A program made the translations under genes and the position numbers. The notes beneath the pieces were generated by a model. It was not told the origin of the DNA. It did no database searches and saw only the letters and a program-made list of their open reading frames with translations. A stretch of 38,987 bases of DNA from a virus. Location of the stretch: positions 1 through 38,987 of the IMG/VR virus record IMGVR_UViG_3300017788_000073; one strand, written 5' to 3'. Shown here piece by piece: positions 1 through 38,987 of this stretch; the stretch's first letter is position 1; each line of letters begins with the position of its first letter.

Positions 1-25
1 AATCAATTTCTGCGAAATGAGCCAT
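1..25 (-). CDS. 5' fragment of the MAHFAEI protein gene (second allele)
   Basis: Reading the minus strand from 25 gives ATG and the residues MAHFAEID before the window ends. This is the same start as the complete gene at 38543-38905. The four base differences from that copy all fall at third codon positions (Ala, His, Phe and Glu codons) and leave the protein unchanged. It is therefore a natural allele of the same gene, not a second gene, and its presence marks the contig junction. Confidence 0.85.
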
Positions 26-107
26 ATCAATTCTCCAAATGCAAAGCGGTGAGACTTTCTTCCTCACCAACGTAACCGACCGGGAAAGTGTTGAACGAAA
101 GCGATAC
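1..107. repeat. Terminal direct repeat, left copy (contig circularisation)
   Basis: Bases 1-107 match bases 38881-38987. Positions 21-107 are identical (87 bp). Within the first 20 bases there are four differences (positions 8, 14, 17, 20). The repeat spans the start of one gene and the end of the next, so joining the ends restores a normal gene order (small virion-region gene followed by the 2OG oxygenase). Inference: a circular or terminally redundant genome of about 38,880 bp cut at an arbitrary point by assembly. Confidence 0.93.
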
Positions 108-626
108 CCGCTCCTGCTGCACGGATTCCACCATGTGTGTAAGGCTAGACGGGAACAGCATCAGATCGCCTGCGCCGACCTCAAACCACCACGATTCTGA
201 GTTGTGCAGGTTCCAGTTGTTCGTCGGGATTTTGATCTGTTGGTAGCCGTCGCGGTAGAAGTAAATCTTGTCGCGCTCGCGTGCGGCCTTCATGTAGAGA
301 ACGCCGCTGATGAAACTGTTGGGATGCGCGTGCTTGTGGTGCCACTCGCCGGGCTTGCAGTAGTTGAGCCACGATTGAGTCACGCGTAAGCCCACCTCGT
401 TTTTCGGCGCGTAGATACTGCGTAGATACTCGCCCACGCTCGCTTCCACAAACGCCTTGAGGTTGGCCATCGTGTCGTGACGCAGCACATAGCGGTCGTT
501 GCTTGTGGTGTTGCCTTGGTTCTTGTGCGTCTCTTGCGAGTCCACAAAGGCAGTCTCCTCGGCGGTGTACTCACGACCGAGTTCAAACTTGGCGACCGCC
601 GTCGGGAATATGCTGTAGAGATTCAC
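27..626 (-). CDS. 2OG-Fe(II) oxygenase family protein (PF13759-like)
   Basis: A 199-residue putative 2-oxoglutarate/iron-dependent dioxygenase. The C-terminal double-stranded beta-helix shows the expected iron ligands: an HxH at about 99-101 inside WHHKHAHPNSFISGVLYM, a distal His at 164 (LTHMVES) and a candidate 2OG-binding Arg at 173 (ERVSLSFNTFP). Members of this family are frequent beside tail-fibre genes of aquatic phages, where the substrate is unknown; protein hydroxylation or tail-associated modification is inference. It starts at GTG 626, overlapping the stop of the upstream gene (GTGA). The last 81 bases of the gene are repeated at the right contig end. Confidence 0.85.
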   Translation of the reverse strand: MNLYSIFPTAVAKFELGREYTAEETAFVDSQETHKNQGNTTSNDRYVLRHDTMANLKAFVEASVGEYLRSIYAPKNEVGLRVTQSWLNYCKPGEWHHKHAHPNSFISGVLYMKAARERDKIYFYRDGYQQIKIPTNNWNLHNSESWWFEVGAGDLMLFPSSLTHMVESVQQERVSLSFNTFPVGYVGEEESLTALHLEN

Positions 627-871
627 GCGACCGCCTGTTCTATCTGGGCAACGTAATCGTCAAACACCTTCTGCTGCTCTGGCAGCAAGATCGTCGGCAC
701 CGCGTCTTCTAACTCTTTGATCTTTTCAATCGTGAACATGATTTCGTCCCAACTGGGTTTCGGCCTTGGGTCTTCCCAGCGCGTGATTTCGCGGTTGCTG
801 ATTTCCCACTTGGCACCGGGACGCAGCAAGTGCATCGCGGTATCTATGCCCATGAGTTGATATGTCTTCAT
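623..871 (-). CDS. Small tail-fibre-adjacent protein, XkdW-like
   Basis: 82 residues of unknown function. The pattern of a short N-terminal strand, then LLRPGAKWEISNREITRWED, a Pro-rich turn (PKPSWDEI) and a long charged helix resembles the XkdW/tail-accessory family that lies next to tail fibre genes. I see no signal peptide or membrane segment. It starts at ATG 871, four bases inside the end of the glycine-rich fibre gene (868), and its stop overlaps the start of the oxygenase, so the three genes are probably translationally coupled. A chaperone or assembly role for the fibre is inference. Confidence 0.6.
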   Translation of the reverse strand: MKTYQLMGIDTAMHLLRPGAKWEISNREITRWEDPRPKPSWDEIMFTIEKIKELEDAVPTILLPEQQKVFDDYVAQIEQAVA

Positions 872-2559
872 GTGAAGTTGACCTTAAGAATCACGATGCC
901 AGAGCCGCCGGAGCCGCCGGGGCCGGGAGTTAGCGCGCCGCCACCGCCACCACCGCCCGTGTTAGCGCCGCCATTTCCGCCAGCATACGACGGCCCTAAA
1001 GAGCCGTTGGCACCGGAGTTTAATGCAGAGCCGCCGCCAGTCCCTGCGGTGGTTTTGTTTGTGCCACCGCCACCGCCACCGCCAAGACCGCCATTCCCCG
1101 CTGTAGTGCCGTTATCCCATACCGCACCACCGCCACCGCCGCCATAGTAAAGGCTGCTGCCGGATATAGAGAACGCTTGGCCGTCCCCGCCGTTTCCACC
1201 GTTATTTGGAGACGTTGCGGCTCCTCCAGCAGCGCCAGCGCCACCACCTCCGCCGCCAGCATAAAGGGGAGAACTTCCGGCACTACTCGCGCCGCCATTA
1301 TTTCCGTATCCGGTTGCGCCAGATGGTGATGTTTGAGTTGCGGTGCCGCCAGAAATTGTTGGGCCGGAATTGCCGGGGCCACCGCCGCCACCGCTGCCGC
1401 CGTTTCTTCCAACTTGTCCTGTTGCGCTGTTTTGATGGTTTCCGCCGCCACCGCCTTTGTTAGCCGTCAGCCCGAAAGCCGATGAGTCGTTACCGTCATT
1501 TGATGTTGAACCACTCGCTCCGGCTATGCCTGCGCCACCAGCGCCAACTGCAATCGTGTACTCGGTTCCTGCTGTCACGGACTTTCCGGTTGCGTACACA
1601 ACGCCGCCAGCGCCGCCACCGCCAGATACATATGCTCCAGCGCCGCCACCACCTGCAACCACAAGAACGTCAACGCTCACCGCGCCAGCAGGTGCAGTCC
1701 ACTTCTGCGTGGACTTGAAGGTGAAGATTGAGGTTGTGGCTGGGATGTTGTACTTGAGCAGCACGATGCCGGAGCCGCCAGCGCCGCCGTTACCCCCAAA
1801 AATGCCGCCGCCACCTCCACCGCCTGTATTCGCGGTTCCCGCTGTGCCGCTTCCACTCCCACTACCAGCGCCGCCGCCTCCTGTACCGCCTGTACCACCG
1901 GGGCCGGGTGCAAAGTAAGACGCACCGCCTCCGCCACCGGCATAGGTGACGCTGCCGCCAGAAATACTAGAAGCGGTGCCATTGCCTCCATCGCCTCCAA
2001 CTCCGCCGCTGTTGTAAGCAGGGGTTTCGCCTGCCGCAGAAGCGCCACCACCGCCGCCGCCAGATGGGTCTGGGCCATAGTAATCGTTACCGCCACCAGC
2101 GTTTCCTTGTGACGGACTTACAGATGGCGTGTTACCAGCGCCTCCTAAAGATTGATTATCCCACGAGCCGCCGCCGCCTCCAGAACCTCCAGAACCTCCA
2201 GTTTTGGGGTTTGCGGTATTGTTTCCAGCACCGTAGCCACCGCCGGTTGAGGTAATCGTGCTGAATACAGAATTACCGCCTTGTGTGCCGGTATTTCCGG
2301 CAGCGCCACCAGCGCCGATTGTGACTGTGTAATCGGTTCCAGCCGTCACAGAAAGGCCAGTTCCTGTACGGAAACCCCCTGCACCGCCACCGCCGCCGCC
2401 AGCGTTTGCGCTGCCTCCACCTCCCGCCACCACAAGGTACTCAACCTCGGTGACACCCGCAGGGGCAGTCCATGTGCCGGTAGCGAGGAAGGTGGAGATG
2501 ACGGTGTATGGCGCTGCTGCTCCTTTGGCCGCCAGCAGCAAGTTCATAATGCCGCTCAT
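868..2559 (-). CDS. Glycine-rich tail fibre/adhesin with two tandem domains
   Basis: 563 residues dominated by Gly, Ala, Ser and Thr. Two homologous halves are visible. Residues about 20-277 begin STFLATGTWTAPAGV and end GSGIVLLKYNIP. Residues about 278-563 begin FTFKSTQKWTAPAGA and end GSGIVILKVNFT. Each half has a WTAPAG beta-strand opening, a VVAGGGG segment, a (S/K)VTAGTxYTI strand and long poly-Gly stretches. The pattern fits the glycine-rich domain family of phage tail proteins, in which Gly runs can pack as polyglycine-II helices and form a receptor-binding tip. Last large fibre gene before the small tail genes; host recognition is inferred. The repetitive G/C-rich DNA is a likely site of recombination and assembly error. 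Confidence 0.8.
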   Translation of the reverse strand: MSGIMNLLLAAKGAAAPYTVISTFLATGTWTAPAGVTEVEYLVVAGGGGSANAGGGGGGAGGFRTGTGLSVTAGTDYTVTIGAGGAAGNTGTQGGNSVFSTITSTGGGYGAGNNTANPKTGGSGGSGGGGGSWDNQSLGGAGNTPSVSPSQGNAGGGNDYYGPDPSGGGGGGASAAGETPAYNSGGVGGDGGNGTASSISGGSVTYAGGGGGASYFAPGPGGTGGTGGGGAGSGSGSGTAGTANTGGGGGGGIFGGNGGAGGSGIVLLKYNIPATTSIFTFKSTQKWTAPAGAVSVDVLVVAGGGGAGAYVSGGGGAGGVVYATGKSVTAGTEYTIAVGAGGAGIAGASGSTSNDGNDSSAFGLTANKGGGGGNHQNSATGQVGRNGGSGGGGGPGNSGPTISGGTATQTSPSGATGYGNNGGASSAGSSPLYAGGGGGGAGAAGGAATSPNNGGNGGDGQAFSISGSSLYYGGGGGGAVWDNGTTAGNGGLGGGGGGGTNKTTAGTGGGSALNSGANGSLGPSYAGGNGGANTGGGGGGGALTPGPGGSGGSGIVILKVNFT

Positions 2560-2563
2560 GGCT

Positions 2564-3355
2564 TTAGCTCACGTTGCCGGAGATAACGCAGACCGTACCA
2601 GAGAGAAACAGTATCGTCGCCACACCTCGTGTTGCCAAAGTCACGCTGGCCTTGTCCACATCCGTACCCGCGATATACGCGGTCGTGATCGTGCAGGTGA
2701 TGGTCGCGCCGCTTGAGGTGTTGTTGAAGATGGACAGCACATCGCCAGCGGCAAATGTGGCGTCGGGAATCGTAATCGCACCCGATGCGCCCAGCTCAAT
2801 GAACTTGCCGACATCGCCTACCACAAGGTCGTAGTTTGCGGTCTTGGCCGATCCCGACTGCGGGACGTTGCGGAAACCGACCGTCATCGTCTCTGCTGGG
2901 AACGTCACCGTATTGGTGCCCGCTGCGGCAGGGACTGCAAAGGTGATGGTGCCGGACGAAGAGCCGTTCATCTTGACATCGCCCGACGCAAAGGTCTGAG
3001 CGGCAGTAAACGTCTGCGCGGTGCCAAGTACCGCAACCGTACTAGTCACGTTCGGCAAGGTTAGCGTCGTGCTGGACGACAACGTAGCCGGGGTCAGCGT
3101 GACGGCATACGAACTAGTGCCACCTGCGCGGCCTGCAACCACCACCGCATCTTGCGTTGAGGCCGCCTCAGAGCGAATCGCATTCGCCGCACGGAACGTC
3201 TGCGCGGCGGTGAACGTATTTGCCGTGCCGGTTACCAGGCCAAGCAGGTTCGTGCCGGTGAGTTTGAAGTTGGCTCCCGAGCGTGCAATGACATATTCGT
3301 CGCCCGCTTGTGCCGGGGCGCCAGAACTCAATGCACTGATTTTTGTGTCGGCCAT
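2564..3355 (-). CDS. Tail fibre protein with shared C-terminal domain
   Basis: 263 residues. The N-terminus (MADTKISALSSGAPAQAGDE followed by YVIARSG) is a common virion-attachment opening of phage tail fibres. The middle has repeated beta-rich segments with two TFTAAQTF motifs (about residues 47-54 and 115-122). The C-terminal part, from about 160, resembles the C-terminus of the fibre at 30536-31336: FRNVPQ versus YRDAPQ, then ANYDLVVGDVGKFIEL versus DSYTLALSDRGKSILM, then a hydrophobic end. ATG 3355 has a GAGG ribosome site six bases upstream. Probably a trimeric fibre or adaptor between spike and glycine-rich adhesin. Confidence 0.75.
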   Translation of the reverse strand: MADTKISALSSGAPAQAGDEYVIARSGANFKLTGTNLLGLVTGTANTFTAAQTFRAANAIRSEAASTQDAVVVAGRAGGTSSYAVTLTPATLSSSTTLTLPNVTSTVAVLGTAQTFTAAQTFASGDVKMNGSSSGTITFAVPAAAGTNTVTFPAETMTVGFRNVPQSGSAKTANYDLVVGDVGKFIELGASGAITIPDATFAAGDVLSIFNNTSSGATITCTITTAYIAGTDVDKASVTLATRGVATILFLSGTVCVISGNVS

Positions 3356-3372
3356 GATAAACCTCGATTAAA

Positions 3373-5037
3373 TTAAATCAGCGTTTCCGCAACGGTGAGC
3401 AAATCAATGGAGTCAGTTACGTCATTCGCCGTAGCGGCGGCGGTCGTTTTGCTTGAAAGACCGACGTAGTTAGTGAAGAAATCAGAGTCGGTGGCAAAGT
3501 CAAACACTTCGTACTCCAGTACGCAGCGAATGTTAACTACTTGGAAAGCGCCAAAGTTACCGCAAACAAGACCAATGCCCATCGGCACGTTGTCGGTTTT
3601 GCCGGTAATGAAATACAGACCCGTGATCTGGCCACCCGAGGGATTGTTAAACACTTGGTCTACGCACAACTTGGCCGCGTAGGGGGATGTTGCGCTGTCA
3701 GCCACCAGATATTTAAACGTGACATCCGCAACGTGCATACCCGAGCCGCTGTTGCCATAGACGTACACCTTTAGCCGAGCGCCAAAACTTTTGAAGTTTA
3801 GGAACGTAAAGGTGCTGTTAAAGCGAAAGATGACTTTACTGTCGGGGTCTGCCGCTTGGAAGGTGCCAGCATCATTGTTCGCCTCCGGCATCGTGCCGTC
3901 GATGAAAAACTGCTCGAAGTACGTTGCGCCAGTTCCCACGACGTTGCGGTCGTTGGTCGTTTTGCTCGTCAAAAAATACTTAGCAAAATTGCTAACGTTT
4001 TCGGGCTGCATATATCGCAGGTTGGCCTGCGAGGTCCACGAAGCGTTTTCGTTGGATTGGCCCAAAAACAAATTGTTAGACAGCCCGGTTACGCCTTCAG
4101 AAAACTCAAATCCATAGGCTTCGGTCGTGTAACCAACAAACACGTTGTACGCCGCGTACTGCGTCAATTTGAAGCAGATCGCCAGCGGCGACATCGTAAC
4201 AATCGTGTAGCAAGTCAATCCGCTAAACACGTTTTCAATGCAGCCGTGGGTTGCGTTGCCCTTCAGTTCGTAGTGAACGTGGCACTCGCGGGTGATACCG
4301 TTGGTAAACACGTTGACGTTGGCAAGACCGCCCAAAAACACGCCGATATCACAGTTTGTGATGTGGTAATTGCTGACTCGGTTGGCAAACTGCACGCGAG
4401 CGGTGGTGGCCGACCCATCAAACTTAATGCCAAAGCATGAGGTCGCGCCCGTGGTATCGGTCGTGCGGTGCCCCATAATGTAAATATTGTCCATCGACGC
4501 ATACGTCGTCGTGGCAACCGGGTCCATGCCAATAATGCCGTCGGTGCCGCCGCCAACTTTTTGATGGTCAAACTGCAAGTGATGAATGCCAGAGCATTCC
4601 TTCAACCGAACGATTGGGCCGTTAGAACTTGCTGAGTCTTTGAAAAGCAGCGTGCCGTCCTTGCCAGGATGCCCCGGAAAGTAATCGCCCGTGTTGGTTT
4701 CGCCGTGCATGACGCCGCCAAGCGGAATGTCGAGCGTTCCGTTGATCCGATAACGACCTGCCGGAAGAAAGACAATGTTGTTTTCGTTCAGCGCAAGCTG
4801 AATCGCGGCGGTGGAGTCCGCAATGCCCGTGTTATCCGCGCCGTAATCCAAGGCGCTGACGATATCGCGCAGCTTGCTCTGGATCGTGCGAGTAGTCCCC
4901 GACCCTGCCGGAGCGAAGCCCAATTCGTTCAGCGAAGCCTTTTTGGTAATGCCACCTTGGACGACAGGCACAACATCCGCTGGCGATACCGGCGAGGTTG
5001 CATCGGGCAACTGAGAAATCTTGATAGTGGTAGCCAC
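3373..5037 (-). CDS. Tailspike with pectate-lyase-like beta-helix
   Basis: 554 residues. The N-terminal 60 residues (TTIKISQLPDATSPVSPADV, then VPVVQGG) look like a virion-binding head. At about 60-75, VSALDYGADNTGIADSTAAI is the characteristic opening of the pectate-lyase-superfamily right-handed beta-helix (PF12708) found in tailspikes. It is followed by a parallel-helix region rich in Asn, Gly and Val and a beta-rich C-terminal domain. Such spikes bind and often degrade surface polysaccharide; I cannot assign catalytic residues or substrate. It starts at GTG 5037 with a GGAG site that lies inside the end of the upstream gene, suggesting coupling. Confidence 0.82.
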   Translation of the reverse strand: MATTIKISQLPDATSPVSPADVVPVVQGGITKKASLNELGFAPAGSGTTRTIQSKLRDIVSALDYGADNTGIADSTAAIQLALNENNIVFLPAGRYRINGTLDIPLGGVMHGETNTGDYFPGHPGKDGTLLFKDSASSNGPIVRLKECSGIHHLQFDHQKVGGGTDGIIGMDPVATTTYASMDNIYIMGHRTTDTTGATSCFGIKFDGSATTARVQFANRVSNYHITNCDIGVFLGGLANVNVFTNGITRECHVHYELKGNATHGCIENVFSGLTCYTIVTMSPLAICFKLTQYAAYNVFVGYTTEAYGFEFSEGVTGLSNNLFLGQSNENASWTSQANLRYMQPENVSNFAKYFLTSKTTNDRNVVGTGATYFEQFFIDGTMPEANNDAGTFQAADPDSKVIFRFNSTFTFLNFKSFGARLKVYVYGNSGSGMHVADVTFKYLVADSATSPYAAKLCVDQVFNNPSGGQITGLYFITGKTDNVPMGIGLVCGNFGAFQVVNIRCVLEYEVFDFATDSDFFTNYVGLSSKTTAAATANDVTDSIDLLTVAETLI

Positions 5038-5041
5038 GCGT

Positions 5042-5212
5042 TTACTCCAGTTCTATTTTGCTGTCGTCTTCTAACAGCACAAACGAGTCGTCTTCAAGCA
5101 ATAAATACGATGCCGTTGGCGCAACAGCCGGTGGCGGCGCCCCCAACGCAATAATCGACCCAAGCCCAAGGCTTAAGCCGTTTGCAGGGGATATGCCGTA
5201 AAAAACTGTCAT
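5042..5212 (-). CDS. Small virion-region protein with LLLEDDS repeats
   Basis: A 56-residue protein (MTVFYGISPANGLSLGLG at the start, SKIELE at the end) found by reading the gap between two larger genes. ATG 5210-5212 overlaps the upstream stop as TAATG, and it ends five bases before the spike start, so it fits the operon exactly. The C-terminal half contains LLLEDDSFVLLEDDSKIELE, a short repeat also seen in the gp10-like protein (32037-33755). A Pro/Ala linker (APPPAVAPTA) separates it from a hydrophobic N-terminal segment. Function unknown; probably a minor structural peptide. Confidence 0.65.
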   Translation of the reverse strand: MTVFYGISPANGLSLGLGSIIALGAPPPAVAPTASYLLLEDDSFVLLEDDSKIELE

Positions 5213-5514
5213 TAGGTGCCGCTAATTGGCTTGGCGTAGACGTTGCCACTTGAGGCAACCTGGATAGCCGATACGCGCCACGGGCCGCCAGTACCCTTCG
5301 GCACAGCAAACGGCACAGGGACGTTTGCCGGGATCGGGGTGCTGCTGGTGGTCGCCGTAACGCCATTACCAATCGCAATATACGCGGCAGTCGTAGTCCA
5401 CACCAACAGGGCTTCTACGCCCGCATCCCACGTCCCCGTAGACCCGGCAGTACCCGTGTAGGAGGCAGTCTTGGCCGGAAACAGACTGTCATCAAGTGGG
5501 TTAAGTAATTGCAT
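5212..5514 (-). CDS. Phage structural-region protein, unknown
   Basis: 100 residues, mostly beta-strand and Thr/Ala/Gly/Pro-rich, with no membrane segment. Segments such as TPIPANVPVPFAVPKGTGG and WRVSAIQVASSGNVYAKPI are of the type seen in small phage proteins encoded near portal and tail genes, probably a beta-barrel. It starts at ATG 5514, 10 bases after the DUF5856 gene ends, and overlaps the next gene at TAATG. A neck or decoration role is possible but nothing in the sequence proves it. Confidence 0.65.
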   Translation of the reverse strand: MQLLNPLDDSLFPAKTASYTGTAGSTGTWDAGVEALLVWTTTAAYIAIGNGVTATTSSTPIPANVPVPFAVPKGTGGPWRVSAIQVASSGNVYAKPISGT

Positions 5515-5524
5515 TATCTATACC

Positions 5525-5887
5525 TCACGCGAGGAATTTCAACTTGTAAAGGGTCGAAAGATACAGCGCCACCACCTCGTCAATGATGTTCTGTATCGCA
5601 GAATCTTTTTCGTCGCAAACCTTGTAGCGGTTAGCCTCAATGTCCGCGAGCGAGTCGGTCAGAAACTCAATGATATTGCCCTGTTTCTTCGCCGATTGCA
5701 GGGTAATTGGGCCAATCAGACCGTGTCGCCCTTGGTAGGCTTCGGCAAAGTCATCGGCCAAGTCCACAACGCCATCGTAAAACGACTTCAGCGCCTTGTG
5801 CTTGGCATACGATCTTGTATTGAGATGTACGCTGTGGGCGACATCCCGCGCCAAGAACAAGTGCCCTACGAAGTCCGACGCCTTCAT
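5525..5887 (-). CDS. DUF5856 family helical protein
   Basis: 120 residues, almost entirely helical, matching my memory of the DUF5856 family of aquatic phages: MKASDFVGHLFLARDVAHSV opening, NTRSYAKHKAL, AEAYQGRHGLIGPITL, and the closing NIIDEVVALYLSTLYKLKFL. The His and Glu/Asp spacing (H9, H18, H29, D39-D46, E49) resembles ferritin/Dps-like four-helix proteins, so metal binding is possible but unproven. The start overlaps the portal stop as ATGA, implying coupled expression with the portal. Confidence 0.75.
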   Translation of the reverse strand: MKASDFVGHLFLARDVAHSVHLNTRSYAKHKALKSFYDGVVDLADDFAEAYQGRHGLIGPITLQSAKKQGNIIEFLTDSLADIEANRYKVCDEKDSAIQNIIDEVVALYLSTLYKLKFLA

Positions 5888-8043
5888 TGCATCTCTCCTC
5901 CCATCATGGGAGTTTCACGTGAAACCGAGGGCGCTACCAAGTCCCCTGTTGACATCATACCTGCAAGTGTGCCTGCAATGATATCTTGAACTTGTTGCTC
6001 GTTGAGGCCCGTCTCCACGGCCTTGATGCGGTCGGTTTCGGCTTGATACGCCTTGACCTGCGCCTCGAACTCCTTGACCTCAACCTCACGCGCTTCCATC
6101 GACTGCTGGACGTTCTGAAGCATATTGAACATCTGCTCCATCTCCGCGCCCATCGCTTGAATCTGCTGCTGCGCGGCTTGGAGTGCGGGTGATTCGTCGG
6201 AGGCTTCGAGCAACTTCGGATCAATCGTCTTGGCGAGCCGCTCGGCAATCTCCTGCGCCCCCGGCCAGTCCATGTTCTTGACGAAGAGGTCGCCGGCCAC
6301 CGCCCACAACTGCGGGTTGGCTTGCAAAATCTCGCCCATCGCCACCATCGCTTCCTGCCGCTTGGTGTAGTACGAGGGGCCGGTCGTAACCGCGACATCG
6401 TACTTACCCACCGACGGGTTGTAGATTTTCTCGATGACGATGCCCGATTCGTCCATGATCTTACGCACGGGTTCGGGCTGCGTCGGGTCGATCCGCACGG
6501 TGTCGGTTTCCCCGTCCATGCCGATGATGCGAGCAATCCGCTGCGTGTCGTAAATCTTCGGGATCAAGTCAACGAGTTGACGCGTGACATAGCGAATGGC
6601 GCGAGCCAGGTTATCGACGTAATGGTAGGTGCCTGTGTCGCCTTGCCGTTCACGCGCCAAGATAGCCCGACCCGAGCGCTCGTTAGACGTGGCGCCGAGG
6701 CTAGAGTCATATTGACCCGTTGTTGCTTTGATATCGTCCGATGCGCCCATTTTGGCCTGTATAAGGCCCGTCTGGGGCAGGGGCGGGGCTGCACGCTGCG
6801 GGAGCGGCAATACGCCACCCTGCGCGTCGGTCACGTCTGGATTGACCTCCAAATACGGCCAGTTGCTCGTATTGGCGGTTTTCCACTGGTGTTCGTAGCC
6901 TTCAAACTGACCGCCGTAGCCGATGAACGGGGCTTTGGGGGCGAGCGCGAGCATTTCGGCTTCTTGGCTCACCCAGTAGTTGTACATCCGCTGGGCGTCC
7001 TTGGCGTTACGCACCAAGCCAGAGATATACAACCGTCCATCAACCTCGAACTCGTTACCGACCACGCGCACGACCGGAATCCACTTACCCGGCCACTCCT
7101 GCTCTTCGAGGATTTCGTAGCCGTTGGTCTTCATCCACTTGATGCGGCGGACTTCGACATCACGCGAGCGAATGGGCTTGAGGCCCATCATCTCCATCTG
7201 CTTGGCTTCGGGCGAACCACCGTAGGCCGTGACGTTACCGGGATAGAGGTGCAGCTTTACGCTGTCGTAGTAGGCGTAAAAATACTCAGCAATCCGCACC
7301 GAATCTTCGCGTATCCACTGTGAGAGTTGTTCGTCACCGACGCCGCGAGTGCTGATGGAGGAGATCGGTTCGGCGTTCGGAAACAGCCGCTCAAACTCGT
7401 CCTTCGGCATATCTTCGGTGATAAAGCAGTATTCGGCGTCCGAGCCGCACGGGTCTTGGATGTGCGGGTCCATGTAGACGCTGAAACTGTTGCGGATGCG
7501 GCAGATACGGAGGTCTTGGTCGAACGTATCGTCGTCGCAGTATTCGGTGAGGATACGGACGTACCCTTCGCCGAAGGTGACCTGGTTATCGCAGGCGGTG
7601 TCGTAAGCGACATCGGCGTCCGAGATGTACTCGATATGGCGCACCATGCCGTCGAACACTTGCGCGACTTCGATGTCGGCCTTGTCATCGACGGGAATGA
7701 CCTTACCCGCAGGACGGTTCTGGCGCTGATCGTTCGTCACCTGACGAACGTGCTGCGGGAGTTTGTTGATGGTGAGGCAGGGGCGAGCGTTAATCGTCTG
7801 CCCTTGCACCGCGCCACGGGTCGCCAAAACCTCTTGCGGCCATTGCCAACGGTTGTCTGGCGAGCCTGCCATAAAGCGCAGGTCATCGAGTTCGCTGTCG
7901 CGGGACTCGCTATAGGCCGACAGGGACTGTTGCAGACGGTCGCGCATCCGCGCCAATACGTCTGCCGCATCGCGGGTTTTACGCGACTGCGGGGAGTTGG
8001 CGACTTGCGCCGCCCCTTTGATGCCTGTCGGGTCTTGGGCCAT
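5884..8043 (-). CDS. Portal protein, P22-type
   Basis: 719 residues from ATG 8043 (MAQDPTGIKGAAQVANS); an open frame extends further upstream but runs antisense over the preceding small gene and reads as Arg/Ser-rich noise. The body has typical P22-portal features: LNTKLP-like TINKLPQHVRQVTNDQRQNR, a DIEVAQVFDGMVRHIEY helix, CRIRNSFSVYMDPHIQDPCG, and a long C-terminal coiled coil (about 620-690) rich in Gln and Glu, equivalent to the portal barrel. The dodecameric portal is the DNA gate and docking site for terminase and tail. It lies downstream of terminase, as usual, but upstream of tail fibres, with scaffold and coat on the far side of the contig junction. Confidence 0.9.
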   Translation of the reverse strand: MAQDPTGIKGAAQVANSPQSRKTRDAADVLARMRDRLQQSLSAYSESRDSELDDLRFMAGSPDNRWQWPQEVLATRGAVQGQTINARPCLTINKLPQHVRQVTNDQRQNRPAGKVIPVDDKADIEVAQVFDGMVRHIEYISDADVAYDTACDNQVTFGEGYVRILTEYCDDDTFDQDLRICRIRNSFSVYMDPHIQDPCGSDAEYCFITEDMPKDEFERLFPNAEPISSISTRGVGDEQLSQWIREDSVRIAEYFYAYYDSVKLHLYPGNVTAYGGSPEAKQMEMMGLKPIRSRDVEVRRIKWMKTNGYEILEEQEWPGKWIPVVRVVGNEFEVDGRLYISGLVRNAKDAQRMYNYWVSQEAEMLALAPKAPFIGYGGQFEGYEHQWKTANTSNWPYLEVNPDVTDAQGGVLPLPQRAAPPLPQTGLIQAKMGASDDIKATTGQYDSSLGATSNERSGRAILARERQGDTGTYHYVDNLARAIRYVTRQLVDLIPKIYDTQRIARIIGMDGETDTVRIDPTQPEPVRKIMDESGIVIEKIYNPSVGKYDVAVTTGPSYYTKRQEAMVAMGEILQANPQLWAVAGDLFVKNMDWPGAQEIAERLAKTIDPKLLEASDESPALQAAQQQIQAMGAEMEQMFNMLQNVQQSMEAREVEVKEFEAQVKAYQAETDRIKAVETGLNEQQVQDIIAGTLAGMMSTGDLVAPSVSRETPMMGGEMQ

Positions 8044-8044
8044 G

Positions 8045-8185
8045 TTATTTGCGCTTTTTGCCTTGGGCCTTACGCTTGACCGAATACGCAATGGCGAGGG
8101 CTTGCTTGACGGGCTTGCCTGCCTTGACTTCCGCCTTGATGTTCTTGCGGAATGCGCCTTTGGACGCGGACTTGACAAGCGGCAT
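8045..8185 (-). CDS. Small basic protein between terminase and portal
   Basis: 46 residues, strongly Lys/Arg-rich: [20 protein letters not shown] followed by [20 protein letters not shown] and a basic tail. The motif AGKPxKQAxAIAYS is recurrent in tiny phage proteins encoded just before portal genes. Its ATG overlaps the upstream stop (TAATG) and it ends one base before the portal ATG. It is too short for default gene callers. The charge suggests nucleic-acid or capsid-interior binding, but the role is unknown. Confidence 0.7.
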
Positions 8186-8385
8186 TAGCGCATTCCCCGC
8201 GTCTTCATTCGCGTCGGGCGAAAGTCCACGGTCGTGCGGATCGCATCGCTCTGCATAGGCCGCTTACGCGCCATCATGGCGGGCCGTTGCATCCGCGAGG
8301 GCTTTTGCAGCGCACGGGTGTTCTGGATCATGTCGCCCACGGTGACTGACCCCGGCATCACGCCTGCATATTCAAACTTTGCCAT
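8185..8385 (-). CDS. Small basic Met/Arg-rich protein
   Basis: 66 residues ([20 protein letters not shown] then [10 protein letters not shown]), Arg- and Met-rich in the C-terminal half ([17 protein letters not shown]). No recognised domain, membrane segment or cysteines. ATG 8385 lies two bases past the preceding stop and its own stop overlaps the start of the 46-residue basic protein, so it belongs to a chain of four tightly packed basic genes between terminase and portal. A role in packaging or head completion is inference from position only. Confidence 0.6.
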
Positions 8386-8387
8386 GA

Positions 8388-8546
8388 TTACTTCCTCTTT
8401 TTAGCCGTTTTGGCCGAGTCACGGAACGCTTTGGCCGTCGGAGCGCCTTTCGCGCCAGCCGTTCGCATCTTTTCGCCACTGCCTGCGGCGATTCTACGTC
8501 TTTTCGCCGCGATATTGGCGTACAAACCGGGTTTATGACTGCTCAT
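8388..8546 (-). CDS. Small Lys/Arg/Ala-rich protein
   Basis: 52 residues: MSSHKPGLYANIAAKRRRIA then AGSGEKMRTAGAKGAPTAKA and a basic end. This KPGLYANI-AKRxRI-AGSGEKMR-GAPTAKAF pattern is one I associate with tiny phage proteins that accompany DUF6321 genes. The start overlaps the stop of the DUF6321-like gene (TAATG). It is short enough to be missed by default gene calling. The highly basic, low-complexity composition suggests DNA contact inside the head; no direct evidence of function. Confidence 0.65.
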   Translation of the reverse strand: MSSHKPGLYANIAAKRRRIAAGSGEKMRTAGAKGAPTAKAFRDSAKTAKKRK

Positions 8547-8806
8547 TAGCATTTCCACCGTTTTAGTGAGGCTTTGGCCCGTTCGGCTGGGCCTTTAGCG
8601 TTACGAACCACGCCTTTCATGCGAGCGCAGAACGATTTCTTGCGTCCTGCCTCCGCTTTGGTCTTGGGGCTGGGCGCCGGAGCCTTGAGGTTACTGCCCG
8701 TCGCACGGTTGTACTTCGCACGACCCTTGGCGGTGAGGCCCGCACCCGCTTTGACGGACTGCTTCTCGCCGCGACCGACCGATAAACTGACCGATTTACG
8801 CCCCAT
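8546..8806 (-). CDS. DUF6321-like basic protein
   Basis: 86 residues from ATG 8806 (MGRKSVSLSVGRGEKQSVK); the longer open frame upstream is not supported because it reads into the gap after the terminase stop. Characteristic segments are GAGLTAKGRAKYNRATGSNL, KAPAPSPKTKAEAGRKKSFC and the C-terminal AKASLKRWKC. It matches the DUF6321 family common in phages between terminase and portal genes. Two conserved cysteines (in KSFCARM and the terminal KRWKC) are visible. Function unknown. Confidence 0.75.
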   Translation of the reverse strand: MGRKSVSLSVGRGEKQSVKAGAGLTAKGRAKYNRATGSNLKAPAPSPKTKAEAGRKKSFCARMKGVVRNAKGPAERAKASLKRWKC

Positions 8807-8834
8807 TATCCAAAAACCTCGCTGACGCTCGGCA

Positions 8835-10364
8835 TTACGCCCCCAGCCACGAGTTGTGCATCGCGCTGCCCTCATACGCCGTCACGCGGCGGGGTTTTTC
8901 GCGGTATTCGCGGCTCGCCACAGGGTACGCAAACGTACAGGCCAAGGCATCAGCGGCGTCCGGGGAGGCGAGGCCACGCGCTTTCATGTCTTTCTTGGCT
9001 TCCAACTGGATCGACCCCGAGGAATTCGGTTTCTGATGTGGCCCTGTGAGGTCGGCTTTCAGTTGTCGGTCTTGCGGAATCGACGCCGTTTGCAGCCACT
9101 CGCGCATCGAACCCCAGAGTTCAGCGCGTTTGTTGGCGTACATCGCCGGGGTCTTCGACTTCCAACTAAAATTCACGCCCCGAACGACCTTATACCGTTG
9201 CTCTTTTAGACGGTCAAGGATGCCGTAGCCAAGGCCACCTTCGTCTAGGACCACCAGCGCCGGTTGGAACTCTTCGATGGCGTCAATAACGCGACCCACT
9301 GTTGCCATCGTGTCTTCGCCTTGGTAACGACGGATTGCCACCAGGTCGCGGCCTTGTCGGACCACGATGACGGTGGAGTCGGCACCGGAGCGGGCGGGGT
9401 CCACGCCGACAACTTTTGGTGCGGTCTCATCCTTATAACGCCCTCGGACACTGGCACTGTCGACCAATGACGGAGGGATAAATTGGTCGTCTCCGTCGGA
9501 GGGGAACTGTCCGTAGACTTCGATTTTGGCTTGCGAGGAGTCTGCGCCGTATTCCGCAATGATTTGCTCGTAGACCGCTTTGTCCGTGTCTTCGACTTCG
9601 CGGGCGTCGATGTTCTGCGTCTGCCAGAAGTTTCTTTTCGCATGGAATGCCTCGAAGAAGTAGCCTTCGTTACGCCTAGGGTTACTGAACGCACACCAAA
9701 AACGGTTGGGCGTGTTTTCAGTAAAGAAGCCTTGAGCAACGTCCCATATTTTGTCTGGTATACCCGAGCTTTCGTCGAAAATCAGCATAACGCCATCCGC
9801 GTTGTGCAGACCCGCATACGCATCGGGGTTTTCTTCCGACCACAATCGTCCCTCAACCGCCCAATATCGGGTACCTTTTTTAAGGTCGCGCTCAACCAAC
9901 TCCGCAATCCACTTGGCGGGCGAGAGGCGCGTAGCCGAAATCTCAAACCAATGATTGTTAATTGACATGGCGAGCCACTTGGTAATTTCCGCCCAAGTGA
10001 TTGAGCGAAGCTGCGCCTCCGAGTTAGCCGATACGATGACCGACCCGCCGATGCGCGTAGAGAGCATCCAAAGCGTAATCCAAGACACCAACGCAGATTT
10101 GCCGATACCACGGCCCGAAGCTACGGCCATACGAAACACTTTGTAGTCCACGCGGCCTTGATTGTCGGCAATGTGTTGCTTGATCAGCCGCAAGATGTCG
10201 CGCTGCCATTTGCGCGGCCCTTTATGGTGTTCCAGCGGCGTGCCTTTCTGGCCCCACGGAAACACAAACCGCACAAACGCTTCGGGATCGTTAGCAACGT
10301 CCTTGGCCCAGATACGGGTCATCAAGGCCATTTCGTCTTCGGGACTATAGATGGGCGTCTGCAC
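8835..10364 (-). CDS. terL: Terminase large subunit (ATPase/nuclease)
   Basis: 509 residues. The packaging ATPase domain shows Walker A ASGRGIGKS (82-90), Walker B GVMLIFDE (191-198) and coupling motif AFSNP (225-229). The RNase-H-fold nuclease domain shows VVGVDPARSGADST (Asp 322), LVVLDEGG (Asp 374) and SPDAADAL (Asp 469/472). It cuts concatemeric DNA and pumps it through the portal. It starts at GTG 10364 with a GGAAG site inside the end of the small subunit gene (20-bp overlap), so the two subunits are probably coupled. Confidence 0.93.
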   Translation of the reverse strand: MQTPIYSPEDEMALMTRIWAKDVANDPEAFVRFVFPWGQKGTPLEHHKGPRKWQRDILRLIKQHIADNQGRVDYKVFRMAVASGRGIGKSALVSWITLWMLSTRIGGSVIVSANSEAQLRSITWAEITKWLAMSINNHWFEISATRLSPAKWIAELVERDLKKGTRYWAVEGRLWSEENPDAYAGLHNADGVMLIFDESSGIPDKIWDVAQGFFTENTPNRFWCAFSNPRRNEGYFFEAFHAKRNFWQTQNIDAREVEDTDKAVYEQIIAEYGADSSQAKIEVYGQFPSDGDDQFIPPSLVDSASVRGRYKDETAPKVVGVDPARSGADSTVIVVRQGRDLVAIRRYQGEDTMATVGRVIDAIEEFQPALVVLDEGGLGYGILDRLKEQRYKVVRGVNFSWKSKTPAMYANKRAELWGSMREWLQTASIPQDRQLKADLTGPHQKPNSSGSIQLEAKKDMKARGLASPDAADALACTFAYPVASREYREKPRRVTAYEGSAMHNSWLGA

Positions 10365-10827
10365 GTTGCTCTTCCAAGGCTACGGTTTCCACAACGTTAT
10401 GCCCTAGTGCAAGCCTCTCGCCCTGCAGTATGCGGCCCTCGATAACGCGAGACTCCGCCTCTTGCAGTGCAGCGGTGATACTGATCTGTGACTTGATATC
10501 AATGCTGATCTGCTGTTTTGGCATCCACTCGTGCAAATGGGTGAGCAGCGCCATAGCTGCCTTGCTATCGCCAGCCATAGCCGCATCTCGCACGACGGCA
10601 GCCGCTTCAACTTCACTGTCTGCACGACCCTTAGCCTCCGCGATAGAGGCCGCATGGTCAAGCGCCAAGAGCCGACGTAACTCAATCGGTAGTAAGCCCG
10701 CAGCAAACGCCAGGGCATCACCCTTGATGCCTAACTTCGAGGCTTCGTAGATACGCTCGAGTATCTCCGGCGTTGCCTTCAACTCCCGAGGCTCAAATGG
10801 AATCGATCTAAAGGCTTCCAAGCGCAC
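10345..10827 (-). CDS. terS: Terminase small subunit-like protein
   Basis: Up to 160 residues, mainly helical, directly upstream of and overlapping the large terminase gene. The N-terminal part (RELKATPEILERIYEASKLG followed by IKGDALAFAAGL) resembles a small HTH that would bind the packaging site; a central helical region may oligomerise. GTG 10827 is only about two bases from the GAGGAG site; TTG 10821, five bases after it, is a better-spaced start giving 158 residues. The assignment rests on position, size and helical character. Confidence 0.72.
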   Translation of the reverse strand: MRLEAFRSIPFEPRELKATPEILERIYEASKLGIKGDALAFAAGLLPIELRRLLALDHAASIAEAKGRADSEVEAAAVVRDAAMAGDSKAAMALLTHLHEWMPKQQISIDIKSQISITAALQEAESRVIEGRILQGERLALGHNVVETVALEEQRADAHL

Positions 10828-10999
10828 TCCTCACTCGTGTCTCTTTCTCGTAACCCTCACCGTCACACGAAGGTTGTTCGGTAAGCCAGCCATGCCAAAC
10901 CTTATGCGCACACCAGATGTTGTTGGTCAAGCGAGTCACGTCTGCCGACCAAAAACAGTCACGGCATAACTTTAAGGCAGGGTTAAGGGGTTCTTCCAT
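10808..10999 (-). CDS. Small four-Cys putative zinc-binding protein
   Basis: 63 residues with four cysteines: LCRDCFW near 12-15, NIWCAHKVW near 30 and QPSCDGEGYEKE near 45. This CxxC-C-C layout with aromatic neighbours resembles a small treble-clef or zinc-ribbon protein. It is the gene immediately before the terminase small subunit and overlaps it by 20 bases. Similar short Cys-rich proteins occur at the head of phage packaging operons, with unknown function. It starts at ATG 10999. Confidence 0.65.
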   Translation of the reverse strand: MEEPLNPALKLCRDCFWSADVTRLTNNIWCAHKVWHGWLTEQPSCDGEGYEKETRVRSALGSL

Positions 11000-11003
11000 A
11001 GGG

Positions 11004-11129
11004 TCAGCGTGTGGGGTCTGCCCACCGGGAGGCCGCGATCTCCAACAACCGTGGAGCCTGTGTGCCGAGGCGGAGCGTCCGTAAGGACGGTATTGCCTTA
11101 TGTATACGGTGAATGCTAGCCGGAGACAT
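11004..11129 (-). CDS. Short basic ORF at the head of the late operon
   Basis: A 41-codon frame: MSPASIHRIHKAIPSLRTLR, then LGTQAPRLLEIAASRWADPT and a final Arg. ATG 11127-11129 has AGGTGA nine bases upstream and AGGG closer in; an in-frame TGA lies 12 bases before the ATG, so the start is fixed. It stops four bases before the ATG of the Cys-rich gene, in line with the operon. No recognised family. Composition (Arg, Leu, Ala) is protein-like and the codon choice resembles its neighbours, but it is short and could be fortuitous. Confidence 0.45.
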   Translation of the reverse strand: MSPASIHRIHKAIPSLRTLRLGTQAPRLLEIAASRWADPTR

Positions 11130-11176
11130 AACCCTTATTCACCTTCAGCTTCCTCTCGGTCGCTACGTGCGCATCA

Positions 11177-11191
11177 CGTCAGACGCTGACG
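11177..11191. promoter_or_regulatory. Operator-like palindrome CGTCAG-ACG-CTGACG
   Basis: A perfect 6-bp inverted repeat with a 3-bp centre, 48 bases upstream of the first possible late gene and just below an A/T tract. Length and symmetry fit a dimeric HTH repressor site. I did not find a second full copy; a half site (CGTCAGCG) occurs at about 11299. Confidence 0.45.
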
Positions 11192-11203
11192 AAAGTGTAG
11201 CGT

Positions 11204-11228
11204 AAATATAAAAAATAAAAAATTGTTT
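11204..11228. promoter_or_regulatory. A/T-rich tract
   Basis: A 25-base run of almost pure A and T in an otherwise G/C-rich genome. On the minus strand it contains TATATT, a good -10 match for late transcription, but no good -35 lies 16-18 bases upstream, so a phage-controlled promoter or a DNA-unwinding element are both possible. Confidence 0.4.
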
Positions 11229-11246
11229 GCGGGTCTAACCGTAACA

Positions 11247-11292
11247 GTACAGGGGGTGGCTCTGGCCCTGTACCCCCACCCCCCCCCACCCC
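11247..11292. other. Hairpin plus C-run block with G-quadruplex potential on the minus strand
   Basis: GTACAGGG (11247-11254) and CCCTGTAC (11266-11273) form a perfect 8-bp inverted repeat with an 11-base loop. An alternative pairing uses GGGGGT (11252-11257) with ACCCCC (11272-11277). Next come runs of 5, 9 and 4 cytosines (11273-11277, 11279-11287, 11289-11292) separated by single A residues. The minus strand therefore carries at least four close G-runs, a quadruplex-type motif. Confidence 0.6.
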
Positions 11293-11303
11293 TGTCGCGT
11301 CAG

Positions 11304-11368
11304 CGCAACAAGTAGCGTTTCCCACAACAAGCAACGTCATAACATAACGTGTAGCGTAGACGCAACAA
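11304..11368. repeat. Short repeated elements CGCAACAA and GTAGCGT
   Basis: CGCAACAA occurs at 11304-11311 and 11361-11368. GTAGCGT occurs at 11312-11318 and 11351-11357, with a further copy at 11197-11203. The two elements appear in opposite order in the two clusters. A related CACAACAAGCAACG lies between them. This resembles a small iteron or operator array, but the copies are short. Confidence 0.4.
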
Positions 11369-11389
11369 CCTAGTGCAACCACTACGCGG

Positions 11390-11441
11390 TCATGCGTTGG
11401 CATGATGTTTGCATGGGACAAAGTGTTGCGTGTAAGCAACA
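11390..11441. repeat. Two short perfect hairpins
   Basis: TCATGC-GTTG-GCATGA (11390-11405) and TGTTGC-GTGTAA-GCAACA (11424-11441) are perfect 6-bp inverted repeats 18 bases apart. Neither is followed by a T-run, so neither is a terminator. They may be protein-binding sites; the second repeats the GCAACA core of the neighbouring repeats. Confidence 0.4.
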
Positions 11442-11574
11442 GAAAGCCTGGCAAAGATCGTGCCAAAGGGTGACCGAGGGGTGGATACGTGGTCACATGG
11501 TAAAAGTGCTTGAAAACGTTACCATAGGTTAAGTGCATGATTCTGCTAGGGAATTTGGCTGTTATGGTGAGATT

Positions 11575-11604
11575 TTGAGAAAAAGTGCATATACCATCTA
11601 TATA
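11575..11604 (+). promoter_or_regulatory. Candidate sigma70-type promoter for the small-gene operon
   Basis: TTGAGA (5/6 match to -35) at 11575-11580, an 18-base spacer and TATATA (4/6) at 11599-11604. It points toward the gene at 11818 and would give a leader of about 200 bases that includes a pyrimidine-rich stretch. This is the best such match I found in the region; other A/T-rich hexamers nearby make the exact choice uncertain. Confidence 0.4.
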
Positions 11605-11817
11605 CATACTTTACATAATCTACCTACGATTCCTTCCACACTTCTCACTTTTCCCTATTTTTTACCATAAACCTGTTTTTTCCTTTTCCTTTCATACACT
11701 TACGCTATGGTCAAAATTCTGTATCCGCTACATGGTCATGCCATGCGATACGCTAAACTTTAGTTTGCATCTATGTTCCAATGCATTGTCGATTCACTAA
11801 ATAACTACAGGTGACCT

Positions 11818-12141
11818 ATGACGACAATTATCGAAAACAAACTGATCGCCACAGGGTTTGAGCGCATATCAACGGGGGGAGGCTGTTATGCTTATTACAA
11901 ACCCGTAGACGGCAACCGTTACGTCATCGTAACGGACTCCGGCGGTATCGCGACCAATATAACTAATGACGACTACATCGTAGGACTTGAGGAAGAGGGC
12001 ACACAACTTGCCTACATCCTGCGCGACGGTAGCCGATCCCTTGTAGAAGTAGAAAACTACGCAGGGAATCCCACGATTAACCCTTCCCGCGATTACGCCA
12101 CCGTTGACGCAGCGCTTGCCGCATTCGGGGTGCAAGTATGA
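11818..12141 (+). CDS. Unknown early protein, first gene of the small-gene operon
   Basis: 107 residues beginning MTTIIENKLIATGFERIST. Mostly alternating beta-strands with a Gly/Tyr-rich segment (GGGCYAYYKPVDGNRYVIV) and an acidic middle (LEEEGTQ). I do not recognise the family. The start is set by the leader AGGTGACCTATG, repeated in front of three other genes of this unit. Its stop overlaps the start of the next gene. A host-takeover or regulatory role would be a guess based only on position. Confidence 0.7.
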   Translation: MTTIIENKLIATGFERISTGGGCYAYYKPVDGNRYVIVTDSGGIATNITNDDYIVGLEEEGTQLAYILRDGSRSLVEVENYAGNPTINPSRDYATVDAALAAFGVQV

Positions 12142-12254
12142 AGCGCCCCACAATCCTATTCGCTTTACTTGCCGCACTCTACTTGCTAGCGGCATTCGTT
12201 GACCCGTGCGACAACGCACCGAACTGCAATCCCACAACCATCAAAAACCAATAG
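12138..12254 (+). CDS. Tiny membrane or exported peptide
   Basis: 38 residues: MKRPTILFALLAALYLLAAF, then VDPCDNAPNCNPTTIKNQ. Two basic residues followed by an 18-residue hydrophobic stretch look like a signal anchor; the remaining polar tail has two cysteines that could form a disulphide in the periplasm. ATG 12138 overlaps the preceding stop (ATGA), supporting coupled translation. A superinfection-exclusion or membrane-modulating role is possible but not shown. Too short for default gene calling. Confidence 0.65.
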   Translation: MKRPTILFALLAALYLLAAFVDPCDNAPNCNPTTIKNQ

Positions 12255-12261
12255 GTGACTT

Positions 12262-12510
12262 ATGCATCCTTACGCTCAATACAAGCCCAACGGCAAGCTC
12301 TGGCACGCAGGAAAAACCATCTATGGATTGTGTGCTGCTTGGAACCATGCCACTAGTCCATCTCGTTTAATGACTAAAGAAGAGCATAAGCGTGCAAACG
12401 CATATGCGCGGGCAATCCGCAATCGCATTATGCGAATGGGATATCGGGACGGTACGCACTACATGATATGGCACGAAAATGGGCATATGCAGCCCAAGGC
12501 TATTCGTTGA
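12262..12510 (+). CDS. Unknown basic early protein
   Basis: 82 residues, basic and helical: MHPYAQYKPNGKLWHAGKTI, then a central MTKEEHKRANAYARAIRNRI helix and a His/Trp-rich end (HYMIWHENGHMQPKAIR). No recognised domain; the charge suggests nucleic-acid binding. The start is defined by AATAGGTGACTTATG, the same initiation element as at 11818, 12593 and 13458. It is followed by an 82-base gap carrying two perfect hairpins. Confidence 0.65.
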   Translation: MHPYAQYKPNGKLWHAGKTIYGLCAAWNHATSPSRLMTKEEHKRANAYARAIRNRIMRMGYRDGTHYMIWHENGHMQPKAIR

Positions 12511-12526
12511 TTGATAGTGCAGCCTG

Positions 12527-12569
12527 TAGCGCATTCTTACGGGTGCGCTATGGGACGCGCTATCGCGTC
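12527..12569 (+). other. Two adjacent perfect hairpins in the intergenic gap
   Basis: TAGCGCA (12527-12533) pairs with TGCGCTA (12544-12550), and GACGCG (12554-12559) pairs with CGCGTC (12564-12569) across a CTAT loop. No T-run follows. The pair sits between two genes of the same operon, just before a copy of the repeated initiation element, and could act in mRNA processing or translation control. Confidence 0.5.
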
Positions 12570-12592
12570 GAATAACTATCTACAGGTGACCT

Positions 12593-12880
12593 ATGCAAAC
12601 TGATACCCGCCGCCACAACGGATGGACAAATTACGCCACTTGGCGCGTGAGTCTTGAGGTGTTCGATGGGTTTAACCCGTTTGATTACTTCAGCGATTGC
12701 AACCCCGATGATATTTATGGCCTATCTAAAGACTTGCAGGATTACGCGGATGAGGTGTTATTTGAGGACGCAACGGTTGAGGGACTGGCGGCAGGTTACG
12801 CTCGCGCCTTTCTTGCTGACGTTAATTGGTACGAAATCGCTGAACACTTGGTCGACGCTTACCGCGAGGAGGCCGTATGA
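12593..12880 (+). CDS. NGWTNYATW-type phage protein
   Basis: 95 residues. The N-terminal motif HNGWTNYATWRVSLEVFDGF is a recognisable signature of a widespread small phage/plasmid family (DUF7249-like) of unknown function. It is followed by an acidic helical region (SKDLQDYADEVLFEDATVEG) and an amphipathic C-terminus ending EIAEHLVDAYREEAV. The start follows TACAGGTGACCTATG, a copy of the repeated initiation element. Its end overlaps the next gene by four bases. Confidence 0.75.
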   Translation: MQTDTRRHNGWTNYATWRVSLEVFDGFNPFDYFSDCNPDDIYGLSKDLQDYADEVLFEDATVEGLAAGYARAFLADVNWYEIAEHLVDAYREEAV

Positions 12881-13140
12881 CTATGCTGCACACTCCCGCG
12901 CCTTGGTCGCTTGGCTCGAACGGTGCGACTACGAAAGTTGTAGACGCAGACGGCAAAGCAATCTGCATGGTGACGTACCGAAAAGACCATTGGAACGGCG
13001 ACCTACTTGTCGCCGCGCCTAACCTTCTCGCCGCTTTGCGGCTCGCCGAATCTGCCCTTGACGCGTATTCCGGCGGCGAGTCTGCCGACCTTGCCGCGAT
13101 CCGCGCCGCCATTGCTTTAGCCACAGGGGACAACGCATGA
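12877..13140 (+). CDS. Small phage protein of the LLVAAPNLLAAL type
   Basis: 87 residues. HTPAPWSLGSNGATTKVVDA, a GDLLVAAPNLLAALRLAESA helix and a C-terminal AIRAAIALATGD are typical of a common phage hypothetical family. The C-terminal half resembles the product of 13458-13667 (LLSAAPAMLDALR...VRAAIAKATG), suggesting the two genes are paralogues within one operon. ATG 12877 overlaps the preceding stop. Function unknown. Confidence 0.75.
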   Translation: MTMLHTPAPWSLGSNGATTKVVDADGKAICMVTYRKDHWNGDLLVAAPNLLAALRLAESALDAYSGGESADLAAIRAAIALATGDNA

Positions 13141-13379
13141 AAATCGAAGCAATCTATGTGCATGGGTTCGTATTAACCGACGCGGGTGACGGCGATACGT
13201 TAAGCGAATATGTAGACATGGAAGCACGGCGACCCGACGGGTTTTGTGCCTATGAGATATGGGCGGATGGGAGTGAGTGGGATGGCGGGGAGGAATGCGA
13301 CTTCCCGACACTTGAGGCTGCTCTAGCGTGGGCAGACGCTCGCGCCGCCGTCCATAACGTGCCCGTGCAGGTCTATTGA
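13137..13379 (+). CDS. Unknown acidic early protein
   Basis: 80 residues, acidic and Trp/Tyr-rich: MKIEAIYVHGFVLTDAGDGD, then YEIWADGSEWDGGEECDFPT and a helical end LEAALAWADARAAVHNVPVQ. No recognised domain. The high net negative charge raises the possibility of a DNA-mimic or inhibitor protein, which is speculation. ATG 13137 overlaps the stop of the previous gene (ATGA). It is followed by a 78-base gap containing a strong hairpin. Confidence 0.65.
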   Translation: MKIEAIYVHGFVLTDAGDGDTLSEYVDMEARRPDGFCAYEIWADGSEWDGGEECDFPTLEAALAWADARAAVHNVPVQVY

Positions 13380-13391
13380 GTCGTTACCCTT

Positions 13392-13418
13392 TGCCGCACC
13401 TGCCCACGGGGTGCGGCA
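13392..13418 (+). other. 9-bp perfect hairpin in the operon
   Basis: TGCCGCACC (13392-13400) pairs with GGTGCGGCA (13410-13418) around a 9-base loop. It lies 12 bases after a stop codon and about 40 bases before the next ATG. No T-run follows, so it is more likely a processing or partial-termination signal than a simple terminator. Confidence 0.5.
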
Positions 13419-13457
13419 CGGGGTGGCGATTGTGCCGCCTAACTGAAAGGGTGACTT

Positions 13458-13667
13458 ATGCAAATTGAAGTTATAGGCCCGCGCACGGGCAAGTACACGG
13501 GCAACCTATTGTCTGCCGCTCCTGCGATGCTTGACGCATTACGCTGCGCTCTTGCCGATTTAGAGGGAATCTTGCCGGAATACGATCCCGAACGCGAGCA
13601 TCCCGCGTGGGAGACATTGGAAGAGGTTCGCGCCGCTATTGCCAAAGCAACGGGGGTGCAACCATGA
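13458..13667 (+). CDS. Small phage protein, paralogue of the 12877 gene
   Basis: 69 residues: MQIEVIGPRTGKYTGNLLSA, then APAMLDALRCALADLEGILP and a VRAAIAKATGVQP end. The NLLSAAPAMLDALR and RAAIAKATG segments align with NLLAALRLAESA and RAAIALATG of the product of 12877-13140. The start is set by AAAGGGTGACTTATG, the fourth copy of the repeated initiation element. Overlaps the following gene by four bases. Function unknown. Confidence 0.7.
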   Translation: MQIEVIGPRTGKYTGNLLSAAPAMLDALRCALADLEGILPEYDPEREHPAWETLEEVRAAIAKATGVQP

Positions 13668-13918
13668 GCCGCGTGATAGAACAGTTTGATTCGGTCGTCA
13701 TGCTTTACGGGACCGATTGGGAAGCCCGCATAACTGCCGAATGGGATATGGAGGACGGTTGGCAAGTTATCGGGTGCGAGCTTGGCGGGGTGTGTATTGA
13801 GGCCGACATGGTGCGATTCGCTAAAGCCGCCGAAGTGAACCTGGCGACCTTGACCGAATCGGAACTGGCGAACCTGCACGCCCATGTCGTCAGTTTGGAC
13901 AGGGGGGCGAGCGTATGA
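13664..13918 (+). CDS. Unknown acidic early protein
   Basis: 84 residues from ATG 13664 (MSRVIEQFDSVVMLYGTDWE), chosen because it overlaps the previous stop as ATGA; the longer frame upstream is antisense-like. The N-terminal half is a beta-rich DWEARITAEWDMEDGWQVIG segment and the C-terminal half is helical with LTESELANLHAHV. No family recognised. Position in a chain of overlapping genes supports expression as part of the operon. Confidence 0.65.
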   Translation: MSRVIEQFDSVVMLYGTDWEARITAEWDMEDGWQVIGCELGGVCIEADMVRFAKAAEVNLATLTESELANLHAHVVSLDRGASV

Positions 13919-14130
13919 TTGTCCGCCCGCTTGATTTAACTACGCTGATGCACATTGCCGAACGGCACGGTGCGCTTGTAATCGCGGACGAAACGGACGG
14001 GCCGGAAATTATTTTCGATGCGGACGCGTTTGAGCGGTTTACTGACCAGTTATTCCAATTCGGCCTCGACTTCGGGCTGCAATGTGCGCAGGACATCGTA
14101 GACCGAACGAAAGTCGGGGGTGCGCCGTGA
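13915..14130 (+). CDS. Unknown early protein
   Basis: 71 residues: MIVRPLDLTTLMHIAERHGA, then a strand-turn LVIADETDGPEIIFDADAFE and a helical FTDQLFQFGLDFGLQCAQDI ending. No membrane segment or known motif. Its ATG overlaps the upstream stop and its own stop overlaps the next gene's GTG, so it is part of an unbroken overlapping series. Function unknown. Confidence 0.6.
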   Translation: MIVRPLDLTTLMHIAERHGALVIADETDGPEIIFDADAFERFTDQLFQFGLDFGLQCAQDIVDRTKVGGAP

Positions 14131-14252
14131 GGTGGTTCATGTGGCTGATGTTTCCGTCGCGGGGTTTCCCGCCTCGCGCACGGGATGAGGCGTGGCGGCA
14201 CGTACCGCCCCCAAATTGGGCGTGCAAGCGCGGAGGGGTGGATATATGGTGA
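14127..14252 (+). CDS. 41-residue protein with GTG start
   Basis: The frame starts at GTG 14127, overlapping the previous stop as GTGA, and reads MRWFMWLMFPSRGFPPRARD then EAWRHVPPPNWACKRGGVDI and Trp. The Trp/Met/Phe-rich N-terminus could associate with a membrane; the rest is basic and Pro-rich. It ends six bases inside the following gene. It is below default calling length, and I rate it as likely because it exactly bridges two overlapping genes. Confidence 0.5.
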   Translation: MRWFMWLMFPSRGFPPRARDEAWRHVPPPNWACKRGGVDIW

Positions 14253-14425
14253 CCGAGGACATCGACTACATCGACGCTGGCCCTGCGGCGAAGGCTTGGA
14301 AGCCGCCGGAATGGTGGGTCAACCACTACCGCGAAGCGCTGCGGCAGATCGCGGACGCTACGCCGGACATCCGTAACTTTGAGTTACGCCAACGCGCACG
14401 GGACGCGCTGCGGGGTGGCGATTGA
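14246..14425 (+). CDS. Small acidic/Trp-rich early protein
   Basis: 59 residues from ATG 14246: MVTEDIDYIDAGPAAKAWKP, then PEWWVNHYREALRQIADATP and a basic end. ATG 14246 has a GGAGGGG site about ten bases upstream and a slight overlap with the previous gene, so I prefer it to the upstream ATG at 14192. The middle is a single amphipathic helix. Function unknown. Its stop overlaps the TTG of the next possible frame. Confidence 0.6.
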   Translation: MVTEDIDYIDAGPAAKAWKPPEWWVNHYREALRQIADATPDIRNFELRQRARDALRGGD

Positions 14426-14484
14426 TTGCGATTGCGGTCGCAGTCGTCATAACCATTATTCTCGAACTGCTGACCGACGATTGA
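14422..14484 (+). CDS. Possible 20-residue membrane peptide (TTG start)
   Basis: The frame from TTG 14422, overlapping the previous stop as TTGA, reads LIAIAVAVVITIILELLTDD (Met if initiated) and stops just before the operon terminator. It is a single near-perfect transmembrane segment with an acidic end, like other tiny phage membrane peptides. No separate ribosome site is visible, so translation would depend on coupling. It may equally be chance hydrophobicity. Confidence 0.35.
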   Translation: MIAIAVAVVITIILELLTDD

Positions 14485-14489
14485 CCTTG

Positions 14490-14518
14490 CCCCCGCTTCG
14501 TGCGGGGGTTTTTATTTT
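14490..14518 (+). terminator. Rho-independent terminator of the small-gene operon
   Basis: Stem CCCCCGC (14490-14496), loop TTCGT, stem GCGGGGG (14502-14508), then TTTTTATTTT. It ends plus-strand transcription six bases after the last possible frame. The T-run overlaps the stop codon of the convergent helicase gene. In the opposite direction no T-run follows, so it acts one way. Confidence 0.92.
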
Positions 14519-15852
14519 ACGGCGTGCAAACTTGGCGGCCCCTCAAGTAACGCACGCAGTACCGATTTAGGTTTATCTACCATATCGGGCGCTGCCCAAG
14601 TGTGCCTTGGTGTCTGGTGTTCGCTGCTATGCAACCGACCTACGTCGCGCCACCCTGCTGCGGCCATCGCGGCAAACAGCGCCTCGCGGCTTATGGGACG
14701 CGCTGTGCCTCGGCATAGGTCATTGATCACCCCTGCCCACGGTGACCCCACAACGCCTCGCACAAACGGCCCCTCGCGGTTGCGGGCTAGGTCTGCTATC
14801 GCGGCTTCGCCGCCGGTTAGCCCGAGATCGACCATTGCGAGCTTGGCGTCGGTCATCATCGGCGTCGCGCCTGGATTGAACGCCGACACGTCGCGGGCTT
14901 GCAACCACGCGGCAACGTGGTCGAAGCCGCCCGCATTGTACCAGTTCCAAAGGCTCTCGGCATCGGTCGAGGGCATGATACCGGCATCCGACCACACCAC
15001 AAACCACCGCCGGTCATTGGGTGGTATCACAATCGCCGCACGCTCATTGCTAAACGCCAACACAAAAATCCGGTTAGCGACGTAGTACGGGTGTTCCTGC
15101 TTTTTGTTTACCAGTAGGTTTTCGGGTGGTGCGGCAATGATAGGCTTCAGCGCATTTTCGAGCGCTCGGCGATCCTGTGCTACGCCCTGCCGTAGTTCAT
15201 TCAGCACGATGACTTCGGACTCATACGTGTACCCCCACGCTCCGGCGACTTCCTCGGCACGGGCGGACGCCACGTTCTCCAAGGTCACCCCGCCGATGGC
15301 GTAGAGAAAGGGCGCGTAGAGTGTGTCTTTACCGCTGCCTGGGACTCCGGCGTGCAGGATAGCGTGATTGATTTTGCGCTTCGGGTTCTGGCGCTTATAA
15401 GCGAGTACGTTGAAAACGTGTTCGCGCTCAAGTGGGTTTGGCAGCATCCGCTCGGCGTGCCGTAGCCAAGGGGTGATATCGCCGGGAACGCCCTGCGGGC
15501 GGTGGTCGCGCCATTTGTTAGCGTGCGCGGTATTGCCTTTGGCGACCAACACCGACTCGCCTGCCGCATACGTTAGGCCCGTCAATAACCGGCTACCAAG
15601 CGCGGCACGGTTCTCATCGAAAAAAGTCGCGGCCTCAACCCTGCGCGATTTGTTGTGGACACTATGACACTGAGTGCCACGGTAAATCGCATTGAACGCT
15701 TGCCGCGAGTATTCTTGGCGCTCGATGACATCGAAGTAATAATCGCCCTCGGCGACGTACACGAAGCGCTTGAACCAGTCGGGCGCCGGCAGCGTCGAAA
15801 TATCGGTTGTGTCGGTCATCGGTTTATCGTACCCTTGTTTGGCATAGTTCAC
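14512..15852 (-). CDS. D5/DUF5906-type helicase (replication)
   Basis: 446 residues from GTG 15852, or 435 from ATG 15819 (MTDTTDISTLPAP), which has AAGGG upstream. The central ATPase domain shows Walker A AGVPGSGKDT (168-177), a Walker B-like SEVIVLNEL (212-220), a sensor FVLAFSN (263-269) and a candidate arginine finger PPNDRRWFV (277-285). This is the SF3-like phage D5 helicase/DUF5906 pattern. The N-terminal part (YYFDVIERQEYSRQAFNAIY) resembles helicases fused to or partnered with primases. No primase catalytic motifs are visible. It probably unwinds at the phage origin; last gene of the recombination/replication unit. Confidence 0.83.
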   Translation of the reverse strand: MNYAKQGYDKPMTDTTDISTLPAPDWFKRFVYVAEGDYYFDVIERQEYSRQAFNAIYRGTQCHSVHNKSRRVEAATFFDENRAALGSRLLTGLTYAAGESVLVAKGNTAHANKWRDHRPQGVPGDITPWLRHAERMLPNPLEREHVFNVLAYKRQNPKRKINHAILHAGVPGSGKDTLYAPFLYAIGGVTLENVASARAEEVAGAWGYTYESEVIVLNELRQGVAQDRRALENALKPIIAAPPENLLVNKKQEHPYYVANRIFVLAFSNERAAIVIPPNDRRWFVVWSDAGIMPSTDAESLWNWYNAGGFDHVAAWLQARDVSAFNPGATPMMTDAKLAMVDLGLTGGEAAIADLARNREGPFVRGVVGSPWAGVINDLCRGTARPISREALFAAMAAAGWRDVGRLHSSEHQTPRHTWAAPDMVDKPKSVLRALLEGPPSLHAVK

Positions 15853-15874
15853 CCTTGAGAGATCGACTCATCTT

Positions 15875-15914
15875 GCCCCGGCAGAAGTAACCCCCTCTGT
15901 CCGGGGCTTTTTTT
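15875..15914 (+). terminator. Plus-strand intrinsic terminator with no plus gene upstream
   Basis: Stem GCCCCGG (15875-15881), a 19-base loop, stem CCGGGGC (15901-15907) and seven T residues (15908-15914). It faces plus-strand transcription although the genes here are on the minus strand. It may be a backup for read-through from the small-gene unit or end an antisense RNA. On the minus strand the hairpin lies between the HTH gene and the helicase gene and lacks a U-run. Confidence 0.7.
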
Positions 15915-16134
15915 ATGCGATGAGGTCGGGCGTACTGCCCCGCGCAATTAATCGGTAGCTGGCATATTTCTTGCCATTGCGCGTCGCGAACTCGGTGGTA
16001 ATGCAATAGCCTTGTCTGCGCAGATCGTCAATCCGCGCCGCTAACCGAAAGCAACCATAGTCTCTGAGCGCATCGAGCGGCGTGATGGACTTGCCGCTCA
16101 GTAACGCTTGTCTGATTTCGTCTACTTGTCGCAT
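15913..16134 (-). CDS. Small HTH DNA-binding protein (HTH_39-like)
   Basis: 73 residues starting MRQVDEIRQALLSGKSITPL, then DALRDYGCFRLAARIDDLRR and QGYCITTEFATRNGKKYASY. This is the compact winged-helix pattern of the HTH_39 family (PF14090) common in phages. ATG 16134 with AAGAGGTG four bases upstream is preferred over GTG 16140. It stops just before the helicase leader and may regulate this unit or act at the origin; both are inference. Confidence 0.75.
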   Translation of the reverse strand: MRQVDEIRQALLSGKSITPLDALRDYGCFRLAARIDDLRRQGYCITTEFATRNGKKYASYRLIARGSTPDLIA

Positions 16135-16143
16135 AAACACCTC

Positions 16144-16320
16144 TTAGTGTATTTCGTCGAAGTGGAACCATTCGCAAACCTCGGCCATCACGGTTTGCGT
16201 TATTTTGTCAACAATCGCCTCGGTCGAAGGTTCGTCGTCGTGTTTATAGGCGCGGTGTAAACCGCTTTTGACGCCGTTCTCGACGCATTGTTCTAGCAGC
16301 TTGTAGATATCGGGTTTCAT
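16144..16320 (-). CDS. Unknown 58-residue protein
   Basis: A frame of 58 codons filling the gap between two called genes: MKPDIYKLLEQCVENGVKSG, then LHRAYKHDDEPSTEAIVDKI and TQTVMAEVCEWFHFDEIH. ATG 16318-16320 has GAAGG five bases upstream. Acidic and helical, with repeated His/Cys residues. No family recognised. Position, ribosome site and tight fit in the operon support it. Just below default calling length. Confidence 0.65.
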   Translation of the reverse strand: MKPDIYKLLEQCVENGVKSGLHRAYKHDDEPSTEAIVDKITQTVMAEVCEWFHFDEIH

Positions 16321-16360
16321 GTAACCTTCGCATTCGCTGAAAGTATCGTGGATTGATACG

Positions 16361-16678
16361 TTATGCGCCCATGCGCTTGTTTGCGCTTAACGTGCGAAAC
16401 ATATCAAGGACGATCCGTTCGGTGTCGCGCTTATTGTTGACTTTGTTGTAGAGCGATATCGACATCACGTAACGCTCGTGCGACTCCAACGTCGTCGCGT
16501 GCTGCATTGCGGCAGCCTGGCGCTCGGCGACCGTACCCTGCGCGTGCGTGAACACGGCCTCACGGGTGCGCTTGTACGCAAACTCCGCACGTTCCATTTC
16601 TGCTTTGGCGGCGGCTGCGGCCTCGTCGGTATCGACAAGGTAACGCAGCGCCTTTTCTGCCCGTTCGTCGCTAATCAT
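16361..16678 (-). CDS. Unknown coiled-coil protein
   Basis: 105 residues from ATG 16678 (MISDERAEKALRYLVDTDEA), which overlaps the upstream stop as ATGA; the frame extends three codons further but that start is less likely. Strongly helical and Ala/Glu/Arg-rich (AAAAKAEMERAEFAYKRTRE; ERQAAAMQHATTLESHERYV). This type of small helical protein is common in phage recombination modules. Function unknown. It follows the PAPS-reductase-family gene. Confidence 0.7.
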   Translation of the reverse strand: MISDERAEKALRYLVDTDEAAAAAKAEMERAEFAYKRTREAVFTHAQGTVAERQAAAMQHATTLESHERYVMSISLYNKVNNKRDTERIVLDMFRTLSANKRMGA

Positions 16679-17469
16679 ACGCCGCACATCCCCTCACATT
16701 CATTGTTGAACATATCGACCTGCCCGTGATCCGCAGCGGTGGAGAGGTCGGCCTCGGCGAGCGGGACGCATGAGCGGTGCATAAACTGTTGACCACGAAT
16801 CTTCGGCTGCGAGCGGATCGCGGCATCGACTTCGAGCGCATCTGCCCATAGCGTAGGGTCAGCCTTGATGACCCGCCATTCGTGGTCAGAGTGGTACGGG
16901 CAACCGATGCAACTTGACTTCGGCGGCTCGGCATATCCGTTACGCTCCATCCATCGAAGGCAATCCCACCGGCTCATGCCCTTTTCAATAAGAGGCCAAC
17001 GGTGACGCTTCCAGTTCTCATGGGCGGGTTTCATCCGCAGCGCCTCGTCGGTGCTGATGCCGATCAGCATTTCGCAAAGAATCGTCTTCGCACGCTGTCG
17101 TGGCACAAGGCCCACCAACTCGCGTGTTTTCTTCGTGATGGGTTCAAGTTTGTATTCCTTCGTGCATTGCCTACGCCCCATCGCTCGGTCACCGTTCGGC
17201 ATCACCATATGCCACGGGATCGCAGCAACACGACCGGAGGTGTGTTTGCTGCGATTAATCGCATCCTGCCGCAGGTTCCCTCGCTGAACCCGATACACGG
17301 GGAACGGCAACTGCTTCTCTAGCCAATCGAGCCACGTATACACCTTGGGCGGCTCCCACCCAGTATCCGCAAAGATGGCCGCATCGACCGGCTCAATTTC
17401 GCCGTGCGCAATCATCAACGCCATCGTCGATGACTGCACGCCAGCGCCAAGCGACAGGATGCGCTTCAA
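16675..17469 (-). CDS. PAPS-reductase-family (PP-loop) protein
   Basis: 264 residues. LSLGAGVQSSTMALMI (5-20) is a PP-loop ATP-binding motif of the adenine-nucleotide alpha-hydrolase fold, and AAIFADTGWEPPKVY continues it. Cysteines sit at C102 (GRRQCTKEYKL), C132, C170, C187 and C190 (SSCIGCPYHSD), a possible iron-sulphur or thiol-relay set. Phage members are widespread; relatives include PAPS reductase, DndC of DNA phosphorothioation and tRNA thiolases. Sulfate assimilation seems unlikely in this context; a nucleic-acid modification role is inference. TTG 17469 overlaps the preceding stop (TTGA) and has GAGGTG five bases upstream. Confidence 0.82.
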   Translation of the reverse strand: MKRILSLGAGVQSSTMALMIAHGEIEPVDAAIFADTGWEPPKVYTWLDWLEKQLPFPVYRVQRGNLRQDAINRSKHTSGRVAAIPWHMVMPNGDRAMGRRQCTKEYKLEPITKKTRELVGLVPRQRAKTILCEMLIGISTDEALRMKPAHENWKRHRWPLIEKGMSRWDCLRWMERNGYAEPPKSSCIGCPYHSDHEWRVIKADPTLWADALEVDAAIRSQPKIRGQQFMHRSCVPLAEADLSTAADHGQVDMFNNECEGMCGV

Positions 17470-17768
17470 AACGGCACCTCGGACAAATCGTCATCGGTGA
17501 ACTCGCTCACCGGCTTGGCAGCGGGTTTCGGCGCAGGGCGCATTCCCTTGCGCTTAAACTTCACCGCCCAATATTCGCCTTTCTGGCCCTGCCGTTTACG
17601 AGCGTCCATAAAGTATTCTGCGCCGTCAATCAATGCGCTGCCCGAGAAGTCGGGATCGGTCAGCATATACGTTGAACCGTCGCTCGCTACTTGTTGCCGG
17701 GGCGGGCGCTTGTCTGCTTCTGCAATCGCAAACAACGTGCCGCTTTCGGGTTTGTGTTGATACTTCAT
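17466..17768 (-). CDS. Putative single-stranded DNA-binding protein
   Basis: 100 residues. Beta-rich core (YMLTDPDFSGSALIDGAEYF, GEYWAVKFKRKG) followed by a Pro/Lys/Ala linker and an acidic tail ending FTDDDLSEVPF. The acidic tip with terminal Pro-Phe recalls SSB C-termini (DDDIPF type) that recruit partner proteins. The gene lies directly beside exonuclease and annealase genes, where phages usually carry an SSB. No clear OB-fold signature is visible, so this is a functional proposal. Confidence 0.55.
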   Translation of the reverse strand: MKYQHKPESGTLFAIAEADKRPPRQQVASDGSTYMLTDPDFSGSALIDGAEYFMDARKRQGQKGEYWAVKFKRKGMRPAPKPAAKPVSEFTDDDLSEVPF

Positions 17769-18373
17769 ACTGTTAACTCCTTCAGCTTGGTTACCTTGTC
17801 ATCCAGTTCAACGAGAAACGATTCCACCTCGGTTTCGAGCATCCGCACGGCATCGTCGTCTTTCGGAATACGCACAATCATCAGTTGCAAGTTCGGCGGC
17901 ATACGGGGGTCGTAGGACACCCAGTCGCACCAATCGGAGCCGGTGCAAGCCATCTGCCATTGCATCTGATAAAAGTATTTCTGCGGCGGATCGCGGCTCA
18001 GTAGGTACTCAATATGTGCCGCCGTCTGCGGGCACTTGATTTCGACGCAGCCTGTGCCGACGATGCCATCCGGTGACGCGCCCGACATCGGTATGCGCGG
18101 GTGGGCAATGAAACCCACCTCGGTCACAAGTTCGCCTGTGCGGGCGGAGTAGGCGTCACGGGCAAAAGGCTCTTGATCCGTACCCCACTGCATTGCTGCG
18201 TTGGTAAAGCCCTCGGTCGGCTTGCCGGTAAGACGCTCGCAGACTAACTCCGCCATGTAATTCGCACGGCTTGCCGCATAGCCGGTGCGCGTCTTAGCGA
18301 CGACATCGGCGACTCGTGAGGCCGTGACCTTGCCGCAGCGGGCGGCAAACCATTCGCTACTTCGTTGTTCCAT
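17765..18373 (-). CDS. YqaJ-type (lambda Exo-like) exonuclease
   Basis: 202 residues. RSSEWFAARCGKVTASRVAD is the family's N-terminal signature. The PD-(D/E)XK site is seen as GASPDGIV (Asp 102) and CVEIKCP (Glu 111, Lys 113), and a supporting WGTDQEPFAR helix lies at about 63-72. It digests one strand from double-strand ends and hands the single strand to the ERF annealase encoded three genes earlier. Start overlaps the upstream stop (TAATG). Length is normal for the family. Confidence 0.9.
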   Translation of the reverse strand: MEQRSSEWFAARCGKVTASRVADVVAKTRTGYAASRANYMAELVCERLTGKPTEGFTNAAMQWGTDQEPFARDAYSARTGELVTEVGFIAHPRIPMSGASPDGIVGTGCVEIKCPQTAAHIEYLLSRDPPQKYFYQMQWQMACTGSDWCDWVSYDPRMPPNLQLMIVRIPKDDDAVRMLETEVESFLVELDDKVTKLKELTV

Positions 18374-18597
18374 TACATTTTCTCCTCAAGCATTTTGAGT
18401 TCATGCACCTCGCGTTCGAGGCGATAGATGCGCTCCTGCGCCAACTGCAAGCGCAACTCCGCATCGGTTCGCAGTTTGGTTTGCACCCGTAGCCGTCCTG
18501 CCAACGCTTGCGAGAGTTCGGTCGCATCGTCGCCAATCGCAAGAACGTGACCCACAATCTCGCCGTCAGTCATTTCCATGTAGTAAGCAAGGCTCAT
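18373..18597 (-). CDS. Coiled-coil protein in the recombination module
   Basis: 74 residues: MSLAYYMEMTDGEIVGHVLA, then IGDDATELSQALAGRL and a heptad-rich C-terminal half (LQLAQERIYRLEREVHELKM). The last 35 residues form a clear coiled coil. No family recognised; it may bridge or chaperone the exonuclease, with which it overlaps (TAATG). Start ATG 18597 overlaps the stop of the gene before it. Confidence 0.65.
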   Translation of the reverse strand: MSLAYYMEMTDGEIVGHVLAIGDDATELSQALAGRLRVQTKLRTDAELRLQLAQERIYRLEREVHELKMLEEKM

Positions 18598-18893
18598 GGC
18601 TGCGCCTCAAATTCAATTGCGTTTTTAACGTGCCAAATTGACATTCGCGCCCAAAACGCAACCTTTCTGTTTTTTTGTGTAATGGCCTCTACAGCGCAAT
18701 CAGCGGCCTCTCGCGCATAATGAACAGATAACGGCTCAAGTTTAGTAACCTGCCACATAACGCGTTGTACGTCTTTTGCGGATTTTTCAGTGCGATCAAT
18801 CGTCATGCGTTCCCACGCTTCTCCAAAAGCGTGTTTGTTAGCGTACGGTTGAAATGCTTTCAGTGCTTCCCACATTTTTATTCGGCTGCTCAT
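18594..18893 (-). CDS. Unknown helical protein in the recombination module
   Basis: 99 residues, basic and helical with several Trp: MSSRIKMWEALKAFQPYANK, HAFGEAWERMTIDRTEKSAK and AFWARMSIWHVKNAIEF. A-rich codon choices (Lys/Asn/Ile) differ slightly from neighbours, so it may be a more recent acquisition. No domain recognised. It lies between the ERF annealase and the coiled-coil gene with four-base overlaps at both ends. Confidence 0.6.
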   Translation of the reverse strand: MSSRIKMWEALKAFQPYANKHAFGEAWERMTIDRTEKSAKDVQRVMWQVTKLEPLSVHYAREAADCAVEAITQKNRKVAFWARMSIWHVKNAIEFEAQP

Positions 18894-19480
18894 GGCTGCG
18901 CCTCCCGCAGCAACTTCTTACGTGCCGCAAAGTGCGGAATGAGCGGCTTACGCTCGGCCTCGCTCAACTGGTGATAAAGCGCGTTCAGTTCCTTCTCGTT
19001 TGCTGCAAGGTCAATCGCAGTCAAGATGGCCGGATCAATGGCCGGTTGCGCAGCGACTTCGTGCGTCGTCGCATCGGCGTCGTTATCGCCCTCCGTGGGT
19101 ATGCAGAACGCTTGGAAGGCCGCGTACTTGTAGGCGGCTGACATCGCTTTGTTACTGGCCTTGTCGCCGCTGTCCATCGCCTCGCCGACGGTCGTAACCG
19201 TGTGCTTGCTGCCGTCTTCAGCGGCTACGAAGTCGAACTCGACCATCAGCGTCACGTAGAACAGCGCCGTGCCGCTACGGTTCTGCCGTTCGATCACCTC
19301 GCGGTGCGTCACGCGGGGCAGGATGACAAGACCGTACTTCGACAGTAATGGCGACAACGCGCCATAAACCTGGTCGATGCCACGGAAGGCATAGTTCTGC
19401 TGTTGGTTCTTGCTGCTCTTGCTAATGCCGATCTTGGAAAGTTCGGCGGTCACCGCAGCGATGCATTGATAGACTTTCAT
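18890..19480 (-). CDS. erf: ERF-family single-strand annealing protein
   Basis: 196 residues. Signature segments are SKSSKNQQQNYAFRGIDQVY (about 21-40), ALSPLLSKYGLVILPRV and the GEAMDSGDKASNKAMSAAYK block (about 98-117), typical of the ERF superfamily (PF04404; P22 Erf, host-independent annealases). It pairs complementary single strands produced by the YqaJ exonuclease, supporting genome circularisation or concatemer formation. A C-terminal helical region (150-196) is variable in the family. ATG 19480 overlaps the preceding stop as ATGA. Confidence 0.9.
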   Translation of the reverse strand: MKVYQCIAAVTAELSKIGISKSSKNQQQNYAFRGIDQVYGALSPLLSKYGLVILPRVTHREVIERQNRSGTALFYVTLMVEFDFVAAEDGSKHTVTTVGEAMDSGDKASNKAMSAAYKYAAFQAFCIPTEGDNDADATTHEVAAQPAIDPAILTAIDLAANEKELNALYHQLSEAERKPLIPHFAARKKLLREAQP

Positions 19481-19701
19481 TGTACGCTCCGAAGGGAAGC
19501 CCGCGCCTTGTCGATGGCGTCGATGAGGTCGCGGATGGTGAGGGAGAGGTTCATCGAGTGTTCGCGCTCAATGCGGTTCAGCTCTTGCAGAGAGTCGTAG
19601 CAGTTCCACGCAGCCGATTCGGCTCGCTCTTGCGCATTGAGGAACGCTTCAGCCGTTTCTTGAAGGTCACGGCCATACTGACGGTCGTCTTCTTGTTCCA
19701 T
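19477..19701 (-). CDS. First gene of the recombination unit, unknown helical protein
   Basis: 74 residues from ATG 19701 (MEQEDDRQYGRDLQETAEAF), with GGAGA five bases upstream; the frame extends seven codons further without a better site. Acidic, all-helical, heptad-like (LQELNRIEREHSMNLSLTIR). It is about 27 bases downstream of the predicted minus-strand start of transcription, so it is the first product of this unit. Unknown function; could be an anti-host or recombination accessory protein. Confidence 0.7.
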   Translation of the reverse strand: MEQEDDRQYGRDLQETAEAFLNAQERAESAAWNCYDSLQELNRIEREHSMNLSLTIRDLIDAIDKARASLRSVQ

Positions 19702-19734
19702 GTTTGTCTCCGGTGGGGCCAATCCCCGCGAGCA

Positions 19735-19762
19735 ATCATACGCCTCTGCTAAGGCTTGTCAA
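19735..19762 (-). promoter_or_regulatory. Strong sigma70-type promoter for the recombination/replication unit
   Basis: On the minus strand, a perfect -35 TTGACA (19762-19757), a 16-base spacer and -10 TATGAT (19740-19735, 5/6). Transcription should begin near 19728, about 27 bases before ATG 19701. Its -35 box is shared with the plus-strand promoter. Confidence 0.82.
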
Positions 19763-19784
19763 CTACGGTTGCATACGATATTGT
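19756..19784 (+). promoter_or_regulatory. Promoter for the Cro-like/methyltransferase unit (leaderless)
   Basis: TTGTCA (19756-19761, 5/6), a 17-base spacer, TATTGT (19779-19784, 4/6). A start six to seven bases on falls at about 19791, at or one base before ATG 19792, so the transcript would have almost no leader. The -35 overlaps the opposing promoter's -35 by five bases. Confidence 0.7.
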
Positions 19785-19791
19785 CCGCAGC

Positions 19792-19950
19792 ATGGATATC
19801 AATAAATTGCTCAAGAAATTCGGCAGCGCTTCGGCGTTGGCGCGGGCGTTCGGCGTCTCCAGACAGGCGGTCGCCAAGTGGATGGCCGCAGGTGAACTGC
19901 CGCCGCTGCGGGTGTACCAGGCTCGGGAACTGATGCGGAAAGTTCTGTGA
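19792..19950 (+). CDS. Cro-like helix-turn-helix regulator
   Basis: 52 residues from ATG 19792: MDINKLLKKFGSASALARAF, then GVSRQAVAKWMAAGELPPLR and VYQARELMRKVL. The core SASALARAFGVSRQAVAKWM is a Cro/YdaS-type HTH with a recognition helix SRQAVAKW; the GELPPLRVYQA end is characteristic of this family. The start is favoured by the promoter geometry; the longer frame upstream would have to begin in the -35 region. It likely binds the overlapping promoters and sets the balance between the two early units. Confidence 0.82.
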   Translation: MDINKLLKKFGSASALARAFGVSRQAVAKWMAAGELPPLRVYQARELMRKVL

Positions 19951-20780
19951 GGTACGGCAGCGTCTGTAGCGGCATTGAAGCCGCAACCGTCGCATGGGAT
20001 TCGCTCGGATGGACTCCTGTATTTTTTAGTGAAATAGAACCTTTCCCTTGCGCGGTGTTGAAACACCATTACCCTGCCGTGCCTAACTACGGCGACATGA
20101 CTAAATTTGCGGAGTGGCCGAATGAATCAATCGACGTTCTCGTGGGAGGAACCCCATGCCAAAGTTTTAGTGTCGCGGGACTTAGAGCAGGACTGGCTGA
20201 CCCGCGTGGCAACCTCATGCTTACCTACCTTGCGATTGCTGACCGATATCGGCCCGAGTGGTTGGTTTGGGAAAACGTCCCCGGCGTCTTGTCGTCTAAC
20301 GGAGGACGGGATTTTGGAACCTTCCTCGCAGGGTTGGGCGAGCTCGGGTATGGGTTCGCCTACCGAATTCTTGACGCTCAATACTTCGGAGTGGCCCAAA
20401 GACGCCGCCGTGTGTTCGTTGTCGCAAACGCTAGAAGTTGGCAACGTGCCGCAGCGGTTCTTTTTGAGCGCGAAAGCCTGTGCGGGAATCCTGCGCCGAG
20501 CAGAGAGGCACGGGAAGGCGTTGCCGGAACCATTGCGGCTCGCTTTGGAATCAGTCGTAACAACCACGAAGAGTTAGCGTGGCCTGCGGAAGTTGCGTCA
20601 ACGCTAAACGCCGCATTTGGTTGCAAGCAAGGACTAGAGGATCAGCACGCGCTAGGGGGGGGCAGCTCTTTGTCCCCGCCAGAAATAGCGATGTGTCTTA
20701 ACGCAGGCGCAATGGGCAGACAAGACGCATCAAGTGAGACATTGATTCCCGTGACAGAGGGGGGGGGGGTAGACCAATGA
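19947..20780 (+). CDS. DNA (cytosine-5) methyltransferase, N-terminal part (frame-split)
   Basis: 277 residues from GTG 19947 (overlaps the regulator stop as GTGA). Motif I is VCSGIEAATVAW (6-17). The catalytic Pro-Cys loop is VGGTPCQSFSVAGLRAG (67-83, Cys 71). Motif VI is WENVPGV (108-114) and motif VIII is QRRRRVFVVA (151-160). It then enters the variable target-recognition region and stops at 20780, so motifs IX and X are absent from this frame; they lie in the next frame. The break follows an 11-G tract. As it stands this fragment should be inactive. No restriction partner is encoded, so an intact form would be a solitary protective or regulatory methylase. Confidence 0.88.
   Translation: MRYGSVCSGIEAATVAWDSLGWTPVFFSEIEPFPCAVLKHHYPAVPNYGDMTKFAEWPNESIDVLVGGTPCQSFSVAGLRAGLADPRGNLMLTYLAIADRYRPEWLVWENVPGVLSSNGGRDFGTFLAGLGELGYGFAYRILDAQYFGVAQRRRRVFVVANARSWQRAAAVLFERESLCGNPAPSREAREGVAGTIAARFGISRNNHEELAWPAEVASTLNAAFGCKQGLEDQHALGGGSSLSPPEIAMCLNAGAMGRQDASSETLIPVTEGGGVDQ
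20759..20769 (+). repeat. 11-G homopolymer at the methyltransferase frame break
   Basis: Eleven consecutive G residues. In the upstream frame they include G GGG GGG, a canonical -1 slippery form. A -1 slip here gives ...VTEGGGGRPMTFGAQ..., joining the two halves. One added G or two lost would do the same. A second G8 run is at 20655-20662 in the same gene. Base calling in such runs is error-prone. Confidence 0.85.
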
Positions 20781-21376
20781 CTTTTGGAGCGCAAATGTCA
20801 AATCCGCAGGTAGACGTTGATATGGTGCAGACGTTACAGGCCAAAAATCCGATGGCCGTTGCATTTGCCAAGACCCATAAGCCGATGTCTGAGACTGACC
20901 CCGAAGGTTGGTCGCCTGTGGATGCGGCTCCGACCGTGACGCATTGGCCGCGAGATCGCAGCGACACGGGCACCGATGTGGCCGTTGTATCTTATGGCAT
21001 CGACGGCGAGCAAAACTGCCATAAAGAACTTATGGGAACTTTGCGCTCGCATCAGTCGGGCGGGTATGAAGGCGCGAGAGTTGCGCAGCCGGTGGCGCCG
21101 TCATTAACGGCATCTAACGACCCAAGCCGCAGCCCGCAGTCTAGCGAGGTGACGCAGCAGGTCGGCGCCATTCACAGCGTAACCATGCAAGTGCGCCGCC
21201 TTACGCCCGTTGAGTGCGAGCGGCTGCAAGGCTTTCCAGACGGTTACACCAACATCCCGTGGCGCAAGAAAGACGAAAGCCCGGACGGGCCACGTTACAA
21301 GGCGCTAGGTAATAGCATGGCCGTGCCTGTAATGAACTGGATTGGGCAGCGCATACAAAAGGTGAGCGAACTATGA
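20777..21376 (+). CDS. DNA (cytosine-5) methyltransferase, C-terminal part
   Basis: 199 residues in the -1 frame relative to the first half; ATG 20777 overlaps its stop (ATGA), so reinitiation is also possible. The first 130 residues are the variable target-recognition region with short repeats (DMVQTLQAKNPMAVAF; MGTLRSHQSGGYEG). The end has motif IX, RRLTPVECERLQGFPDGY (140-157), and motif X, RYKALGNSMAVPVMNWIG (173-190). These complete the enzyme begun at 19947. The two pieces in trans could in principle reassemble, as split C5 methylases are known to do. Confidence 0.85.
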   Translation: MTFGAQMSNPQVDVDMVQTLQAKNPMAVAFAKTHKPMSETDPEGWSPVDAAPTVTHWPRDRSDTGTDVAVVSYGIDGEQNCHKELMGTLRSHQSGGYEGARVAQPVAPSLTASNDPSRSPQSSEVTQQVGAIHSVTMQVRRLTPVECERLQGFPDGYTNIPWRKKDESPDGPRYKALGNSMAVPVMNWIGQRIQKVSEL

Positions 21377-21720
21377 ATCAACCTATCACTACAAGTAGCG
21401 ACATCACTTGGGCCGTGCAGTCCGGCATGAGGCTATGGGATGAGCGCATCAAAACTGTCATCGGTCGGTTACACCTTGCCGATGCTTACCTAGCCCGTAT
21501 CAACGTCGGGGATTGGGAGCAGCGGCAGGAAAAGCGCGAGTGGCTGAAGACCCGTGTCGGGCCGCTGGTGCGCGAGGCTGACCCTGCGGCGATCTTGGGC
21601 GACCCCGGACTCATCGGCCTAGTTCGAGAGTTGTTCGGCGAGCGCGGTGTGATGCGACTTCGTGATAGAGTAAAACAATGCGCTACGCCAAACGACGGGA
21701 CAACAACCACGCCGAAGTAG
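21373..21720 (+). CDS. Unknown protein downstream of the methyltransferase
   Basis: 115 residues, helical and charged: MNQPITTSSDITWAVQSGMR, then VIGRLHLADAYLARINVGDW and GLIGLVRELFGERGVMRLRD. No known domain or membrane segment. The start overlaps the methyltransferase stop by four bases and its last 43 bases overlap the nuclease-like gene in another frame. Function unknown. Confidence 0.6.
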   Translation: MNQPITTSSDITWAVQSGMRLWDERIKTVIGRLHLADAYLARINVGDWEQRQEKREWLKTRVGPLVREADPAAILGDPGLIGLVRELFGERGVMRLRDRVKQCATPNDGTTTTPK

Positions 21721-21995
21721 CCGACGCCCTGCGCAAAGCAGGGTTTGAGGTCATCGACTTCGGCAGTGCCGGTTTCGACATACCCGACCTTCTTGCCGTA
21801 AAGCCTCTCAGAGACGGCCTCGCATGGGCCTGTTGGGTAGAGGTCAAGGCGAAGGGCGGACGGCTCAGAGACGGCCAGAAGCGGTTTCAGAGCATATTTC
21901 AGCCGAGGGGCGAGTGGTACGAGGCGCGGGACGCTGCGGATGCGGCCTCGACGCTCCAGGTCATGTACCTCGCGGCATCACTGAGCAGGGACTAG
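21678..21995 (+). CDS. PD-(D/E)XK (VRR-NUC-like) nuclease-like protein
   Basis: 105 residues: MRYAKRRDNNHAEVADALRK, then GFEVIDFGSAGFDIPDLLAV and CWVEVKAKGGRLRDGQKRF. The layout is an early acidic helix (NHAEVADAL), GFDIPDL with candidate Asp, and VEVKAKGG with Glu-x-Lys, the small Holliday-junction-resolvase/VRR-NUC pattern widespread in phages. It could act on branched DNA during recombination or replication. It begins 43 bases before the end of the previous gene. Confidence 0.75.
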   Translation: MRYAKRRDNNHAEVADALRKAGFEVIDFGSAGFDIPDLLAVKPLRDGLAWACWVEVKAKGGRLRDGQKRFQSIFQPRGEWYEARDAADAASTLQVMYLAASLSRD

Positions 21996-21997
21996 AC

Positions 21998-22267
21998 ATG
22001 ATTGCAACGTGGAAAGAATTGAACGAATCCATCGCCTCGATGTCTGAGGCCGACGTTGAGGCGGCGCTTCTCGCCGAGGTGTCGGGAAAGCGACGGTGGA
22101 CGATTGTGCGGCGGCTACACCAGCGTCAGTGCGCCCTTCGAGCCGCCCGTGAGCGGGTAGCGCTTAAAGCCCTCTGCGCAGATATCGCAGATACTCTGCG
22201 CCCTCCTCCGGCTCCCACCACACCTTCACCATATCCGGGTGATGTTCCGGCAATGCCGGATTTATAG
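21998..22267 (+). CDS. Small helical early protein, overlaps the late unit end
   Basis: 89 residues from ATG 21998: MIATWKELNESIASMSEADV, then EAALLAEVSGKRRWTIVRRL and HQRQCALRAARERVALKALC. The first 60 residues resemble a common small phage family (MSEADVEALL...HQR...LRAARER). The last 30 (PPPAPTTPSPYPGDVPAMPD) are low-complexity and lie antisense to the end of the metallophosphoesterase gene (104-bp convergent overlap). Function unknown. Confidence 0.65.
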   Translation: MIATWKELNESIASMSEADVEAALLAEVSGKRRWTIVRRLHQRQCALRAARERVALKALCADIADTLRPPPAPTTPSPYPGDVPAMPDL

Positions 22268-23228
22268 TCGTCAGCACGCAGGGTGACAGGGCGTTGTCCC
22301 TAAAGCCCTTATCCTTCGCATAACGGTCGTAGACCTTGTAGGACGCCACCTTGATGGCGTGCATGGCTATGCCGTTGATCGGGTCTTTAAGGACGCTATA
22401 GGCGCTCTCGTGTTTGTGGCCGGCGACGTAGATATGGTCGCGGGTGCCGAGCATCGCGGCCTTCATCGGGCCGTGTGCCGGGTTCCAGATGGACGAGCCG
22501 CTATGGTCGTGGCGGGCATTGATACGAATTGACGCGCCGTTCGGGAACTGTAGCGCGATACGGGCCTCTGAGGCTTTGTAGAGCGCTCCTTGTTGCTTGG
22601 CGATCCACCGCAAGGGGTCACCGTTGCCGCTCCACAGGTCGTGGTTACCGGCGATGATGTAGAGCCACCGGCAGCGGTTGATGAACCATTCGGCTAACTT
22701 CCACGCCTGCGCCGCTGACGTACTCTGGTCGGCGTAAAGCCTTGCCAAACGTCCGCACCAGTTGTTTGTAGTGTCGCCGACGTTGACGGCGAACAGCCCT
22801 TCGGTGTCGTTCACAAGCTGCGTGTGGCGCTCCAAGGCATCAAGGTCCGTGCCGTCGTCATCGACGTGCGGGTCGCCAAAGTGCAGGATGCCCACCGGCC
22901 CAGGTATCTTGACCTTGACCGGAATTAACTTGGCGGCTTCTTCGTGCGCCTGCTTATGCTGGAACTGGCGCTTGCGGTGTTCGATCAGTTGCTCAATGGG
23001 AATGTCGTCATCGGGCAGCGGGGTGAACTCAAACGCGGGCCTTGCCTCAATCGGGCGACCAGGCTGATAAGTTGAGGCAGGGATGGTGTATCCCTTGGCC
23101 TTCATCTTTTTAATGCGCATCATCAGCGTGCGTTCGTTCATTCCGAACTTTTCGGCGGCTGCGGCACGAATGCCGTTCGCCTCTTGTAGCGCCTCCAATA
23201 TCTCATCGTCGGTGGCTTTGGCTCGCAC
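22164..23228 (-). CDS. Metallophosphoesterase with N-terminal HTH
   Basis: 354 residues. Residues 8-45 form an HTH (DEILEALQEANGIRAAAAEK...NERTLMMRIKKMKAKG) of the Fis type. The calcineurin-like phosphoesterase core shows HFGDPHVDDDG (116-126), VGDTTNNW (150-157), AGNHDLWS (193-200), ARHDHSG (238-244) and VAGHKHES (268-275), all metal-binding motifs present. Phage relatives are frequent near lysis or replication genes; the substrate (nucleotide or DNA end) is not known. It starts at GTG 23228 with GGAG upstream and is the last gene of the late unit. Confidence 0.88.
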   Translation of the reverse strand: MRAKATDDEILEALQEANGIRAAAAEKFGMNERTLMMRIKKMKAKGYTIPASTYQPGRPIEARPAFEFTPLPDDDIPIEQLIEHRKRQFQHKQAHEEAAKLIPVKVKIPGPVGILHFGDPHVDDDGTDLDALERHTQLVNDTEGLFAVNVGDTTNNWCGRLARLYADQSTSAAQAWKLAEWFINRCRWLYIIAGNHDLWSGNGDPLRWIAKQQGALYKASEARIALQFPNGASIRINARHDHSGSSIWNPAHGPMKAAMLGTRDHIYVAGHKHESAYSVLKDPINGIAMHAIKVASYKVYDRYAKDKGFRDNALSPCVLTTINPALPEHHPDMVKVWWEPEEGAEYLRYLRRGL

Positions 23229-23231
23229 AGG

Positions 23232-23528
23232 TCACTCCATCGTAGTCAGCATTTGTTGCAGGAGATGGCCGAGGCGATCCACCAGCGCTTCATCACGAGA
23301 CAGGTCGTCGTGACCGGCGATATCGAGCATGGCGTGGACTGCTTCATGCGCCCAAATCTGCTGCCGGTTGCTGCCCTTGGCGGTGGACAGAATGTCGATG
23401 CGGTATAACTCGGGTAACCAAATCCCGACGCAATCTTTGCCATGTCGCCATTTGCTCGGCGGAATTACTCTGACAATGATGGTGTGCCCTGCCAGTTGGA
23501 ACCGGCGAGGGATGCCGTCAGAGCGCAT
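23232..23528 (-). CDS. HExxH metalloprotease-like protein
   Basis: 98 residues. WAHEAVHAMLDIAG (about 58-71) contains the zinc-protease signature HEAVH with a downstream acidic stretch (DDLSRDEALVD) that may provide the third ligand. The N-terminal half is beta-rich (LAGHTIIVRVIPPSKW). Similar short HExxH proteins are common near phage lysis or late genes; whether they cleave protein is untested. It starts ten bases after the endolysin stop. Confidence 0.7.
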   Translation of the reverse strand: MRSDGIPRRFQLAGHTIIVRVIPPSKWRHGKDCVGIWLPELYRIDILSTAKGSNRQQIWAHEAVHAMLDIAGHDDLSRDEALVDRLGHLLQQMLTTME

Positions 23529-23537
23529 CCGGTTCTC

Positions 23538-24014
23538 CTATCGCATCAAGTTTTCTGCGATTCGCCTCGCCCAACCACGGCCAAAGGACGGCCATGTGTT
23601 CAGACTTGTCATAAAGAATAGACGCTGACCATTGAATTTTGCAAGAAATTTTGCTGCGTCGGCGGTGGCAAGAGCGCTCAAAGTTTGTGGCCCGAGGGCG
23701 CCATCGACCGTGACGCCCAAGATACGCTGCATCCATCGCACGGTCTGTGCGACACCGCTATTGACGGCAGCGTCAAACAAATCAAAGCGCAGTTCGGGGC
23801 GCACAGCGTCAAGGCGGAGTGTATCCCAGTAGGACTCACGGTAGACTTTTTTGGCCTCGGTGAGCGGGTAATCTTTCATGTGGCCTTGGTAGCCACGACG
23901 TCGCGCTACGGCCTCGGTGACGCCAAAGCGCGTCTTGCCGCCGGGATCGGCAGCGTGGTCGCTGTAGCCGCCTTCGTGCTTGAGGAGCGCGTCGAACGCC
24001 TCATCGAACGTCAT
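23538..24014 (-). CDS. Endolysin, GH108-type muramidase
   Basis: 158 residues. The GH108 opening LLKHEGGYSDHAADPGGKTR (10-29) contains catalytic Glu 14 and the DPGG turn, followed by FGVTEAVARRRG. The C-terminal half carries a PG_binding_3-like region (RWMQRILGVTVDGALGPQTL, about 96-115). It hydrolyses peptidoglycan for lysis. No signal peptide is seen, so it should need the holin. Order on the transcript is holin, small TM protein, Rz/Rz1, then endolysin, unlike the usual holin-endolysin-Rz. ATG 24014 overlaps the Rz stop. Confidence 0.9.
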   Translation of the reverse strand: MTFDEAFDALLKHEGGYSDHAADPGGKTRFGVTEAVARRRGYQGHMKDYPLTEAKKVYRESYWDTLRLDAVRPELRFDLFDAAVNSGVAQTVRWMQRILGVTVDGALGPQTLSALATADAAKFLAKFNGQRLFFMTSLNTWPSFGRGWARRIAENLMR

Positions 24015-24471
24015 TGACCCACCCTTGCAAAGCGCGGAGCTTTGCTATTTCGGCGTCACAGCGTCCGGCGAGGTCGTAGAGGTCGGCGGCAATGTCCGGC
24101 CCTGTTGCAAAATCTGATTCAGTTTGTCCGTTGTAGCCCCAGGAGGTGGTGGTGGTTCCAACAGTACTGCTGGCGGACGGGACGGTGGCGGGCACGTTAA
24201 CGGGCCGCTCGACGCACAACCGGACAGGCACACGAGGAACAGGACGACTGCGAATAGCGTCCACCTCGGATCGGTACGAATTTGCAGCCGCTTCAGCACG
24301 CGCTCGATCAGCACGCTCAGTGGCGAGCGCGGCCTCCAGTCGTTCAATCTGCGGTTTGAGTTCGGCACGGCCTTCCTCCTTGGCGTTACGCAATGCGCCT
24401 AACGCCGCGACCACAATCACCACAACACCGAGAACGTATGGCGCAACACGCCACGCCCACAGCGGGATCAT
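24001..24471 (-). CDS. Rz: Rz-like inner-membrane spanin
   Basis: 156 residues. One transmembrane segment at about 8-28 (VAPYVLGVVVIVVAALGALR) is followed by a charged coiled-coil periplasmic region (AELKPQIERLEAALATERAD) typical of i-spanins, then a Ser/Thr-rich linker and a helical C-terminus. It disrupts the outer membrane together with Rz1. An Rz1 frame is embedded inside it. Lies between the small TM protein and endolysin with short overlaps on both sides. Confidence 0.85.
   Translation of the reverse strand: MIPLWAWRVAPYVLGVVVIVVAALGALRNAKEEGRAELKPQIERLEAALATERADRARAEAAANSYRSEVDAIRSRPVPRVPVRLCVERPVNVPATVPSASSTVGTTTTSWGYNGQTESDFATGPDIAADLYDLAGRCDAEIAKLRALQGWVNDVR
24045..24299 (-). CDS. 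Rz1: Rz1-like outer-membrane lipoprotein, embedded in Rz
   Basis: In a different frame wholly inside Rz. From GTG 24299 the product is 84 residues: MLKRLQIRTDPRWTLFAVVL, FLVCLSGC, then ASSGPLTCPPPSRPPAVLLE. The hydrophobic segment ends in lipobox LSGC (Cys 28), and the mature part is Pro-rich (PPPSRPP, LEPPPPPGA), both hallmarks of Rz1. The frame is open further upstream to 24368, and GTG 24314 is an alternative start; no ribosome site clearly decides between them. Confidence 0.8.
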   Translation of the reverse strand: MLKRLQIRTDPRWTLFAVVLFLVCLSGCASSGPLTCPPPSRPPAVLLEPPPPPGATTDKLNQILQQGRTLPPTSTTSPDAVTPK

Positions 24472-24713
24472 TTGTCGGCCTTGTTCTCAAGCCGGTCGAA
24501 GATGAGGCGCAGCATGGACTTGATCTCGTCGATGTCGCGCTGGTAACGGTTCTGGTCACGGTTGTACGAGTCCTGCGTGACGTAGGTGAGTGGCATATCG
24601 CGGACATCGTGATCCAGCTTTTCGATGGAGCGACTGATGTTGTTCAAAATCCATCCTCCGAAAACGCCAGCAATACCGATGATGATATTGAACAGTACCT
24701 GCCCGTTATCCAC
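24468..24713 (-). CDS. Membrane-anchored coiled-coil protein in the lysis cassette
   Basis: 81 residues. An N-terminal transmembrane segment (VLFNIIIGIAGVFGGWIL, about 6-23) precedes a long soluble helix rich in Asp/Arg/Asn (HDVRDMPLTYVTQDSYNRDQ, IDEIKSMLRLIFDRLEN). This topology is shared with small lysis-associated proteins, possibly an antiholin or second holin. It starts at GTG 24713, overlapping the holin end by eight bases, and its stop overlaps the Rz start. Confidence 0.7.
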   Translation of the reverse strand: MDNGQVLFNIIIGIAGVFGGWILNNISRSIEKLDHDVRDMPLTYVTQDSYNRDQNRYQRDIDEIKSMLRLIFDRLENKADK

Positions 24714-24909
24714 CGCCCTTCGCCTCCAATGATTGCGTGGTGACCGTGCGCAGCACGAGGTTAGCCACCGCGCCCGCCAGCATGATGGACGCTGCGACCT
24801 GTGCGCCGAAAAGCGTGGTCAAGTGGGCGCCCATCAGTTCGAGGCTGCCGAGCAACGCCAGAAAGATATTGAACCAAACGGTTTTGGATTTGAGTGCGCC
24901 TTTGAGCAT
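24706..24909 (-). CDS. Putative holin
   Basis: 67 residues. A basic N-terminus (MLKGALKSKTVWFNI) is followed by two hydrophobic helices, about 11-30 (VWFNIFLALLGSLELMGAHL) and 36-54 (AQVAASIMLAGAVANLVLR), then a polar tail. The two-helix, short-loop layout fits a class II-type holin that times lysis by opening the inner membrane. First gene of the lysis cassette, three bases after the ejection protein gene ends. Confidence 0.75.
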   Translation of the reverse strand: MLKGALKSKTVWFNIFLALLGSLELMGAHLTTLFGAQVAASIMLAGAVANLVLRTVTTQSLEAKGGG

Positions 24910-24911
24910 AA

Positions 24912-27146
24912 CTACCTCGGAGCTAGTGCGTTGGTCGGTTCTGCCGTCTCAGTTACCGCATAAGTACGGGCGGCGTTTGCCACCTGCGTACTGAAGCGAC
25001 TCCATGATTCGGCGTTCTTGAATTGGTTAAGGAAAGCGCTGCGCTCTTTGGTCGGCAGCGCGTCAAGTACGCGATTGAAGTCGCGGCCCGACTGTGCAGC
25101 GCGAATCAATACATCAAGCGTTTCCGCCTTCATCTTCTGCTCAAGGCCGGCAACGACCTCGTTGACCGCTGTTGATGCGCGAGTAAAGAACGGAAAGCGA
25201 ACGCGAGCGCTGGTCTTTCGCTGCGCTTCGGTCAGCGCGGCGCGGCCTGCGGCGGCCTGCTGAACGGCCTTGAGATCAGCGCCAACGGTGTCAGCGATGC
25301 GCCGCAACAGCGGCATATCCTTCGCCATTTCCTCGCTGATCTTGTAGCGCCCCGAGCCAAACAGGTCTTCAATAACGTCTGGTGATTCGCCTGCGATGAG
25401 ATCAACGATCTGCTGCTTTTGACCTTCCTTGTACATCTTGCGAATCTGGTCGGCGAGTTCCATGCCACGAATGTCGGACATCCCGCGTTCAAACGTCGTA
25501 AGGTAATTCTTAAACTCTTTGCCGCCGGCTTTTTCGATGGCGTCGTCAAACAGCGGCTTGACCTTGGTCAACACGCTTGCCGCAAGTTTGTCTTGCGACT
25601 TAGCATCCATGCCGGGATTTAATTCGCGAATAACGCCTACCACCCCGTTTTTGCGGATGGCATATAGCGCCTCGGGTGTCACTACGCCAAACTCATTCTC
25701 CCAATCACCGAGCATTTGATTGATGCGCGTCAATGCCGCAGAGGCTTCGCGGTTCGTGGCGATGTCGGGATTACGCAACTGACGACTGATGGGGCCGGTT
25801 AAGTCTGCCGCCGTGATCGGCTTCAGCCCACGGTCTTTCATGCTTTGCAGCGTTGATTCTGCGGCTCTAGCACGGGCACCCGCACGCTGTGATTCTTCAG
25901 CAGCGCGACTAATACCGCGAGCCACGGCGCCGCCTTCCTCAATGACTTGACGTTCAAACGGGCCGCCTATCGTGCGAGCGCGGCCAGACGCTGCGAGTTG
26001 ACCGGGAAATGTAGTCGTTGCCTCGACGCGCCCCGGCAAGCGAACACCAGGCTCTCCGATGCCTCTGCCTGCAAACCAAGAACTTGCCCAATCATCTGCT
26101 TTGTTGACGGCGTTGCTGACTCGACGAACGGTATCGGTAGCCTCTTTGGCTGCGGCTCGGGATTCGCCCGCAATGGCTTGAAGGCGCGGCATGATTTCGC
26201 CCGTTTTGCGAGCAGCCCCAAAGGCTTCTTCGCGCATCGGCGCGGTTACGGCAGTAAGCGTGCCCTTTGCGGATTCGCGGGCGGCACGCGCCGTCTCAGC
26301 GGTTGGGCCACCGGCAATACGGGTCAACTCGTTCAGCGTGTTTTGTGACTCACGTTGCCGGAATGCATTGACGACGCCACGCGGGTCTTTCTTTTCGGCT
26401 TCGGCGAGCAACGCTTGCAGCACCGGCATATCAAGGTCTGCGGCGGCACGGCTTGCCGGAATGTCCGGCTGCGCAGCCATCGCAGCGCGCAGCGCATTGA
26501 CTTCATCATTAGCCGCAAGGCGGATCAGTTGGTTGGCACGCGCATCAGCGGTGCGGCCTGCCAAGGCGTCAACGACGGCGCCGCCACCTTTGGCGACGAT
26601 CCGTGCGACGGGAGGCGCAAGCAACGCAACGCCCGTACCAGCTACCGCGCCGACCCCTGCTTCTTCGGGTGACACGGCAGCACCTGTGATTGCGCCCGGT
26701 ACTGCGCCGCCTACTGCGCGGGTCGCTAATCGAGCCGCAGCCGGAGTAGTCGGGGTAAGTCCTGTCTGAATACCGCCCGTTTCAAACGCTGTAGCGAGCG
26801 GCGTGGTTACTCGAGAAAAGACGGGAACCGCAGCGCCAAGCACACGCATTCCGGTGCCTAGTACAGGCCCAGCGATGATGCCTGCCGCCCCTCCGGCGCC
26901 AGTCCTTGCAGATTCCGACACTTGTTCTGGCGTTAACCCTGCGGTAATCGCAGCGGCTTCTCTGCGCGGTATTTCAGAGACTTCACCGCCTAACAAGCGT
27001 TGACGCAAAATGTCACGGCCTGCGGGCGCTTCTTGCGGCGCGGCACGCATCTTGCGAATTTCAGCAGCAAGTATTCGCGCATCGTCCGCGTTACCCGCAG
27101 CGTCCGCCTTGATCAGTGCCGCCTCAAGTTGTGCCATCGACGCCAT
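24912..27146 (-). CDS. Large ejection/internal virion protein (gp16-like)
   Basis: 744 residues, strongly helical, Ala/Arg/Glu-rich. Features are an N-terminal helix (MASMAQLEAALIKADAAGNA), a hydrophobic Gly/Ala-rich middle (about 80-200, GAGGAAGIIAGPVLGTGMRV) that could cross a membrane on ejection, and a long helical C-terminal half. Composition, length and position after two smaller ejection-like proteins match P22 gp16-type proteins that leave the capsid with the DNA. No lytic transglycosylase motif is visible. Confidence 0.72.
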   Translation of the reverse strand: MASMAQLEAALIKADAAGNADDARILAAEIRKMRAAPQEAPAGRDILRQRLLGGEVSEIPRREAAAITAGLTPEQVSESARTGAGGAAGIIAGPVLGTGMRVLGAAVPVFSRVTTPLATAFETGGIQTGLTPTTPAAARLATRAVGGAVPGAITGAAVSPEEAGVGAVAGTGVALLAPPVARIVAKGGGAVVDALAGRTADARANQLIRLAANDEVNALRAAMAAQPDIPASRAAADLDMPVLQALLAEAEKKDPRGVVNAFRQRESQNTLNELTRIAGGPTAETARAARESAKGTLTAVTAPMREEAFGAARKTGEIMPRLQAIAGESRAAAKEATDTVRRVSNAVNKADDWASSWFAGRGIGEPGVRLPGRVEATTTFPGQLAASGRARTIGGPFERQVIEEGGAVARGISRAAEESQRAGARARAAESTLQSMKDRGLKPITAADLTGPISRQLRNPDIATNREASAALTRINQMLGDWENEFGVVTPEALYAIRKNGVVGVIRELNPGMDAKSQDKLAASVLTKVKPLFDDAIEKAGGKEFKNYLTTFERGMSDIRGMELADQIRKMYKEGQKQQIVDLIAGESPDVIEDLFGSGRYKISEEMAKDMPLLRRIADTVGADLKAVQQAAAGRAALTEAQRKTSARVRFPFFTRASTAVNEVVAGLEQKMKAETLDVLIRAAQSGRDFNRVLDALPTKERSAFLNQFKNAESWSRFSTQVANAARTYAVTETAEPTNALAPR

Positions 27147-27155
27147 GTGCGGCCT

Positions 27156-28403
27156 CTACTTGTACTTCTCTAAAAGATCTTCGACAGACGGCGCTCCAGC
27201 ACCAGGCGTTGGCGCTGCGGTAAACGAAGGATTCAGTTTTCGGTATCGCGTCTCTGCCAAGTTCAGCACGTTTTTAACTTCTCTTTGGAACTCTCGCGCT
27301 GCGCGGATGTACTCCACTTCGCTCTGCGCAAGGTTCATGCGCGTCAATGCAGCGGTGGCCTTTTCGCCTTCCTTTTCCGTGATTTGACCGCCGCCCTTCA
27401 GGGTAGCAAACGCTTGCATAAACGCAGCGCCCACCGCTTGATCGTGAGCGGCGTTGAAATCGCGTGCCGCAGTGCCCGGAATAAACCGTTGCCCAAAGCC
27501 CGCGCCTACCGCTCCTTCAAATCCTTTCATCGGCTTGCGCTTGCCTTCTTGGACAACAATTTTGCCATCAACGATTTGCGCATCGCCGACAATGCTGTCC
27601 AACAGCGACAGGGTGCGTCTTGCCGTTTGATCCGCCGCATTGAATTGATCGGCAAAACTTACGTCAGACTTGGCGCGTTCACGCGCTTGCGTAATCAACC
27701 CTTGATACTCGGGCGACTGAATTGCGGCATTGATGTCTTGACCGCGCATCGTGACCCGCTGCCCTTCACGCGCTGTCGCAGCGGTGATGTCTTGTCCGCG
27801 TCGAGTCGTCGCGGCAGTAATATCTTGACCACGAGCGGTGATGTCTTGTCCGCGTCGAGTCGTTTCAGCAGTTGTTGCTTGCTCCGCAGTCAACACGCGC
27901 CGCTTGCTCAACTCATCGGCAAACATGGACGCGCCTTCTACCCATGAGGCATAGCCTTCGGGGTCTTGCGGGATGCCCGCAATAACGTCTTCTTTGCTGC
28001 CAAGTTGGCCCAGCAAAGCGCCCACCACTGGGTCTGCGTATGCAGCTTCAACCCACGCTGGAGCAAGACGCGGATCGGCGGGGATCATCCGCTTCCACGT
28101 CTGCATTTGGGCTTCCAACCCTTTTGCCTGCTCTTGCATGGCCTTGCCACGTTGTTCGGCAAGTCTGGCTTCTTCGGCTTCTAGTTGCGGAATCATGGAA
28201 CCCATGCGGCGCTGCGCCAAGCCAGACATCAACCGATTGCGGTCGATTCTTCCTGTCGTCGGGTCGGTGGCTTGCGCGTACAGTTCGTTTAGCACCTCGC
28301 GCTGTGCAGCGGCTTGCCCCGCCTCGTAACCGGCATACGCCCGCTTGCGGCCTGTCTCAAGCGCCTCAAACGGATTAATCATCATCAGTTGGTTTTCTGC
28401 CAT
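27156..28403 (-). CDS. Ejection-type protein with RGQDIT repeats
   Basis: 415 residues, nearly all helical. The N-terminus (PFEALETGRKRAYAGYEAGQ) and C-terminus (VEYIRAAREFQREVKNVLNL) flank a striking repeat region at about 180-227, where TTRRGQDITA, RGQDITAA and similar units recur at least four times. Gln/Arg/Asp/Thr helical repeats of this type occur in internal virion and tail-tube-forming proteins. The DNA of this block is a set of direct repeats and can gain or lose copies. Probably a P22 gp20/T7 gp15-type protein that extends the ejection channel; inference. Confidence 0.7.
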   Translation of the reverse strand: MAENQLMMINPFEALETGRKRAYAGYEAGQAAAQREVLNELYAQATDPTTGRIDRNRLMSGLAQRRMGSMIPQLEAEEARLAEQRGKAMQEQAKGLEAQMQTWKRMIPADPRLAPAWVEAAYADPVVGALLGQLGSKEDVIAGIPQDPEGYASWVEGASMFADELSKRRVLTAEQATTAETTRRGQDITARGQDITAATTRRGQDITAATAREGQRVTMRGQDINAAIQSPEYQGLITQARERAKSDVSFADQFNAADQTARRTLSLLDSIVGDAQIVDGKIVVQEGKRKPMKGFEGAVGAGFGQRFIPGTAARDFNAAHDQAVGAAFMQAFATLKGGGQITEKEGEKATAALTRMNLAQSEVEYIRAAREFQREVKNVLNLAETRYRKLNPSFTAAPTPGAGAPSVEDLLEKYK

Positions 28404-28405
28404 GA

Positions 28406-29083
28406 CTACATCCGCCGTCCGGTAACTTGGACAGGTTGCAACAAGCCTTCACGGTATTGACCGTAACCTTGCAGGCCAAGGTTCAGCGCATTTTGCAAAA
28501 TGTTGCCCTGTGCTTGATAACCGCTGGCGCGAGCCGCACCGATGTTGCTAAGAGCTTGTCCGGCTCCCGCTGCGTAAGATCGCGCTGCGCCGCCAATTTG
28601 GCTTGCTGCGGTTGGGCCATACCCGCCGACGCCGAGCAACGCATTGGTTACATCTGCGCGTTGCTGCCGCGCACGCTCATAAGCGCTCGCAAATTCCTGC
28701 GAAGCCATCTCTTGGCCGTACTGCGTGCCAGCCTTGAGGGCGCCGCCCGAGAACATCCGACCTCCTGCCGCCAATCGACGCTCTAGCGCTTTTTGGCCTT
28801 CGGCAAGCCGGAACCCGTAACCAGGGTCCATCTGCAATTCGTTAATTGACGGTGCGCGGGCGTATTCGCCGCCCTCGCCGTACAGCGCAGCGAGTCGATT
28901 AAGGTTGGACAGGCCCAGTTGCCGGAAAGGCTCTTGCAGTTCAACCTGCCGGTCAAACATCTCGCGCTCAAGCGCTTGCTGTTGTTGCGCCGCTTGAACT
29001 TGAGCCTTAGTCGCTTTGCTTGCCGACCGGGAGGCCAACGCGCTGCTGGCAACGGTTGCGACTGCGGCTACGGGATTAGCCAT
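28406..29083 (-). CDS. DNA-transfer/ejection protein (gp7-like)
   Basis: 225 residues. The N-terminal hydrophobic Ala-rich helix (MANPVAAVATVASSALASRS) is followed by a Gln-rich coiled coil (KAQVQAAQQQQALEREMF) and the characteristic block LQMDPGYGFRLAEGQKALER, then SGGALKAGTQYGQEMASQEF. This block marks a broad family of podoviral DNA-transfer proteins (P22 gp7, T7 gp14-like). It is ejected first and would form part of a conduit across the outer membrane. Overlaps the preceding gene by eight bases. Confidence 0.83.
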   Translation of the reverse strand: MANPVAAVATVASSALASRSASKATKAQVQAAQQQQALEREMFDRQVELQEPFRQLGLSNLNRLAALYGEGGEYARAPSINELQMDPGYGFRLAEGQKALERRLAAGGRMFSGGALKAGTQYGQEMASQEFASAYERARQQRADVTNALLGVGGYGPTAASQIGGAARSYAAGAGQALSNIGAARASGYQAQGNILQNALNLGLQGYGQYREGLLQPVQVTGRRM

Positions 29084-29525
29084 TGGGGAACTCCGCTCGG
29101 TAGTCCGAGAATTTCTCGCCGTATAGTGCCATTACGGTCGGGGCTTTTGCCATAGCAGACTCGTAGCCTTGGCACAATAGAACCACGAGTAACACAAGGT
29201 CGTAATACGCTGCCCGCCACATGAACGAGCGTTCATCGGCCATGTTAGACCGCTCGGCAGTGTGGGACGCTTCCCACTTCAACACGGCGGTCGCCAAGGC
29301 CGATTGCAGCACTTGGGCGTTGGCAATAAAAAAAGGATTAGCGGGAGCGGTCACAAAGGATTTCCAGATGGCATCGTGCGCGGCTTGCGGGCGCACAAGG
29401 TCGCCATCGACTACATCGTCGAAAAACTGCGTGAGGTGCCACACATCAAGCAGCCACGCGGTTGCGTGCGCCGGAAGGTCTAGCGCCTCAAAGTTCTTCA
29501 GCAACCAGCCCTCTGCGTCGGTCAC
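29076..29525 (-). CDS. Unknown virion-operon protein with DDxxD motif
   Basis: 149 residues, all-helical. A hydrophobic helix WLLDVWHLTQFFDDVVDGDL (24-43) contains DDVVD (36-40), followed later by DERSFMWRAAYYDLVLLVVL and ALYGEKFSDYRAEF. This appears in other podovirus virion operons without a known role. The DDxxD and all-alpha pattern superficially recall terpenoid synthases, but I see no second NSE/DTE motif. GTG 29525 overlaps the preceding stop (GTGA). Confidence 0.65.
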   Translation of the reverse strand: MTDAEGWLLKNFEALDLPAHATAWLLDVWHLTQFFDDVVDGDLVRPQAAHDAIWKSFVTAPANPFFIANAQVLQSALATAVLKWEASHTAERSNMADERSFMWRAAYYDLVLLVVLLCQGYESAMAKAPTVMALYGEKFSDYRAEFPNG

Positions 29526-29857
29526 GAAATTTCCCGGCCCGATGAGCGAATGTTAATTGCCGTCGCCGCCGAGGCGATGGTTGAGATAAAGCCCCCAGGC
29601 GCCAGCACCTGCCCCACGATTTCGGGGAACGTATACGTCTCCGAGGGCAGCAAGGTCTTGGTCTTGATAACAAGGTTCTGGTTACCGGCGGTGTCCAAGG
29701 CGGTCACGAGGTTGACCGAGATCGTCCGTGCCGACGTGTCGTAGTTCGTCGCCGTGAACTTGTCGATAATGGTCGTCACGTTGGTCGCCGTGTACTGCGT
29801 CGTTTGGGTCGCTTCCGCAATCTTGGATGGGACTAGGACTTTGACTTGAACTGCCAT
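29522..29857 (-). CDS. Beta-rich structural protein, unknown
   Basis: 111 residues, Thr/Ser/Ile/Val-rich beta-strand pattern: KVLVPSKIAEATQTTQYTAT, then IIDKFTATNYDTSARTISVN and LLPSETYTFPEIVGQVLAPG. Repeating short strands with small residues suggest a beta-sandwich of a neck, decoration or fibre-base protein. No catalytic motif. Lies between the glycine-rich fibre gene and the DDxxD gene, seven bases after the former. Confidence 0.68.
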   Translation of the reverse strand: MAVQVKVLVPSKIAEATQTTQYTATNVTTIIDKFTATNYDTSARTISVNLVTALDTAGNQNLVIKTKTLLPSETYTFPEIVGQVLAPGGFISTIASAATAINIRSSGREIS

Positions 29858-29864
29858 AGTGACC

Positions 29865-30536
29865 TCAACTGAATACGAATCTGACGCGACCGGCGAGTCC
29901 CGGCTGACCGTCGTTGCCGCCGAATATCGGATCGCCGCCGTTACCGCCGCCGCCCGCCGTCAAGTTTGCGACACCGAGGACACTTGCCGCGCCGGCCTGC
30001 TCCTGCACCGCGCCACCGTTACCGTTGGTATTGGTCGTAGCGCCGCCCGAAGCGATACCGCCCGCGCCTTGGTTACCACCGTTGATGCCAAACGCACCGC
30101 CGCCCCCGTCGCCGCCGGTACTGATCATTGCGGCAATAGTAAACGTCCCAGAGGAAACCGTCGATGTTCCGCCCGCATAGCCTGTGGCATTGCCTGCCAC
30201 GCCATTAGCGCCCGCTGCGCCGACTTCCCAGACCAAGGTCTTGTCGGTGTCACCGCCGACCACAGCGACTACGGTTTTGGTATACGCGCCCGAACCACCG
30301 CCACCGCCGGGGTTGGACTGCGTTTCAATGCTGCCGCCGTCCAAAAAGATGATGCTTTCGATGCCCCAGCCACCACCACCGCCGCCACCCCACGCCTCGA
30401 TGGTCAGCGTGGTAAAGCTTAAAGCGGAAATGTCAGGGAACACCAGCGTGCCCGACCCTTGCGAATAGTCGTAGACGCCCGCTCCGGTGCCTCCGGTCGT
30501 GCCTGCAATCGCGGCTGCGAGCGTAGCGCCACCCAT
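29865..30536 (-). CDS. Second glycine-rich tail protein
   Basis: 223 residues from ATG 30536 (MGGATLAAAIAGTTGGTGAG), which overlaps the upstream stop as TAATG; a GTG at 30566 would add ten residues. LVFPDISALSFTTLTIEAWG is followed by a run of Gly residues, then a beta/Gly pattern like that of the 868-2559 adhesin (KTVVAVVGGDTDKTLVWEVG; GGDGGGGAFGINGGNQGAGG). It ends GLAGRVRFVFS, a strand closing the domain. Probably a second Gly-rich fibre component adjacent to its partner fibre at 30536. Confidence 0.72.
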   Translation of the reverse strand: MGGATLAAAIAGTTGGTGAGVYDYSQGSGTLVFPDISALSFTTLTIEAWGGGGGGGWGIESIIFLDGGSIETQSNPGGGGGSGAYTKTVVAVVGGDTDKTLVWEVGAAGANGVAGNATGYAGGTSTVSSGTFTIAAMISTGGDGGGGAFGINGGNQGAGGIASGGATTNTNGNGGAVQEQAGAASVLGVANLTAGGGGNGGDPIFGGNDGQPGLAGRVRFVFS

Positions 30537-31336
30537 TAGGTCAACCCCGCCCCAGAAATTAGCCACGAAGTCGGGGCGATCTTGACGCAGGTCGCAATGC
30601 CGTTCTGCGCGAGCGTGCGGGTGCCGGTCGTCGTGCTATTGGCAAGCGTCAGCGTGTCGGTCGTAATGGCAATCGAGAGCGCCGAAACGTTGATGTTGAC
30701 GATGATGAATACCGTGCCGACGGGAAACGCGACCGTGCCGTTAGCTGGAATGGTCAGCGTCTTGCTGGTGCCGTTCATCAGAATCGACTTGCCGCGATCC
30801 GACAACGCCAGCGTGTAACTGTCCGTGTGGGAGTTCTGCGGGGCGTCTCGATAGCCGACAGCGTGATTAACGCTGGCTGTGGCGTTGTCGGGAATCTGCG
30901 GCGTGCCCGTAAACGTCGGCGAAGCAATCGGCGCATAGGTCGCTGCAGCGGTTGCCGAAGTAATGCCATCGGTAATGCCGTAGCCTGCAAGCGTCGTAGG
31001 TTTGGCAGTAATCGATGAAAACGGCACCGAAATTAATGATCCATCATTAATGCCCGGAATGTCGTCGTATTCGCCTAACTGGATGTTGTTGGCGTCTTCA
31101 AGAACAAACCGATAGGCCAACCCTTCGGCAACCCACATATCCTCGGGCAGTCGGCCAGAAGAATCTAAAATGATGGGATTGGCGTTAAGCGTGCTACCCG
31201 TCGAAGACGTATAGGTCGCTTGCGGTGTCGTAGTTCCCGCGCCATACGTATAGATTTTTCCGCCCGACAGAATGTTGCCGTTGTCGTCAAAAAACTGTGC
31301 GCCTGCACCCGCAAACGCTGAAAGGTAAACGGTCAT
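30536..31336 (-). CDS. Tail fibre with head-binding N-terminus
   Basis: 266 residues. The N-terminal FFDDNGNILSGGKIYTYGAG and TTTPQATYTSSTGSTLNANP, then SSGRLPEDMWVAEGLAYRFV, form a widespread virion-attachment domain of podoviral fibres and spikes. TYAPIASPTFTGTPQIPDNA is a common fibre linker. The C-terminus (RDAPQNSHTDSYTLALSDRG...) resembles that of the fibre at 2564-3355. It lies next to the tail needle-like and gp10-like genes, suggesting it is the central fibre or adaptor. Confidence 0.8.
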   Translation of the reverse strand: MTVYLSAFAGAGAQFFDDNGNILSGGKIYTYGAGTTTPQATYTSSTGSTLNANPIILDSSGRLPEDMWVAEGLAYRFVLEDANNIQLGEYDDIPGINDGSLISVPFSSITAKPTTLAGYGITDGITSATAAATYAPIASPTFTGTPQIPDNATASVNHAVGYRDAPQNSHTDSYTLALSDRGKSILMNGTSKTLTIPANGTVAFPVGTVFIIVNINVSALSIAITTDTLTLANSTTTGTRTLAQNGIATCVKIAPTSWLISGAGLT

Positions 31337-32037
31337 ACGTACACCTGCATAACGGTCAAAATGATGGAAGGGATCGCAGGAACTGGCGCCGAAGCGGCAA
31401 ACTGCTGTAACTGCACGCTCAAGTCGTCAACAGAAAAGTAAAGTTGGAAGTAATCGCCATTGGACAAGGGCAAGAAAAAGTTAGCCGCCGAAAAGATTTC
31501 TGCGTTGTTGCCTTGAATTTGGATTAACGACGCAGAGTTTGGCACCGCAGTTCCGTTGATTGCGGGCCAAATGTAAAACAATCCGGTGCCGCCCGACGTC
31601 TTATCTATTTGGATTGAAAATTGTATGTTGTAGATCGCAGGGCGGCTAACTTTAATTTTGCTGTTGTCAGCCGGGTCGCGGTAAATGCCGTAAGCCGTAT
31701 CCGCATTGTTGTATGTAATGGCCTTGGCCGTATTGATGGTTGTCGCGGCTTGCGTTTGCGTCGAGTAAAACGACCCGAAACTGACCGGCGTCAAAGGTGT
31801 AATCGGCGGCGCCGCTTGCAGCGCTTGAATCTCCGACTGCAATACCGCTGATACGTCATCGCTATCGGGAGACAATCCAAGGCCGACTTCAAGGTCAGCG
31901 ATGCTAGTTGCGGTCGTGCCGCTGCCTGTCAGCGTGAATTGGTTGTTAAGGAACCGAAACCACTCACGCGAAATAAGCCCCGTCCGCTCGTCGATGAACG
32001 GCACGCGAGGGGCGGGAATGTTGGTAATGTTTGCCAT
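31333..32037 (-). CDS. Tail needle/knob-like protein with C1q/TNF-like end
   Basis: 234 residues. The N-terminal VPFIDERTGLISREWFRFLN is a recurring virion-attachment motif. A helical segment (VSAVLQSEIQALQAAP, about 63-78) is followed by a beta-rich C-terminus (FGSFYSTQTQAATTINTAKA; SRPAIYNIQFSIQI; NGDYFQLYFSVDD) with the strand order of trimeric C1q/TNF-like knobs. This matches a gp26-style needle or short fibre plugging the tail. Function by position and fold pattern. Confidence 0.68.
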   Translation of the reverse strand: MANITNIPAPRVPFIDERTGLISREWFRFLNNQFTLTGSGTTATSIADLEVGLGLSPDSDDVSAVLQSEIQALQAAPPITPLTPVSFGSFYSTQTQAATTINTAKAITYNNADTAYGIYRDPADNSKIKVSRPAIYNIQFSIQIDKTSGGTGLFYIWPAINGTAVPNSASLIQIQGNNAEIFSAANFFLPLSNGDYFQLYFSVDDLSVQLQQFAASAPVPAIPSIILTVMQVYV

Positions 32038-33755
32038 TACGCATTCGTCCCGCTCAGTTCAAGTTCAGCGCCCATGATGGCGACTTTGACCGGATCGGTG
32101 CCGCTAATTTCGTACACTCGGTCGCGCAACTTCGTCGTCATGCCGAGGCGCCGATAGATGGCGCGGGTGCCGTATTGTCCGGTGCGGCCCATTGAGGTCG
32201 TGCGCTCGCCGTTCCACGTATGGCCGCCATCATCAGACCAACGCAACATCAACTGCGGATTGGCGCCTACCACTATGGTTCCCGGCGCTTGGTCAATTAC
32301 TAACGTCAACCCGTCATCTTCGGTAACGCCCAACGTGTAAAGGTCGTTTTCCGTATTGATGTCTTCGGGCACTTCGGAGCCGAGGTTGCCCACCAACTGC
32401 GGGTTGCCGGTTTCCGTATTGATTGGAATTGATGTTTCGGTGCTGATTTCGGTTGGCGGGTCAAACGGGTCAACGCCAGGTAAGCCTACGCCCGTCTCAA
32501 GGTCGATCTGCAACGAGTGGTGCGCCGTGCGCTTGAGGTTGTTCTGCCCTGTCGGCAACGCTCGCCATGAGCGCAGCCATTTTTGTACCGCGCCATCGTC
32601 AGCGTACACGTCAAGGCTAAACACGTACACCTTGCCGTTTTCGTAATCGCCGATATGCGGGTCGCCGTTAAAGCGAGCGTGGCTGTTGCCGCGATGTCGT
32701 TTGAAATCGCCGTTACGGAATCCTGCGCGTTCGTGCCATGCGCCGGTCGCGGCGTCGTACACCCACGTTGTATCGGCGTTCGTAAAGTTCAACACGTAAA
32801 ACGTGTGACCATCCTGTTGGTAGGTGTACCCCACCGCGTCAGCCAAATCGTCGTATTGCTGGATGGCAAACTCAACCGCGTGGGTCGATACGCGCACGCC
32901 TTGATAGCCTTGCGCTCGATAAACAATGCCTTGACCGCGAGCGTCGGCGCCAAGCCAAAAGACGCTGTTGTCCATCTTGGCAACGGAGTACGGCGCAATG
33001 CAGCCGATTTCGTTGTACGCGCCTTGGATGCGCGACAACGGGAAATCGGCATCACCGCTGTTGTACCAGACCTCAACGCTATCAGTGCCAAACAACCACG
33101 CTTCGCGGTGGTCGATGATGAGCGACACAAGCCCATCGGGGGAGCCTTCGGCGGAGGCAAAGTCAAGCGGGTCAATGGAGAGGCCATCAAGTAATTCCGT
33201 AACCCACACGCGCTGGCTGTCGGGTTCGTTAAAAACAAAATAGCCGTCAAGATAGCCAACCGTAACCGCGCCCGGAAAGTCGGGGTCGGTAATTTGTGCA
33301 AACGAGTCGGTGACGGTGTTGTAGATATAACCGTCGGGGTTTGCAGCAATGAAAAGCTGCGTGCCGTTGTCGGCCATCGACACGGGGCCGGTGCCCGATA
33401 TGATGCCCAGCGACGGGTTGTTTTGATCTTGCAAAAGGATTCGGCTGCCGTTCTCTAACAACAAAAACGACCCCGTTTCCATCAACAGGTCGTTCGTTCC
33501 TTGCAGGGCGTAGTTTGAGTTGAGTTTGTAGAGTTGGTCGCCCGAAACAACGTACAGAAAGTTCCCAAGGGTATATAGGCCACGGATCGGGCCGGTGCCG
33601 ACCGTTACCACGCGAGTTAAACCGGGGCAGCGTTGCAGATACGCCGGTTCCTTGCCGCCCTCGGGAATGACCTCGGGGTACAGATTTACAAGCCGATTGT
33701 CGGCAGCGTTGACGCTACGGATGACGTAGCTGCTACCGAGGATGGGACTCTTCAC
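32037..33755 (-). CDS. gp10-like packaged-DNA stabilisation/tail hub protein
   Basis: 572 residues, beta-propeller-like pattern of short repeats (GPIRGLYTLGNFLYVVSGDQ, LYKLNSNYALQG; AWLFGTDSVEVWYNSGDADF, HTFYVLNFTNADTTWVYD). It matches the P22 gp10 family (PF11134) that closes the portal after packaging and carries the tailspikes. A segment LLMETGSFLLLENGSRILLQ shares its motif with the 56-residue protein at 5042. It begins at GTG 33755 with no clear ribosome site; the homing endonuclease gene begins just upstream on the other strand. Confidence 0.84.
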   Translation of the reverse strand: MKSPILGSSYVIRSVNAADNRLVNLYPEVIPEGGKEPAYLQRCPGLTRVVTVGTGPIRGLYTLGNFLYVVSGDQLYKLNSNYALQGTNDLLMETGSFLLLENGSRILLQDQNNPSLGIISGTGPVSMADNGTQLFIAANPDGYIYNTVTDSFAQITDPDFPGAVTVGYLDGYFVFNEPDSQRVWVTELLDGLSIDPLDFASAEGSPDGLVSLIIDHREAWLFGTDSVEVWYNSGDADFPLSRIQGAYNEIGCIAPYSVAKMDNSVFWLGADARGQGIVYRAQGYQGVRVSTHAVEFAIQQYDDLADAVGYTYQQDGHTFYVLNFTNADTTWVYDAATGAWHERAGFRNGDFKRHRGNSHARFNGDPHIGDYENGKVYVFSLDVYADDGAVQKWLRSWRALPTGQNNLKRTAHHSLQIDLETGVGLPGVDPFDPPTEISTETSIPINTETGNPQLVGNLGSEVPEDINTENDLYTLGVTEDDGLTLVIDQAPGTIVVGANPQLMLRWSDDGGHTWNGERTTSMGRTGQYGTRAIYRRLGMTTKLRDRVYEISGTDPVKVAIMGAELELSGTNA

Positions 33756-33757
33756 GC

Positions 33758-33786
33758 TTGCACCGCAGTAATTTGCAGATTAGTAT
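33758..33786 (+). promoter_or_regulatory. Candidate promoter for the homing endonuclease
   Basis: TTGCAC (33758-33763, 4/6), a 17-base spacer, TAGTAT (33781-33786, 4/6), 26 bases before ATG 33812. It would give the endonuclease its own plus-strand transcription inside the minus-strand late operon. Match quality is modest. Confidence 0.4.
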
Positions 33787-33811
33787 TCATAGCAATTACT
33801 GAGAGGTGTTT

Positions 33812-34309
33812 ATGGCGACCGAAAACCTTACGGCAGATAGATTGAAACAGATGCTTTCTTACGATCCAGAAACTGGCGTGTTTACTTGGCTTATTCGCCC
33901 AAGCAAAGCCGTTAAAGCGGGCACTATAGCGGGTCACGTTGATAAACTCATCGGGTACAACACTATTGGCATCGAAGGCAAGATCTACAAAGCCCACCGC
34001 CTTGCTTGGTTGTATGTTTATGGCGAATGGCCTACGGCCTTGATTGATCATATCAACGGGCAAAAAGCTGATAACAGAATCGCTAATTTGCGGGTAGTTT
34101 TGGCCGACGGCAACTCTCAAAATGTTCATAAACCCAACCGACGAAACAAGTCGGGGTTTATGGGCGTCATTTTTTTTCAAAACAAATGGCGCGCCACAAT
34201 GTCTTACAAGGGCAAGACTAAATTTCTTGGAGACTACGCTACGCCTGAAGAAGCGCATCAGGTCTATCTTGAGGCAAAGCGTAGGTATCATGCTGCCTGC
34301 ACTATTTAG
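33812..34309 (+). CDS. Free-standing HNH/AP2 homing endonuclease
   Basis: 165 residues from ATG 33812, with GAGAGGTG a few bases upstream. The HNH domain is AHRLAWLYVYGEWPTALIDH (61-80), INGQKADNRIANLRV and NSQNVH. The AP2 domain is NKSGFMGVIFFQNKWRATMS followed by FLGDYATPEEAHQVYLEAKR. This HNH-AP2 pairing is characteristic of phage homing endonucleases. It is the only plus-strand gene between gp4 and gp10, filling a gap of about 550 bases, so it was inserted as a selfish element without breaking a coding frame. Lys/Asn-rich codon use differs from its neighbours. Confidence 0.9.
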   Translation: MATENLTADRLKQMLSYDPETGVFTWLIRPSKAVKAGTIAGHVDKLIGYNTIGIEGKIYKAHRLAWLYVYGEWPTALIDHINGQKADNRIANLRVVLADGNSQNVHKPNRRNKSGFMGVIFFQNKWRATMSYKGKTKFLGDYATPEEAHQVYLEAKRRYHAACTI

Positions 34310-34312
34310 TAA

Positions 34313-35026
34313 TTAAAAGTTGCCAGTAAAAATATTAAAGCGCGGTCTGTTGACCATCAGCGCTGACGGCATCGCCATCACATCGCCAGGGAAGTTGATG
34401 CGCTTGAGATTGCGCTTGCTGTACATCGCAATGCGGCGCACTTGCTGCGACGGCTCCACGCCAAACTCCGGTGCCAATTCGCACGCAAGATTGTAGCGGA
34501 ACGCTCGCAGGTAACCTGGCGGGAAAGCCAACACGGTATCAAGCGCAGCGGGCTGCGTCAGCGGGGACACCGAGACAAAGTGAAACTCCAAGACACGCGA
34601 AGGCACCGGGTAGAGATAAATCTCAATGTTCGGGTGCGTGGCGTTGTACCAGAGGGTTTGCGGGTACGTGGACGTTACGGTCTTGACCGCAATGTTGTTG
34701 TACTGCTCTTGGTTAATCATCTTAATGCCATACGACACGTTGGTCGAGGCATCGCGGAAATAGGTGGAGTCGTCAAGTTCAATCGGGCGCTGACCGACGA
34801 AATCGCCGGTAGGCCCGAGTGTGCGACTGACGGTTGAGGGCGGCCAGTTGAACACTTGGTCGATGGTGCAGAACACCGACAGACGCTCGGTACTCCACGA
34901 TTCAATCATCTGGTTAAGCGCTGTAAGGGCGTCCTGCGAAGTTGCTGCTGAAGGCACCTCGCCTTCCGCCAGCATCCCGATCAAACGCAGCGCACCGTTG
35001 ATCTGGTCCCCGGCGGTAGTAGCCAT
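34313..35026 (-). CDS. gp4-like tail accessory factor
   Basis: 237 residues. MATTAGDQINGALRLIGMLA, ALTALNQMIESWSTERLSVF and FPPGYLRAFRYNLACELAPE are typical of the P22 gp4/tail accessory family, the first protein added to the portal after packaging. Mid-region strands (NIEIYLYPVPSRVLEFHFVS) complete the domain. It is downstream of the decoration-like genes and immediately before the inserted homing endonuclease; gp10 follows after it, the standard order for this lineage. Confidence 0.87.
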   Translation of the reverse strand: MATTAGDQINGALRLIGMLAEGEVPSAATSQDALTALNQMIESWSTERLSVFCTIDQVFNWPPSTVSRTLGPTGDFVGQRPIELDDSTYFRDASTNVSYGIKMINQEQYNNIAVKTVTSTYPQTLWYNATHPNIEIYLYPVPSRVLEFHFVSVSPLTQPAALDTVLAFPPGYLRAFRYNLACELAPEFGVEPSQQVRRIAMYSKRNLKRINFPGDVMAMPSALMVNRPRFNIFTGNF

Positions 35027-35029
35027 TAT

Positions 35030-35233
35030 TTACTCCCTGCGGCGGCGACGCGCCCGCAATTCGTTGCCAGAAGTCTCCGACGCCGGTTCTTCAACCGACG
35101 CCGGAGATTCTGAATCATCCGGGTCAGAGGGGTCAAATTCCTCCCACCCGTGCTGCATATCTTCTTGTGCTTCGACCCAAGAAATAGCGACTTTGGCGCC
35201 ATGCTTGGGGTGCTGCAAGTAGATATTTGGCAT
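35030..35233 (-). CDS. Small acidic protein with Arg-rich tail
   Basis: 67 residues: MPNIYLQHPKHGAKVAISWV, then EAQEDMQHGWEEFDPSDPDD, an acidic linker and a terminal RARRRRR. The MPNxYLxHPxHG opening and the charge split are common in small phage proteins between head genes. It could bridge DNA or portal and the capsid. Ends three bases before gp4 starts. No recognised domain. Confidence 0.65.
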   Translation of the reverse strand: MPNIYLQHPKHGAKVAISWVEAQEDMQHGWEEFDPSDPDDSESPASVEEPASETSGNELRARRRRRE

Positions 35234-35235
35234 TG

Positions 35236-35667
35236 TTACGAGGCCACTAGCGGAACGCTATACCAAGTGGTGCTGTCGTAAGCCACCAACAACGTCGAGG
35301 TGTTGCTGGCGATGTTGTACGACGCGTTCGCCGACAGCGCGTTGATGGCATCCGCTGACGCGGGGTAAATCTTCAAAATCGCCGCAGCGCCGTTTTTGAT
35401 GATAACCACTACGCCCGCCGAAGCCGCCGGAAGAATCACGCCCTTGGTGCCGTCAGCCGCAGAAACAAGCGTAAAGCCCGCCGTAACTGCTGCTGCATCA
35501 CCTTGAGCCGATCCGGTCGCCGCAACCGTCGCTGAGTTGAGAACAAGACTGCCGCTCGCCGTAACCGTCGTTGCCGAAACGCTTCCCGCCGTCACCGCGC
35601 CCGAAACGGTAACGCTTTGGAACTCTGGGTCAGCGTAGGCAACACCAATCGCCTGTGTATTAGGCAT
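35236..35667 (-). CDS. Decoration/fibre-like beta-rich virion protein
   Basis: 143 residues, Ala/Ser/Thr/Val-rich: FQSVTVSGAVTAGSVSATTV, then TASGSLVLNSATVAATGSAQ and a C-terminal domain GVVVIIKNGAAAILKIYPAS. The first part has beta-helix-like strand repeats; the second resembles small phage-capsid or tail beta-domains, including the end of 35724-36128. Probably a head decoration protein or fibre on the capsid surface; no direct proof. Confidence 0.65.
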   Translation of the reverse strand: MPNTQAIGVAYADPEFQSVTVSGAVTAGSVSATTVTASGSLVLNSATVAATGSAQGDAAAVTAGFTLVSAADGTKGVILPAASAGVVVIIKNGAAAILKIYPASADAINALSANASYNIASNTSTLLVAYDSTTWYSVPLVAS

Positions 35668-35688
35668 AAAAATACCCCTTTAGGTAGT

Positions 35689-35716
35689 GCCCCCGGCGGG
35701 TTGCCCCGCCGAGGGC
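35689..35716 (-). other. 12-bp hairpin with GNRA-type loop between decoration genes
   Basis: On the minus strand GCCCTCGGCGGG pairs with CCCGCCGGGGGC (one U-G wobble) around a GCAA tetraloop. It lies 8 bases after the stop of the upstream gene (35724) and about 20 bases before the next ATG. The U-run (TTTTT) follows only after about 15 bases, so it is more likely an mRNA-stability or partial-termination element than a classic terminator. Confidence 0.6.
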
Positions 35717-35723
35717 GTTGCCA

Positions 35724-36128
35724 TTACGAACCGACGCGATAGCAGACAAACGTGTTGTCCGCCGTCTTACGCACGCGCCACCGAGAAGACGTACTGATTG
35801 CCGTCGTGGCAAGACCCACGATGGTAAACGTCGTTCCCGCGTTGAGCGTCACAACACCCGAGGAAGACCCGAGGTTGATGATGACAAACTCAAACGCCAT
35901 GTCGTTGTTTGCGCTAGCGACCGCCGCATCCATCAACGCGCCGGTCGGCAGCGTGAACGCGACCGCCGAAGAGTTGGTGGAGGTAATGAGGCCGTTGATG
36001 AGGTCGGCTGCCGTCAGCGTGACCGTCGTGCCCGTGTAAGCAACCGGAGCCGCTTGCGGGAACAGGTTTGGCTCCGCAGCATTACCTGCGCCAAGCTGAT
36101 ACCCACTAGTACCGTTAGGAAGTGCCAT
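35724..36128 (-). CDS. Head decoration-like protein
   Basis: 134 residues beginning MALPNGTSGYQLGAGNAAEP. Beta-rich C-terminal region: YTGTTVTLTAADLINGLITS, VAFTLPTGALMDAAVASANN and FVIINLGSSSGVVTLNAGTT. Similar folds lie directly after coat genes in several phages as capsid decoration proteins. It follows the coat gene by 26 bases and is followed by a strong hairpin. Sequence similarity to the C-terminus of 35236-35667 is weak but suggestive. Confidence 0.68.
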   Translation of the reverse strand: MALPNGTSGYQLGAGNAAEPNLFPQAAPVAYTGTTVTLTAADLINGLITSTNSSAVAFTLPTGALMDAAVASANNDMAFEFVIINLGSSSGVVTLNAGTTFTIVGLATTAISTSSRWRVRKTADNTFVCYRVGS

Positions 36129-36154
36129 GTTGAGTTACTCCTGCAATTTAAGGG

Positions 36155-37360
36155 TTAGCCCCAGAGGCGCACGGCCATCTGCGGACGGATCACCGAGTAG
36201 CCATACAGCACGTCGATACGGCACGGCATACGGTCGTTGTTGATGTCGTACTGACGGACAACGCGCATGGAGATACCGTTATGTACCTGGCGGCTCGCCA
36301 TGTCCACGCCCTGCGGCATGAGGAGGTCTGCCGTCGCAAACGCAATCGCGTCACGATGGTACACGAGGTTCTGCGGGTACTGCGTGGAAACGCCACCCAA
36401 GAACGTCACCGCAGCAGCGGCCTGCGGGAACGAGTTGACGGTCGCCAGAGCGTGCGTCGAGGTGTAGATCGCCGGAGAGATCTTCACGTTCGTGTACAAG
36501 CTGCTGGCCGCAGTAATGTCCTCGGTCACCACAAACTGCTGCAACGAGCCGGTGGACTCGCGGGTCTGCGGGTTGACCGCAAACACGTTCGCCACGGTAA
36601 ACACGTCGCCCTTCTTCAAGGTCTGTCCGTCCACACCCACAAGCGTGATCTGCGAGGCGCCCTGCGTGGACACCGTGGCACTCACCGTAGTGGTTGCCGC
36701 ACGGCTGCCGGTCGTGAACTGCTTGATCGACTGCGACATATTGAGTTCGTTGAACCCAAGGATGCCTTCGCCGAACATACCGTTCTTGAACTGCGCCGAG
36801 ATGGTGCTGACGGGGTTGAAAAGACCCTTCATGCCCTCGATGAGCGCGGCGTTCGCAGCCGGGTTCACGGTGACATAGCGGGGCGACATCACGGCAGCGG
36901 CCTCGTTCAGCTTCTGCTGGGCAGCAAGCAGAACGGCGGTGCTGCTCGGGGTCGTGCCGGGGGTGCCGACCGACTGGAAGATGCCGTTGAAACTGTTCGC
37001 CACGTCAGCGTCGATGGACGCCGCAAGCTGCGAGATACGCGGCTTGAGAACACGCTCAGCGAAGTCGTCCAACTGCATCGTCATTTCAGCAGTCGTAAAG
37101 TTCACGCCGATGTGCTTCTGCGAAGCAACGGTCAGCGTGGTGAACTGCTCGTTGTCGTCCTGCACTTGCAGGGCGGCACCGTCAGTCACAAGGGCGCGAT
37201 CCGGCAGACGGATACGCAGGGTGGTGCCGATCTTGGCGCCTTCCACAGCGTAGCTGTTGTCGTACTGGCGGTTGACATTACGGGTGATTACAAGGTTGTT
37301 CTCAAGGATTTCGAGAGCCTTCCTCGTGATCATGTCGATAGTAAGAAGTGTATTAGCCAC
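36155..37360 (-). CDS. Major capsid protein, P22 coat family
   Basis: 401 residues. MANTLLTIDMITRKALEILE (N-arm), RLPDRALVTDGAALQVQDDN, FTTAEMTMQLDDFAERVLKP and a central insertion (VDGQTLKKGDVFTVANVFAV) matching the P22-type I-domain are the diagnostic features of the P22 coat family (PF11651). It assembles with the scaffold encoded just before it. It starts at GTG 37360 with AGGAG eight bases upstream. The abundant product of the operon. Confidence 0.92.
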   Translation of the reverse strand: MANTLLTIDMITRKALEILENNLVITRNVNRQYDNSYAVEGAKIGTTLRIRLPDRALVTDGAALQVQDDNEQFTTLTVASQKHIGVNFTTAEMTMQLDDFAERVLKPRISQLAASIDADVANSFNGIFQSVGTPGTTPSSTAVLLAAQQKLNEAAAVMSPRYVTVNPAANAALIEGMKGLFNPVSTISAQFKNGMFGEGILGFNELNMSQSIKQFTTGSRAATTTVSATVSTQGASQITLVGVDGQTLKKGDVFTVANVFAVNPQTRESTGSLQQFVVTEDITAASSLYTNVKISPAIYTSTHALATVNSFPQAAAAVTFLGGVSTQYPQNLVYHRDAIAFATADLLMPQGVDMASRQVHNGISMRVVRQYDINNDRMPCRIDVLYGYSVIRPQMAVRLWG

Positions 37361-37381
37361 GGAATTACTCCTAGTAAATGG

Positions 37382-38164
37382 TTAACGTCTTTGCATCGCT
37401 TCCCACTGCTTAATCTGGCGACGACGTTCGGCTTCTATCCATTCCGACGTACTCATGGCCGTTACCGACCGTGGGTCTGTCGTCTCGTAAGAGCCGTTCG
37501 CCGTGCCTCTAGCCGTGACCGGCTTCAGCGGGGGCGGTGCGCTGGTTGTCTTTTTGACCGGCGGATTGTCGGCCAATTTGGCCTCAATCTTGCCGATCTC
37601 TTTAGCCTGAAGGTAGGGCGACAGGCGGGAAATACGGTCAGCCTCTCGGGGGTTAGAGCCTAAGTAGTACGCTACGTCTGGCCCAATATCCGATGCCTGA
37701 ATCGTCTGCGCCATCACGGTCGTAATCGGCAGGCTTTGGTTGTACGCGACTTGCTCGAAGTCATCGTACCGATCCCGTGCCGCCTCTTCGCGTTCGTGAT
37801 AGGCGCTCAAGAGTTCGTGCTGCTGGCGCTCGGCTTCCCGCTTGGCAAGGAGTTCTTCGGCTTTACGGATTGCTAGGGCTTCCGCATAAGCGTCAGGGTC
37901 TACTTCCTTATCCGGCAGGGCTTCCGATGCCGACCTTTCAGTCGGTGCCTTCAGCGCTTGCTCTCGTTCCCACTTGCGACGTTCCCTCGCAAGCCTCTTG
38001 CCGACCATCGCGTCCAACTCTTCTTGAGTGAACGTCTTGGCAGGCTTTTCCTCCGGCGGTGCCGCCTCTTGGGCAGCAACTTCGGGTTGCGGGGTCGCCG
38101 TGACCTCCGCTTCCGGCGCGGGTACTTCCGCTACTTGCTCAACCAACTGATTTTCGTCAGCCAT
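37382..38164 (-). CDS. Scaffold protein
   Basis: 260 residues from ATG 38164 (MADENQLVEQVAEVPAPEAE). Acidic, Pro/Ala/Glu-rich N-terminus, then a long charged helix (EELDAMVGKRLARERRKWER; AEELLAKREAERQQHELLSA) and a basic C-terminal end (EWIEAERRRQIKQWEAMQRR). An Arg/Lys-rich helical C-terminus next to the coat gene is typical of P22-like scaffolds, which bind coat through basic C-termini. Its ribosome site lies in a small hairpin. Precedes the coat gene by 21 bases. Confidence 0.82.
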   Translation of the reverse strand: MADENQLVEQVAEVPAPEAEVTATPQPEVAAQEAAPPEEKPAKTFTQEELDAMVGKRLARERRKWEREQALKAPTERSASEALPDKEVDPDAYAEALAIRKAEELLAKREAERQQHELLSAYHEREEAARDRYDDFEQVAYNQSLPITTVMAQTIQASDIGPDVAYYLGSNPREADRISRLSPYLQAKEIGKIEAKLADNPPVKKTTSAPPPLKPVTARGTANGSYETTDPRSVTAMSTSEWIEAERRRQIKQWEAMQRR

Positions 38165-38168
38165 TTGT

Positions 38169-38182
38169 GTTCCTTTTGGAAC
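38169..38182 (-). promoter_or_regulatory. Hairpin covering the scaffold ribosome-binding site
   Basis: On the minus strand GTTCC-AAAA-GGAAC is a perfect 5-bp stem with an AAAA loop. The AAAGGA ribosome site of the scaffold gene is in its loop and right arm, 5-7 bases from ATG. Folding would limit initiation. P22 scaffold synthesis is known to be post-transcriptionally autoregulated, so this may be a control point; inference. Confidence 0.45.
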
Positions 38183-38234
38183 CCTGGTCAACCGGGCCAG
38201 TACGGTAAAACTTTACTGTGGCGCAAAAGAAACA

Positions 38235-38546
38235 TCAACCCCAAGGTGTGCCCATTGGCACTGCGCTTGGCTTTTTGCCGTCTTTTTCAAGGATGGCGAG
38301 TTTGCGCTCAAGTTCGATAGCTTCGCGGGCAGCGCGGCCTTCGACAGCAGATTTATCTACCGCCGCCCACACCCAACCCAAAACCTTGTCTTCGGTCAGA
38401 TCAGCGAACGGGGTAAAACTGCCGCTTGGCGGGGCCAACTCTACAACGTCTTTAAGGACGCCGACTTGATAGTTTACGCGAACTACCACATCGGTGTGCC
38501 CATCAGCCTGCGGGTAAACCTGGAGGTTTGTTATTTTCCAGTTCAT
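38235..38546 (-). CDS. DUF7936-like small phage protein
   Basis: 103 residues from ATG 38546 (MNWKITNLQVYPQADGHTDV), chosen because it overlaps the previous stop as ATGA. TDVVVRVNYQVGVLKDVVEL and FADLTEDKVLGWVWAAVDKS, then a helical ERKLAILEKDGKKP end, match a widespread small phage family found beside tail-fibre genes. Function unknown. A gap of about 70 bases with a hairpin separates it from the scaffold gene. Confidence 0.75.
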   Translation of the reverse strand: MNWKITNLQVYPQADGHTDVVVRVNYQVGVLKDVVELAPPSGSFTPFADLTEDKVLGWVWAAVDKSAVEGRAAREAIELERKLAILEKDGKKPSAVPMGTPWG

Positions 38547-38905
38547 GCGGCCTCCGCAGCAACCCAAGCCTGAGCGGCTTCATCCCACGAGTACATCTTG
38601 CCGTCCGTCGGCATCGGCACCGGGGCTTGCCAGTTGCAATCGCTATCCAGCGACCACGACGGGTACGGCTGCGGCGGGATAAAGGCATCGCGGCCCTCGT
38701 CGTAGGTGTAACCGATCCCGGCGTAGTGCTTGCGGATGTTGCCGTTGTAGGAAGTCTGTTTCCAGTTACCGCCGAGCAATCGCTGGCAGAAGGCGACACC
38801 AATGGCCTCCACCTCGTTGCCGCTCGCGTCTGCCGTATCCTTGTTGGCTACAACGATCACGCGCTGCACCACGCTGTTTGAATCAATCTCTGCAAAGTGC
38901 GCCAT
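38543..38905 (-). CDS. MAHFAEI-type small virion-region protein
   Basis: 120 residues: MAHFAEIDSNSVVQRVIVVA, GNEVEAIGVAFCQRLLGGNW, KQTSYNGNIRKHYAGIGYTY and DEGRDAFIPPQPYPSWSLDS. This is a well-populated family in aquatic phages, always near tail or structural genes, of unknown role; the conserved YNGNIRKxYAGIGYTYD block suggests a folded beta-domain. The 5' end of a second allele of the same gene lies at 1-25, differing only at synonymous positions. Confidence 0.82.
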   Translation of the reverse strand: MAHFAEIDSNSVVQRVIVVANKDTADASGNEVEAIGVAFCQRLLGGNWKQTSYNGNIRKHYAGIGYTYDEGRDAFIPPQPYPSWSLDSDCNWQAPVPMPTDGKMYSWDEAAQAWVAAEAA

Positions 38906-38987
38906 ATCAATTCTCCAAATGCAAAGCGGTGAGACTTTCTTCCTCACCAACGTAACCGACCGGGAAAGTGTTGAACGAAAGCGATAC
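38881..38987. repeat. Terminal direct repeat, right copy
   Basis: Copy of bases 1-107, identical from 38901 on. Only the first 20 bases differ (four changes). Marks the contig closure point. Confidence 0.93.
38907..38987 (-). CDS. 3' fragment of the 2OG-Fe(II) oxygenase gene
   Basis: Identical to bases 27-107. It encodes the last residues of the oxygenase (FPVGYVGEEESLTALHLEN preceded by VSLSFNT) and runs off the window. It is the same gene as 27-626, seen again because the contig overlaps itself, not a second oxygenase. Confidence 0.9.
   Translation of the reverse strand, partial: VSLSFNTFPVGYVGEEESLTALHLEN

Follow-up and report, generated by a model that had tools for sequence, protein, structure and literature searches.

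A cloverleaf RNA encoded beside the terminase genes of environmental phages

Between positions 11000 and 11194, the minus strand of the virus record IMGVR_UViG_3300017788_000073 almost certainly encodes a genuine structured RNA, as judged from the way its paired bases change together among relatives. The whole 38,987-base record was analysed and is referred to here as the window. The RNA has the outline of a cloverleaf and lies upstream of the terminase genes, and we have filed it, based on sequence comparisons, as a previously undescribed family within a known kind, the phage structured RNAs. In our best reading, to which we assign a probability of roughly 45%, it would be a stand-alone, horizontally moving accessory phage RNA.

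The window encodes a P22-type portal (phrog_156), a major head protein (phrog_283), a head closure protein (phrog_578) and a TerL, along with an Erf-type annealing protein, a RecE-type exonuclease and a primase-like protein. No match to named phages was found at the DNA level; the nearest TerL proteins are those of MW202483 (68%) and phage DSL-LC05 (65%), and TerL relatives are encoded on at least 599 stretches in IMG/VR. The region from 11130 to 11817, the subject of an earlier note, lies between leftward genes (ORF63, terS, terL and portal) and small rightward genes that begin at 11818. Neither ORF63 nor the terS of the window matched a protein family. A ribosome-binding stretch, ACAGGTGACCTATG, is common to the rightward genes starting at 11818 and 12593, and ORF63 has none.

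8835–10364, minus strand: terL, terminase large subunit (phrog_2, E 1.5e-42)
10345–10827, minus strand: terS, terminase small subunit (assigned by position and by conservation beside terL)
10808–10999, minus strand: ORF63, the first ORF 3' of the cloverleaf RNA

The earlier note was correct that no gene explains the motifs of this region, which belong to three separate things: the RNA, a DNA element and a set of dyads. Its reading of a control region is supported in part: the region separates divergent operons and contains a conserved DNA element, operator-like dyads and promoters, while the structured RNA gene was unforeseen. The main feature that it missed, the minus-strand RNA, begins inside the region and extends out of it to 11000. 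The conservation in related genomes that the note had proposed to look for was strong: BLAST of 10300–12600 against relatives returned two blocks, 11025–11075 and 11142–11184, at about 90–95% identity in many loci. Both are conserved in loci with diverged surroundings and, once aligned, their variable positions change in pairs. The RNA is about 120–215 nt long in different copies; in the window its structured part runs from about 11190 to 11003, with one end only inside 11130–11817.

11000–11194, minus strand: cloverleaf RNA (span of the covariance model, 162 bits; RNA position n is window coordinate 11195-n)
11183–11190, minus strand: 5' strand of P1, the closing, 'acceptor-like' helix, which pairs with 11003–11010 (covariation)
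11165–11179, minus strand: P2, a 5-bp hairpin with the loop AUGCG (double changes in 3 of its 5 pairs)
11160–11163, minus strand: 5' strand of P6, GCGA, which pairs with 11035–11038 (UCGC) and encloses P3 and P4 (covariation)
11065–11159, minus strand: P3 domain, with a 5-bp base and interior hairpins of variable length (covariation)
11040–11056, minus strand: P4 hairpin, 5 bp (4 of 5 pairs with double changes)
11035–11038, minus strand: 3' strand of P6, UCGC (covariation)
11011–11025, minus strand: P5 hairpin, 5 bp, abutting P1 without a linker ('T-arm-like'; covariation)
11003–11010, minus strand: 3' strand of P1, ending 3 nt before the ORF63 ATG (covariation)

In this fold P1 encloses three elements, P2, P5 and P6, the last of which divides into P3 and P4. 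The resulting cloverleaf runs from the closing helix through a 5-bp arm, a single base, the branched middle arm and a linker to a second 5-bp arm, after which there is no linker. The 15-bp palindrome CGTCAGACGCTGACG reported earlier at 11177–11191 is present; we rejected it as a unit of its own because relatives retain only its P1/P2 part.

The fold was assessed on an alignment of 59 distinct RNA copies (A1), in which the 3' anchor GATCGCGGCCTCCCG is invariant because it served as a search pattern. With five helices, 96.7% of the 1652 cells in A1 held standard pairs, compared to 83.1% in shuffles, and double changes occurred in 20 of the 28 pairs, compared to 14.3 in shuffles; none of 500 shuffles reached the observed values, and sliding the partner strands left merely 26–41% paired. 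The inner five pairs of P1 were always paired in the 59 copies, three of them with double changes, and the outer three were weaker, being unpaired in 35, 9 and 9 copies. Compensatory changes of this extent, set against both shuffled and slid controls, are those of a structured RNA. A measure of 'further pair types' was not above shuffles on A1 (389/500), and the lone window sequence folded no better than its shuffles (z -0.77).

P6 was paired in 116 of 116 cells of a wider set, with double changes in two of its four pairs, a count that is unbiased by the model since the alignment (A2) was made with a model lacking P6. In the diverged copies L409, L428, L429, L431 and L432, GCGA x UCGC gives way to GUGU x ACGC or to ACGU x GCGU, a compensatory replacement that supports P6 as the helix enclosing P3 and P4. 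The whole structure including P6 has 32 pairs, 24 of them with double changes, and 96.0% of cells paired in the wider set. P3 is reduced to a stub in L302 and L391, which gives a minimal form of 121 nt. Repeated GGGACCC/GGGTCCC motifs occur before the RNA and within the P3 domain in L409, L429, L431 and L432. An anti-Shine-Dalgarno role for the linker GGCCUCCCG was considered and rejected, as L302 and L464 do not keep the linker.

No sense frame is open in 63 of 67 copies, and 46 of the 67 share an open antisense frame. The latter might suggest an overlapping coding sequence on the opposite strand, which we consider highly improbable: the length of the RNA does not change in multiples of three (dividing it by 3 leaves the three possible remainders in 11, 36 and 20 copies), so that the open frame is taken as an effect of composition, and the changes are compensatory in paired bases.

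A pattern scan found the cloverleaf RNA in at least about 120 environmental virus stretches. The covariance model detected it in 51 of 87 sources with scores of 43–183 bits and nothing weaker, and further copies came from pattern scans and from TerL relatives in two other phage groups. Among 30 whole records, 16 carry the RNA, in one copy each. The neighbour survey covered 151 of 159 anchor loci, the other eight being set aside on account of a truncated or differing 5' pattern (L150, for example, begins AUCUG); several anchor loci are the same contig twice, hence the survey represents 83 distinct main-type copies. The main terS follows in 78 of these, four run into a contig end, and the remaining copy (on three contigs, L110/L153/L160) has another terS-like gene and another TerL after it. 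In the third phage group the RNA stands directly before a small ORF, followed by TerL and portal genes, and in L464, L465 and L467 there is a strongly diverged copy, which in L464 precedes a main-type terS by about 12 nt. The RNA precedes genes that are not homologous to one another: the main terS, ORF63, an unrelated terS-like gene and a 186-aa ORF. In L302, of the third group, an ArdC-type antirestriction gene (7611–8582) lies between the terS-like gene and the RNA.

The TerLs of group 2 and group 3 are distantly related to each other (27%, E 2e-23), and the main TerL has no significant similarity to either (E 0.24 and 1.5), so that the RNA accompanies two unrelated types of terminase. An RNA that is shared by two unrelated terminase types and has no relative in Rfam provides a concrete handle on the RNA biology of dsDNA phages.

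The RNA has been gained or lost among close relatives, and its distribution is patchy. A TerL tree with 67 tips, of which 49 carry the RNA and 18 lack it, requires at least four changes, three of them forced by well-supported branches. These tips come from 83 main loci, 14 having been left out for too little upstream sequence or no terS match and two more for want of a long TerL; L006, left out of the tree, is RNA-positive in its whole record. L032, L033 and L035 share an identical TerL with the RNA-bearing L034 but have no RNA themselves, and their leader retains the terS promoter and a scar consisting of the last bases of P5 and P1. Deletions of the L032 type are natural knock-outs and, with the 121-nt minimal form and the covariance model, make the role of the RNA testable. 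In group 2 the RNA was found in none of 73 other loci; of 80 group 3 loci, 12 are on contigs that carry it, some of the negative contigs having too little sequence upstream. A second covariance model gave not even a weak match in 97 RNA-less or distant sources. Group 2 relatives at 92% (L224–L227) have a different hairpin in the slot of the RNA just upstream of terS, GCCGGGAGATG...CATCTTCCGGC followed by TTGCCTTTTT, which is a candidate terminator or another RNA.

The linkage to terminase genes in 78 of 83 main-type copies (four of the rest being contig ends and one lying beside another terminase) raises the possibility of a packaging RNA, that is, a terminase or portal cofactor similar to the pRNA of phi29. 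Both RNAs are phage-encoded and structured, with ends that pair, and the cloverleaf RNA is linked to packaging genes. The pRNA fold differs from that of the cloverleaf RNA, and phi29-type motors work without a terS. The two are comparable in length, pRNA being given as 174 nt in an excerpt of PMC11476376, which also calls it unique to phi29 and related phages. The cloverleaf RNA, unlike pRNA, is missing from close relatives, its phages possess a terS, and it has no match in Rfam. An essential packaging role is hard to square with the identical TerLs found without the RNA, and overall we regard a role of this type as improbable.

Transcription was examined with sigma70 matrices. In the window the candidate promoter of the RNA is as follows:

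11194–11222, minus strand: candidate RNA promoter, with -10 TACACT at 11199–11194 and a poor -35 TTTTTT at 11222–11217

In 30 of 43 non-redundant loci (70%; 19% in shuffles) a sigma70-like site precedes P1 by a fixed distance, and from this constant offset transcription would start at about the first base of P1. The score of the window's own site was not above shuffles (p 0.44), and no fixed promoter before P1 was seen in groups 2 and 3. The promoter proposed by the earlier note at 11575–11604 was not recovered, as 9500–13500 held no sigma70-like site where 3.6 were expected by chance.

A second promoter, TTGTCT-17 nt-TANNGT, lies between the RNA and terS in all five non-redundant MFKSLP-type terS loci (27% in shuffles), which are related to one another; its -10 begins 12 nt before the ATG in four of them and 14 nt before it in the fifth. 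With such a promoter terS would be leaderless and independent of the RNA in that clade. No second promoter fits in the window, so there the RNA would be the leader of an ORF63-terS-terL message. In the MFKSLP-type clade the RNA therefore looks like a separate unit, and in the window and L003-type phages like a leader; we lean somewhat towards a stand-alone RNA over one that acts purely in cis.

The main rival of the stand-alone reading is a cis-acting leader of the terminase or late operon, which might provide put-like antitermination, stabilise the message or control the translation start of terS. It would agree with the RNA heading terminase-portal genes in all three groups, with a first ATG only 3–4 nt after P1 in the window and L003, and with the RNA-less L002, L012 and L015, in which a -10 box just before the terS ATG (found by eye) seemingly makes terS leaderless, such that the RNA fills the gap between start and ATG elsewhere. 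Set against this are the bypassing second promoter in five of five loci tested in one clade, the lack of homology among the downstream genes, and the identical terL operons that have no RNA, and we consider a purely cis role rather unlikely. HK022 put, like the cloverleaf RNA, is a phage RNA heading an operon, and is described as acting in cis on early genes (PMC9378689, in part); the cloverleaf RNA differs in its place beside terminase operons and in the promoter that bypasses it in one clade.

Returning to the stand-alone reading, the RNA would have a sigma70-type promoter of its own, be transcribed from the first base of P1 onwards, and act in trans as an accessory ('moron') RNA. By analogy with tRNA, its likeliest action would be to occupy a tRNA-handling host or defence factor, since its outline copies that of a tRNA (the closing helix has about 7 bp, a single base precedes the middle arm, and a 5-bp arm abuts the closing helix); where it lies inside an operon, it might be trimmed by RNase P, again by analogy. 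We offer an accessory or counter-defence role tentatively. In favour of the stand-alone reading we count the covariation, the non-homologous downstream genes, the fixed promoter, the terS promoter that bypasses the RNA, and the patchiness. Against it we count the lone-sequence fold, the leader position in the window and L003-type phages, the lack of a fixed promoter in groups 2 and 3, and the departures from tRNA. It is also possible, though we hold it with less than even confidence, that this is a new class of RNA: a mobile cloverleaf gene that enters a slot beside the terminase genes of unrelated phages, where it would either mimic tRNA and act in trans against a factor of the host or of a defence system, or represent a second type of packaging-linked RNA that arose independently of the first.

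The cloverleaf RNA resembles tRNA in outline only. A four-way cloverleaf with a 5-bp arm abutting the closing helix was found as in tRNA; unlike a tRNA, the RNA has a branched middle arm without an anticodon, a P2 loop of five bases and no CCA end, and a 7-base P5 loop occurs in L110 only. Identity with a tRNA or a known RNA family was rejected, as ARAGORN called no tRNA or tmRNA and Rfam 15 gave no match at the gathering threshold for the window and seven other loci; permissive Rfam scans returned merely miRNA-type chance matches (E 0.83 and 1.8) or none. DNA similarity searches for the RNA in named phages, plasmids and E. coli gave nothing beyond chance, and no copy was found in five named phage records searched whole. 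Presence in bacterial genomes was likewise rejected, the 26 pattern matches in genome contigs (top score 19.6 bits) being judged chance. No earlier report of the RNA was found in the open-access literature, including excerpts of PMC2864571, PMC12286853, PMC8040213 and PMC11476376.

Among other phage RNAs, GOLLD and ROOL are also structured and without an assigned function, but both have Rfam profiles, whereas the cloverleaf RNA matches nothing in Rfam; they are described as much larger and often near tRNA islands (PMC12286853, in part). Phage tRNAs are reported to evade retrons (PMC11555353, in part). Racrs, the RNA anti-CRISPRs, are solitary phage RNA genes with a counter-defence role (PMC10651486, in part), and the cloverleaf RNA is similar to them in being a solitary gene with a possible role of that kind, but Racrs mimic CRISPR repeats.

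The remaining motifs lie upstream of the RNA:

11210–11224, minus strand: conserved T tract AATTTTTTATTTTTT, the A/T tract of the earlier note (in 40 of 49 loci)
11264–11292, minus strand: conserved G-run and GGGCC block, the C-run of the earlier note, 44 nt upstream of the T tract (conservation)
11293–11310, plus strand: operator-like 18-bp dyad TGTCGCGTCAGCGCAACA (repeat analysis)
11350–11367, plus strand: operator-like 18-bp dyad TGTAGCGTAGACGCAACA (repeat analysis)
11424–11441, plus strand: operator-like 18-bp dyad TGTTGCGTGTAAGCAACA (repeat analysis)

The A/T tract (reported as 11204–11228) and the C-run block CCCCCACCCCCCCCCACCCC (11273–11292) are present as described, as are an 8-bp hairpin, GTACAGGG/CCCTGTAC, at 11247–11273 and two further hairpins at 11390–11405 and 11424–11441. 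The C-run block contains the only 9-C run of the window, and G-runs of 8 and 11 occur at 20655 and 20759. Forty-nine loci were examined for the block and the T tract together; 37 have GGGCC within reach, and in 32 of these it stands 42–51 nt before the T tract. Seven of the 32 are RNA-less, and the G-run/T-tract element is therefore independent of the RNA. The A/T tract and the C-run make up a single conserved DNA element upstream of terS, whose most obvious candidate role is that of a pac, cos or regulatory site.

The location upstream of terS, with this element and the dyads adjoining, would also suit a DNA site (pac/cos or a replication origin) whose hairpins act as DNA, and the earlier note had proposed an origin or packaging start. 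The GC skew that it suggested as a check was computed and merely tracks gene direction. With the element conserved in seven loci without the RNA, with the RNA missing from phages of identical TerL, and with six covarying helices and conserved linkers that fit an RNA fold better, we think that such a site is a quite improbable explanation of the cloverleaf.

The reported repeats CGCAACAA and GTAGCGT are real and resolve into the three 18-bp dyads listed above, which have the form TGTnGCGTnnnnGCAACA, together with half sites. TGTNGCGT occurs eight times in the window, five of them within the 688 bases, far above chance (shuffled mean 0.13; none of 300 shuffles reached five). By eye, the upstream repeats are lineage-specific (TGTNGCGT in the window, TGACCCA in L002, TTGCCCACA in L025), as expected of operators or iterons. 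A 75-aa winged-helix protein encoded at 15913–16140 (PF14090, E 3.8e-13) is a candidate binder of the dyads. The pyrimidine-rich stretch at 11630–11702, in the leader of the rightward genes, was also rightly noted: at 81% it is among the richest 73-nt windows of the record, and none in the 38,987 bases exceeds it.

Elsewhere in the window, a cytosine-5 methyltransferase (19947–21376) is split over the adjoining frames 19947–20780 and 20777–21376, both halves having PHROGs matches, and the junction is closely preceded by the 11-G run (20759) and the 8-G run (20655), an arrangement that looks like a site of slippage, phase variation or frameshifting. Positions 1–60 and 38900–38987 hold similar starts of a tail-type gene (MAHFAEID...) and, since these are not identical, they look like paralogous copies and not an exact terminal repeat.
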